The translations under genes and the position numbers were made by a program. Shown in pieces: positions 1-64,000 of a stretch of DNA of 64,000 nt. The DNA comes from Cyathus striatus. Its lineage: Eukaryota > Basidiomycota > Agaricomycetes > Agaricales > Nidulariaceae. The stretch lies in contig JAOVFP010000005.1 in the NCBI GenBank assembly GCA_025738555.1, forward strand, positions 1,364,001 through 1,428,000, read 5' to 3'. The notes under the pieces were generated by a model. That model made no database searches and was not told where the DNA came from. It saw only the letters and a program-made list of their open reading frames with translations. Every line of letters starts with the position of its first letter. Within the stretch, counting starts at the first letter, position 1.

Positions 1-1420
1 TACTCATGCTCAATGTTTTTTAACTTGAGCATGAGTGTTGTATTCTTATTCACGCTCACAAGTATTACACTCACACTCAATATCTTTTAACTTGAGCATG
101 AGGGTGGTATTCCTACTCACACTCAATGTTTTTTAACTTGAGCATGAGTGTTGTATTCCTATTCACGCTCACAAGTATTACACTCACACTCAATGTCTTT
201 TAACTTGAGTGTGAGTGTGGTATTCCTACTCACGCTCAATGTTTTTTAACTTGAGTGTGAGTGTGGTATTCCTACTCATGCTCAATGTTTTTTAACTTGA
301 GCATGAGTGTTGTATTCCTATTCACACTCACAAGTATTACACTCACACTCAATGTCTTTTAACTTGAGCGTGAGTGTGGTATTCCTACTCACGCTCAATG
401 TTTTTTAACTTGAGTGTGAGTGTGGTATTCCTACTCACGCTCAATGTTTTTTAACTTGAGCATGAGTGTGGTATTTCTATTCATGCTCACAAGTATTACA
501 CTCACACTCAATGTCTTTTAACTTGAGCGTGAGTGTGGTATTCCTACTCATGCTCAATGTTTTTTAACTTGAGCGTGAGTGTGGTATTTCTATTCACGCT
601 CACAAGTATTACACTCACACTCAATGTCTTTTAACTTGAGCATGAGTGTGGTATTCCTACTCATGCTCAATGTTTTTTAACTTGAGCATGAGTGTGGTAT
701 TCCTACTCATGCTCAATGTTTTTTAACTTGAGCATGAGTGTGGTATTCCTACTCACGCTCAATGTTTTTTAACTTGAGTGTGAGTGTTGTATTCCTATTC
801 ACGCTCACAAGTATTACACTCACACTCAATGTCTTTTAACTTGAGCGTGAGTGTGGTACTCCTACTCATCCTCAATGTTTTTTAACTTGAGTGTGAGTGT
901 GGTATTCCTATTCACACTCACAAGTATTACACTCATGCTCAATGTCTTTTAACTTGAGCATGAGTGTGGTATTCCCATTCACACTCACAAGTATTACACT
1001 CACACTCAATGTCTTTTAACTTGAGCATGAGCATAATTGGTATTCCTATTCACACTCACAAGTACTACACTCATGCTCAATGTCCTTTAACTTGAGTGTG
1101 AGCATAATTGGTATTCCTATTCATGCTCACTTAGATTACACTTCCAACTTACTTTTCCTCCCACATGCAAGTGAAGCCAAGATATAAATGTAATATATAA
1201 TTTTTTTGTGAGTGTGAAGTAAAAACTTTGAGCGTGAGTTGACAGACCTTGAGCGTGAGTTGATGACCTTGAGCGTGAAAACTCAGACCCTGTGTGTGAA
1301 TGTATGAACCCTGTGCGTGAGATGTTGACCCTGAGCGTGAAGTGAAATCTTGAGCGTGATGTGTGCTTGCACACTCAATCCACGCTCACACCTTGAGCGT
1401 GAACATGAGCGTGCACACAC
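1..1420. repeat. TGAGCGTGAG hairpin repeat array
   Basis: Tandem units of about 46-60 bp, each pairing a TTGAGCRTGAGTG arm with its complement CACTCATGCTCAA around a short TATTCCTA spacer and joined by TTTTTTAAC. Every unit can therefore form a small hairpin. Units differ mainly by C/T changes at the CG of GAGCGTGAG. The array runs off the left edge. From about 1200 the motif becomes sparser and no longer regularly spaced. Confidence 0.9.
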
Positions 1421-1444
1421 CTGTTTGAGCGTGAAGTATAAATA

Positions 1445-2421
1445 TTATTCTTCAAGATTTGACTTCATATCTTGATTAAAAACATCACTCACATTCACAA
1501 TATGACACAGCCATACAACACTAGTATGTACATTTGATTTACACTCTTTTTGACCCACAATTGGGCCATTTAGAGCTAAAATAAATACCTTGAGCGTGAC
1601 ACGCTCAATCACGCTCACTTTTGTGCATGCCCGGAATTTTCTATGTGCCCGAATTTTTATAGCACCACAGGCACATGATTCTTTAAGTTGTTTGGTAAGA
1701 GCAGGCATTCTTGTCTTTGGGCATGTTCTTATTTTACACTCATCATTATCACATTTGATAATACCCAGACATCTTTTCATAACACATTTCCCATTGCTCC
1801 ATAGTTTTGATTTTGCACTACCTCCATACCCACCACTTAATCTTGTTGCCCAGTGTACATGCAAATTATTTGTGGCATCAACAAATTGATTACTATAGTT
1901 GGCTTCCCAATCACCATTAGGCCAGCCATCCCAAGATCTTAAATCTTCAATATTGACAGTGTCATTGCTATCATTGATATCCATGGGAGTATCAGCTGCA
2001 CCAGAAGCAGGAGTGCAAAGAATGAAATTCCCATCTGCTGTATGCTCATACAATTCTTTCACAGTTTTGCTACTATCAGCCAATTCCTTCCTGTGATTGG
2101 CCTTTTTTTTCTTTGCAGCAAGAAGCAACTCATATAGCTCAGTCTCAGACATTGAATCACTATCTTCCTGGTATTTTTTTGAGGATTTTGGTTGATGCTT
2201 AAGCTTAGTATTCTTAATTTTATTCTTCTTTCCTGTTGCTGTAATTTAACTGTCATTGACTGAATACTTTTATCATATAATAATATATATTCACAAATTA
2301 AATCATCCAGCATGTCCACTTGCTTCTTTTTGGATGGTGGGTGCTCAGTCTCACTTGAGCTTCTGGTACCTTGTGAACCCAAGTGCTTTCTCTTCTGAGT
2401 TGGCACAAAGTAAGCATACAT
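1445..2421 (-). pseudogene. GCM-type zinc-finger protein remnant
   Basis: At least two reading frames are joined. The upstream piece (about 2421-2190) is Lys/Gln-rich with a coiled-coil-like stretch. The downstream piece (2152-1445, 235 codons) carries a recognisable GCM/WRKY-like zinc-binding domain: a WDGWPNGDW motif near residue 74, then NNLHVHWATR, then CVMKRCLGIIKC and later KESCACG. This follows the order of the GCM DNA-binding domain (W..WPD, then NN.H, then KKSCLGVVVC, then CPNC). After the last CxC pair the frame runs through TGAGCGTGA-type hairpin sequence (about 1590-1645), so the final zinc ligands are lost or displaced, and the ORF ends in the repeat array. WRKY-GCM zinc fingers are known in transposon proteins. 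It lies downstream of KDZ gene A on the same strand, but membership of the same element is unproven. Confidence 0.55.
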
Positions 2422-2962
2422 ATGCTTGAAGAATCCCTTTATTTTTTATTAGTATAAGAACCCCCCAACTTAGTAACAAACATGTAACTCACCAGAACCA
2501 TTTTTAGTTGTTGTTTGATATGGTTGAAAACTTGACAGTGTGAGGTCAGAGGGTCTGATGAAGATTTCAAAAATTCATTCTGTTATATATGGAGCATATA
2601 CAATACTGATATCTATCCGATATCAGTATAGAACGAAGCAAAACATGTGCATCAAAGTATCATGTATGCCACAATATTGATCACATTCAAAAGCACAGAA
2701 CTTCTATCATTTTTAGTGGCTTGTGTATGCCATGGACCTGAAATCATTCATCAGATTTGTATGGAACCTTATTATCATTAAATCATTCTACTTGATAAGG
2801 TAGGTATCACAATCATCACACACACAACTGATCAGATGATCAAAAACAAGTCTAGTTTTCACTAATTATAGATATGCAGAAGGCCTTCATGATGCATGTG
2901 TATGAGTAAGATCAGGTAAAATGAAATGTCTCGCATATAGCATGTGAAGCCACAGTCTGGCA
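2422..2962. other. AT-rich spacer, no gene seen
   Basis: There is no convincing ORF. A short perfect palindromic stretch, ATATCGGATAGATATCAG-like, lies at about 2605-2625. The rest is low-complexity AT-rich sequence. Confidence 0.5.
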
Positions 2963-3655
2963 ATGGTGAATCGATGGCCTATTCATATATATCCTCTAAT
3001 CGATTGTGTGAGTGTGATATGTGAGTGTGATGTCTCATTCATGCTCACACTTGCTGTTAAATTAAAAGAAATAATAGTATCTACTGTCAACGTCAATGTG
3101 AACATAAAAGTGTTATGCTCATGCACAATTTCAATTGAGAATGTATATAAATGTAGACAACAATAAGTGTGAGCGTGAGCATGGATATGTATTATATCCA
3201 TGCTCATGCTCACTCTATTAAAAATTTGAATGTGAGCATGAATGTGAAATCAGTTCATGCACATGCATACTTACTGTAAGATTAGTATATACATATTCAC
3301 ACTCACACATATTTACTGTAGAGTGAGCATGGATGTAAAATACATATTTATTATCACATTCATGCTCAATTTAATTGAGTTTGAATGTGAGCATGATGGG
3401 TTTCATGCTGTTATATTTACACCATTTAAGAAAATACTATACAGAACTATGTCAGCTTAATAAGATATTATTATCATGCCCATTTAAAATTTCTTCACGC
3501 TCAAGTGTAGAATATTCACACTCAAAAATAAGATATTCATGCACAGGGTCAAATTTTCATGCTCAATAGGTGAGCGTGAAAATTCGACCCTGAGCATGCA
3601 TGCTCAACTCATGCACACTTTTGTGCATGCCCAGAATTTTCTTGCTGCCCTTGAA
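2963..3655. repeat. dispersed GAGCGTGA/CATGCTCA palindromes
   Basis: The same motif family as the left-edge array appears here in loose palindromes. A clear one at about 3540-3600 has GGGTCAAATTTTCATGCTC facing GAGCGTGAAAATTCGACCC. The right limit abuts the truncated KDZ gene A. The end sequence (TTTTGTGCATGCCC followed by AGAATTTTC) recurs, slightly changed, at about 1620-1640, so these are probably two edges of one element family. Confidence 0.65.
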
Positions 3656-4899
3656 TGCTCATTTGTGATATCTTTCACCATTTCTATCTTGTGCAATATA
3701 AACAAGATTTGGTGCAGAACCATTTTGTGGTGCTGAATTACACCACTTTCTACAAAGGTAATCATCTGAGCAGTGATTTGTATAGTGATAGCTATCTACT
3801 ACAAAGCAGCTACTTTTAAACCAATCTACCCAACTTCCATTTGCAACTGCTGTTCAAAGAAGTTTACATGCCCTATCAATACATATATAATCTGGTCTTA
3901 ATTCTTCATTAGGAAAAACATCTTTTAAGAACTTAAGTATATTGGTTGTTGACTCAGACTTCACAAACTTTGTCCATGCAATTACAGCACCACATGGAGC
4001 ACATATTGTTTCTACACAATAATAGTGAGAGGCACTAAAATAATGAGATTTCTTTGAAATATTGTTATCTGACTCATCATGAGGCTGCTGAACACATCTT
4101 CCTCAGTTTTTATTCCAAGGTGGATTTTCAGCTGGTTTGCAAAGCATTCTTTGTGCACCATTTAAATAATCATGCTCATTGCAAGCTTGTGTATTATTTA
4201 TCTTTTCATTTGGACAGTCACAAACACAGCATCTTGCTCCAAATTCTTGGTTGTGAACATCACAAAATACACCTCCTCTATGGTTTACAAGTGTATTGGA
4301 ACAATTGTCATATGCACAGTGCTTAAAATATGTATTAGTATAATATTGTTTAGTTTTAGTTGTGTATTACCTGTGGTCCCATAACAATCCCATCAATTAC
4401 TACCATTTTAACTGTTGCACTCTCATTTGGTGGTGAGTCTTGAGTTTCTCTATAAGGCTGTGTACACTCTAAGCAGCTGTGATCATGTGATGCATGTATT
4501 TTTCCATTTTCACCCAATCTTGCAAATGCTTCTTCTGTTAATGCAGGAATTGAAAGTCCATCAAGACTAATAAAATTAACACCAGATCCTGCAGAAATCA
4601 TGCATATTGATTCATGTATAAAAGCCTCCCAGACTTGTCTTTGGCTTATTTCCTTTCCATTTCCAAAACTATTGTTCCAATATTCCATATATGCTGCAGC
4701 AGATGCATGAAAGCTATATATACCATTCAGAACACCTTGAGAAAATGCCCAATCTACCCATAGTTTTTTTCCTACTTTCAGATATTTAGCAGAGTTTAAA
4801 TGAACCATATAATATCCCTGTTTTTCATCATAGGCATGTTCATGTTCTGCAGAATATAATGTTTTACATTTTTCACAAACACCTGATACCACATAAATA
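3656..4899 (-). pseudogene. KDZ transposase gene A, C-terminal part
   Basis: This is the distal part of a CxC5/CxC6-type KDZ transposase. Read on the minus strand it gives, in order, the CxC5 end (CEKCKTLYSAEHEH), LNSAKYLKVGKKLWVD, a FHASAAAYMEYWNNSFG block, the CSXECTQ cluster and MVVIDGIVMGPQ. More decayed core motifs follow: YYCVETICAPCG, ICIDRACK and VVDSYHYTNH. An in-frame TGA at 3854-3856 falls where paralogues have Arg. The final exon (NTQACEQLNAWLGG in other copies) is missing because hairpin-repeat DNA begins at about 3655. The upstream part lies at 12832-13185, separated by the 7.9-kb insertion. It would bind element ends and catalyse cut-and-paste transposition; this copy is dead. 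Confidence 0.85.
4898..4899. repeat. TA target duplication, left
   Basis: A TA dinucleotide flanks the TGGAAACCCAGAGC end of the 4900-12831 element. The matching TA is at 12832-12833. Confidence 0.6.
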
Positions 4900-5285
4900 T
4901 GGAAACCCAGAGCACCACACTCAGAAGCATCAAAATATTTTGTGCTCTGAGTGTTGGCTGCTCGGCAGATCACTTAAGCCTTCACCTAGATATGTGTGCT
5001 CAGGTCATGAAATTTGGTAGTGACTTACTAATAGCTAGAGGAGTACAAATGAAGGCAAATAGGTGATTGTGTAAGCATAGTCACAAGCATTGATTCCATA
5101 GTGGAAATGACACTTGTGACCTGAGAGATAGACTGTGCCCCAGCCTTCTTATAGTTATATAAACTATAGGGCTGGCTCATGCCAGCAGAGCCCACTACCT
5201 AATAGTACCTAAGTATTCTGTAATCAGTGCTTAGTGTTTAGCACTTAAGTAGTTACAAATTTTTTTTAATATTGAATACAACTGT

Positions 5286-6671
5286 TGTGGAGGAGTTTAC
5301 TCGAAGACGTGTGGCGAGCGTCACACCTGACTGATAGGATTTAACTACAATAACCCTAGAATCAAGTAGTTAGTAAAATAGAAAGGTAACAACGACTTAG
5401 CTAGGTTTGAATGAGATCGATGGTTGACAATTCCAATGGACTTAAGACTTAAGGCTCAGTATGCGCGTGCAGAGATAAAGTCAGAATAAGGGAGGTGAAT
5501 TTTCCAAGTCTCTACCCCTCGAGTATATACATTTGCAGCAATGAGACGGGATGGTGCCACGCATACTCTCATGTCACCAGAGCCCAGAAATGTAAGGTAT
5601 GCGAAGGAATGTGAATTTGAAATGTGGAAGCGAAGGGTAATCGGAAAAAAAGAGTGATAAGGTAAGAATTGTAAAGTAATAGAAGAGACTGTAATAAGGA
5701 AAACAAGTCAATGAGTACTTACCACCTCGACGGTCCTCACACTAGCGAACGATGACGGCGACTCTCACTTGACGTTACCACCAGGTACGATGTTGGAGCA
5801 AAATGACAAAAGGCTACCCTCCCCGGAGGTAGCTGCGCAGTGGACAAAGCTGCGGCTCGACAACACGTAGCTAGTGGCGGGGTGCTCAGTCATCAAACAC
5901 TCGTGGTCAGAGTAATCGGAGGGGGCAAGGGTGAAGAATAAGCCTAGACAGTATCGTAACTGAAAACAAAAGAGGTAATAACGGATAAAAGAAAGAAAGG
6001 AAAGAAAGGAATGATCAAGAGTAAATTTGAAATAAAGACGAACAGATTATAATTAAACCAATGCCTAGACCCGGCTCCCCATCCTTCCACCAATCAATAT
6101 GTTGTACGCCGACGGTAAACACCCGGTCGTCGTATCTCGTAATGCGGAACGCCAGCCTTGAGAACGAAACAAGAGTCTTAAGGCAGTAAAAGGGGTCTTG
6201 AGTGGGTGTAAACCCTAAACCCTAGCGTCTTGAGTCATCCGAGGGGCACGTACTGCCCAGAGAGTCCGAACGTCGTCCAGAAAGGTCTTGAGGAAATGTT
6301 CAGAAAGCCTAGATGCACGAGAAGAGTGAAAGTATAGAGTAGTATGGAAAAACAGTAAGTGGAACACGTTGTAGCGTAGACGAGACGCGACAGCGCATAT
6401 GCGCGTCACGTGTTGTTTGGCATCGGCTTCCCAATGTTTGGCAAAGCCGCGCCGCGTCTCTAAGTCCACACCAGAGAGCGGAAACACAGAACTTTGAATG
6501 CACTGTTTGCACAGCGCGTCATAGAACCAAGATAAGAAAATAGAAGTGAGTAGACAGAATGTTAGAGTAAGTAGAAACAGACAATTAAATATAAATGATA
6601 ATTGAAATGAAGTAAATCATATTATAAGTATACCACTGGGTTATACCAGTGTACCAACTACTCCCTCCACA
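5286..6671. mobile_element. solo LTR, 1.39 kb
   Basis: It starts TGTGGAGGAGTTTACT and ends with the near-complement AACTACTCCCTCCACA. The flanks are ACTGT (5281-5285) and CTGTG, giving a 4-bp CTGT duplication, or 5-bp ACTGT if the terminal A is shared. It is markedly richer in CpG than its surroundings, suggesting a recent arrival. ORFs inside it (6215-6512) look fortuitous. Confidence 0.65.
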
Positions 6672-7189
6672 CTGTGTAGCTTAAAAAGATAGAATAAATA
6701 AACTACTAATTTTCATACATTTGGTGGGCATCCTGCATGGCATATACATATAATATAAATCATAGGGCCACCTCAAGCTGGCAGAGCCCATAACCTGTGT
6801 AACATGAAATTTCAGCTGTTAAAATCTGTTTAGGAACCAATTCATTGATCTTTTCAGACTATTATGCAGTTGTCAATTGTATGTATAATACCATGTTAAT
6901 TTCCTGTGATAAATATAGAAGTGAAATAATTATATTTTTTTCATTATAAATGTATGTACATGATATTGTAAGTGATAAATCAATCATGTATTTTGCACAG
7001 ATTCAGCAAAATATTAGTCAGTATACAAGTTGTTGCAGTATTTATTTTTATATTGTTGGCTTTGTTACATATTACTACATCACAATTCATCTGGCCTTAT
7101 TAAACATCTCTAGCTATATTCCTATTCATCTTGTGATGTTCCTAGTATCCTATAGGACTGGTACTAACTGACACTCTTTTGTGCTCACT

Positions 7190-8045
7190 AAATTATACCT
7201 AGCTTTGTTCCTGCTCTTCAGTGATCATTGAAACTTTTTTAATGCCATTCCTACTTGTCTGGTACTTGCCTGGGCTTGAGAATACATGCACAGCTTCATT
7301 CCCACTTGCCTGGAGTCTTGGGCTGGTTTAAACTTGTCTAACTTCATTCCTACTTGTCTAGTACTCTTCTGTGCTTGTTGGAATTTATCTAGTGTCATTT
7401 CTACTTGTCTTGTACCTGTCTGGGCTCAATAAACATGTATAGCTTCATTCCTACTTGTCCAGTACTCTTCTGTGCTTGCTAAATCTTATATAGCTTCATT
7501 CTTATTCATCTTGTACTTGTCTATACTCATTAAAACAAATCTCCTTCATTCTTACATATCAGGTACTCATCTTTTCTTTGTTCTTACTTATCTGAACTCA
7601 TTTAAACTTGTCTAACTTCATTCATACTCATCCAATACTTGTCTGTACTCATTGAACATATATACTTCATTTCTACTCATCTAGTACTCTTCTGAGCTTG
7701 TTAACACTTGCCTACTTCATTCATATTCATCTGGAACCCTTCTGTGCTCATTAAATCAGATCTAATTCATTCCATTTGTCTGGTACTTGTCTGCACTCAT
7801 TAAATCATATCTACATTGTTCTTAATCATTTAATTGTCTTCTGGGCTTCTTAGGACAGACTTATTTCATTCCTATTTGTCTAGAACTCATCTGGGTCTAC
7901 TAAACTATGTCTACTTTGTGAATATCCATCTCAAATACATCAGGTACTTGTTTAAACTTGCTAAAATGTCTAGTATCATTCCCACTCATCTTCACTTGAT
8001 ACAGTTGTTTGGCTTCATTGAAACCTTCATTTTTACTTACTTCAG
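7190..8045. repeat. ~57-bp degenerate tandem array
   Basis: The consensus unit reads roughly CTTCATTCCTACTTGTCT, AGTACTCTTCTGTGCT, CATTAAA. About 14 copies with many transitions. No coding potential. Confidence 0.8.
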
Positions 8046-8099
8046 ATATACAGTTGTATATAATTTTTTATAACCTACAATTATTATAACAAATTCCTA

Positions 8100-8634
8100 A
8101 CTTTATACTAATTAATCTAGCATTGTTTTAGCAATACAAGTATCGTTTTAATGATACTAGAACTGATATAAAGATGCAGGGATCGTTCTATTGATACCAG
8201 CATCATTTAGATGAATCATGCATCATTCTAAAAATACTGGCATCGTTAAAATGAATCCTGCATCATTATAACAATGCTAGGATCATTCCGACGATGGCAG
8301 CGTTCATAAAACGAATTCTACGTTATTATAACAGTGCTAGGATAGTTCTAACGACACCAGCATCGTTAAAATGAATGCTGCATTGTCATAACAGTTTTAG
8401 GATAATTCTAACAATACTGGCGTCGTTAAAATGAATCCTGCATCATTATAACGATGCTAGGATCGCTCTAATGATGCCAGAATTGATAAAATAAATTTGG
8501 CATTATTATAATGGTGCTAGGATAGTTCTAACAATACTAGCACCATTATGACGATGTAAATGATACTGGTGTCATTAAAACGAATTATGCATCATTATAA
8601 CAGTGTTAGGATAGTTCTAATGAAACTAGCATCG
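8100..8634. repeat. GCATCATTATAACGATGC hairpin array, left block
   Basis: Units of about 58 bp contain GCATCATTATAACGATGC and ATCGTTCTAACGATACC, each self-complementary. The array is interrupted by a solo LTR at 8635-9322 and continues at 9323-9410. Isolated units recur at about 11525-11570 and 11960-12030. Confidence 0.8.
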
Positions 8635-9322
8635 TGTTACGTACCGTACCACTCAGAGGGATAATAGGGAGGCGCTGGGTTTAGCGCAGAGGGAGCTACT
8701 CGTAGTATTACGTAAGCTCGAGGTCGGAAGCGGAGAACTCAAAAAGTGCGGAAGGGAACCTTGACTTCAGCTTATGTGCTGTGCCCCTTGTGATTCTTGG
8801 TGGTTCGTATTTCAAAGTCGAGGTAGGAACAAGCTCGAGGTAGGAGCAAGGTTGAGTGCAAAATGTGGAAAGGTTGGAATAGAGAAAGGTCAGAATGGAG
8901 ACCAGAACTAAGGACGAAACCTTAGAGACAAGAAGATGAAGTATAGTGGTATATTCATAATCATAGTCGATACAAAAACTAAAGTTACTATACAAAAACT
9001 AGATCTTAAATACTAAGTAAAGTATGGAGTAGTTTACTTTGAGTGAAGTATAAGGGTATAACTAGGGATAGGTAAACATGGAGTCAGCCACCATAGAGGA
9101 GTAGTGGCTGAAGAATGGAAGTAATGGCTGTATGTGATATAGTGAAACAGATAGGAGTAGTAATCAAGGAGTAATATGAAATAGTGACATAGTGGATGAG
9201 CACGAGTAAGTAAGTGATAAATCATGACAACATTTCCGATGATTGGTCAGAAATGCGGCCAACGCGGAAGTGCGGGATAGTGCAGAAGTGCGGAATAGCG
9301 GATTCTGGACATGGATGTAACA
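8635..9322 (+). mobile_element. solo LTR, 688 bp
   Basis: It starts TGTTACGTACC and ends GGATGTAACA. The 5-bp flanks are CATCG (8630-8634) and CATCA (9323-9327), which are part of the array it landed in. It contains the segment CTTATGTGCTGTGCC, which also occurs in the 32541-33146 LTR and, inverted, near 60 kb. Its orientation is inferred from those relatives. Confidence 0.75.
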
Positions 9323-9469
9323 CATCATTAGAATGGATCCTGCATCTTTATAATGTGTTATTACAATGTAGGATGTGTTTTAATGACACTGGTATCATCA
9401 GAACAATACATCAGGAAAAACCCCATCAGCTAAATTAGTAATATTAGTAAATCTAAGGTGTACCCATGT

Positions 9470-9690
9470 CCAAATGTTACTAATTTGAGGTAATTCAACT
9501 TAATTGTACTTATATTGCCTATTGTGAGGCATGATAAGTATTCATAAGTTTGGTACAATAGCAAAGCATACTTATTTGTGCTTATATTTCCTATTGTGAG
9601 TCATGATAAGGGTTCATAAGTTTGGTACAATGGCAAAGAAAATTTACTTGTACTTATATCACCTACTGTAAGAATGATAAGTTTTATAAG
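9470..9690. repeat. ~110-bp tandem repeat, 2-3 copies
   Basis: The segment TTGTACTTATATTGCCTATTG followed by TGAGGCATGATAAGTATTCA and CATAAGTTTGGTACAAT is repeated with changes at about 9500, 9570 and 9650. Confidence 0.65.
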
Positions 9691-9846
9691 AATTAACTAT
9701 CATGAAATTACATTCAATTTTAGTATAATATACCAGCTATTCCTATAGCAAAATTAATTTTATGACAATTTTTCCATTTCACAAAGAATTTCATCTCAGG
9801 CACTGTGCATTTAGTTTAATTCCATAATGAAATTATGTGTGTGCTA

Positions 9847-10458
9847 CAGTGCTGATCAAAAGTATTGTACACACAAAATCCAAACAAACAAGATTGCGAA
9901 AGACATAACTCCTCTCTAAGTTGATCAAATCTCTTCATGTAAAATGTAGATATGTAATATACGGCCTGCTCTACTATAATATGATTTTTGCAAATTTTTA
10001 TATGCACAGAATAATGCTACAAGAAGTGACGAAAAAGGGTGAGGTTTTGACTGTATTGCGAGCTTTACCACATTATCCGGGATCAACGAAATTACGTTTA
10101 TTTTAGGTATGTTATACTACTGCTTAAGATCTTCAAAACACATCATTAAACATAAAATTATGAGCTGTGGGTCATTTGTAATTGTCGAGGCGTTCTGGCA
10201 ACTTTCGCTAAAAATAGCCAAATGATGCGAAAAATAGCAAAAGTCGCCGGAACGCCTCGACAATAACAAATGACCCACAACTCATAATTTTATGTATTTT
10301 ATGTTTAATGACGCATTTTGAAGCTCTTAAGCAGTAGTATAACATACCTAAAATACACATAGTTTCGTCAATCCTGGATGGCACTGTATATATATTCCAT
10401 TCAATGGCTAAAGGCAATAGATTAAGTACATGTACAATACTTTCTAGTAATTAAACTG
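9847..10458. mobile_element. Tc1/mariner-type MITE, 612 bp
   Basis: The left end CAGTGCTGATCAAAAGTATTG and the reverse complement of the right end CAGTTTAATTACTAGAAAG share AAAGTATTGTACA just inside. The element is flanked by TA (9845-9846 and 10459-10460). The TGATCAAAAGTATTG-type terminus is typical of Tc1-like elements. It holds a long near-perfect palindrome (10076-10378) and no transposase. Confidence 0.75.
10076..10378. repeat. long near-perfect palindrome
   Basis: Arms of about 130-145 bp mirror each other around a ~25-bp loop at about 10210-10235. For example, GGTATGTTATACTACTGCTT at 10107 faces AAGCAGTAGTATAACATACC at about 10330. The transcript would form a long hairpin. It lies inside the Tc1-type MITE. 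Confidence 0.85.
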
Positions 10459-10469
10459 TAGTTAAGAAC

Positions 10470-11500
10470 CAATATCATGGTGGGGGAGCACACAACATAG
10501 CCTACATCATTGTTAATTGGGGGGAGAAATAAGTTACATACAAGTTAGATGTACTGTATGAAGGTTTAAACATTAAGTTCAAATGGCAAGCTATAAAGTG
10601 AAGTGGTCATGGCAAGCGAGAAAGTCGGCATGTGATCACTTCACTTTATTTGGCCTTGATTGGAGCACGTGCTTGTTGAACTCGAGTCTTGACACATCAA
10701 TGGTTGTCATGCTTCTTTCAATTCCCCCACCTTTTCTAAGTTCCTTCCTTCCCCTCCCTCCTTCCCCTGCCTGTCATTTGTACCCATTTGTCTAGTAAAA
10801 CGCTGGGTTTCTACTTCAAGATCCGACTTCAATATCCACACTCAAGTCTGCTTCAATAACTTCCACCAGTCCAACTGCTTTCCAACTTATGGGCTCGTCC
10901 TCCACTTGAACTTGTATTGCACATTTGGTCATTACTTGTATTTATGGTCTCTATTTCCAGGTATGTATTTGAGTTGTCTTCTTATGTGTGTGCTCATCAT
11001 GTACAGGAGCACTCTAGTTGCTGTCATTGTGTAACTGGTGCTGGTGGATGATGGAAAGGGGGTGGATATGGGAGGATATGTGTAGCTGGGTGTTGTGGGG
11101 TGCATATGTTTTCATTGAGTGAGTGCTGCTTGCTGCTGGATAATGGAAAGGGGGATATGTGTAGCTGGATGTTGTGGAGTGCATATGCTATATCTTTAGG
11201 GAACTGTTTTAATTAGATATATTATGTATATATTAATGTAACCACTTTCATTCTAGTACAATAACAATATATAATTAACTGAAACCTATTGTATACTGCA
11301 CTGAGTGAATAGTAATGTGTGCTTATAAGCTTCCAGGTTTTGTTTATGTGAGCATATTACCCCTTAAATGAACTTATCAGTCCTTATCTGAACTAAAAAA
11401 GGACAAAATAAGGTTGGGACCTTACTATTATCACTAATAGTACTTATTTCCCTTTTTCGACCTTTTTTCTGCTCTTTTTCACTTAAGTTCCCTGAAATTG
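10470..11500. other. no gene seen
   Basis: AT-rich DNA with short near-repeats (GGATATGTGTAGCTGG at about 11075 and 11155) and no ORF resembling a known protein. An inverted pair GTCCTTATCTGAAC/AAAAAAGGAC at about 11372-11405 may be an element edge. Confidence 0.4.
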
Positions 11501-11573
11501 GCTTTTTTAGTGAACAGGATTTTTCCTGATGATACGAGCACCATTATAACGATGCAGAACTTATTTTAACAAT

Positions 11574-11944
11574 AGGGGAAATCAAACTTGCCCTCTTGGC
11601 AAAATGAAATGATTGGCAGTCAAAACAACACATCTTCCCACAGAAACAAAAGAAAGGATGCGATGTCATTTCGAGGCAATCCCATTATGAGCATACCTAG
11701 TCGATGTGTCAGAGCTTGAAGTTCAAGTAAGCAACTGCTTGGCTCACTCAGACTCGGAGGTACATGCTTGAAGTCCTTGACTCACTTGGAATCAACTTCA
11801 ATCCAAGATGGAACTCTGCTGGAGCCATCAGTCATTTGTTTCGATATGATGTGGGGGTGTCAAACCTCAGTCAAAACAAAATGAAGTTCCCATGCAACAA
11901 AAAAATGCTTGGCACAACAAAAGAGCCAAGTTTGATTTCCCTTA
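11574..11944. mobile_element. MITE, ~370 bp
   Basis: Terminal inverted repeats: GGGGAAATCAAACTTG on the left and CAAGTTTGATTTCCCTT on the right, continuing imperfectly (CTCTTGGC facing GAGCCAAG). It sits between two pieces of the GCATCATTATAACGATGC array. No ORF of note. Confidence 0.6.
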
Positions 11945-12831
11945 ATGCCAGTTTCATTAATATTATCATAGCACCATTATGATGATGCAAACAATACCAG
12001 TGCCAATAAACACATCCTACATTGTTATAATGATATGAGTGTACTGTATTTATTAAAGTACATGTTAGAATCTCAGAATACATAGTTTAATCAAGTCATT
12101 TACCAATTGTTTATATAATTAAATATGTAAGCAACATGTAAGTATATATAACTATGATATAGTACATTCACATTAAATTTAAATATAAGAAAACCCTGAG
12201 GTTACCCACAACCCATAGGGTTCAGACAGGTATGGGTACTGGTGCAGGTCAGACTCAAAACACCCATGGGTTACACCTCAGACAATAGCAAATTGGATCA
12301 TGGTACGTATGGTACACCCCAATGTTAATGCCTTCTAAAAAAGGCTATTTTCTGCATTGGGGTGAGAACCATATCCCAACTGTGCACCACATGCAACATG
12401 ATCTGATTCAGTCCTGTCTGAGGTGTTACCCATGCACTTCTCATTGTCATCAGGTCTACTTTAAAATACCAATTATTATCTTGTTCTATATTTACTATGT
12501 GCACTATTCAAGAGGTCCTGAGTTCAATTCTCATTGCTAACCTCACTACCACCCAGCCATAACTCATTGGTAATATATAGATACCTACTTACAATATATA
12601 ACTCTCTCATGTCACAAGCATTGTTTCCACTATGGAAATGATGCTCATAACTATGCTTACATAATCACCTATTTGCCTTCATTTGTACTCCTCTAGCTAT
12701 TAGTAAGTCACTATTGAATTTCATGACCTGAGCACACATATCTAGGCAAAGGCTTAAGCAATCTGCCAAGCAGCTGACACTCAGAGCACAAAATATTTTG
12801 ATGCTTCTGAGTGTGGTGCTCTGGGTTTCCA

Positions 12832-13185
12832 TACATAAGCATGTTCAAATATTTTTGAGCTTTTAATTAATGTTGCTTTCAGTACATCTCTAACTTTAGT
12901 ATGCACATGTAGTGCCTGTCCTTTACAGCTCAGTGTCTCACACTCTGCAGCTATAGGACATATTATATGAACAGGATCAATACTAGCATGAGACACAGGT
13001 TTCAGTTGACCTTCAAAAACTTTCCTCTCCTGATTGAAAGGATACAACTTCAGAAGTCTTGCCATTTCATCTAATTTAGTGCCTAACAAAATAGATCTGC
13101 CTGTTCAAGTTGTGTGTTCATCAATTTCATTATCTTCAAAGAGATCATCTGAGTCCATGCTAATTTTTTCCTGAATAGCTCTAGC
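12832..13185 (-). pseudogene. KDZ transposase gene A, N-terminal part
   Basis: The minus-strand reading contains LGTKLDEMARLLKLYPFN and PVSHASIDPVHIICP, then CKGQALHVHTKVRDVLKATL. This aligns in order with the segment before and within the CxC5 cluster of copies B, C and D. A TGA stop lies near 13108 within the upstream acidic stretch. The reading resumes at 4899 across the 7.9-kb element. The extreme N-terminus is cut off at 13186 by an AGGTAGAGTCC-family element. Confidence 0.75.
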
Positions 13186-13410
13186 AAGGTCATTACACTC
13201 CTCCATGAAATTGTGTAGACTCCATGTAGATTCCACCTGGACTCTGGGACTCTACCTGGACTCTACCCAGACTCTAGCCAGAATCATGATCAGCCTATTT
13301 CTATGTAAAGTTCAGATAGAGTCCAGGTTGGCTACACCTGAGATCTACACAGACTCTACCTGGATTCCACCTGAATTTTAGGTGGACTTTCCAGTAGAAT
13401 CTTTGTACAT
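13186..13410. mobile_element. truncated AGGTAGAGTCC-family KDZ-type MITE
   Basis: It begins AAGGTCATTACACTCC, nearly identical to the left end of the complete 742-bp element at 22431, and continues with the same GTAGACTCCATGTAGATTCC sequence and ACTCTACCTGG repeats. The far end and target duplication are not visible, so it appears truncated. Confidence 0.65.
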
Positions 13411-13424
13411 TAGATTTATTACTC

Positions 13425-13535
13425 TTACTTATATATAATAAAAAAAGTACCCCACACTGGTTTGAACTTAAAACCTTGGGGAGTTAACTAGGCACATACT
13501 TACCACTAGATTATTGAATGTTATGAAGGTTTATT
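13425..13535 (-). repeat. tRNA-derived SINE-like relic
   Basis: On the minus strand, TAGTGGTAAGTATGTGCC resembles a pol III box A and AAGTTCAAACCAGTG a box B, about 35 bp apart, between stem-like ends. No intact tRNA cloverleaf can be drawn, so this is more likely a SINE or tRNA pseudogene than a functional tRNA. Confidence 0.4.
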
Positions 13536-13559
13536 ATGTCTATTCTACTTAGCTAGTTC

Positions 13560-14388
13560 TGCACTCATATCACATATAACAACCCTTCAGTCAATGACAT
13601 GTTCTTTCCACCATAACATCTTCCCTGTCAACACCCATTCTGCTCTGCTCTCACCACCTGTCCCTCTCTGCTCTCAACACCTGTCCCCCTTCTCACTCAA
13701 CACCCATCCTTCACAGTGCCTGCCAGCATCAACATTGGATGGACAACCCATGACCTTCAAGTGTTGATGTCATTCATTATTGATGCCAACATGGCATCAC
13801 AAAGCTCTAGGAACAGGTAAGCCACAAACTGCTCTCACTGTATCATCCTCACCAGCTGCACCTCCCCCCACCTAGGCTTCTCCACTGCACCATGATGGTG
13901 ATGGCAATGACACACCTTGTCCCCTATTGTACTGACATGTCAATGCCACATCATCAATCTTCCAGTATGATGTGGCCACTGTATTCACCCATCATCATGG
14001 CCTCAATGTCTCACCCACTACTAGCCCACACTCTCACTTTCCCCCCCTTCCCCCCTTGTCCTCTTGCAATGGCACCAACATCACCACTTGCTTTGTCTCC
14101 ACTGCCAACACCAGCTATCTTGCTCAAACAATGACCATGACAGCCAGTACTGTCTCACCCCCACCACTACCAGCCCACTACCAGCTGTCTCATCCCCACA
14201 ATGATGACAATGACCACCACCATCCACTGTCTCATCCTCATGACAATGATGACCACCACCACCATTCACTGCCTTGTCCCCTCCACCACCAGCCCCATCT
14301 CATCCCCTCCACCACCACCCCACTGCTAGCATCTCATCTGATGACAATAACAACAACCATCCACTGCCTTGCCCCCACCACCACCACT
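13560..14388. repeat. CCA/CAC-rich low-complexity stretch
   Basis: Irregular repeats of CACCACCACC, CCCATCTCATC and ATGACAATGACC. They create Pro/His/Thr-rich ORFs (13892-14406) that I do not consider genes. The stretch resumes at about 15503-15590 after the solo LTR. Confidence 0.65.
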
Positions 14389-15502
14389 GATATGCAGGTA
14401 AACTGAAAGTACATACTTTATTTCATTTCTACATCTCAATTTGTGAGATCCTGGACTGAGGTGTCAAGTTGGACACCAAGGGGAGGGACTGAGGTCCCAT
14501 GTCGCCTCCCATAAACTATCAAGGGATATAAAAGTCTATAAAACCTATTATACACAATACTCTGCCTCAGTAACCAAATTAAAAACCTTTAACAAATACT
14601 ATACTTATTTTATTCATAAAACTGACATGCTACAGTTGATCCTAAGTAACAGATGAGACCCTAGAAAACCCGAATGACATGTACTCAGAACAAAGGAAAA
14701 AGAATGGAAACAATACTATGACAATGTACCTGAACTTTAGACCTGGTATCTGTATACCATGGAAAGTAGGATACTGATACAACCAAAATGTAATCACATG
14801 TGGCATATAATGCATGAAAGAAGCAGGTGCAGTGATGACAGAATGTGGAGTTATTGAGAGAGCAGCAGGACAAGTGAAGCGGAGATGCATCACACATCAA
14901 CACTATGGTTTCTGAATTAGGAAGGCACTGATGGAAGCACCTGCATATGCACACACTGTTGCAATAGCACAATAGATAAGGAATGTGGTAGCACCATATG
15001 ATTGGCTGCACACACACAGGCTGGTGCTCTGTGCTGACTCACCATGGATCTAGAACTAATCTACCATATGGGTAGGAGAGCACAGTAGATAAGAAACTGT
15101 AAATAAGCACATGAGATAATGTATATAGACGAGCAGGGGGGAAGGAAAACGGCAGGAACTGCATGGGCATTCTTCCCCCCACAGATAGGGCAGTGAATTA
15201 GAACAGAACAGAACAAAATTAGACACAGAATCAGATGTACCAAATTGAATTAGTATTTAGAACATGTACAGAATTGAATTGGTGTTTGATTGAACTTGTA
15301 CTTGATAAACTGTCGAAGTCCTAGTGTGTTCTAAAAATATACAAGTCGTTCTATTTTTAGTTTATCTTTGAAAATAATTGATATTCACGTGCCCACTAAC
15401 TTATTAAACTTTAAAATGCAAGAACTTAGAATATAAAAATACTGGAATTGGGCAACTATTCTAAGTATTACTAAAGTAATCTAAACTTGCACACTAAGTA
15501 CA
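14389..15502. mobile_element. solo LTR, 1.1-kb family, decayed copy
   Basis: It is homologous over its length to 61152-62262 and, more distantly, to 54324-55402. Shared blocks include GACACCAAGGGGAGGGACTG, CGCCTCCCATAAACTATCAA and GGCATTCTTCCCCCC. It begins TGATATGCAGGTAAAC and ends CTAAGTACATCA, inserted in CCACCAC sequence that hides the exact duplication. Many CpGs of the 61-kb copy are TpG or CpA here. Confidence 0.65.
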
Positions 15503-16607
15503 TCACCACCCTCACCACTAGCCATCTCATTCCCACAATGACAATGACTTCACCATGTCTCACCACCACAACTACCTCACCACACACCATGAGGGGTGTT
15601 AGCCATTTGGATCATAAAAAGCCCAGGTTTTATGATCCAGTGATCACAAAATCCCTGACTTCCATGATCACTGCTAAAATCTAATGGTATTCATTATTAT
15701 TAATGAATGTATGAGTGATCAAAGGTGATCATTGGATGTTATAATAGTGTATGATTGATATTAAAGGGCATATTGACTACTAATAAATACTAATGAATGT
15801 GAAAGTGATCATAAGTGATCATGGTATGTTATTACTAGTGTATTATTGTGTATAATGACTACTAGCTTATACTAATGAATATAAAAGTGATCATGAGTGA
15901 TCATAGTGTGTTATATTAGTGTATTATTGTGTGTAATGACTACTAGTTAATACTAATGATTGTTAAAGTAATCATAAGTGATCATGGTATGTTATAATGG
16001 TATATTATAGTGTATAATGACTACTGGTAAATACTAATCAATATGGAGGTGATCATGAGTGATCAGATGTCATTTGTCACACATTTTTCAAGCTGTCATG
16101 TTCGTCATTTGTCACAGTTTTCCCACGTGTCACACATTTCCTGCACCTCATACATTTCTCACATGTCACTTTTTCACACATATTCCCGCGCTTCACACAT
16201 ATTCCCACGCCTCACACATTTCTCACGTGTCACTTTTGTCACACATATTCCCGTGCTTCACACATTTCCCATGTGTCACGTTTGTCACGCATATTCCCGC
16301 GCCTTACAGATATCCCACGCTCGATATATGTCACACAGTTCGGACGCGTCACGTTTGTCACGCTTTTCACGCGCGTCACGCTTTTCATGTGTGTCACGCG
16401 TGTCACATCTGTCACACTTTTAGCGCTCGTCACACATGTCACATACTTACATTTGTCACACTTTTGCACAACTATCATGTATTTGGGAGGTGTTACTCTT
16501 TTGATTCACATTACATATTCTATGTGTGTCACTCATTATGCTCTTTGCATATGTTACATTTGTCACTATTTTCACAGCTCAGTGATGTAATTTGGCCTTT
16601 GACATGA

Positions 16608-17500
16608 ACAACATATCTAAATTTTAAAACTATGTTAAGTGGGGGATACTCAACATATCACCTGTCATGGTCTACTAGCCCATCATATTTTTCATGTGTA
16701 TCATGTTTTGATGTATATTGCATATCAAGTTTGTCATGTTCTCAATTTGTATTTCATTTGTCACACTTAATTTTGTTTCTGACATTTGCTCACATGTGTG
16801 GAGTCTGAAGGCACAGTGGGAAGGAGAATTATGATGTACTGAACACTTAACACACCCAGGGAGATAAGCTGGTCACATTTGTCTGATTACCTTTATATCT
16901 GTGCTATTGTTGAAATTGTTACAGAAAGGAATGTGACAATTAGTAAGTTATGGAAGTGTAACAGTAATAAACAACTAGAATGAAACATGTAAAGTGTGTA
17001 CATATGTAAGTCCATTGATATTTTACAATCAAGACTAGAGATGTGATATAACAGCATTGAATATTTTCATATTAAACAATTTGGTAATAGACATACACAT
17101 GGACAAAAAATATGAAAGAACAGTAATATATGTGATTTTACATTACATCAAACTTACACATCTCAGTCATTAGATGATCATGATTCTTGTATCAGTATTG
17201 GTTATACTGATATCTTCAATACACATTATTGAGTCACATATCTGCTTACTCTATATGACTACATGATAGTTTGATTTATTGATACAGAAAGATAATGAAA
17301 ACTATCTCTGCTCATATTGATATTGTGTTACAATCAGTTTCACTTCTACACTGCTATATGTGTTCACATCTCTAACATATGTTGTTTATATTTATACTTA
17401 GACAACATGACTTCATCTTTGAGATAAGCATATGACTACTGGCATGATCAGCCAGGTAACTACTCAGACAGCATCAGGAAATGGTTCATGCATATGCTAT
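16608..17500. other. central spacer of foldback F1
   Basis: AT-rich unique sequence between the arms with no ORF of note. The inner-arm junction sequence (GATATGTTGTCAATATCAAA at about 17540) is shared with foldback F2 at about 50155. Confidence 0.55.
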
Positions 17501-18339
17501 TGCTGAGTATCACCCACATACCATAGTTTTCAAATTTAGATATGTTGTCAATATCAAAGGCCATATACATTACTGAGCTGTGAAAATAGTGACAAATGTA
17601 ACATATGCAAAGAGCATAATGAGTGACACACATAGAATATGTAATGTGAATCAAAAGAGTAACACCTCTCAAATATGTGATAGTTGTGCAAAGTGTGACA
17701 AATGTAAGCATGTGACATGTGTGACGAGCGCTAAAAGTGTGACGGATGTGACATGCGTGACACGCATGAAAAGTATGATGCACATGAAAAGGATCATGCT
17801 TTCCACATGGTGATGGATGTGACATGTGTGACACACATGAAAAGCATGGCACACATAACACACATGAAAAGTATGATGTGTGTGACATGCATAAAAAGCA
17901 TGATGTGCATGACACTCATGAAAAGCATGACACATGTGAAAAGCATGACACATGTGAAAAGCATGACAAATATAATGCGTGGTTGACAATTGTGACACAT
18001 CTGAACTGTGTGACATATATAGAGCGCGGGAATATGTGTGACAAACGTGACACGTGGGAAATGTGTGAGGCGTGGGAAATATGTGACACGCGGGAAAACT
18101 GTGACAAATGTGACGAATGTGACAGCTTGAAAAATGTGTGACAAATGACTTCTGATCACTTATGATCACCTCCATATTGATTAGTATTTACCAGTAGTCA
18201 TTATACACTAAAATATACCATTATAACATACCATGATCACTTATGATCACTTTAACAATCATTAGTATTAACTAGTAGTCATTACACACAATAATACACT
18301 AATATAACACACTATGATCGCTCATGATCACTTTTATAT

Positions 18340-18609
18340 TGTGGAGGAGGATATTGGCCTGGGGGTATCCTCTCAACAAAGAAATCATGCAAGTGGTTGG
18401 TGCATCCATTCAACCTTCAGATCCAGTGAGTGTGCATTTGAGAGAGAGAAAGGGGGGAAATGTGAAGCTAACATTCTCAAAGTGTACATATGACAGTTAT
18501 GTAGGCAAGTGACATGAGGTAAATGATGAGTAAGCAACAGTATGTACAGAGTGAGGTAACAGAGATGAAAAACACATTTTTACTATGCAGGCAGAATGCC
18601 TGCTCTACA
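18340..18609. mobile_element. 270-bp LTR-like element
   Basis: It runs from TGTGGAGGAGGATATTGG to GCCTGCTCTACA, flanked by ATAT (18336-18339 and 18610-18613), and interrupts the right arm of F1. The TGTGGAGGAG start and 4-bp duplication resemble the 5286-6671 LTR. A related end (CAATCTGCCTGCTCTACA) occurs at about 48450. Confidence 0.6.
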
Positions 18610-19014
18610 ATATTCATTAGTATAAGCTAGTAGTCATTATACACAATAATACACTAGTAATAATATACCACGATCACTTATGATCACTTCCACATTCATT
18701 AGTATTCATTAGTAGTCATTACACACTATAATACACCATTTATATAGTACCATGATCACTTATGATCACTTTCACATTCATTAGTATTTATTAGTAGTCA
18801 ATATGCCCTTTAATATCAATCATACACTATTATAACATCCAATGATCACCTTTGATCACTCATACATTCATTAATAATAATGAATACCATTAAATTTTAG
18901 CAGTGATCATGGAAGTCAGGGATTTTGTGATCACTTTTTCATAAAACCTCAGTATATTGCACTCTCCCACATTCTCATTGGACTCTCACTGAACTCTCAC
19001 TAGACTCTCGAGAG

Positions 19015-21536
19015 CAGTATATTGCACTCCTCCACGAGATCAGGTGGACTTCAGGTAGACTTCTGGACTCCAGGTGGACTCTACTGGACTCTACTGGACT
19101 ACAGGTGAACTCTAGTAAACTTCAGGTGGACTTCAGTTAGAGCCAACTACCTGGACTCTACCTGAACTCTACCTGGACTGTGAGCTTACTAGCTACCTGT
19201 CTCTTACATGGACTCTACCTGGACTCTACCTGAACTCTACATGGACTCTGTACTTACCAGCTACCTGTCTCTTACCTGGACTCTACCTGGACTCTACCTG
19301 TACTAAGTAGCTTAGACATTACCAGGGGTTCACCTGGACTCCAGCTGAACTCTACTTGGACTCTACCTGTACTAAGTAACTTAGACATTACCTGGAGTTC
19401 ACCTGAACTCCAGCTGAAGTCTACCTGGACTCTACCTGTACTAAGTAGCTTAGACATTACCAGGGGTTCACCTGAACTCCAGCTGGACTCTACCTGGACT
19501 CTACCTGTACTAAGTAACTTAGACATTACCAGGGGTTCACCTGGACTCCAGCTGGACTCTACCTGGACTCTACCTGTACTAAGTAAATTAGACATTACCT
19601 GGAGTTCACCTGGACTCTACCTGGACTCTACCTGTACTAAGTAACTTAGACATTACCAGGGGTTCACCTGGACTCCAGCTGGACTCTACCTGGACTCTAC
19701 CTGTACTAAGTAGCTTAGATATTACCTGGAGTTCACCTGGACTCTACCTGGACTCTGCCTGTACTAAGTAGTTCAGACATTACCTAGAGTTCACCTGGAC
19801 TCTACCTGGACTCTGCCTGTACTAAATAGTTCAGACATTACCTGGACTCTACCTGGACTCTGCCTGTACTAAATAGTTCAGACATTACCTGGAGTTCACC
19901 TGGACTCTGGCTGGATTCTACCTGGACTCTACCTGTACTCTACCTGTGACACTATATATTGATTGTGACTATGTATGGAGTGTGATATTATGTATTGAGT
20001 CTAACACTATGTGTTGAGTGTGTGTTGAGTGTCAAACTATGCATTGAGTGTGACACTATGAATTCAGAGGAGTGTCACACTGGATGCATAGTATCACACT
20101 CAATGCATAGTATCACACTCAACACACACTCAACACACAGTGTTAGACAATACATAATATCACACTCCATGCATAATCACACTCAATATATAGTGTTACA
20201 CTCAACACAGTGTCACAGCTAGTAGTACCAGCAAAGTCTAGGTAGTATTCAGGTAGTGTCCAGGTAGTGTCTTGACTAATTAGTACAGGTAGAGTTCATG
20301 TAGAGTTCATGTAGAGTCCAGGTAGAGTCCAGGTAGAGTCCAGCTGGAGTCCAGGTGAACTCCAGGTAATGTCTCAACTACATAGTACAGGCAGAGTCCA
20401 GGTAGAGTCCAGGTAGAGTCCATGTAAGAGGCAGGTAGCTGGTAAGTACAGAGTCCATGTAGAGTTCAGGTAGAGTTCAGGTAGAGTCCAGCTAGAGTCC
20501 AGATGAGCCCCTGGTAATGCCTAAGCTACTTAGTACTGGTAGAGTCCAGGTAGAGTCCAGGTAGAGTCCAGGTAGAGTCCAGGTGAACTCCAGGTAATGT
20601 CTAAGTTACTTAGTACAAATAGAGTTCAGGTAGAGTCCAGCAGGTGAACTCCAGGTAATATCTAAGCTACTTAGTACAGGTAGAGTTCAGGTAGAGTCCA
20701 GGTAGAGTCCAGGTAGAGTCCAGGTGAACTCCAGGTAATATCTAAGCTACTTAGTACAGGTAGAGTTCAGGTAGAGTCCAGCTGGAGTCCAGGTGAACCC
20801 CTTGTAATGTCTAAGCTACTTAGTACTTGTAGAGTCCAGGTAGAGTTCAGGTAGTGTCCAGGTAGAGTCCAGGTGAACTCCAGATAATGTCTAAGTTACT
20901 TAGTACAAATAGAGTCCAGGTAGAGTCCAGCTGGAGTCCAGGTGAACCTCTGGTAATGTCTAATTTAATTAGTACAGGTAGAGTCCAGGTAGAGTCCAGC
21001 TGGAGTCCAGGTGAACCCCTGGTAATGTCTAAGTTACTTAGTACAGGTAGAGTCCAGGTAGAGTCCAGCTGGAGTCCAGGTGAACCCCTGGTAATGTCTA
21101 ATTTACTTAGTACAGGTAGAGTCCAGGTAGAGTCCAGCTGGAGTCCAGGTGAACCCCTGGTAATGTCTAAGCTACTTAGTACAGGTAGACTCCAGGTAGA
21201 CTCCAGCTGGAGTTCAGGTGAACTCCAGGTAATGTCTAAGTTACTTAGTACAGGTAGAGTCCAAGTAGAGTCCAGCTGGAGTCCTGAAGTCCAGTGGCTT
21301 AAATCAGTGATTTCCAGGTGATTTCCAGTAGTCCACCTGAAGTCCAGGTCTGTACCTGGACTGTCCTGTACTGCACCTGAACTCAACCTGAACTGTACAC
21401 AGAATAGCAGTATTCATAGTTCAGGTGGAGTCCAGTGATGTCCAGGTAGAGTCCAGGTAGAGTCCTGAACTTCAGGTGGACTTCACTGGACTTCAGGTGG
21501 ACTCCACCTGATTTCGTGGAGGAGTGCAATGAACTC
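19015..21536. mobile_element. 2522-bp non-autonomous KDZ-type element
   Basis: The ends CAGTATATTGCACTCC and GGAGTGCAATGAACTC are inverted relatives, flanked by a perfect 8-bp duplication CTCGAGAG (19007-19014 and 21537-21544). Almost the whole length is made of CTGGACTCTACCTGG words: on the left as CTCTACCTGGA, on the right as AGGTAGAGTCC. About 60-bp higher-order units contain TACTAAGTAACTTAGACATT. The centre (19935-20220) carries a different array, GTGTGACACTATG-like. No transposase. ORFs here (such as 20847-21386) are repeat translations. Confidence 0.9.
19935..20220. repeat. ACACTATGCATTGAGTGTG array
   Basis: About 12 copies of TGAGTGTGACACTATGCAT-like words, first on one strand and then inverted (from about 20080), at the centre of the 2522-bp element. 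The 49388-49790 array uses nearly the same word. Confidence 0.7.
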
Positions 21537-21991
21537 CTCGAGAGTCTCACTGGAGTCTCACCACAGTCTCAATAGTACAGTGATACTCTCACTGGACTCT
21601 CACTATATTATCGAGACTGGGATGAGATTCTCACTGGACTCTCAGTTAAGCCCAACTCTATGCTCTCAGTATCTTATCACCATGTATCACCATGTATTAC
21701 TGTACTCTCACTGTACTCTCACTATACACTCACTATACTCTTACTAAACTCTCACTATACTCTCACTATATTCTCACTGTACTCTCACTGTACTCTCACT
21801 GTATTCTCACTGTATTCTCACTGTACTCACTCCTTAAATATGTAAACCACAAATATACAGAGAATGACATATATGTTAAGTACAAGTTTATTTATTTTTG
21901 GAGACAGGGAAGTTCTGAAGTGACCCTATAACATAACAATTGAATACAACAAAAACACTATTCATATAAAATCAAAACTACAGTAAACAAC

Positions 21992-24523
21992 CTACATAAC
22001 ATTATCTAATCCATAATCTGCTATCCCTTCTTCCTCTTCTCTGTCAAATTCATCTGCTGCTTCCTCTTCCTCCTCTTCCTCCTCCTCTTCTTCAGAATCT
22101 TCTGATTCCTCATCTCTCATATCTTTATCATCTTTAGTATTATTGTCTCTTTCAAGCTGCTTTTTAATAAATTTTTGGGTATGAATGAATAGAAGTGCAT
22201 GTATAGTCCAGTTGAAGTTTATACAAGGAAGCCAATCCACCCATTCCTCTTCACTTCTGTGAATAATTCTTCTTATTCCTAAAAGTGTTTGTCTACCAAA
22301 TCTTACTAAATGATGGCACCACCATGACTGATGATTAACACATGTCTTTGAGTTATTTTCTCTTGGGTTGTTGCATAATTTTATATGACATAAATGACCA
22401 TGCATAGCTTGATGAATTATGCAAAATACTGAGGTCATTACACTCCTCTACGAAATTATGTAGACTCCATGTAGATTCCACCTGGACTCCAGGACTCTAC
22501 CTGGACTCTACTTGGACTTCACTTGGACTCTACTTGGACTCTACTTGGACTTCACCTGGACTTTACATATAGAAAATAATAGACTCTACATAGACTTCAG
22601 GTGGACTCCAGGTGTGAGCTGGACTGCACCTGGAGTCCACTGAACTCAAGCAACTGGACTCCACCTGGATTCTACCTGGACTCTACCTGGACTCTACCTG
22701 GACTTAAGTAAATTCAAGCACCTAGACTGAACCTGGACTCTATCTGGACTCTACCTGGACTCTACCTGGACTTTAGTAGAATCAAGCACCTAGACTGAAC
22801 CTGGACTCTACATGGACTCTACCTGGATTCTACCTGGACTTTAGTAGAATCAAGTAACTAGACTGAACCTGGACTCTACATGTACTCTACCTGGACTCTA
22901 CCTGGACTTTAGTAAACTTGAGTTCAGTAGAGTCCAGGTAGAGTCCAGGTAGAGTCCAGGTAGAGTCCAGGTAGAGTCCAGGTAGAGTCCAGGTAGAGCC
23001 CAGGTAGAGTCCAGGTAGAGCCCAGGTAGAGTCCAGGTAGAGCCCAGGTAGAGCCCAGGTAGAGTCCACCTGGAGTCCACCTGGAGTCCACCTGGAGTCC
23101 ACTTGGAGTCCACCTGGAGTCCTGGACTCTACCTGGAGTCCACCTGATCTCGTGGAGGAGTGAAATATACAGAAAATACTCCAGTTCTTTCATTTTCTAA
23201 ATTACCATCACAATCCTGGTATGCACAATGTCTTGGACCCATAATTATGCCATCCATAACAACCATATTTACTATTGGCTTTCTTTCAGCCTGAGTTGGT
23301 TGATCAGTACTGGTTGTTTTATTAGATGAATCACTGGATGATTCACTTGATAACTCATTGTCAATATCCATATCATTGATGGTACTACTAATGTGTTGCT
23401 GAGCACTTGCTCTAGCTTCTATTTCCTCTCTCATAGCTTGTTCTGCATCTTCCCCCTGTAGCATGGGAACTGATTGATTTTCATCAATTCCAATTACTGC
23501 AGCAGGAGTGTCATCAGTTATTCTGTCTGCAGTACTTTTGTACTCATGTGTACATTCACTACATGAATGATCTTTAGCACATTCAATAATACCTTCTTGA
23601 CCAAGTATTTCAAATGCTTTTCTAGTTAATTCTTGAATCTCATGTTCACCTGATGTTATTATAAGTGATTTATTATTGTATGTAGCTACCTGTCTTACAC
23701 TTTCAGAAATGAATGCCTGCCAAGTTTGTCTGTGAGACAACTTGAATGATGACTCTCTAAAGGATTCATTCCAAAATTCTGTGAATGCAGCTGTAGATGC
23801 ATGAAAATGATAAATTCCATGCAGAACTGCATTGGTGTAAGATCTATCTGCCCAGACTTGCTGTTCAAGCTTTAAATATTTTGCTGAGTTTAACAATCCT
23901 CTGATACATGTACCATTTGCATGCTTCACACTTTTGTGATCAGCATAATAAAATGAATTACAAATGCCACATTTTCCTTTAAGCACATAAGCACCAGTGT
24001 GGGGATGCATTCCTTTTATAAGAGTTATACATGAAACATCTCTCTTATGAACTTCTTGGTGAAGTGGAGCCTCTTTACAAAATGGTGTAGAGCAAGTGTA
24101 ACGACTTGAACAAACAGTAAAAACAGGTTCAACTTCTGTGGTTCTTACAGAGTTTAAAGGGTGTCCTTTTTTAATTGGATCAAGTTTTAAAAATGTTGCA
24201 AATGAATCAAGTTTTGAGCCCAATGCATTAATTCTCTGCACATCAGTTATATCCTCAGCATTTGAAACTTCATCTTCAGTAAACAAATTATTAATTTTAC
24301 CACCTAGATCCCTTTTTAGAACTCTAGTAAGAGCTGTAATCCAACTTGTTGCAGATTTTCTATAGGCTAATTTTTGTTTTCCATGAAGGTTCAATAGGTC
24401 TGTGTTATTTGTTAAAGTAAATAACACTTTGAGTACCATTGCTAGTGTAATATCTGCATGGAAGTTGCTTGTAATAAATTCAGAAAAATCTACAAATGTT
24501 ATTTCAGGAAATGGATCCTGCAC
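21992..24523 (-). pseudogene. KDZ transposase gene B2, core deleted
   Basis: From ATG at 24523 there are 450 open codons. An N-terminal FSEFITSNFHADIT block is followed by the CxC5 cluster (VCSSRYTCSTPFC and GKCGICNSFYYADH), LNSAKYLKLEQQVWAD, FHASTAAFTEFWNESF, HSCSECTHEY and an acidic/Ser-rich linker. MVVMDGIIMGPRHCAY opens the CxC6 cluster. The 742-bp element (22431-23172) interrupts CxC6 at GVF. Beyond it, at 22420-21992, come HGHLCHIKLCNNP and SKTCVNH, then NFNWTIHALLFIHTQ and a Glu-rich tail. The whole stretch from YYCVETICAPCG to NTQACEQLNAWLGG, which in copies C and D carries the conserved acidic residues of the RNase H-like core, is absent at about 22215. Apart from the insertion, no stop codon was noticed. 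Confidence 0.85.
22431..23172. mobile_element. 742-bp KDZ-type MITE in gene B2
   Basis: Ends GAGGTCATTACACTCC and GGAGTGAAATATACAG, flanked by a perfect 8-bp duplication AAAATACT (22423-22430 and 23173-23180). Removing the element plus one duplication restores the GVFC reading of the CxC6 cluster. The interior consists of GACTCTACCTGG words, direct on the left and inverted (AGGTAGAGTCC) on the right. It is the same family as the 19015-21536 element. Confidence 0.93.
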
Positions 24524-25001
24524 TGTAGATGATGCTCATGCTTTAGGAATGCATGATATAAATCTATAAAATATAAAAAGCCAAATAAAATAGTGCCAGA
24601 AACTGAATTTTTTTAAGTTAGCTTATTATTCTTGCAGGTTAGGCAAAGCAAACAGAGTATGAATTCAAACTATAGTACAAAAGTAAAACTGTTGAAGTTC
24701 ATATAATACATACTTGACATACTTGTTGAAAGCATGAATAGCTATATGGAAAAACACAAGAAAATAATACTGTTGAAGTAAAAATATTATACAAGTCTTA
24801 CATACTTGTTGAAAGGATGTAAGACTGAGAAAAATGAAAAACAGGTACTATTGAAGTAAAAATATTGTACAAGTCTTACAACTTGTTGAAAGAATGTAAG
24901 ACTTAATATGGTACAATTTTACATACTTGTTGAAAGTATGCATGCATCATAATAGAAAATAAAGTCTAACTGAAAATATGAAAGGGCATTGGGAAAAATT
25001 C
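24524..25001. other. B1-B2 intergenic with near-repeats
   Basis: Three to four degenerate ~85-bp units contain ACATACTTGTTGAAAG and GTAAGACT at about 24715, 24800, 24890 and 24925. This could be a regulatory or terminator region for the two head-to-tail genes. Confidence 0.5.
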
Positions 25002-27171
25002 TTACAAATTATTGTCCCCTCTGTTCTTCTTCCTCTTTCCATCCTTCCTTTTCTCTTTCACTCTTTCCTTTCCTTTTCCCTTATCTTTGCTCTTATAATT
25101 ATCATCTGCAGAACTATCCTCATCTTTTTCCTTAGCAAGCTTCTTATCCTCTTTACCAAACTTCTTTAAAATGATCTTCAATGCCTCCTGAGTTTGTGGT
25201 TCTCCTTTCCAAACTTCATAATCTGAGATATCTGGGTTCCCTTCAAACCAAAGCTCCATTTTAGGATATTTAGGAAGCTTGCTAAATAGAGCCTTCCATC
25301 TATAATAGGCTGGAACTGATGTAAAAATGATTGCAATAACACTAATAGGAGGCATTTTATTTTGCCATTTTCCAGCACTAATCATAGTAGGGAACTTTTT
25401 AATGATATTCTCAATGAATACCCACTTAGCATACTGAAGACGAATACTAACAGCTCCATGATCACATAGTGCAAGAGGAACTTTGAAAAAATCGATTATT
25501 CTCTTTTGAGCTTCAGTAGATTCCCCTAACTTAGAAGCTGAAGATGTAGAAGCCTCTTCACTAAATACTGATGGAACATTAGAAATATTTGCAGCTGGTG
25601 TTGTTCCAAGACCCTCCTAATCTAAGATTAAGTAACATTCTATGCTTGAAATAAATTATAAACTTACAAGTAAAATCTTACAAAATGTAGATTTATCCTC
25701 ATCAAGTTCCCATTGAACTTCCTGGTCTTTATCTTCTAAAAGCTCAGAATATTGGCCAGTTAAAGACCACCCATTATCTTCCCATAAAAGGACATATGGA
25801 TTAGATACTGAAAATAGTAAATATTTTAGAGTGATAATTTGAAATCAAGAAAGTAATAATACCTTGAATGGACTTGTACTTTGTTCCTATATATTTCAGA
25901 AGTTTGTACAGATAAACCTGGAGCTCTACTCTTCTGAATGTAAAGATTGGGAGAGAACTAAAAAGATCATTGTAAATTTTGATAACTCCAGTTGATGGAG
26001 GTGCATCAGTGGTATCAACTATCATTTTATCTTTGTCTCCAATATTAAAGATATTTCCAAGTGCATTCTGACGGCTGTGACCACCAATAATCTTTGATGC
26101 TCCTTGAAGGTCAATAGATGTGTCATTTAGAGTGGAATATTCATATTGCCTTATAAAGTTTTCAAATTGCTCAGGATTCTGAAGTACATTGTTCCTTGCA
26201 GATTTTTCAGACATAGATGTAGAACTCCTAGTTGAAGTTCTGGACACAGACCAGCTAGAAGCAGACTGGCTACTTGATGCAGAACTGTGAGAAATAGACT
26301 TTTGGCTAATCTTTGATGAGTGGCTACTAGTACTCAGAGTGGGAGACTCAGGAGAACTGGATCTTCCCCACTTTTCAGTAGCCTTCCGGGGAGTAGTCTC
26401 AATAATCTCATAATCTATATTCTCTTCTTGAATTTGACCTGGATGTGAGGAAAATACTAATGATGTCTCATGCTCATTAAACAGATGTCCCATGTCATTT
26501 GAAAGTGAACTAAATGGATCTTGAGGAGTAGGTACCTGAAGGATTGATGCTGGTGTAACAGTTCCTGAGCATTCACGATAATGAGGTGGTGGTGCCACTG
26601 AAATATTGCTATTTTCTAAGATTTTTTCAACTCTAAAAAATGAGAACAATATGAGAAAAGATGTGAATATGAATAAAAAAATATACTTTGTAAATCTCTT
26701 TGGTTTTCCAGCAGCTTCATTTTGCTGGTCTTCTTTGAGTCTTTGAACAAAGCTTTTCCTGCCAGTACATAAGATGACTAAAAATAATATACACTTTTAC
26801 TCACTTAATTTTCTTCTTTCTAGCCCCCCTCCCTGCTCTCTCACTCCTCCCTCCCTCTCTTCCCCTTCCTCCCTTCCCTCTTCCCCCCCCTCCCTTTCTA
26901 CTCCAACTTCCTCCTCCCCTGTCCCACTTTCCTCCTCCTCCTCCTCCTTCTCCTCCTCATTGTCACTCACAATCCTTTTCCCTCCCTTTCCCTTTCTCCC
27001 ACCCCTACCCCCCCCTCCAGACTTAGCTGGCCCTCCTCTCTTAGACTTGGAGGTAGAAGCTTGAGGCTTGGTTGTGTCAGCAGTCCCAGAATCCTTGGTC
27101 CTGGACCTGGTGGAGGTAGCAGGGATGGAAGATGCAGCAGCAGTGGCAGATCTAAGAGACCTAGGTGCCAT
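25002..27171 (-). CDS. KDZ accessory protein B1 (multi-exon)
   Basis: The first exon (27171 to about 26805) encodes a basic Ser/Thr/Gly-rich N-terminus, MAPRSLRSATAAAS, then KRGGPAKSGGGGRGGRKG and a Glu-run. It ends at a GTGAGT donor. A small exon lies near 26775-26684. The large exon (26640 to about 25868) is Ser-rich and ends with KIYNDLFSSLPIFTFRR. The next (25800-25690) holds PYVLLWEDNGWSLTGQYSELLED. The last (about 25625-25002) holds KWVFIENIIKKFP, then LPKYPKMELWFEGNPD and a Lys/Glu-rich tail. Copies C and D carry homologous genes in the same place upstream of their transposase, so this is a conserved second gene of the element. Its function is unknown; the basic and acidic tails suggest nuclear DNA or chromatin binding. 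I noticed no nonsense codon. Exact exon limits are approximate. Confidence 0.65.
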
Positions 27172-27519
27172 GGTAAAAGAGCAGAAAACAGTAAAGTAAA
27201 AAGAGCAAAAAAGCAGTGACAGATCTTAAGTGATGCACTCAGATGAGGAAAGAAAGAAAGGGAACTGAACCCCAAGGTGTTTCTATATATTACAAGTTGC
27301 GACACATCACAGGTTCAAACTATAAATAACTACTTAACAAGTAATTACTGAAATTCTTCCACAAAGTTCCAAATAGGTCCTGCTGTTCTCATCACTGGCA
27401 ACTGCCAGGATAAGAAGGCCACAGGACCTAATACGGAAAAGGATATCTCCACTGAAGCAGAGGAAAGACAAAAATTATAATTAAAGCAACCAAAGAGCTG
27501 TATGTGTTACTCCCACACA

Positions 27520-27780
27520 TGTCTCAACTGACTATCAACTGACTATCAACTGACTCTCATATAAGTATCGATAGTCTCACCTGACTCTCATCTGACTCTC
27601 AACTAAGTCTCAGAAGTCAGGTTAGACTCTCATCTGACTGTCATTTGGCTCTCAACTGAGTCTCAAGAGTCAACTGAGAGTCTCATTAGAGTCAGTTGAG
27701 AGTCAGTTGTGACCTGAAATTAGTATTGGGCTTAGCTTGGATTCTTACCTGACTCTTACCTGACTCTCACCTAACTTCAT
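27520..27780. repeat. ACTGACTCTCA subterminal array
   Basis: Dense ACTGACTCTCATCTG words on one strand, inverting to GAGAGTCAGTTGA at about 27670-27715. A second block lies at 28420-28745. Confidence 0.7.
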
Positions 27781-28400
27781 GTGTGACATGTTGGAAAATG
27801 TTGGAAAAAGCGTGACATATTGAAAAATGTTGGAAAAAGTGTGACATGTGTGACAAGCGTGGGAAAATGTGACATGTTGGAAAACTGTCACATATCATAA
27901 CCATCACACTTGCCACACTTTTTCCAACATGTCACACTTTTCCCACGCTTGTCACACATGTCACACTTTTTCCAACATTTTTCAATATGTCACACTTTTC
28001 CCAACATTTTCCAACATGTCACACAAGTCACTATGTGATATACTGGAAAAAGTGTGACAAGTGTGACATGTTGGAACAAGCGTGACAAGCGTGACAATAC
28101 ATGAAAAGTGTGATAAGTGTGATGGCTATGATACTGTGACAGCGTGTCACACATGTCACGCTTTCCAACATGTCACACTTATTTTCCGATATATCACGCT
28201 TTTTGAACATGTCACGCTTTTCCAACAGTCACACATGTCACAATGTGTGACATGTGTGAGGACTGTAGTAAACTATAGTCTAGGTAAGTGTGATGACTGT
28301 GCACACTTGTCCTAGTGTGTCATTCAGAATGTCCACTTTTTTCAACTTATCACACATGTCACACATTGTGACATGTGTAATGACTGTGGGAAACTATAGT
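27781..28400. mobile_element. small TGTCAC/TTGGAAAA foldback relic
   Basis: Palindromic mixture of GTGTGACATGTTGGAAAA and its complement TTTTCCAACATGTCACAC, repeated several times, embedded between the two ACTGACTCTCA blocks. It resembles the inner blocks of F0-F2 but uses a TTGGAAAA spacer. The ends are not resolved. Confidence 0.55.
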
Positions 28401-28829
28401 GATCAGGTGGAATCTATACGGAGTCTATTTTACACCAATAACTCATACAAATTTAATTGATAGTCAGATGATAGTCAGGTGAAATTGTATCAATCAACTC
28501 TCAGATTACTATCTGATACCAGATTGAATAAGAGTAAGCTAATAGTAAGGTGACAGTAAGGTGAGACTAGCAATTACTCTATTTTGTATGTAATTATAAT
28601 CTGACTATCAACTGACTCTCACCTGACTCTCAAAACTCTCACCTGAGTCTCACCTGAGTCTCAACTAAGTCTCATCTTACTATCAATTTACTCTCTGATA
28701 CTATCAACTGACTCTCAACTGACTCTCTGATAGTCAGTTGAAACATGTGGCTCATTGACAAGTTCTCCCAAAGAGCCTCTGCATGAAGCAGAGAACATCA
28801 AAAAATTGACAGCAGGGGTGAGGGGGGAA

Positions 28830-29235
28830 GAGTGTCACTCAACTTGATGAGAAAGGGGTGGGGAGAAGCAGAGCAGCATGCAACACAACAAGAGAGTGGG
28901 AGCAGATGCACAATGAAGGGAGGGGGGCAGAGTGTCACTCAATGCAATGAGAAAGGAATGAGGAGAAGCAGAGCACCACACAACACAATGAGAAGGGAGT
29001 GGGGAGGAGCAGAGCACCATGCGACACAACAAGAGGGTGGGGAGTGGATGCACAACAAGGGGAGAGTGGGAGGGAGAGCATTGCTCAACACAATGAGAAG
29101 CAGAGCGCTGGACTGCTACTTGATGCAGCGAGATGCACAACGAGGAGAGAGGGGCAGAGTGCCACTCGACACAACAAGAAGGGGATGAGAAAAAGCAGAG
29201 CACCAGAGTGCCACTTGACGCAACGATAAAGTTCT
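28830..29235. repeat. minisatellite, GAGAAGCAGAGCACCA units
   Basis: About six imperfect units of 50-65 bp contain ACACAATGAGAAGG and GAGCAGAGCACCACACAAC. Not coding. Confidence 0.75.
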
Positions 29236-29620
29236 GTGGAGTGAGGGGGTGGACAGGTGGTAATGTGTGTTGTCCTACACAGTAGGAAGGGGGGTCCAGA
29301 GGTGGTGGTTGTCATCCTAGGCGGCAGGGAGGAGGTCCGAGGTGGAGATGTGTGTCATCCTATGCAGTGGGAGGGAGGTCTGGAGGTGGTGGTTATCATC
29401 CTACACAGCAGGGATGGGGTCTGAGATGGAGATGCATGTTGTCCTATGCAGTGGGAGGGGGGTCCGGAGGTGGTGGTTATCATCCTACGCAGCAGGGAGG
29501 GGGACCAGAGCTGTGCATTGTCATCCTATGCTGCAAACTGGGGGACCAAGGGTGGTGCATTGTCATCCTACACTGCGAAACGGGGGACCAAGGGTGGTGT
29601 GTTGTCGTCCTACACAGAGT
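29236..29620. repeat. minisatellite, GGTGGTTATCATCCTAC units
   Basis: Seven to eight G-rich units of about 50 bp contain GTCATCCTACGCAGYGGGAGG. It ends where foldback F0 begins. Confidence 0.75.
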
Positions 29621-29759
29621 GGTGTCAGCTAAAATTTTCAAAAAAAGCCAGTGTTAATTGATTGCCTCAATCAATCAAGCCTGGCTTTTTTTGAGTGCCT
29701 ATTATTGTATGGGAATGATCATAAACAATCATTTATTCTTTATAATTTAATACTAATGT

Positions 29760-30190
29760 GGGGTCTTTCAGGTGATCATAAACAATCATTTATTTGTTCT
29801 AATTGAATACTACTATAGTATTAATGTTTCAGGTGGTCATAAACAATCATTGATTGTTTCTAATTGAATACTAATACTATATGAATGGTTTAGGTGATCA
29901 TAAACAATCATTAATTGTGTGGAATTGAATACTAATACTATATGAATGGTTTAGATGATCATAAACAATCATTGATTGTTGCTCAATGAATACTACATTT
30001 GTATGTATCTTTTAGGTGATCATAAACAATCATTAATTTATTCTAGTTGTTACTATTGTGTTAGTGATTTATGTGATCATAAACAATCATTGATTTGTTC
30101 TGACTGAATATTAGTATTGTATGAATGTATTAAGTGATCATAAACAATCATTGATTGATTGTAATTGAATATTATAATTGTATGGATGTA
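29760..30190. repeat. F0 outer array, left arm
   Basis: Eight to nine units of about 60 bp, each with TGATCATAAACAATCATTGA and ending TGAATACTA. Mirrored at 40430-40990 in the right arm; the right copy appears to have one unit more. Confidence 0.85.
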
Positions 30191-30747
30191 GTAAATGATT
30201 GATTAGTACTAATTGGATATTGCTATTGTATCAATGTGTCACGTTGTTCCTTGCATCACGTATGTCACATATTTCCCGCGCCCCACATATTTCCCGCGCT
30301 TCGCATTTGTCACATACTTCATGCGCGTCATGTTCGTCACAAATATTCCCGCGCTTCGCATTTGTCACATACTTCCCGCATGTCACGTTCGTCACATATA
30401 TTCCTGCACATCGCATTTGTCACATACTTCACGCGCGTCACGTTCGTCACATATACTCCCGCGCCTCATGTTTTTCCCGCGCATCGGATGGGTCACGTAC
30501 TTCACGCACGTCACGTTCGTCACACATATTCACGCACGTCACGTTCGTCACACATATTCACGCACGTCACGTTCGTCACACATATTCCCGCGCTTCGCAT
30601 TTGTCACACTCTTCCCGCCCGTCACGTCTGTCACGCATATTCCCGCACATCAAATTGATCACACATTTCCCACATGTCATATTTGTCACAATTTTCACGC
30701 GTGTCATGTCTGTCACAATTCTCCCACACTACGCATATATCACACTT

Positions 30748-31380
30748 GTCACGCTTTAGCGCGTTTGTCACGCTTTAGCGCGTTTGTCACGCTTTAGCGC
30801 GTTTGTCACGCTTTAGCGCGTTTGTCACGCTTTAGCGCGTTTGTCACGCTTTAGCGCGTTTGTCACGCTTTAGCGCGTTTGTCACGCTTTAGCGCGTTTG
30901 TCACGCTTTAGCGCGTTTGTCACGCTTTAGCGCGTTTGTCACGCTTTAGCGCGTTTGTCACGCTTTAGCGCGTTTGTCACGCTTTAGCGCGTTTGTCACG
31001 CTTTAGCGCGTTTGTCACGCTTTAGCGCGTTTGTCACGCTTTAGCGCGTTTGTCACGCTTTAGCGCGTTTGTCACGCTTTAGCGCGTTTGTCACGCTTTA
31101 GCGCGTTTGTCACGCTTTAGCGCGTTTGTCACGCTTTAGCGCGTTTGTCACGCTTTAGCGCGTTTGTCACGCTTTAGCGCGTTTGTCACGCTTTAGCGCG
31201 TTTGTCACGCTTTAGCGCGTTTGTCACGCTTTAGCGCGTTTGTCACGCTTTAGCGCGTTTGTCACGCTTTAGCGCGTTTGTCACGCTTTAGCGCGTTTGT
31301 CACGCTTTAGCGCGTTTGTCACGCTTTAGCGCGTTTGTCACGCTTTAGCGCGCTTGTCACGCTTTAGTGCGTTTGTCATG
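30748..31380. repeat. 19-bp tandem array, ~33 copies
   Basis: The unit CGCTTTAGCGCGTTTGTCA is repeated almost without variation. Each unit includes the palindrome CGCTTTAGCG and retains three CpGs. The mirror array at 39825-39917 has about five copies. Confidence 0.97.
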
Positions 31381-31515
31381 CTTTGCATGCGCGTCACGCA
31401 TCACATTTGTCACAATTCTTCCACACTATGCATATATCACACTTGTCATGCTTTGCATGTGCATCATGCATTATGTTTGTCATGTTCTTTATGAGTGTTA
31501 CACTTTTATACATGT

Positions 31516-32540
31516 CACACATCTCACATCTATTTGTCACCCTTTTCATACTCATGACAGTGCATTTGTCATACTTTGTATGCACATCATGTGTTACTTT
31601 GTCACTTTCATCACATGAGTCACACCTGTATCTCATGATTTGCATATGCATCACATTCATTATATCTTTTCACACACATTATAACTGTTACTTATGTCAC
31701 ATCTTTGAGATATGTAGTACATTTAAAGCACATCATGCTTGCATGTGTATCATGATTGTGACATGTTGATGAGGTTTCAACAGGCCTATAATAAAAGTTT
31801 TTCTGTACCTTTCATATCCAAGGAATCAGAGCACTCAGTGATGCCACATTTAACTCATAGCTCATTAGTTAGTAGTGTAATTCAGATTCTGTATAACAAT
31901 ACTGCACATGACTATAGAAAAATGATAGTAAGTTTTTCTTAGGCAAGAAAGGAGAAAAGACAAAGTAGTCCTTCAGAAAAGAGAACAAGAATAGAAGGTG
32001 ATGATGTAGTTGACACTAAACTAAAGAATAGAAAAGCAAGTAATCACCACTGAGCAAGAAAGTGAAGAGATGTACAGGAGGGGGTTTCATATGTATGAAT
32101 GGATACTAATACTGAAAGAACTGTGTAACATAAATCAGAGATGTGAAAAAAATGACAGTGTAGAAGTATCATGTAATTATATAGAGTAAGAATATATGTG
32201 ACTCAATAATGTGTGTTGAAGATAAAGGAATAACCAATGGTTAATGCAAGAATCATAATCACATATACTCACCATTCTTTCAAATATGTTATCCATATGT
32301 GGTTCTTTCAGTATATGTCCATTTCTGTTCAGTTGTTAAATATTTCCAAAATATTCATTTTTATCATAATGACCTTATTATCTCTCATATCTATTATATT
32401 TTTTACTTTGTCACTTCATTACATCTCTAGTTCTGATTATTAAACATCATATCATCCCATTTTCAAATTTCTCATGCTCCATCATTGGGGTAAGACTTCT
32501 ACTACATATACGCTCAACATTTTTATTCCAGTTTATTACT
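31516..32540. other. F0 central spacer, no gene seen
   Basis: Decayed TGTCAC words fade at about 31700. The rest is AT-rich with no convincing ORF. Parts resemble the central spacers of F1 and F2 (for example CAATAATGTGTGTTGAAGAT at about 32203). Confidence 0.5.
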
Positions 32541-33146
32541 TGTTACATACCAATTCCCTTCCTACTAGGAAGCAGATGTGAAGATGCCCAGAAGGCACAG
32601 AAGAGCTATAATGGAAACCTGAAATGAGTACAGGTGTGGAACATAGAGCAGGAGTGTGTGAAAGAACCATGGCATCAGCATATGTGCTGTGCCACCTGGA
32701 TATCCCCAGGGAATGGTTTGTATTTCATGATAGACAATATAAAATGAAAGGAAATGTTCCATTGTATGAGAAGAGGCTTCACACACTAGGTAGCTGGAGA
32801 GAAACCTGAATGAAAACCCAGAGCAGGTATTGGAACTTAAGCATAGAAAGAAGTGTATGGAGTTGATATGAATACTAAGGACTACTAGTACATCTGGAAG
32901 ACTATATATACTAAGCAGGAATCTATAGGTATGAATGTGGAAGCATAATACTGAGTAGGAGTCAAAGGGATAGGTAGGGAATAAAAGCTGGGCAAAGCAG
33001 AGTAGGAGCACAAATGATGTGCTCAGAATGAAGAATAAAGAACTAAACTACATTGACCATAATGAAATGTACAAGTAAGAATAGAAGAGAGGAGTTATAG
33101 TATAATGACATGGTGAGGCTATCATAAGAGAAACTATGATATAACA
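32541..33146 (+). mobile_element. solo LTR, 606 bp
   Basis: It starts TGTTACATACC and ends ATGATATAACA, flanked by a perfect 5-bp duplication TTACT (32536-32540 and 33147-33151). It shares TATGTGCTGTGCC and the following CTGG/GTATTTC region with the 8635-9322 LTR, so it is the same family. It is CpG-poor. Confidence 0.85.
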
Positions 33147-33527
33147 TTACTACCACACTTCTATAACTTTCTAATTGTTATTTTCCATCTTACAATCTCC
33201 AATCCTATGAGTACATATTGTTTCCTCTGTGTATATGATTCACTCTATACCATAAAATACTTATTCCACTCTCATGACAACTTGAATAGTGGTAGAGACA
33301 GAAAAATCTGATGGGATTAAAATGCATGATATTTGTGAAAAAGTTGCTATGCACTTTAAGAATGTGACATGCATGAAAAACACATGATGCATTTAAAAAA
33401 ATGATATATGTAACATATGTGAAAAGTGTGACATGCATGCAGATTGTCACAGTGTGACTCGCCTCAAAGACGTGACACGTGTGACGAGCGTGAAATGCGT
33501 GACAAATAGATGTGATTTGTGTGACAT

Positions 33528-33536
33528 ACATAAAAG
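33528..33536. repeat. 9-bp target duplication ACATAAAAG, left
   Basis: A direct repeat of ACATAAAAG immediately outside the CAGGCTCCTAAAAC end. The partner is at 39754-39762. Confidence 0.95.
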
Positions 33537-33772
33537 CAGGCTCCTAAAACCATCCCTCGCCTCGCTCGAATGGCCTACACAGGCTTACATAAGGGATAGG
33601 TACAAACAATAAACAAAACGTAGCGGCCAAACTCGCAAGGGAGGGGCTGGCGAATTTGGTTTCGGTCTTCTCGGTAATGTGACAAAATGCTAGTGCTACG
33701 TTGCGAGAAATGCCTTCGCTTAAGAATAATAGCTAAGTTCACACGTCAATAAAATGGTTTTCAAGTCAGGGT
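33537..33772 (+). repeat. left terminal inverted repeat
   Basis: 236 bp, nearly identical to the reverse complement of 39517-39753. It includes the CpG-rich segment CTCGCCTCGCTCGAATGG near the tip. It ends at TTTTCAAGTCAGGGT. Confidence 0.95.
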
Positions 33773-34105
33773 GTGATTCAAGACCCTGTACTACCGATGC
33801 GGTACTTTCATTGATTGATCTGCTTATTTCATGTTATCATTCACTGCCCCCTCATCTCCTTCAAACAGCTATGCATCTTAACTTGTATTCAAGCCTTCCA
33901 CACATCAGTGACAAGTCTGGAACTGTGTATTTTCGGTGTTAGCTCACAGCTGTCTCTATCAGGTCTCTATTTATGTTCATGACTCCCACATATTGGCAAG
34001 CGTGTGCTGCAGTACAGTACAGTAGTATATAAACCAGACTACATGTAATACTATTATTGTATTACTTTTCTTCCATGAATTCTGACAACAATTCGGCTAG
34101 TTCTG

Positions 34106-36908
34106 ATGGCAGACCCACCAATCGAGAATATAATTAATTCAATTCAACAAAGCGGAGTCTCACTACTTCACATTATAAGGGCTATTCTAACTATTCCAGA
34201 ACTTCAAGGTCATGTTGTAGTGCAGCATTTCATTGAGAATACAACAGAATTATTAGAACAATTGGATACCAGCACTCAAACTAGTAGTGCTGTAAAGACC
34301 TGGACAAGAGATCGAGCACAATCTCTGTATAAATCACAAATATCTGCTCTTTCAGATAAAGAAACTGGATTTCATTTTACCGCTATAAAGACTACAGAAC
34401 AAAAGCTTCGCGAGTTTCAGATCAATGAAACTGCTGAGCAGTTTAAAACCCTGGCGCCAGATGTGTGGCTTTTAATGAAAAGCCTTTTGTCATCAAATGA
34501 TAGCCTGACAAAGCGAAAACAAGCTCGCCATGAAGCAGCAAGCAAGCTGAAGGAGGCAAGGAAAAAAGCGAATTTGGCCAATGATGGAGATGGAGATATC
34601 ACCATGCAAGACATGACAAGCTCTACATCTACAAGGAATGAAAGTAGAGATGACTACTCAAATTTTGCAGAAGATGGTGCTCATATCACAGATCCAGATG
34701 AAGATGAGCCAGAAAACATTGAAGAACAAGAAGAATTTCGATTTGAATCACTTATAATGATTGTAGGTACTAGGAATCTACCAGTTAAATACAACCACAT
34801 TAACTAGTTTTATTTATAAAGAAAGCGGTTACATGCATAAGTATATTAATGCACAGCACCAATAACCGGTGCAATGCCTTTCAAACACTCATGGGAATTT
34901 TTTTGCACTCTGCAAACACTCCAGAGACAGTGCAAGAACTGCTTGCAAGATTGGGATTATCAATATCTACGCGTACAATTGACAAGGCCATTCTGTCTCT
35001 TTCAGAAACAGCAGAGGAAACAATAAGGAACGTTGGGCAAACATTGTTAACAATGTATGCATATGACAATCTTGACATTGATTTAAAGCACTCTGTTCCC
35101 ACTGTTGAAAATCCACAAGCAACTCTTGTACATCTTACTTCTGGCACCTTGCTTCCACTTTATCATGACATCAAATTAGCAGATCTTAATTTCTCTGAAG
35201 AACTTTGGGGAAATTCAAAGCTCAATCCTAATGTCAGATCTCGAGATATACAATATATTAGCATTCAAGATCTCAATAAACGAATACATCCAGAAGTTGA
35301 TAATCATCCATCTGGGCTTGTACAGCGCGAGAGATTTAACAAGCGGATATTTTTATCAGATCTTATAAACTTCGGCCCAGAATATTTCAGAAAGTTCAAG
35401 GATAAATTATATGATCCTGAATGGATTGATGCCATTCCAGTTGTCAAGACTTCACAAGTACCTCTATGTGGTGTTAACATTAGTCCGAGTACACCAGCAC
35501 AAAATGCAGAGGCTCTAGACTCCTTTTTTCGTCAAACTTCAATTGGGGAATCAACCAAAAAATCAAAAGTACTTGATCCTAAGAACTCTGTCATTCTTGT
35601 ATCTGGAGATCTATTAACTGGTCAGCATGTTCGGAGTTTGACACACTCAAGATCTGAGGAGGACAGTCCTTGGCGTCATTACCAGTTTATCATTTTTGTG
35701 ATGGGTTTATTTCACTTGAAGATGGCATGTGCCGATGCAATCTGGAAAATTTTTATCGTCCCCAAAGCACCACAAAAAGATAACACCAGCCCCATGAAGT
35801 GCACCGGTCAAATCCGACCTAAAGAGACCAACAAACCTGACACAAAGCCTGGGTTCCGAAGAACGCACGAAGCTATCCAACATATTGGCATTGTCTCTCG
35901 GCTTAATGCATGGCGAATTGCAGTTCAGAAGCTAAGTCCAGAAATATCAACACTTGAGGATTTCGCAAAAACTAATCCTACATGGGATGATCTTCAAAAT
36001 ATTGCACATATACTTACACTGGAATATGTTGCTAATGCTGAAATATGTGAGCTGCGCATGAAGCCATCTAATCAACGTGATCAGCAGCATGAGAACATAC
36101 TGTTACAGCAACAATACTTTTCGTTATACGAAGAAATGTCCTATGCACTCAATCATGGAGATATTGGGCAAGTTGAGACTTGTTTCATTCCCTGGATGTT
36201 CATTTTCTTGGGTTGTGGAAAGCATAAGTATGCAGCTGAAATGAAGCGGCATCTTGAAAATATTTACTTCATCTATCCAAAGGAATTAAGGTATTGTAAT
36301 TGACACATTGCCTTACATATTACAGTCAATTGATTATATTTTAGCAATGCAATCAGAATGAATATGTTGTGTAATCCAACAGGTAGAAAGGGCTGCTTCA
36401 GAGCGATTGATTGGGTTGTTGAGCTTAACAATTTATACATAAAGGTACGCACAAATTAGAAATGTCTACCATTACAGACAACCTACAGTTAAAAAAATTG
36501 TAGCGTATATATGGAGGGAAGTTCTCAAACCATCAGGTGGAACGAATATTAGCAGAATCACCACTGATAGAGGTGTACAAAAACACAAGACTCCAGTTTG
36601 AGAAGATGTTTTGCCTGGATCATAAAACAATATGACACTCGGCACCAAATATGCGAATGACTTTCAAGAAACTTGAAGATTATATGCAAAAAGAGAAATT
36701 AAATCTATTTGTTCCTGGCCGAGAATCAAAATATAGTATACCAGATATAATGGGGAATGGAATGGCAAAATTAATGAAAAGCAAACTGCGAGAGATTTAT
36801 GTGGAAGGAGAGGATGATAATAACGAGACAGTGATGGAGGAAATCGATGAGGCTGATATAATTGATGACTATGAGGTTGAAGATGACGGTAGTCTAGATA
36901 TCTATTAG
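34106..36908 (+). pseudogene. DUF6589-domain protein, nonsense-mutated
   Basis: Exon 1 (34106 to about 34764) encodes a helical, charged N-terminal region with a Lys/Arg stretch and an acidic end. An intron (GTAGGT donor) leads to the main exon (about 34840-36300). This exon has features I know from DUF6589 proteins: CNAFQTLMGIFLHSANTPE, LGLSISTRTIDKAILSLS, MYAYDNLDIDLKHS, HLTSGTLLPL, SGDLLTGQHVRSL, FHLKMACADAIW. Short exons follow at about 36345-36444 (NMLCNPTGRKGCFRAIDWV) and from about 36507 (GGKFSNHQVERILAESPLIE). A TGA at 36633-36635 falls where Arg is expected; the same frame stays open afterwards to 36908 with an acidic C-terminus. The function of DUF6589 is unknown. Its place here makes it the transposase candidate. 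Confidence 0.8.
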
Positions 36909-36920
36909 TGTATATTAATA

Positions 36921-39415
36921 TTACCTTGTATTCATAGCATCAAATGGACTTGGCTGTTGATAAAACTGAGGGCTAAGAAGGTGTTGATAATGTGCAGGAA
37001 TGTCGGCTGATACTCTATGTGGGACACTTTGGTGGGGGGTCGACTCGCATGAGGGTGGAACATTTTGATCTTGATGATGACTTGCAAGATGCATGCGGTG
37101 CACAGATGAAGATGCTTCCAGCTGTCGTTGGCGCTCCCTGACCTTTTTTGGGCATGCGCTGTTTGCACCTACAAAAAATACTTATAATTAGCATTTTAGA
37201 TTGTCGAATGTTTGACTTACTTGTATGTCCAACCTCACCACATGCGCTACATGTTACAGTTGCCCGCTTTTTCACCAAAGGCCGAGTAGATGTAATGGGA
37301 GCAGGTGCGTGATGCATAATAACATCATAAAGTGATGGTCCAAGTCCTTCCACCCAGTCTTTACTCCACCCGGTTTCCTTAAATATATGATCAACTGATT
37401 TAATTTTCCCTGAGCGCGCACAGTCGACGATTCGAGAAATAATATCATCTGAAATTAATAGCTTTGCACCAAGAGTACGAACTGTTGCTGTGCCGAATGT
37501 CTCTGTAGCCTTTTCATGTCGCCAGTCAAAGAGAGCTGTTCATAACTCGAGGTCAGCCTGAGTGGAATCATATGGCTTTATGTGTGATTTTCCGCTTCCT
37601 CTAGTAGTCTTCATGAGTGCAATCTGGAATTGCTCGAATTTCTCTGGATGACAAAGATCACAACAGACAGAGGGAATTTTCGGACGGCAGCGAGTACAAC
37701 CACCAGTGTTTGTCGTGTTGCAGGAGATATGGTCTTTTGTTTCTGAAAAGGGTTGGAGAGCGATGAGGAGGAAGTGTGAAATGTTGGGGACTGAGAATTA
37801 CTCACGAGCCTTGTCATTCCCAAAATAGACCATGGGTATTATGCAGTGACAATCAAAGCCAGTGATAGATGGATTGATGTAGTCATCCAATGGGCTTCCG
37901 ACTTGAACATCTGAACAATGTCTTCCTTTCTTCCCCCCACTTCCCTTCTCAGCCTGACTGGATATTGCATACTGGGCCCGCCGTTCATCCTTCAACCTTT
38001 CAAGATCCTTCATGTGAGTGGACTCCTCATCCCCGTGTATATCTGTTGTGCTGGCACTGGAATCGTTGTTGTTTATATGGATAGTGGTACGGTCTTCCAA
38101 TGTTCTTCGTTTCGGTGGTTCATTTGACTGATCAGCAGCCTTTCGTTTAGTAGGTGCTGTTGCTCCCACCACTTTGTTTTTCGAATGCTGGTCACTAGCT
38201 ATGTCCTTTGGATCAACTAGTAGTATAGCCATAGCTACCTGTCCTGCACCACGCGCTGCACGGCCAAAACGTTGCCATAATGTGCAAAGATCGCTTGTAG
38301 CCCTGTATTGGACAACAACTTTTATATCAGGTAGGTCCATACCCTATAACAGCATGTTAGACTATCATTTAATCATTTAGATTTGTTACACACCATTCCA
38401 AAGGCATCCGTACAGCAAAGTCCCCACAATTCCGCCTTTTTTAACTCTTCGAGGCGGTCTTCTCGAAATGATGTTGACATTGTAGAATGAAAATATCGTA
38501 TTTTCATTCGATATTTTTGCGGTATGAGTGTCCTTATGTATTTGCATGCTAACTCTGTTTCTTTTGTACTGTCAAAAAAGACAAGAAACTTCGGTGGAGG
38601 CACACTCCCTTCTTCAAAGCCGTTTGGAATAAGAAAGGAAAGGTCCTTGTAGCTGTTTGCTGGGTACACGAGCTTGCGCACCATAAGACCAATTTCTGGG
38701 TGATCATTTGAGCGTAAGATGTATTCTGTGTCACCTGCTCTAAGCTGAAGGATATTGACGACTTCTTTTAGTATTGCTTTTGGTAGTGTGGCAGATGGTA
38801 CATAGAAGGGAATCTGCACAGGAATACGATAACGTAGTGCTCCAAGGTTTGAATATTGTTTTCGAAATGCTGCCCATTGGCTAACACAATGTCCCTCATC
38901 AATGATAACATTGAGAATTCTTTGTGTTACTTGCTCTTTCTTCAGCATTTGTTCAATAGCTGGATGATCCATCAGGATCTCGGGGTTTATGATCACCACT
39001 TTGTACTTTCCCTTTTCTATATCCTAATCGCATGGGCCAATTTTATTATATCTCTATTTTCATTTCATAGGTTGAGACCGACCTTAACAGTTTGAGAATT
39101 GATACTCTCACGTGTTACCGAGACACCTTTAATTCCTACTCTCTCCAAGATGGAGACATTCTGCTTTCCGAGCAAGTTCAACGGTGTTACAACGAAGGAC
39201 ATCTTATCAAGTTTATCCTCAGCAGCCATTAGTAGCGGAATCCAGAATGTGAGAGTCTTCCCAGCCCCAGTTGCAAGGCATGCAACAACATCCTTTCCAG
39301 AGTATAGTGCTACAGCAATCTTGATTTGAGTCCAGCATGGACTTATGTCCAGTTTTTCTTGGGCAAGTAAACGTACGTCATCAAATGACTATTGCCGCTG
39401 AGATATATCAGGCAT
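36921..39415 (-). pseudogene. RecQ-type helicase with zinc knuckle, nonsense-mutated
   Basis: From ATG at 39415. Superfamily 2 helicase motifs in order: ACLATGAGKTLTFW (motif I), IIDEGHCVSQW (II), VPSATLP (III), LVFFDSTKETE (IV), then, across a ~55-bp intron near 38338-38395, GMDLPDIKVVVQYRAT (V) and QRFGRAARG (VI). A Ser/Lys-rich linker follows, then CxxC-type CDLC residues and SHIKPYDSTQADLEL. CSACGEVGH plus a later Cys, across an intron (GTAAGT donor at about 37220), forms a CCHC-like knuckle, and the protein ends in a Gln/His/Pro-rich tail. Two in-frame stops break it: TAG at 39389-39391 (codon 9) and TGA at 37540-37542, where relatives have Arg. It would unwind 3'-5' duplex DNA. Its stop lies 12 bp from the DUF6589 stop. 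Confidence 0.88.
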
Positions 39416-39516
39416 CGGTCCGGGAGAGCACCAGAGAACACGAGGATATCTGCCAGTAGAAGTGTTTCTAAAAATGTACATAATCTTGACACGAGGACAC
39501 CTTTGCCGTTCACGCA

Positions 39517-39753
39517 ACCCTGACTTGAAAACCATTTTATTGACGTGTGAACTTAGCTATTATTCTTAAGCGAAGGCATTTCTCACAACGTAGCACTAGC
39601 ATTTTGTCACATTACCGAGAAGACCGAAACCAAATTCGCCAGCCCCTCCCTTGCGAGTTTGGCCGCTACGTTTTGTTTATTGTTTGTACCTATCCCTTAT
39701 GTAAGCCTGTGTAGGCCATTCGAGCGAGGCGAGGGGATAGTTTTAGGAGCCTG
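39517..39753 (-). repeat. right terminal inverted repeat
   Basis: 237 bp, reverse complement of 33537-33772 with about three differences. Confidence 0.95.
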
Positions 39754-39762
39754 ACATAAAAG
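39754..39762. repeat. 9-bp target duplication ACATAAAAG, right
   Basis: Identical to 33528-33536. Confidence 0.95.
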
Positions 39763-39824
39763 CGTAATGCTCATAAAGAACGTGACAAACGTGACGCGTG
39801 ACGCGCATGCAAAGCATAACAAAT

Positions 39825-39917
39825 ACGCTAAAGCGTGACAAACGCGCTAAAGCGTGACAAACGCGCTAAAGCGTGACAAACGCGCTAAAGCGTGACAAAC
39901 GCGCTAAAGCGTGACAA
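39825..39917. repeat. 19-bp array, right arm of F0
   Basis: About five copies of TGACAAACGCGCTAAAGCG, the inverse of the 33-copy left-arm array. Confidence 0.95.
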
Positions 39918-41076
39918 GTGTGATATATGCGTAGTGTGGGAGAATTGTGACAGACATGACACGCGTGAAAATTGTGACAAATATGACATGTGGGAAATGT
40001 GTGATCAATTTGATGTGCGGGAATATGCGTGACAGACGTGACGGGCGGGAAGAGTGTGACAAATGCGAAGCGCGGGAATATGTGTGACGAACGTGACGTG
40101 CGTGAATATGTGTGACGAACGTGACGTGCGTGAAGTACGTGACCCATCCGATGCGCGGGAAAAACATGAGGCGCGGGAGTATATGTGATGAACGTGACGC
40201 GCGTGAAGTATGTGACAAATGCGATGTGCAGGAATATATGTGACGAACGTGACATGCGGGAAGTATGTGACAAATGCGAAGCGCGGGAATATTTGTGACG
40301 AACATGACGCGCATGAAGTATGTGACAAATGCGAAGCGCGGGAAATATGTGGGGCGCGGGAAATATGTGACATACGTGATGCAAGGAACAACGTGACACA
40401 TTGATACAATAGCAATATCCAATTAGTACTAATCAATCATTTACTACATCCATACAATTATAATATTCAATTACAATCAATCAATGATTGTTTATGATCA
40501 CTTAATACATTCATACAATACTAATATTCAGTCAGAACAAATCAATGATTGTTTATGATCACATAAATCACTAACACAATAGTAACAACTAGAATAAATT
40601 AATGATTGTTTATGATCACCTAAAAGATACATACAAATGTAGTATTCATTGAGCAACAATCAATGATTGTTTATGATCATCTAAACCATTCATATAGTAT
40701 TAGTATTCAATTCCACACAATTAATGATTGTTTATGATCACCTAAACCATTCATATAGTATTAGTATCCAATTAGGAACAATCAATGATTGTTTATGATC
40801 ACCTAAACCATTCATATAGTATTAGTATTCAATTAGAAACAATCAATGATTGTTTATGACCACCTGAAACATTAATACTATAATAGTATTCAATTAGAAC
40901 AAATAAATGATTGTTTATGATCACCTGAAAGACCCCACATTAGTATTAAATTATAAAGAATAAATGATTGTTTATGATCATTCCCATACAATAATAGGCA
41001 CTCAAAAAAAGCCAGGCTTGATTGATTGAGGCAATCAATTAACACTGGCTTTTTTTGAAAATTTTAGCTGATACTT

Positions 41077-43075
41077 ATGACCACAAGTGGTCGTATCTGG
41101 CACCCTGAGCCACACTACATTGAAAGTACTGAGGATGAGGAAGGTGATAGTAATTCTAATAAAGAAGATACTAATGAAAGTGATGTTGGTGAAAGCAATG
41201 CCAGTAAAAGTAATGCTGGTGAAAGTGATGCTGGTGAAAGTGATGCTGGTGAAAGTGATGCTGGTGAACAAAGTGAACTGGACACTAGCAACCAAAATAT
41301 TGGAGATAATGCTCATGCAGAGGGCACAGATAATGGCAAAAGTCAGGACCCTAAGAGTATTTGCAACAATAGCAGAAATATTGATCACAATCAGGACAAT
41401 GAGAATGGTCAGAAACAAAGTGAAGAGCATACTCTTGACAAGAATAGTGGGATACTGCTGAAGTACAGACCAGTGAGAACACTCATGATCAGAGAAGAGA
41501 TAACAATCTCAATCAGAGAGAAGAGAATGTCCATTCTGAAATAGATGCTCATATGACATCTCCACCAAGGAAAGGAGTTATTTTCAATAAGAGCACTGAG
41601 GGTACTACTTGCACTCAAAGCAATGAGAATGATGATGTACATATGAGTAGTGAGATTCGGCAGGGCAAAGGAAATTATATAGGTGATACTCACATGGCAT
41701 CACCACCAAGAAATGAGGTCCATAATTTACAAGGATCCTCTCGTGTTACTGGTAAGTTTTTTTTTCTGTTATAAGAAGAATAATAAAATTTAACATGCTA
41801 CTAAGGCGGATTTATGCGTCATCGTGCTCAAGGAAATGTACATAATAATGCTGACTTTGAGAACATTGAGGAGCAGTCAACCTATCTAGGACATATAAAG
41901 GGAACTGTATACCTATATATTTCAAATGCTGATTCAACATATCTCCAAGTGTCAAACATGAAGTCAATGACATTTATCAAGGTTTCTGTCTCAGTAAATT
42001 CTATGCAGCCTATTCTGAAAGGGTTGGCTAAGAAATATAGCCCTATTGCTGAATCTGAACAGTGGTTTTTTATTGTTGATAATGATAGTCCAAGTTGGCA
42101 CCTTTTAGGGAGCTATGAATGTGCTATTGAGGATAATGAAGAGTTTACATGGATTCAGAAAGAACAATATATTTTGCATGTTTTATGTGTAAGTGTATTT
42201 TATCTGTATTTATACAGTCTTGAACTCATAGATATAATTAGTCTTCATTTTGTGTTTTAGCCAGGCATGACTCAATGTCGGCTACAGCTCCATCTCGATC
42301 TGTATCACTTTCTAACCAAAGCAGATCTGTTTCTATGGTGCCATCTATTGTAACAGAAGCAAATGTAGAGTCTCAGACAATTGCTGTCAGACTTGGCATT
42401 CATTCTGATGATATTAATCGCACTTATGAGGATGGAGTAAGAGGTCAATACCAGAAGTACATGGTTACTCTTAAGTATTTGGATAAATATAACACAATGA
42501 TAAAGAACAATGAATGGGAAGGAAAACACCTTAGGAAAAAAGAAATTATAGATATTTTTCTTTCCTATTCATATTTTCAGGCCAATCATACCAAGCTTTT
42601 TCCTAAGCTCTCTAATTATCCTCTTTTGTTGGAGTGGATGAAAGGAGAGAGTGATGCCCCATCAGACTTGAAGGCATGGGAATATGAAAAGACACAGAGA
42701 TATACATTTGAGGATCTTAAAACATTTTATGAGAATGGAGGGACTCTTGATCCAGATAGAGCAGTAAGAAAGAATGCTAAGGCAAAGGGAAAATATAAAA
42801 TGGAGAAGAGAGAAAAGTATACTAAGAATGAGGAGGAGGAGGAGGAGGAGGAGGAGGAGGATTGTGAGGATGATGAGGATGATGAGGATGATGAGGATGA
42901 TGATGAGGAGGAGGAAGAGGAGGAAGAGGAGAAAACATTGAAGAGAAAGAAGAAGAATGATAAAATAAAGGAGAAGGGGAAAGGAAAACAGAGTGAGAAA
43001 GAGAAGGAAAAGAGTAAAGGTAAAGGAAAAACTGTAGAAGTTAAGAAGACAACTAAGAAGAAAGCTAAAGAGTAA
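41077..43075 (+). pseudogene. KDZ accessory protein C1
   Basis: The N-terminus is Ser/Asp/Gly-rich with a short repeat of Gly-Glu-Ser-Asp-Ala (about four copies near 41205-41270). The frame shifts at about 41450, after which Asn/Ser-rich sequence with two MXSPPR motifs continues to a GTAAGT donor at 41752. The next exon (41806-42188) encodes TVYLYISNADSTYLQVS and WFFIVDNDSPSWHLLGSYE. After an intron (42189-42260) the last exon encodes YLDKYNTMIKNNEWEG, LFPKLSNYPLLLEWMKGE and a long Glu/Asp and Lys-rich tail. Order and motifs match B1 (WEDNGWSLTGQYSE; LPKYPKMELWFEG). Function unknown. Apart from the 41450 frame change it looks well preserved. Confidence 0.65.
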
Positions 43076-43361
43076 GTTGATTTGTTTTGAATGTCTGTTT
43101 GGTATACATTTCCAATCTTATAAATGTAGTATAAAATTTCAAATCTCTGTATTATATTTGATATGTCAAGTCCTTATGAATTTCCTCCTTCACAAGAAAA
43201 GTGTCCTGTATGGTTTTTTAACTTTAAGTTCCATGCTAATGGAATTTATTCTCATATCCACTATAATATTGACACTTAATAATTGGATACAATGTGGAAA
43301 TAAAACTACAAATTTACACATCTGGATTATTTTAATAATGTTGCCAGGAGTTTCAGCAAAC

Positions 43362-45568
43362 ATGCAGCCCTTCCCTGATATTCCATTTAAAACTTTCAGC
43401 AAATTTATTAGTAGCAATTATAGTTCTGAAATTTCCCTGTCAACAGCTTTGGTAATACTATTTACAGTCACACATAATTGTGACCTATTAAGTCTTCATG
43501 CAAGGCAATTCAATCCTAGATATCCAGAGGAAAACAATGTACAAATGACTGCTTGGATGCTCACCTTATCTAGAGCATTGCAAGTTCATCTTGGAGAGAG
43601 ATGTAACAAATTATTTAAAGATGAGTCTAATGATGAAAGGGATACAGTTTTGGCATTGAGCTTAGATAGCTTGATGAAGACTCTAAAACTTAATCCAATT
43701 GGATCATCTGGAAGATTTAAAGGAAATTTAAAAGTAGTATCTCATAAAGAGATTTCACCCTCATTTGTTATTTGCTCTGTAACTGCTGTATGTGTAACAA
43801 ATACATGCCCCTCATTAGCTTTGCACTTATCAACAAATGCAAGGGATATACCTTCAGTTACATTAATTCAGGGTACTGAAACTGTAAAAAATGTTCAAGT
43901 ACTTACAGGAATATGCAACAGATGCAAAACACAATACTCTGCTGACAGAGAGAAAGTTTCAATTCCAAATAAAAAAAATACCAGAGTGTACCTTAATTCT
44001 GCAAAGTATGTGAAAGTAGGACAGTCACTGTGGGTGGACAGAACATTTTCAAATGCAGCTGTAAATGCAATTTATAGTTTTCATGCATCAGCTGCTGCTT
44101 ATACAGAATTTTGGAACAATAGCTTTTCTGATGAACACAGTATCACCCACAGACAGATTTGGCAAGCATTTATTCAAGAAACTGTTAGAGCTTTGGCCTC
44201 TTCAAGAGACATAAATTTGTAAGTAGAAGATGGTCTCTCAATTGATAATCTTACATGTGAAGCATTTTCATTACTTGGTGATAATGGAGTTATTCGATCT
44301 GCAGATAAGCACACATGTTCTGAGTGCACACATATGTATAGAAGCAGGTCCAATGCAATATCAGATGTTGACTCTGCTGGTGTGGTAGGAGTTGATGAAA
44401 ACAGAGTAGTTCCTGATCTTGTACAATCTGAAAGTACACAGGAGGATATGAACTCAGTAAACATACAAAGAGCAGTAGAAGATATAGAAAATAATAATAC
44501 AACAAATGAAAATGAATATGCTCCTGTTAAAATGGTTGTATTAGATGGTATCATGATGGGTCCAACACATTGTGCATTTGAAGGATGTACAAGTGAGTTA
44601 CATAATGCACGTGGAGGAGTTTTCTGTGAAGTACATGAAGCCTTTTATGGTGCATGTTGTCGTGTTCAAGGGTGCACTAACATGAAAAAGCAGGGTACTC
44701 AGGCATGTAATAATTACCAAGAGGAGTGGAGGAGATTTCAATCAACTCATAACACTTCTCATCATGCTGGTGTAAGACAAATGCTTCAGTGTCCAGGAGA
44801 ACAGCTCCCATGGAATACAGTTAGACCAAGAAATGTTAAGCCACATGATGAACAACAGTCAGAAAATAATAAAATAAAGAATTACTTTACTCCAGGTAAA
44901 TTCTACTGTGTGGAAACAATATGTGCACCTTGTGGTGTTGTTATTGCCTGGACAAAATTTGAGGGAGCAGAATCACCATACAATATTATGAAATTTTTGG
45001 AGGAAGTATTTCCTACTGAAGAGTCCAGGCCAGATTATGTATGCATTGATAAAGCATGTTTGGTACTAAGATATCTTCTTAATGATGCAAGAAGAGAGCA
45101 ATGGGAAACCTGGAAAAAAACTACAAGATTTAGTGTAGATAGCTATCATTATACAAATCACAGAGTTAAAGACTTCCTCTGCAGAATATTCTGCAATCCA
45201 GCCCCACTAGATGGATCTGCTCCAAATTTGGTTGTAACTGATGTTGACAATAATGGAAATCCATATTTGAAAAGAGCTTTTAATACACAGGTAAGATACA
45301 TATTATAATTGTTTCAAAATATGTTCAAAACTACTACTTGTTATAGGCATGTGAACAGCTCAATGCTTGGCTTGGTGGCTTTGAATCTACTTTAAAAAAA
45401 ATGACTCCAAGCAATTTTGATTGGTTTTTACATACCATGTTGTTTTATCACAGTAAGCATGTTATAGATAGGCAAGCAAGAAGAAGAAGACAGGAAGCTA
45501 ATGGAATGGAAGTGGAAGAAGATGTAGCAGAGAATGATGACTTTCCAGCAGAAGATATTGTTCTCTAA
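43362..45568 (+). pseudogene. KDZ transposase gene C2 (one nonsense codon)
   Basis: I chose ATG at 43362 by alignment with B2. Domains in order: an N-terminal FKTFSKFISSNYSSEISL block; CxC5 cluster (VICSVTAVCVTNTC, then GICNRCKTQYSADRE); LNSAKYVKVGQSLWVD; FHASAAAYTEFWNNSF; HTCSECTHMY; an acidic linker; MVVLDGIMMGPTHCAF opening CxC6 (CEVHEAFYGACC, CTNMKKQGTQAC). The core follows with YCVETICAPCGVVIAW, VCIDKAC, VDSYHYTNH and, across a 56-bp intron (45291-45346), NTQACEQLNAWLGGFE. The Asp of IDKAC, Asp of VDSYHY and Glu of ACEQLN are my candidates for the DDE triad. A single in-frame TAA at 44220-44222 interrupts it; both sides align with the other copies, so it is a nonsense mutation rather than an intron. 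This is the most complete transposase in the window. Confidence 0.88.
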
Positions 45569-45769
45569 ATAGCTAAACTCATGTATTTGTAATCACATCT
45601 GGTAGCACATACAGTATAATTATGTTTCAGCTAATATTGTTTGGTTTGTTTGGAAAAGGGTTTGAGGTGTGGTAGTGGTAGTTATGCATCAGAAAAGGTA
45701 TCAGAAGATGTGGTAAAATAAACTGACATTTGAAGCTAGTAAAGTTCTATAACTGAAGAATTCTTCACA

Positions 45770-46146
45770 AAATCTGTAAGGAATCTGCATGGAATCTGTG
45801 AAGACATTATTACCACTTAAAAATACTTAAATTCCACATGAATCTGTGCAGAATCTGTGCAGAATCCATACAGAATTTCTACATTTATACAGATCAGTAC
45901 AGATTCTGCACAAGAATTCTTCACAAAATCTGTAAGGAATCTGCATGGAATTTGTGAAGACATTATTACTACTTAAAAATACTTAAATTCCACATGAATC
46001 TGTGCAGAATCCATACAGAATTTTTACATTTATACAGACTAGTACAGATTCTGCACAGATCTGCACAGATTCCACGTGGATCCGCACAGATTCTGCACAG
46101 ATCTGTGCAGATCCTCACAGACTCCTTGGGGGAGTGTAAATTACTG
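45770..46146. repeat. CTGTGCAGAATC subterminal array of element C
   Basis: Many AATCTGTGCAGAATC words with spacing near 12 bp, plus a ~130-bp duplicated block (about 45760 and 45905). It ends at the KDZ terminus. The same word fills the 49166-50123 element. Confidence 0.85.
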
Positions 46147-46154
46147 CATCATTG

Positions 46155-46395
46155 GGACAAAGTGCTTAAATTTATATCTAACTACCCCAACATGGAGGAG
46201 TGGTTGAATAGTGCAACTCCACCTGATAATAAGGCAACTCATGAGTTATAGGGATTGGAGAAGACTGCAGAATTCACTAGGGAAGACTTGGAAAACTGGA
46301 TTAAGAAAAAGAAAGGTAAGGTATTAGTGCTGGAAAGGGAAAGCAGAAAGCAGAGGGGGGAAAGAGTAAGAAGAGATCTGGTATAAAGAATACGT
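46155..46395 (+). pseudogene. KDZ accessory gene D1, C-terminal remnant
   Basis: WDKVLKFISNYPNMEEWL matches LFPKLSNYPLLLEWMK of C1 and LPKYPKMELWFEG of B1. It continues in frame after a TAG at 46249-46251 into TREDLENWIKKKKGK. The upstream part is absent because element C is inserted at 46146. Confidence 0.65.
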
Positions 46396-46550
46396 AAGTA
46401 AAGTTGTGAAAGATAGCAATTTTTGCTTTTAAATTTGTATCCAATGTACTTTTAGTTTTCTGTATACTTGTGTATGGCTACTTCAAATCTATTATGCAAT
46501 AGTGATGCAGTATTACTGGTTGATTGCATTTGCATATTTACTTATGGCTT

Positions 46551-47311
46551 ATGGTATTGGACCTGAACAAGAATTTTCCTATGCTGAAGTTTGCAAAATT
46601 TAGTTCATTCATTCAAGAAACATTTGGTTCAAAAATAAGCCTATCAACTGTTTTATTTCTGCTATTTACATTAACAAAAAATGTTGAGTTGCTAAATCTG
46701 CATGCAAGGCAGCAGCATTGTGAAGGAAATGACAAAAGAAGAACTCAAATCTCAAGTTGGATGAATGTTTTAGCAATTACTGTTCAAACTGCTCTTGGTG
46801 ATAAAACAAAGTATTTATTTTCAGAAAATCAGATTCCAACCATGGTTAATGATGATGAAATAATTTCTGAAATTGCAATTAAGCTAGATAAATTTGCAAA
46901 AATTTTAAAACTGCATCTTTATAATGATGGATTTATCCAGGAACTTGGCTCTATTTCTGAGAAAAAAATTACCCCTGTATCTCTTATATGCCCAACATCT
47001 ATGTGATGTGTTACAGTATCATGTGAAGATCATTCATTAAGACAAAATTCAAAATATTCTGATATTCCTAAAGTTACTTTAATTGAAGGAACAAAATTGT
47101 ACTACAACACATATATATTAACTGGTCATTGTTCAAATTGTAATACAATTTACTATGCAGATCATAAGCATATTAATATTAACAGTCAAGAGCCCCAGAC
47201 AGAATATTTGAATAATGCATGCTATGTTAAAATTGGGACACATTTATGGGTAGATTGTGTATTCTCAAAAGCAGTTATGAATGCCACATATAGTTTTCAT
47301 GCATCTACTGC
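46551..47311 (+). pseudogene. KDZ transposase gene D2, part 1
   Basis: N-terminal block (FAKFSSFIQETFGSKISLST), TQISSWMNVLAI and KLDKFAKILKL, then the CxC5 cluster with CSNCNTIYYADH, NACYVKIGTHLWVD and FHAST. An in-frame TGA lies at 47004-47006. The reading breaks at 47311, where a chromovirus is inserted (duplication ACTGC), and resumes at 53941. Confidence 0.85.
47307..47311. repeat. 5-bp duplication ACTGC, left
   Basis: Target duplication of the LTR retrotransposon. The partner is at 53936-53940, in the middle of the Thr-Ala-Ala codons of the KDZ gene. Confidence 0.85.
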
Positions 47312-47411
47312 TGTAGAGGTCATAATCCTCTATGGCTTACAATCCCACCAGGTACACTAAACCAAGTCTATTGATGTGTATATGTTTAGTGGGAGTAAGT
47401 CCCTTTGTACA
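47312..47411 (-). repeat. LTR of chromovirus, truncated
   Basis: It matches 53733-53832 nearly base for base (GTAGAGGTCATAATCCTCTA, then GTGGGAGTAAGTCCCTTTG) and stops at TTTGTACA, where foldback F2 begins. Confidence 0.9.
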
Positions 47412-48060
47412 AGGGGTGCCAGCCATTTTGATCATATAACAGCAGTGTTATATAATTGCCCCAATCCTGCATATCATGTTTATCATGCACGTCACGTTAG
47501 TCACATATATTCCCACGTGTCACGTTCGTCTCGCGCGTCACAATTGTCATATATATTCCCACGCTTCACGTTAGTCACACACATCACATTTTCCTCACGC
47601 GTCACAATTGTCACACATATTCCCGCGCTTCACATATTTCCCACACATCACATATTTCACGCACGTCACGTTTGTGACATTCTTTCGTGTGTCACATTTG
47701 TCACATACATTCTCATGTGTCACAATTGTCACATATATTCCTGCACTTCATATTTGTCATGCATGTCACAATTGTTACATATATTCCCGCGTGTCACGTT
47801 CGTCTCGCGCGTCACAGTTGTCACATACATTCCCGCGCTTCATGTTAGTCACGCACGTCACATTCGTCACACTTTTAGCGCTCGTCACACTTTTCACATT
47901 CTTACATTTGTCATGCTTTGAAATCTTGTCTATCTTGGGTATTAATCTTTTGATTCACAGTACATGTCCTATGTGTGTCATTACATTTCTCACAGCATTA
48001 CATTTGTTATGCTTTGTAAGTATAACACTTGTCATGCTCTTAGTATAGGTGGTAAATTGA

Positions 48061-49157
48061 AAACTATATTAATGGATGGATACTCAGCAATAGTATGTGC
48101 ATGGACCACTTCCTGATGCTGTCTGAGTTGTTACCTGATTCATTCTGCCTGTAGTCATATGCTTACCACAAAGATTAAGCTATGCATATACATGGATAAG
48201 CAACATTTATCAGAGACATCAACACATACAGCAGTATAGAAGTGAACCTGATTGTCATGGAAGAAGTTTCTGGGTTGAAGGAAATTCTAAGACAAAGAAT
48301 TTGTGAGTTGATAGCACATCCATATATCCACAGGTACTAGCAAGGGAAAGTCACCTCTATTTTATGAACATAATGTACTGTACTTAAATATGTACAGAAC
48401 AATGGTAGTGAGCTGAGTATCAAAAAGAGAAATAAGCCCAATTCTATGGTACAGGCAATCTGCCTGCTCTACATTGTGACACAATATCAGTAAGAGTGGA
48501 GATAGTTTACATTACCTCTCTGTATCAATAAAGCAAACTGTCATGTAGTTATATAGAGTAAGCAGATATGCAACTCAATAATATGTATTGAAGATATCAA
48601 TATAACCAATAGTGATACAAGAATCATGATCATCTAATAACTGAGATGTGTAAGTTTGATGTGATGTAGAGTTACATAGTTCAATACCATTATATCATAT
48701 CTCTAGTCTTGATTGTAAAATGCCAATGAACTTACATACACACTACATTTTTCATTCTAGTTGCTTCTTACTGTTTGACTTCCATAATTTACTAATTGTA
48801 ATATCCCATGTTATAACCTTCAATTTAGCAAGAACATATTCATTTCCTTGCTTTAATAATTGATTCTGCAGTTTTGGATACTTCTGTTCTGTAATGTGAA
48901 CAATGATATAGATATACAGGTAACCAGACACACATAACTGGCTCAAGTGGTTATGTCTTATGAAAGATAAATAAAGTTGAAATATTCTACATGTCATAAT
49001 AAGTTCCAGAAATCTTTTTATCTTATGAAATATGCACAAAATGTGACAAATGAGATGTATATTGAGAACATGACAAACTTGACATGTGACTTGCATCAAA
49101 AACATAATGCAAATGAAAACCATGATAGGGTAATAGTGGATAACAAGTGATATGCTG
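48061..49157. other. F2 central spacer, no gene seen
   Basis: AT-rich sequence. The ORF at 48752-49291 (minus) is not recognisable. CCTGCTCTACA at about 48455 resembles the end of the 270-bp element at 18609. ATAAGTTGAAGATATC-like sequence is shared with F0 and F1 spacers. Confidence 0.45.
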
Positions 49158-49165
49158 AGTATTCC

Positions 49166-50123
49166 AAGCTCTTTACACTTAGCCTGGTGTTCTGTACAGA
49201 TCTGTGCAGAATCCGTATGGAATTTTCGGAGTCTGTGCAGAATCTGCACAGATTTGGCAGAGGTTTTTTTGGGTCTGTGCAGATTCCACACAGAATCAAA
49301 AATTCTGTGCAGATTATGCAGAATTCCACATTACAGACCTGAAAAATTCTGTACAGAATCTTATTATACTTATTTTCTTATGGAAAATTAGAATAGAAAA
49401 TTGTGTGACACTAAGCATTAAGTGTGACACTGTGCATAAAGCGTGACATTATGCATAAAGCGTGACACTATGCATAAAGCGTGACACTATGCATTGAGTG
49501 TCATACTAAGCATTAAGCATGACACTAAGCATTGAGCATGACACTAAGTGATGAGCATGACATATGACACTGCATTAAGTGTGACACTAAGGGTTGAGTG
49601 TGACACTATGCATTAAGCGTGACACTAAGCGTTGAGCGTGACATGTGACACTGTGCATTAAGCGTGACACTATGCATTAAGTGTGACACTATGCATTGAG
49701 TGTGTTACTATACATTAAGCATGACACTATGCATTGAGCATGATACTATATATTGAGTGCGTCACAGATTTCATGTAGTGTCAAACTTTTCACCTAGGGT
49801 TACACTTGACACCTGTGACAATGATTTCACATAGTGTCACAGATCCTGGCAGCAGTGGAGACAAGATGGTGGTAGGAATGACATGAGATTATGAATTAAC
49901 AGTTTTAATAGTGTTCATTGTGATTTGAGACAGGAAAATTAAGGTATTAAACAGATCTTACAGATTTTGCATAAATCCACACAGAATCCATGCAGAATAT
50001 GTATGGAATCTGTACAGAATAATCACCTCTAATAATAATAATAGCCACTATATAAATTCTGTATGGTATCCTCAAGGATCTGTATGGATCCATACAGACC
50101 TCCTGGGGGAGTGTAAATTACTG
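49166..50123. mobile_element. 958-bp KDZ-type element
   Basis: The ends AAGCTCTTTACACTTA and GGAGTGTAAATTACTG (inverse CAGTAATTTACACTCC) are flanked by a perfect 8-bp duplication AGTATTCC (49158-49165 and 50124-50131). It contains CTGTGCAGAATC words at both ends and an inner array of GTGTGACACTATGCATTAAG. It is a non-autonomous relative of element C. Confidence 0.88.
49388..49790. repeat. GTGACACTATGCATTAAGC array
   Basis: About 18 copies of a ~20-bp word, GTGACACTATGCATTAAGC, with C/T variation (AAGCGTG/AAGTGTG), inside the 958-bp element. Confidence 0.85.
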
Positions 50124-50362
50124 AGTATTCCCCACTTCACATTGTTTCAAATTTAGATATGTTGTCAATATCAAAGGCCAAATTAGATTACTGAGCTGTG
50201 AAAATTGTGGCTAATATAACATGTGAAAAGAGCATGATGAGTGACACACATAGGACATGTACTGTGAATCAAAAGATTAATACCCAAGATAGACAAGATT
50301 TCAAAGCATGACAAATGTAAGAATGTGAAAAGTGTGACGAGTGTGGCGCGCGTGACACACAT

Positions 50363-50580
50363 GAAAAGCGTGACGCGCGTGAAAAGCGTGACGCGCGTGA
50401 AAAGCGTGACGCGCGTGAAAAGCGTGACGCGCGTGAAAAGCGTGACGCGCGTGAAAAGCGTGACGCGCGTGAAAAGCGTGACGCGCGTGAAAAGCGTGAC
50501 GCGCGTGAAAAGCGTGACGCGCGTGAAAAGCGTGACGCGCGTGAAAAGCGTGACGCGCGTGAAAAGCGTGACGCGCGTGA
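50363..50580. repeat. 18-bp tandem array, ~12 copies
   Basis: The unit AAAAGCGTGACGCGCGTG is repeated without visible variation in the right arm of F2. The left arm lacks it. It retains all CpGs, implying recent expansion. Confidence 0.95.
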
Positions 50581-50959
50581 CTAACATGAAGCGCGGGAAT
50601 GTATGTGACAACTGTGACGCGCGAGACGAACGTGACACGCGGGAATATATGTAACAATTGTGACGCGCGTGACAAATATGAAGCGCGGGAATATATGTGA
50701 CAATTGTGACACGTGAGAATGTATGTGACAAATGTGACACGCGAAAGAATGTCACAAACGTGACGTGCGTGAAATATGTGACGTGTGGGAAATATGTGAG
50801 GCGTGGGAATATGTGTGACAATCGTGATGCGTGAGGAAAATGTGACATGCATGACCTTGCCTATTCCCCCCTTCTCCAGAACTCATTGGCAGGTTCTCTT
50901 CATAGTGTTCCTCCTGGTGGGTTAACCCACTGTTACAACATTGGGAGCTGGTGCTCCTG

Positions 50960-51570
50960 GTGAAAGAGTTCCTGCAGGGTCAGTTGTTGTTGTTGGGCAT
51001 GATTGTTGCTGTGCTTATTCATGGTGGTGGGGTGGATTGGTGTTTCCTCACATTAGTATCATGTTCATGTTTTCATTTGGTTTCAAGCTCCAACACGGTC
51101 ACGAGATTTGTGTGCTTGAATTCCATCCATTGGTGTCAACTGCATTTCATTGTTTTGGGGAGGGCTTGAGGCCATTGTACACCCTGGAGTTCCAGGTATT
51201 GGTCAAGTGCCTCCAGGTCTTTACACTCGTGCATGGGTTCCCATGTCAGGTCCCCCAGACTCCATTTCACCTGGAATTCCAGGTCATTCTTATTTGTTCG
51301 TCAGTGATTGACAATTTTGTCTACAAACCATTCATGGTCTCTATCCATGCCAAAGTCATAGGGTTCAGGCCAGGTTCTGTTGGGGAAGAGTGTATCATCC
51401 AATGCCAGGAAGGGTTTTAATAGTTTGATGTGAAATGTAGGGAATATTCTGTGTTTCATGAGGGCTGAGGGAAGTTCTAGTGTATAGGTCGAGGTCTCAG
51501 GGAATGCTTTGAGGACATGGTATGGGCCTATGTATTTTGGTGTTGCAGTTGATGCACCGAATTTGTGGTT
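50960..51570 (-). pseudogene. integrase C-terminus with chromodomain
   Basis: The minus strand from about 51570 gives ATPKYIGPYHVLKAFPE and LPSALMKHRIFPTFHIKLLKPF, the GPY/F module of Ty3/gypsy integrase, then a spacer and HEWFVDKIVNH. After a TGA at 51301-51303, FQVKWSLGDLTWEPMHE follows, a chromodomain with its aromatic residues. The stop sits at a likely Arg codon. Chromodomains of chromoviruses direct insertion to marked chromatin. The frame opens directly into unrelated DNA upstream. Confidence 0.85.
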
Positions 51571-52430
51571 TGTATTTAAATAAGACTAATATATTATGTA
51601 ATACTTAAATAATCATCGCAAACCACAGGCTTTAAGTTCAAGGGAGAGATAACACAGATAATGTATAAACTAGTATAAAGGAAGTAAACTATAGATTTCA
51701 AAACCTTTCTAATATAAAATTACTCAGTTCAAGTACTATTCAGATTTGTTTCTATTCCAATTTATTACACTCCTAGAGTAGAAGATCCCTAGGATTTCTC
51801 CTGGAATTGCTTGCTTTTCCTCCTCCTCCCTGTCCTCCTTATATATCTTTTACAAATAAAACTGTACAGTACATATATATGGAAAGGAACTACTCTAGAC
51901 TACTTTATATGACAACATAATGTTGTTTCCAACATATTGACCATGCAGGAGCAACAATACATGTGGAATTCCATGTGGTAGATCAAACAGCAGGATAATT
52001 TCGGAGTACAAGTACAAAGTCACATGACTTGCTCCGGGCTGCGATTACCACAGTAACTGGTTCGGAGATAACGGTTCTAACACCTCGTGTTTGATCACGT
52101 GACAAGAACACATGTAACATGTTCCCTTAGGTTTAATCAAATACTGGGTGCTTGTACATAGTCTTTTGGACACTAGTAATTAGATAACACACATCTAGTT
52201 GTATTTCCTTTAGTATATATCAATAGATATTTCTGCTGGCAGTGCAGGACTCAACCTCAGCTCTCAGATGTCCCATTCCCTTAATAATGTATTCAGAATA
52301 GAACACTTTGATTGGCAACTCGGGACTCACCCCAACCCTTGTACTCGTGATGTGCATTACTAACACTGAGTTCTAATATTATATGACAAATAGGGAGATT
52401 TAACCACTAAATAGTTTTAAGGTGTATCAC
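51571..52430. other. unidentified DNA replacing the pol core
   Basis: 860 bp of AT-rich sequence with no ORF. TGTATTTAAATAAG and GTGTATCACA at its edges could be LTR ends, but no target duplication matches (TGGTT against GTTTC). Confidence 0.4.
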
Positions 52431-52449
52431 AGTTTCCTCTGGCTTGTTT

Positions 52450-53576
52450 AGATCTTCCAGCTCAGGTTCATATTCTGTAATAGGTTGTAGTTGGTGGACC
52501 TTGCGATTGTGCCCTATGATGGTGGTAGGTTGTTGGGTGGGTATTCCACCAAGTCAAGGTCTCATTGCTTCAGTTCAGGTTTGGGCCATGGTTGCGTCTC
52601 TTGGCAATGTGACCTTACCAGGTTGTGTTACCCTGTCTATGTCTACTGGGTCAGGGCCATTGAACAGGATGCCCTGTTCCTCAATATTGGTAACTCCGTG
52701 GACACTGATATCCTCATTCCTCATACATTGGAGTTCTAGCCGGTCACTCCACTGTAGTGCTCTAGGGATCCAGGTGTTTGAGTGGACACAGTTTGGCCTT
52801 ATTGTGATATTTTGTGGTAAGAAGCTCATTCCTTGAGCCAGGTTTCCTGGCATAGATGATGTCTCCAGTGGGTGGAAGCTTAGAGCTTCCATTATAACAA
52901 CATTAGCTGTCCTTTGCCTCAGGTGTAGTTCACCCTCCATCATTATCAATGCAGACTCCTGCTTAGGTTTGATGAATGGGTTTGTGATCTCTATTTTGCT
53001 GGCAGTTATTTGGGACATAGGTGTTTCAGGTCTTGATGTGGTTTTCCATTGTTGAGCACCATGGTAGGCCTGTGTGAGTTTGCCCATTAGTGCCATTGTT
53101 GCTTCTACAAACCTTGGTTCATCCGGGTTGACTTTCATGTCACTTTGAGTGACCATTGATGAAACTCGTCAGACCGCTGTGTGGAACATTGCTTCCAATT
53201 TCTGGGCACTGATGTCAGGGTGGAGTTGCTTGAATGAAGTCATTCTGCTATTGAGGTTATCCTCAATTTCCACTTCATATTCCTCCAGTAGTTGCTTGCC
53301 CTGTGTCCATCCATAAGTTGGTGCAGGGTTGTGTGCTTGTAGTTCTTGAGCTAGGCTCCAGGTGTTGTTCTGAGGGGGATCATTGTCCCTTCCTCTATAC
53401 TCACTCACTCTCTGTTGTCCAGATCCTGAGTTCAGTTTTTCATGTATTACATTAGAGGCCTGAGCCTCATCATCCTTTCTGCTGGGTTGTCCAGCTGGCG
53501 GGGGGTTGTGTGGTGCCTCCCCTTGCCATGGTGATGGTTTGGAAGCAGGGGGTGTGTGCGACATCATGGGGTTCAC
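52450..53576 (-). pseudogene. gag-like region of the chromovirus
   Basis: Two overlapping minus frames. The first (53576-53169) starts MNPMMSHTPPASKPSPW and is Pro/Gln-rich with a helical SFKQLHPDISAQKLEAMF end. The second (53156-52575) includes KVNPDEPRFVEATMALMGKL, ILFNGPDPVDIDRVTQ and then stops; frame-shifted sequence reaches 52450. Position after the LTR and composition fit gag to early pol, but no zinc knuckle or protease DSG motif was found. Confidence 0.5.
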
Positions 53577-53732
53577 TTTGTTCTAGATTTGGAAATTCCA
53601 TGATGTTCTGTGTGGAAGTGGGATTGCCATTGTAGGAAGGTTCCTGATGGTGATTGGCACACAGTCCATACTGGCTGTGTCAGTGTTGGTGGCAAAGTAT
53701 AGGCTTTGAAATAGCTAGGCAGTGTAAAAAAG

Positions 53733-53935
53733 TGTAGAGGTCATAATCCTCTATGACTTACAATCCCACCAGGTACACTAGACCAAGTCTATTGATGTGT
53801 ATATGTTTAGTGGGAGTAAGTCCCTTTGTACATGTGTGTGCATTTATGTTTAAGTACTCTGATTGTTTGCCTCCAAGGTGTAAGGCAAACAATGATCATG
53901 TAAACTATGTATTGTAAACAGGCACATCCCTTACA
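53733..53935 (-). repeat. LTR of chromovirus, complete
   Basis: 203 bp, ends TGTAGAGG and CCTTACA (TG..CA on either strand), next to duplication ACTGC at 53936-53940. For the minus-strand genes this is the 5' LTR. Confidence 0.85.
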
Positions 53936-53940
53936 ACTGC

Positions 53941-54323
53941 TGCTTATGCAGAGTTCTGGACAAATAGCTATGGTGATAATAATGAATTAAGTCACTGAGA
54001 AGTTTGGGATGTATTTATGGAAGAATCAATTCACAATGTGAGCACAGCATCCAATAAACAATCAATTTGTGGTTCATGATGGTCTATCCACTAAAGATGT
54101 TACTATAAAAGCATATGAATATCTTAGAGAGAGTGGAAGAATAAATCTGGCTTCAAACCACCACTGTGCAGAGTGTACTCAACCACATAAATCAGCTGCA
54201 GATACTATGAATAATATAAACAATAATGCAGCATCTGAAATAGCTTCTCCAGTGATACACATGTACAAGAATACAATGTACCCAATTTTAAAAACTTCAA
54301 ATCTCAATTTCAAGATACCAGTA
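53941..54323 (+). pseudogene. KDZ transposase gene D2, part 2
   Basis: It resumes with AYAEFWTNSYGDNNELSH, a TGA at 53996-53998 where the other copies have Arg (HRQ), then EVWDVFMEESIH. After a frame change near 54060 come HDGLSTKDVTIKAYEYL and HHCAECTQPHKSAADT. It is interrupted at 54323 by a solo LTR. Confidence 0.85.
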
Positions 54324-55402
54324 TGAAACGGCATTGAGTGGGGACACCACAGGGAGGGGTGGAGTTCCCACACCACCTCCCATAATACACCAAGGGATTA
54401 ACATAAAATAAAAAACTATTAAAAACATCTAAAAATTCTGCCTCAGTACTGGTTTTTAAACCTTTAAACCAATAAAATAACATATTACTTTACATTTAAA
54501 ATAAGACATTACATTCTGTACAATGAGTACCAACAGCCCCCAGAAATAACAGCATGACAAAGTCAGCATGCAATACAGTGTGGAGAATGACAGAACACAG
54601 ACTCACTAAAATCCCGAGACCCAGACCCAGACCCTAAGACACAAGACACAAGACCAGCAAGTTTGACAATGACAATGACAACAGGACAATGTGGCAATGA
54701 AACAATAAGACAAGTGAGACAGAGAGAGTGTGTGTGTGAGAAAGGGGGAAAGGGAAGCAAGGACAGAAAGACAGTGAGTACCCCAACAGTCAGGAGTTCA
54801 AGCAGAAGCAGAAAACCAACCCAAGAGGCTGAGATAAATGAAATTGATGCATGCAGTTGGCACTGCTGCATTGGCTGATTACCTGATTAGGAAGGTAACC
54901 AATAAGCTGCTCAAATGAGTGTGCATTGCAGAATGGGAGCACACTGGGTTATGCTTACACATGGACCGGGGAAATACCAGAGAACAAATAAGATTTTATT
55001 ACTATGCAATTTGTAAGTAAGTAGTGTAGAAAATGTATATAGTAGGGGAAGAGGGAAGAAATAAGGCAGGAACTGCCAGGCATTCTTCCCTCCCACAGAT
55101 AGGGTGTGTACAGATGAGAATCAGACATATTTACAAGACATTTAGACATTGAGAAATATGTACAGAGTTTATTGTTTGAATTGATATCTGAACACTTTGA
55201 AATCTGAATACCTTGACACATACTGAAAATAGCCCGAGTTTAACTTGTTCTATTTTTAATCTGATCTAAATTTGGACTTGAATATTATTGTGCCCCTTGA
55301 ACTTACTGAATCCACACCTCAGGATATTAAGTTTATAATTATATTTGGAATTGCTATTCTAAGTATTTAATAAACTAACTACTTTCATCACATGACTCAA
55401 CA
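54324..55402. mobile_element. solo LTR, 1079 bp, in gene D2
   Basis: It runs from TGAAACGGCATTGAG to CATGACTCAACA, flanked by CCAGTA (54318-54323 and 55403-55408), a 5-6 bp duplication. Removing it restores the Pro-Val-Lys-Met-Val-Val reading of the KDZ gene. It is distantly related to the 14389-15502 and 61152-62262 repeats (shared CACCTCCCATAA, CTATTCTAAGTATT). Confidence 0.88.
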
Positions 55403-56401
55403 CCAGTAAAAATGGTTGTTATTGATGGTGTTGTAATGCAGTTCACTGTGCAATGGAAGGCTGTTCTGCTAATGTGACCAATCACTGTGGTGGTGTATTC
55501 TGTGGATATCATAATATTCAATATGGAGCAAAGTGTCATGTGAAAGGTTGTACCAGACAGAAGGTTCATGGTACTGAAGCATGTGAAACTCATCAAGAAA
55601 TATGGAATAAACACCATTCAAATTACAGCTCAGCAGGTCTTTCTGGACTAAGACAAGCATTACAACATTGCAATGAGAATTTGTCTTGGCTACCTAGAAT
55701 AAATCATACTAATCAACCACATGATGAAGAACAGAATAATGATGATTTTAATACTCATAGAACATACTTTTCTCCAAACCATTATTACTGTGTAGAGACA
55801 ATTTGTGCTCCATGTAGTGTTGTCATTGCATGGAAAAAAATTTTCAAGTTTGAATCCTCAAGACAGATTTTGGAATTTTTAAATATGGTTTTTCCTGATC
55901 CTGAATTATGACCAGCATATATATGTATTGATAAAGCATGTCTTGTTCTTCATTTCATTTAAACAATGCCATTCATCATATTTGGCTTGATACAAGTCAA
56001 TTTGTTGTTGACAGTTATCACTATACAGACCATAAAGCAGATGATGATCTTTGCTGCACATACTGCAATCCTGCACCTAATGATGGTTCTGCTCCTAATC
56101 TTGTAGTAATTGATCATGATTGTAATGGAAATCCATATTTCAAAAGAGCTTTTAATACACAGGTGAGCTTAAGTACTTTAAGTTGTATTCAATATTAATA
56201 TTATTAAAGGCTTGTGAACAACTCATTGCTTGGCTTGGTGGATTTGAATCAATACTGAAAAGAATAACTGTATCAAAATTTAACTGGTTTTTGCATGCTA
56301 TGTTGTTTTATCACACACAGCATGTATTGAACAAGCAGCAAAAAAGAATGGTAAGGTTGAGTAGGGATTTATTTGAAAATGAAGAGGATGAGTATATGTA
56401 G
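55403..56401 (+). pseudogene. KDZ transposase gene D2, part 3
   Basis: PVKMVVIDGVVMQ opens CxC6 (CAMEGCSANV, GGVFCGYHN, CHVKGCTRQK, TEACETH). The core follows: YYCVETICAPCSVVIAW; a TGA at 55909-55911 where copies A and C have Arg before Pro; ICIDKACLVL; a frame change near 55960; VVDSYHYTDH; NPAPNDGSAPNLVV. A 47-bp intron (56163-56209) leads to ACEQLIAWLGGFESIL, FNWFLHAMLFYHTQ and an acidic end at 56401. All three proposed catalytic acidic residues remain. The other stops and the two insertions mean it is inactive. Confidence 0.88.
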
Positions 56402-56579
56402 GTTGTAAATTGTAAATTGTAGACTATTTTGTGTAGAGCATTAAATGATTAGTTTGGCCTCACTATAATTTATCACATTTTAAGTAAACTTTATTTTATT
56501 CTAAGTATCATAAGGTAAACTTCTGTAATACAAGTGTACTCATGTAAAACTATATGTTAATTGTACTTATCTTTATCAG

Positions 56580-56814
56580 TACTAAATAGCCTATAATTCA
56601 TCTAATATTCACATGAATTTCATGTGAATTTCATCTAATTTTCAATGTAAGATAGCCTATAATTCATCTAATATTCACATGAATTTCACCTAACTTTCAC
56701 CTCACCTTCACCTAATTTTCACTTAAATTTGATGGTTTTGGAATATTGTATGTGAAGGTGAATTTATGCCCTTCATGTGAATTCATGGTGAGGGGGGGGG
56801 AGTGCAAAGTACTG
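56580..56814. repeat. CATGAATTTCATCTAA array and right end of element D
   Basis: Words of AATTCATCTAATATTCACATG and CACCTAACTTTCAC at ~12-bp spacing precede a G9 run and the terminus GGAGTGCAAAGTACTG (inverse CAGTACTTTGCACTCC) at 56814. The expected 8-bp duplication is TACTAATG (56815-56822); its partner was not found. Confidence 0.75.
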
Positions 56815-59070
56815 TACTAATGCCTCTTCTCACTGAACAACATCTCTTGGAAGTCATATGCTCTTATGCAGAACAATATGTGAGGATCAAATGGTTAGTG
56901 AGCTGGGTGGGCTGGAGAAGACTCTAATCTTCATATCTCATGTCTTTACTCCATGCTTATGCTTATGCTTAGCTCATACCTAATGCACCATCATTGTTAT
57001 TCAATGCTTATTCTACACCCTCCTTGCTCTCTATGGTGATTGATTGCATGCAACAACCACCCTTCCAAACTGACTGCTAAGACAAGTATATCACCCATGG
57101 AACTGCTGAGCTTTACTACTCTGCTGGGCTTTACTGCTCTCTTAGCATTGTTTCCACTGCCTGTACTATCTAAGGTTCCTATGCTGCTCATAAGGTCTAC
57201 ACCTTCAGTTTGAGCATTCTCAGGTTTTATGGAAGGCCCATCTCTCCCCTTCCTCCACCCATGGGGTCACACATGAAGAAGTGAGGAGTGAGAGTGAGAA
57301 TGATAGCTAGTGAATGGAAAAGCTTTTTCATTCAGATGAAGGCTACCATTATGCATTGGAGTAGTATTGGCAGCTTCATTGGCTTGGAATAATGGTATAT
57401 CTTACATTCTAAATGGTGAATGTGTGCTTTTTCTGCTCCTTTGCACATAATTATGACATGATCTGCAATGCTGCATTTATTCAACTTGTATCCCACCCTT
57501 CTAAGGAGAGCATTGCTAGTGCACATATAATTGCACTAGGGAAGGCTTTGGTTGTGTCATATGAATGTTTTTGAAGGTTTTTGAGGAGAAACAAGTGGAG
57601 TGGAAGGTGAATGAAAGCTTGAGTCAAGGAGGAGATGACATAGGGTTGCTTACTGGATGACTGATGTATTCTCTCTGACAATCATTGACAAAGTGGACAT
57701 TTACATTGTGGCTGTTCAGCATGGTGTGCTCATAACCTCTGAAGATGACATCATTGACATTTGTGACATTCCTTCTGTTCTCAACAACATTACCATTGTT
57801 TTTTGCTTCTTGCTAGACTTACATGTACACATGGATATGAAGTGTGGTGGGGTGAAATGCATGATAATACCATTGTACTTGTCATCATAAATGAATTTCT
57901 TCATGGTCTCCAATCACTTCTTTTGTTAAGCCTGTATGGGGGAGTTAGGCTAGGAGAATGAATTTCTCTGGTAGCCCAGCTGCCTTATGCTGAGGGAGAT
58001 AGAGTACAGGATGCAGGACTTGATCACCAATGAGCATGTTCTGAAACTTGGTTTATTTGCAATTATACCTTCTCTGCTCAGTTTGCTAATTCTTACACCC
58101 ACAACAAATCCATGTAGAAAAGTAAACAAAGCATGTTTGGTGGTACTTCCTATTCTTGGTTGGATTCCAGATTCATTCAAGAGGATATACTGGATTGATA
58201 TGAGGAGCATAGTGTCAGTATTCTCTTCAACATTGGTGCTTGACTATAATATGTGATGTATGATTTTGACTGTCAGCTTACCCATTTGTAATACAATTGG
58301 TCCAGGTGTGAGTGACTCCAAGATGCTGTTGCTTTTACAATTGTACATGGAGTGTTCCACAATTCACACTGTGATCATTCTGAATCAGAAAGAAGACTGA
58401 TTCACTTCATGCAAACTTGTTCACCTGAACACCTACTGAAGGAGAGACTTGCAGATAAGATCACTTAGTAGTACAATGATTCTATTACTATTTAAATGCA
58501 CCCCAGTATGAGATCAGAACATAAACAATTTTTGACAACTACTGAACATTTTTGCAGAGTACAAGTAACCAGAAAAGTTAGAGATGAAATACTTACAATA
58601 CTTGAAAATAATACCTACAAGTGAATGAAAATTTTTATTGAAAGGATAGCACAAAACACACCCATGAATGGAAACTAAAACATACATAACTGAGAAATGG
58701 TTCCATAACAAGAGAGAATGTGTGCCAGAAAGAAAAAAAAGGTGATAACAATCTATACTTAAGATGTTAATATGCATACCAAAAACTTACATTAGTAATA
58801 AATAATAGTAGCTAACTATGAAAATTAGCTCATGAAATGATGAATAAATGCCCATCTAGGCATGCAAGCTGACTGAAATGAGCTATGTGTCATATCCTAT
58901 ATTGCCTACCTCTGGACTCTCAGTCTCTTACACCACTTCTCTCTTTGCTTACTCTGAACATTGCTTACTGTACATAGATTACTTCTGTTTCCTTTCTTCC
59001 ATTCTACTGAGCTATCCCCTCAGTAATGTAGTATACATCTCATAGTGAGTCACTTATCATTCTTAAGTGT
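56815..59070. other. no recognisable gene
   Basis: CpG-poor, transition-rich DNA. ORFs at 57657-57890 and 57987-58256 (plus) read like decayed coding sequence: VLKLGLFAIIPSLLSLLIL could be a membrane segment. I cannot assign a family. AT-rich spacers fill the rest. Confidence 0.35.
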
Positions 59071-59639
59071 GTGTCACGTCCTGTTCTATTTCACTAGGGA
59101 CAAGAACCTCGGAGGAGATAGTCTAAGAAGTGGAGTAACTTGTACAACGTTAGTAGGGTGCATGGAGATAGTGAACAAGTACAGGAGTAGTGGAATGTTG
59201 GCTTCAACTTGTGTGTTGCACTCCTTGGACTTCCAGTTCCATATTTAGAAAAAAGCGGAGTAAGTGGCAAAATAGCAGAGTTGGCTCAAGGCCCAAGTGG
59301 GAGAAGGGTGTAAATGTAGTTGATTTGAAACTGAAGTATAGATACATTACAGGAGTAGTTTATATAGTAAACTACTTTGTCTGAATGCATGCAGAGTAAT
59401 GCCCATGGGTATGTGGCATCCTAGGGGTAAGTAAACTTCATGAAATGCAGAACATGGTAAATTAGTAGTACACCTCTAGATTATAGTCATAGGAGAAATG
59501 GCCGCAGCCAGAGAATGAGGTAGTAATATTTAAGGGAAGGAACAAGTAAACAGTTACAAGTAAACATTAGTAAGGTGAGAGTTTGATATATAACAAGTAT
59601 ACATAGTCTGGAGGAAACATACTAAAAGTGGAGTAAACC

Positions 59640-60142
59640 CAGAGTTGACTCCAATGGTACAGGGATTGTCATGGATATGACAGTGTGCTACTATCAGTTT
59701 CACCTTACACTGCCATACATGCTCACTTCTTTGACATGTTTTATTATGTTTTATTAGTTATAGTATTCATTCTATGTATACCTACCCTGACTGTACTTCT
59801 CTACTGGCCAAGGCCAGCAGCCTTTACTTACTCTGAGTCTCTAGTATTTAAGTAGCACTCAATTTGTACTTAGTTCTTAGTTTCATATTGAACTACATCC
59901 TCATTCCTTGTCTGACTTGAGTTACACCTCTCATCTCTATCATCTCTCATCTTCTCTGAAGGGCTTGCCCTTACTCTGAAATACAGGACCAGGAATCCCA
60001 GGGGCACAGCACATAAGCTGAAGTCAAAGTCCTACCCCCTGAGTTGTTATTCTCTGCCTTCATCTAATACTTACCTCTTGCTTCTCCATAGTCTCCCCCT
60101 CATACTCCACTGCCAAGTCAGGCTAGGGGCACAGTCATGACA
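59640..60142 (-). mobile_element. decayed LTR of the TGTTAC/TGTCAT family
   Basis: On the minus strand it begins TGTCATGACTGTGCCCC at 60142 and contains GACTTCAGCTTATGTGCTG followed by TGCCCC, as in the 8635-9322 LTR. Its far end is uncertain (possibly near 59072, TGTCACGTCC). No duplication was found. Confidence 0.5.
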
Positions 60143-61151
60143 CTATGAGAATACACATGTCCCTGAAAGATCCAATCAGATAGTAACAGGGGACTATAAA
60201 CTCATTTGTTATGAAACATATTCAAGTGTCCATATTGTAGAGCATGCATTCTGGCTGCACTGCAAAAATGTAGTTTTCATTATTTTCATTTCCACACCTC
60301 ATTACTTACACACTGTCATTCACATGATCTTTCTTACATACATAAATGTCATACCTCCCCATCTGAGAATACAGCTTCACATTCCCTCCTCATTCATCTC
60401 TAATGCAAGCTCACTAGGATCTGGAGGTTGAATGGATGTGCCAGCCACTCACACAATTTCTTCATTGAGTGGATATCACCAAGCAGTATTCATCCTCTTC
60501 AATATATGAGAGTTTGCTTGATATGTCTATGCCTTCACCTAGAGTGTCTCCAGCTTCTTCTCTGTCATTTCCATTACCTTCACCAATTCTGACACCCATG
60601 ATGCCCACAAGGGAGAGTTATTCAAAGGAGACTTGGTAGTAGATGCTGAATGAATTTGCTCATGTGAGGGGTGTGGTGATTCTGGTCTATAGTGTTTCAG
60701 GTGAAAAGGGGTATAGGGTTCAAATATACCATCAAGAGTGGTGCTAATTTTCTCACTGCTGATTAACAGCTCTAGGAGGAGCAATTATATGGTATCAATA
60801 TGCAGCTCAATGCTACAGTCCCTTCACTTCAAGTGCTACCAGTGTTTACTTTGCCATAGCCACATTCTATGTCTACTGTGGGAACTGTGTAGGGCATCAT
60901 TCATTCTTGACTACCTGCTTTAATGCTGTCTTCATTGTCTATGCATATAAAGGTTATCAAATGGGGAGTGGTACTGACAGAGAGACTTAGTAGTAGATAT
61001 TCTTCAAGGCCAATCATATGAGGGGCATGGTATACTCTACTTTAAGCTATCTGATGGAGAAGGATTGGATATGATATTGATTATGCTGTGTATTTTTCAT
61101 TGTCTTTGGGTTTTAATGATGGAAAATATCTGGCTAGTTGATTATCAAATC
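60143..61151. other. no recognisable gene
   Basis: CpG-poor DNA. An 81-codon minus ORF (60784-60539) has no recognised motif. ATTGTAGAGCATGCATTCTGG at about 60236 resembles the inverted edge of the 270-bp element type. Confidence 0.35.
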
Positions 61152-62262
61152 TGATACGCGGGTAAAATAAATAGCACGTACTTTATTTAATTTCTATATC
61201 TCATACTTGTGAGATTTCGAACTGAGGCGTTGAGTCGGACACCAAGGGGAGGGACTGAGGTCCCGGGTCGCCTCCCATAAACTATCAAGGGATATAACAT
61301 CTATTATAAAAATATACTCCGCTTCAGTAACCGAATTAAAAACCTTTAAACAAATACTATACTTATTCTATTTTATAAACCGGCGTGCTATAGTTGACCC
61401 AAAAGTATCAGACGAGACCCTATAAAAACAGCATGACATGTACTCAGAACAAAGGATAAAGAGTGGAAACAGTACAATGACGACTTGACAACGTACCTGA
61501 GCTCTAGACCCAATAACCGGGTACCAGGAGGAGTGTGATAGCAGTAGATTATCAGACGCTGATGTAGAGAATGTAATGCGTGGAAGAAACAGGCGCAGCG
61601 ATGACACAATGATGAGTTATCGAGGAAGCGGCAAGCCAAGTGGGAACGCATCACGCATCACTGCTACGGTTTCCGAATTAGGAAGGTGCTTATGGAAGCA
61701 CGCGCGCGCGCCCGCGCTGTCGCAATAGCGCAATAGATAAGGAATGTGGTAGCGCCGTATGATTGGCTGCACACAGATGGGCTGGTGCTCCGCGCTGACT
61801 CACTCCGGACCTAGAACTAAGCTACCATATGGGTAGGAAAGTACCATAGATAGAGAACTGTAAAATAAGCGATGAGTAATTGTATATAGATGAGCGAGGA
61901 GGGAAAGAATCAGGAGGAACTGCACGGGCATTCTTCCCCCCCACAGACAGGGCGGTGTATCAGACAGAAGTACCAGAAATAGTATATAGTTTTGACGTAC
62001 CGAATTGAATTGCGCCTGAACTGTTGAATTATACTCGATCTGAATTAAAGCCTGACAGCCATAATTAAATCGTCGAAGTCCCACCGTGTTTTAAAAATAG
62101 AACGATCATATTCTAAATTTAGTTTGACTTTGAAAGAATTGAAATCCACGCGCCCTCGAACTTACAAAATCTTTGTGCATGGGAAACTTAGAATATAAAT
62201 TATCGGAATAATTAAAACTATTCTAAGTATAATTAAAGTGTTCTAAACTCGCGTGCTAAGTA
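61152..62262. mobile_element. solo LTR, 1.1-kb family, CpG-rich copy
   Basis: It starts TGATACGCGGGTAAAATA and ends GCTAAGTACATCA. It is colinear with 14389-15502 but keeps CpGs where that copy has TpG/CpA (for example GAGGCGTTGAGTCGG against GAGGTGTCAAGTTGG). No matching duplication was seen (AAATC against GTGAT), so it may be rearranged. Confidence 0.65.
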
Positions 62263-62890
62263 CATCAGTGATATTATCACCACTTTATAATATTGCAATT
62301 GTGATGTTAGCTAGCGCTGTCAAAGCGTGGGAATCCACATGAACGCAGGCTCATTGCATTGAATTATTGTTAGCGCCACACAATTACATGCTCATGAATG
62401 GGAAGACGCAGGATATTTTTTTAGCAATATGTTTGATATCGTTGAAATCGAACAAGATGATGATGAGTGATGGGATTTACCCAAATTGGGTTAGTTTTGA
62501 TGCGATGGTATGTTTTCTTAAAATAGATGCACGCAATGTTGTGATGATGTCATGGCATTTGGCTGTATCGAGGACGATGAATTACTCTTGTGAATATTTC
62601 ACGATCAAATATAATTGGGAACGAATATCGTGGAGTTATTGTATCTACCCTTAGCCACGTCGAGGACGATGATTACTCTTGTAAATGTCCCAAACTGAAA
62701 TAATTGCGAGTGAGAAGTCATTCGTTTGATCAGCTGTGATTGACATTAAAAGAGACGGCGAAGAGCTATGGGAACATTTATTGCGTTGGTAATTATAGTA
62801 TAAAGTAAATTGGATTAAAGTTAAAGATTAGCTATTCGTTTGTGACAACACTTCGTCGTAACCTTCAGCAGGAATCTTTAACAATAAAAA
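62263..62890. other. CpG-containing spacer, no gene identified
   Basis: Base composition changes here to CpG-containing sequence. A repeated GTATCGAGGACGATGAATTACTC (about 62567) and CACGTCGAGGACGATGATTACTC (about 62657) indicates an ~90-bp tandem duplication. The plus ORF at 62367-62654 is not recognisable. Confidence 0.45.
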
Positions 62891-63128
62891 TCAGTGAGAA
62901 CGATTATTTTTCTCCCCTAACTCATTAAGACACGCAATATTGTGTGTCACCATAAGCATTCGTCTCCTCTCCTCATCCTGATCAAACGTAATATTAATGT
63001 TACTGGTATAATAATCGTCAATATTCAGCAAGGTCTCCTTCTGAATATTTTGAGCCACGATGTCACAGCGTCGAAACCCAAACAAGTCCTTTGGTGGTAT
63101 CATTGGTTCTGTAATCGTTTGATCTAAA
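62891..63128 (-). CDS. possible exon of unknown gene
   Basis: Preceded on the minus strand by an acceptor-like TTATGTTTAG at about 63130. It reads ITEPMIPPKDLFGFRRCDIV, then ETLLNIDDYYTSNIN and ITFDQDEERRRMLMVTHNIA, to a stop at 62891. It could be the last exon of an alternative form of the next gene or a separate gene. No family recognised. Confidence 0.35.
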
Positions 63129-63288
63129 CATAAGTCAGTTTAAATTCATGTGATTTTCGACAGGGGAGACTCGTACTTTCTACCAGACCTCTAATGTTCC
63201 ATGTATTTATCCAAAGGAGCTCTGTCAATGCTGACTCGACAGTGCATCCACAGTCCAAGAAATCGGCATTTTCTAGGTTATAGATTCT

Positions 63289-64000
63289 TTATCTATTCTT
63301 ATTATTCGTCACTTTAGATTTTGAGATTGTGCGAGGACCAGGAACACCATCGACACGGAACTCGCCCGATGTAACCGAACTATCCTGTTTGCTGTGACGT
63401 TCATGTCGGTGTTTAATGCAAGTAGTGTTTCCAAAATCGGTCGTAAGGCACTCAAGCACGACAAGGCGATCAGTATACCCTAGAGCTGCCAGCGTACGGC
63501 TTCCGTCGTACCCCATCTTGCGAGTGGCGTTTGATAGTGCATGAGGGCCATTCTTCATAAACGTATCGACTTTGTCTGAATATTTAATGTTAATAGCTGC
63601 GGTTTGTAAAAGACATATATCGACTCACTCGCAGCGGGCTTTGCAGATTCTTCGATATTATCCCTCAATTTAAACTTCCTGCCCCCAGTGCGTATTCCAT
63701 CAGACTGTGAAAATGGCAATTTTGTTCGACTCTTTTCCATATCTGGAGCTACATGCAAAATAAAAAAAAATAAAACTTTAGGTATAGATCACTTACCGAT
63801 GAATAGACAACTCTGGTTTTCCACAGCCTTTTCCATATCATCGTTTTCGTTATCGTCTTTCTTAACATTTGATTCATATTTCTTCCTAGAGCTTATCGAG
63901 CTCTGTCCGTAGATGTATTTTGTTTTGTCGGCGTGATTAGAAAGGGGAACTTGCGGTTCGAGGAAAATCTTCGTCTCTCTTTGCAGGAAAGAAGTCCACG
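63289..64000 (-). CDS. probable host gene, 3' part, unknown function
   Basis: It enters from beyond the right edge. Three exons are supported: an upstream one ending CLFIG at a GTAAGT donor (about 63798); a middle one (about 63749-63632: PDMEKSRTKLPFSQSDGIR, GRKFKLRDNIEESAKPA) bounded by ATGTAG and GTGAGT; and a last one (about 63575-63289) with DKVDTFMKNGPHALSNATRK, ALGYTDRLVVLECLTTDFGN and a basic C-terminus. CpGs are retained and no stop interrupts the frames, unlike the transposon relics. I do not recognise a domain. Confidence 0.55.

Follow-up and report, generated by a model that had tools for sequence, protein, structure and literature searches.

A decayed transposon pairing DUF6589 with a RecQ-type helicase in Cyathus striatus resembles published AcademH elements

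Which kind of mobile element carries a DUF6589 gene together with a helicase gene, and does it call for a new superfamily? The question is raised by a locus of the fungus Cyathus striatus, where we analysed a stretch of 64,000 nucleotides (the window). A complete transposon of 6.2 kb occupies window positions 33528-39762, its features being given in Table 1. The initial annotation had described inverted ends of 236 bp with about three differences and a perfect 9-bp duplication on both sides, and both descriptions hold: the ends measure 236 and 237 bases, with two substitutions and one indel between them, and the flanking 9-bp copies are identical. An Rfam scan of the window gave no match.

Table 1. 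Features of the 6.2-kb element in window coordinates.
Feature	Position	Strand	Basis
Target site duplication, left copy, 9 bp, ACATAAAAG	33528..33536	.	Read and compared directly
Left terminal inverted repeat, 236 bases, begins CAGGCTCCTAAAACC	33537..33772	+	Sequence comparison
Transposase gene, Pfam DUF6589	34106..36908	+	Pfam E 1.2e-67; exon model
Transposase exons (inferred)	34106-34762, 34822-36290, 36345-36444, 36504-36908	+	GT-AG introns and homologues
Candidate catalytic D1 codon, residue 301 of inferred protein (D228 of P0017)	35065..35067	+	
Candidate catalytic D2 codon, residue 482 of inferred protein (D406 of P0017)	35608..35610	+	
Candidate catalytic E codon, residue 735 of inferred protein (E657 of P0017)	36421..36423	+	
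Transposase in-frame stop, TGA	36633-36635	+	Exon model, rechecked
RecQ-family helicase gene	36909..39415	-	Low end approximate, last exon read past its stop
Helicase exons (inferred)	39415-39083, 39023-38394, 38343-37806, 37742-37221, 37168-about 36920	-	GT-AG introns and homologues
Helicase in-frame stops	TAG 39391-39389, TGA 37542-37540	-	Exon model, rechecked
Right terminal inverted repeat, 237 bases	39517..39753	-	Sequence comparison
Target site duplication, right copy, 9 bp	39754..39762	.	Perfect match to left copy

The transposon lies between the arms of a large, minisatellite-rich inverted repeat (window 29622-31413 against 39782-41074), whose matching blocks span 816 nt (97%), 417 nt (94%) and 324 nt (99%) and whose right arm starts 20 bases beyond the element. 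Positions 30746-31384 hold a 19-bp tandem repeat (33.6 copies, 99% match), and a short related array is present at 39811-39917. CxC5/CxC6 cysteine-cluster reading frames occur at 4359-4973 (-), 23132-24523 (-), 43077-44219 (+) and 44334-45305 (+); Pfam links these clusters to KDZ transposases, hence they represent more transposon genes near the 6.2-kb element.

The plus-strand gene was confirmed as DUF6589, the only domain shown by Pfam in its exons. Modelling this protein for an RNase H-like fold with an acidic triad, as the initial annotation had proposed, gave a predicted fold like that of DDE recombinases, which occur in rows 1-24 of the structure comparison, and D, D and E residues are conserved among DUF6589 homologues. 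Fold and conservation together suggest that this protein is a DDE transposase built on an RNase H fold. A plain Foldseek search with the fold gave weak support, its best match standing at E 1.8e-3 and no match reaching 0.001, a PDB profile search with the DUF6589 alignment returned three matches and nothing meaningful (best E 0.081), and viral contigs scanned with that alignment held no confirmed relative. The fold comparison lists no structure of MULE, Kolobok or Academ type, an absence that excludes nothing. The hAT transposase Hermes shares 14% identity with DUF6589 in the fold-comparison alignment; unlike the present element, hAT transposons usually make 8-bp duplications according to the available portion of a TET/JBP transposon paper (PMC12730594), a portion in which the name Academ was not found.

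The initial annotation took long inverted ends together with a 9-bp duplication, both present here, as the signature of Mutator-like elements (MULEs), and the window lineage also has a C/DxxH-like motif, CGKH, between D2 and E, its C being present in 48 and its H in 56 of 60 sequences. The annotation had seen no MULE transposase, and this was borne out across the whole genome, where PF10551, the domain of MULE transposases, gave 0 matches (2 candidates scored); a helicase is present instead. Because its transposase domain is absent, we exclude a MULE, and consider both a novel MULE type and a derivative mobilised by a MULE transposase supplied from elsewhere very unlikely.

The RecQ-type helicase reported on the minus strand was likewise recovered, its joined core matching DEAD (E 1.2e-23) and Helicase_C (E 1.1e-17). 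RecQ-type helicases (WRN, RecQ, Q1, Q5 and BLM) are the best 36 of 60 listed PDB matches, with the first RNA helicase ranking below them, and this SF2 core nearest RecQ proteins among the listed matches places the gene in the RecQ family. The zinc knuckle claimed alongside it fared less well, as the zf-CCHC match (E 0.0086) is below its cut-off. Subtelomeric RecQ genes of Mycosphaerella were dropped from the comparison, being described as telomere-linked in the consulted part of PMC4522978.

A RecQ helicase within a fungal DNA transposon is a feature shared with KolobokH, which, in the available text of PMC9587614, encodes such a helicase and has been reported from no hosts but fungi; the same text describes one rhodophyte Kolobok whose complementary strand carries a RecQ helicase. 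Kolobok duplications are given there as TTAA-specific and 4 bp long, whereas those found here are 9 bp and varied in sequence, and the helicase here is a convergent gene. Kolobok is excluded because its duplication is TTAA, and a KolobokH element is thus an extremely improbable explanation.

The exon models of both genes, built from GT-AG introns and homologues, contain in-frame stops on which the initial annotation was silent: the transposase has one, the helicase two. Because of these stops, the window copy is probably dead; it probably makes neither full protein and would be movable only by proteins supplied from other copies.

Both genes recur in the genome, with 105 DUF6589 matches forming 93 clusters and 131 matches to the window helicase core forming 85 (both cluster counts are lower bounds). 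The co-occurrence that the initial annotation had proposed to look for was found: a helicase cluster lies within 12 kb of 65 of the 93 DUF6589 clusters, downstream and on the opposite strand in all 65, convergent as in the window. Pairs within 4 kb numbered 60, against about 0.7 expected by chance. The two proteins have also diverged together, as their identities to the window copy correlate at a Spearman coefficient of 0.97 in the 30 of 65 pairs with both identities (from the best-scoring piece, short for a few helicases); with one duplicate copy removed, the coefficient is 0.971 (29 pairs) and was equalled in 0 of 20,000 shuffles. DUF6589 and the helicase travel as one unit, and the idea of a candidate transposase partnered by a helicase is supported by the pairing, the duplications, the co-divergence and the predicted fold.

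One unpaired DUF6589 group comprises three equal-score clusters, from which loci L042 and L043 were fetched. L042 has a convergent helicase gene (DEAD, E 1.7e-9) too diverged for the window query, and the exon adjoining its DEAD exon matches the bacterial DNA helicase 1oyw (E 1.4e-4), hence the 65 pairs among 93 clusters are a minimum. Helicase clusters with no DUF6589 within 12 kb make up 20 of 85 (for example G000 C20:1856262-1857077 and C11:827523-829472); some may be host RecQ genes and others remnants. On C11, a short DUF6589 remnant (829494-829598) adjoins the helicase. Two relatives in opposite orientation, with identical scores for both genes, lie about 50 kb apart at G000 C18:2905269-2909668 and C18:2958887-2963287, and are perhaps a segmental inverted duplication.

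The left end of the window element has 42 matching places. In the fetched loci, 15 pairs of inverted ends could be read, not counting six left and one right end without a partner; 12 pairs are flanked by an exact 9-bp duplication, two by one with a single mismatch and one by none; the duplications vary in sequence. With at most two mismatches allowed, the first 20 bases of the end were located at 158 forward and 166 reverse places in the genome, against 0 and 0 in the control, so the ends recur more often than by chance. The 100 listed of these 324 places include 37 pairs, of which six enclose both genes, two a helicase match only, none DUF6589 alone and 29 neither gene. Copies of the ends lacking both genes were what the initial annotation had named as evidence against its proposal; they do exist, and these gene-less elements look like ordinary non-autonomous derivatives.

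The same plan is found in two further DUF6589 lineages. The second (L039 and L040) is 5.7 kb long with inverted ends of about 410 bases beginning TAGTCTCGG, and an exact 9-bp duplication flanks one of two copies, with none at the other; direct repeats at its end were examined and yielded nothing of use. Its transposase matches DUF6589 at 297.6 bits. Compared with the window main exon by BLAST, the best piece covers only 52 residues (29% identity), and its helicase shares 31% over 127 residues with the window's largest helicase exon. The CGKH motif was not found between D2 and E in this lineage. The third (L042 and L043) is 5.9 kb long with ends of about 306 bases beginning TAGTCCGG, again with an exact 9-bp duplication in one of two copies and none in the other; these copies, which occupy different sites, share 99.85% identity across 5,943 bases. 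Diverged lineages and near-identical copies indicate that the pairing is old, that the plan has stayed constant and that movement was recent in at least one lineage.

Beyond this genome, the window main exon matched 525 database proteins at E 0.001 or better; all 120 listed carry the DUF6589 domain, those with names being hypothetical or "DUF6589 domain-containing". Helicase homologues numbered 158 (120 listed), and 20 contigs, taken as the same from equal size, are common to the two sets of 120, five of which are shorter than 10 kb. The two genes carry adjacent locus tags in Tricholoma furcatifolium (H0H92_004012 and 004013) and in Coprinellus aureogranulatus (NMY22_g24 and g23); in Pleurotus ostreatus the tags differ by two (PC9H_011710 and 011708). 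Those of Cerrena zonata differ by 184, so a common contig need not mean one element. The second-lineage transposase found 125 homologues, with DUF6589 proteins among the 120 listed, named organisms among those inspected being mushroom-forming fungi; no Academ reference was among these 120.

Alongside the structure, duplication length, gene linkage and near-identical copies at different sites observed here, the predicted fold and conserved residues point to a cut-and-paste route. The DUF6589 transposase would bind both ends, excise the element and join it to the target with a 9-bp stagger, which repair would convert into the duplication. Least certain is the part of the element's RecQ helicase, which might open DNA at the ends or target, or process gapped intermediates, and so allow excision and repair to be completed; opening DNA or aiding repair seems the likeliest role, if a speculative one. 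The co-divergence of the two genes makes this role directly testable. A likely function is thereby offered for the fungal protein family DUF6589: its members are most likely transposases and therefore not to be counted as host genes, and many "RecQ helicases" neighbouring them are likely transposon genes too.

AcademH, a lineage of the Academ superfamily reportedly defined by Kojima in 2020, is already described in animals and fungi, and the element most probably belongs there. For a recurrent element, the initial annotation had foreseen either a superfamily of its own or a novel MULE type, a suggestion overtaken by descriptions already in print, as given in the available parts of the sources: a "RecQ Helicase in Academ" is named (PMC3627910), AcademH has duplications of 9 or 10 bp, a feature connected there with its helicase (PMC10045372), and it occurs in Basidiomycota (PMC10799480). 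Putative non-autonomous MULE and Academ elements are also described from Marasmius oreades in the part of PMC8290104 consulted.

Were this instead a separate, undescribed superfamily, DUF6589 would be a DDE transposase without homology to those of Academ, paired with a RecQ helicase and making 9-bp duplications. The likeness to Academ rests on description and not on transposase sequence, the word DUF6589 is absent from the literature searched, and the CGKH motif and high copy number are unlike the Academ descriptions available in part, the C/DxxH kind of motif being listed there for other superfamilies and counting against the Academ name. Against this, helicase type, duplication length and host phylum together fit published Academ and AcademH, and we judge a separate superfamily unlikely. 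Equally unlikely is its stronger form, in which transposase and dedicated helicase, kept together, form an obligate two-part transposition machine; if true, the pairing would have outlasted a divergence that left two lineages' transposases only those 52 BLAST-alignable residues. Equating DUF6589 with the element's transposase may be new to the searched literature, since the word is absent there; the gap is one of naming, and the element is not of a new kind.

Likened to Academ by published descriptions, the 6.2-kb element is very probably an AcademH-type DNA transposon of the cut-and-paste kind, present as a decayed copy. The 28 unpaired DUF6589 and 20 unpaired helicase clusters, the copies without a duplication and the weak plain Foldseek result count against this assignment, and AcademH is low-copy in the available text of PMC10799480, whereas at least 93 DUF6589 clusters are present here. 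With AcademH the element shares its RecQ/SF2 helicase, a duplication length within the published 9 or 10 bp, a Basidiomycota host and, by prediction from fold and conserved D, D and E, a DDD/E transposase.
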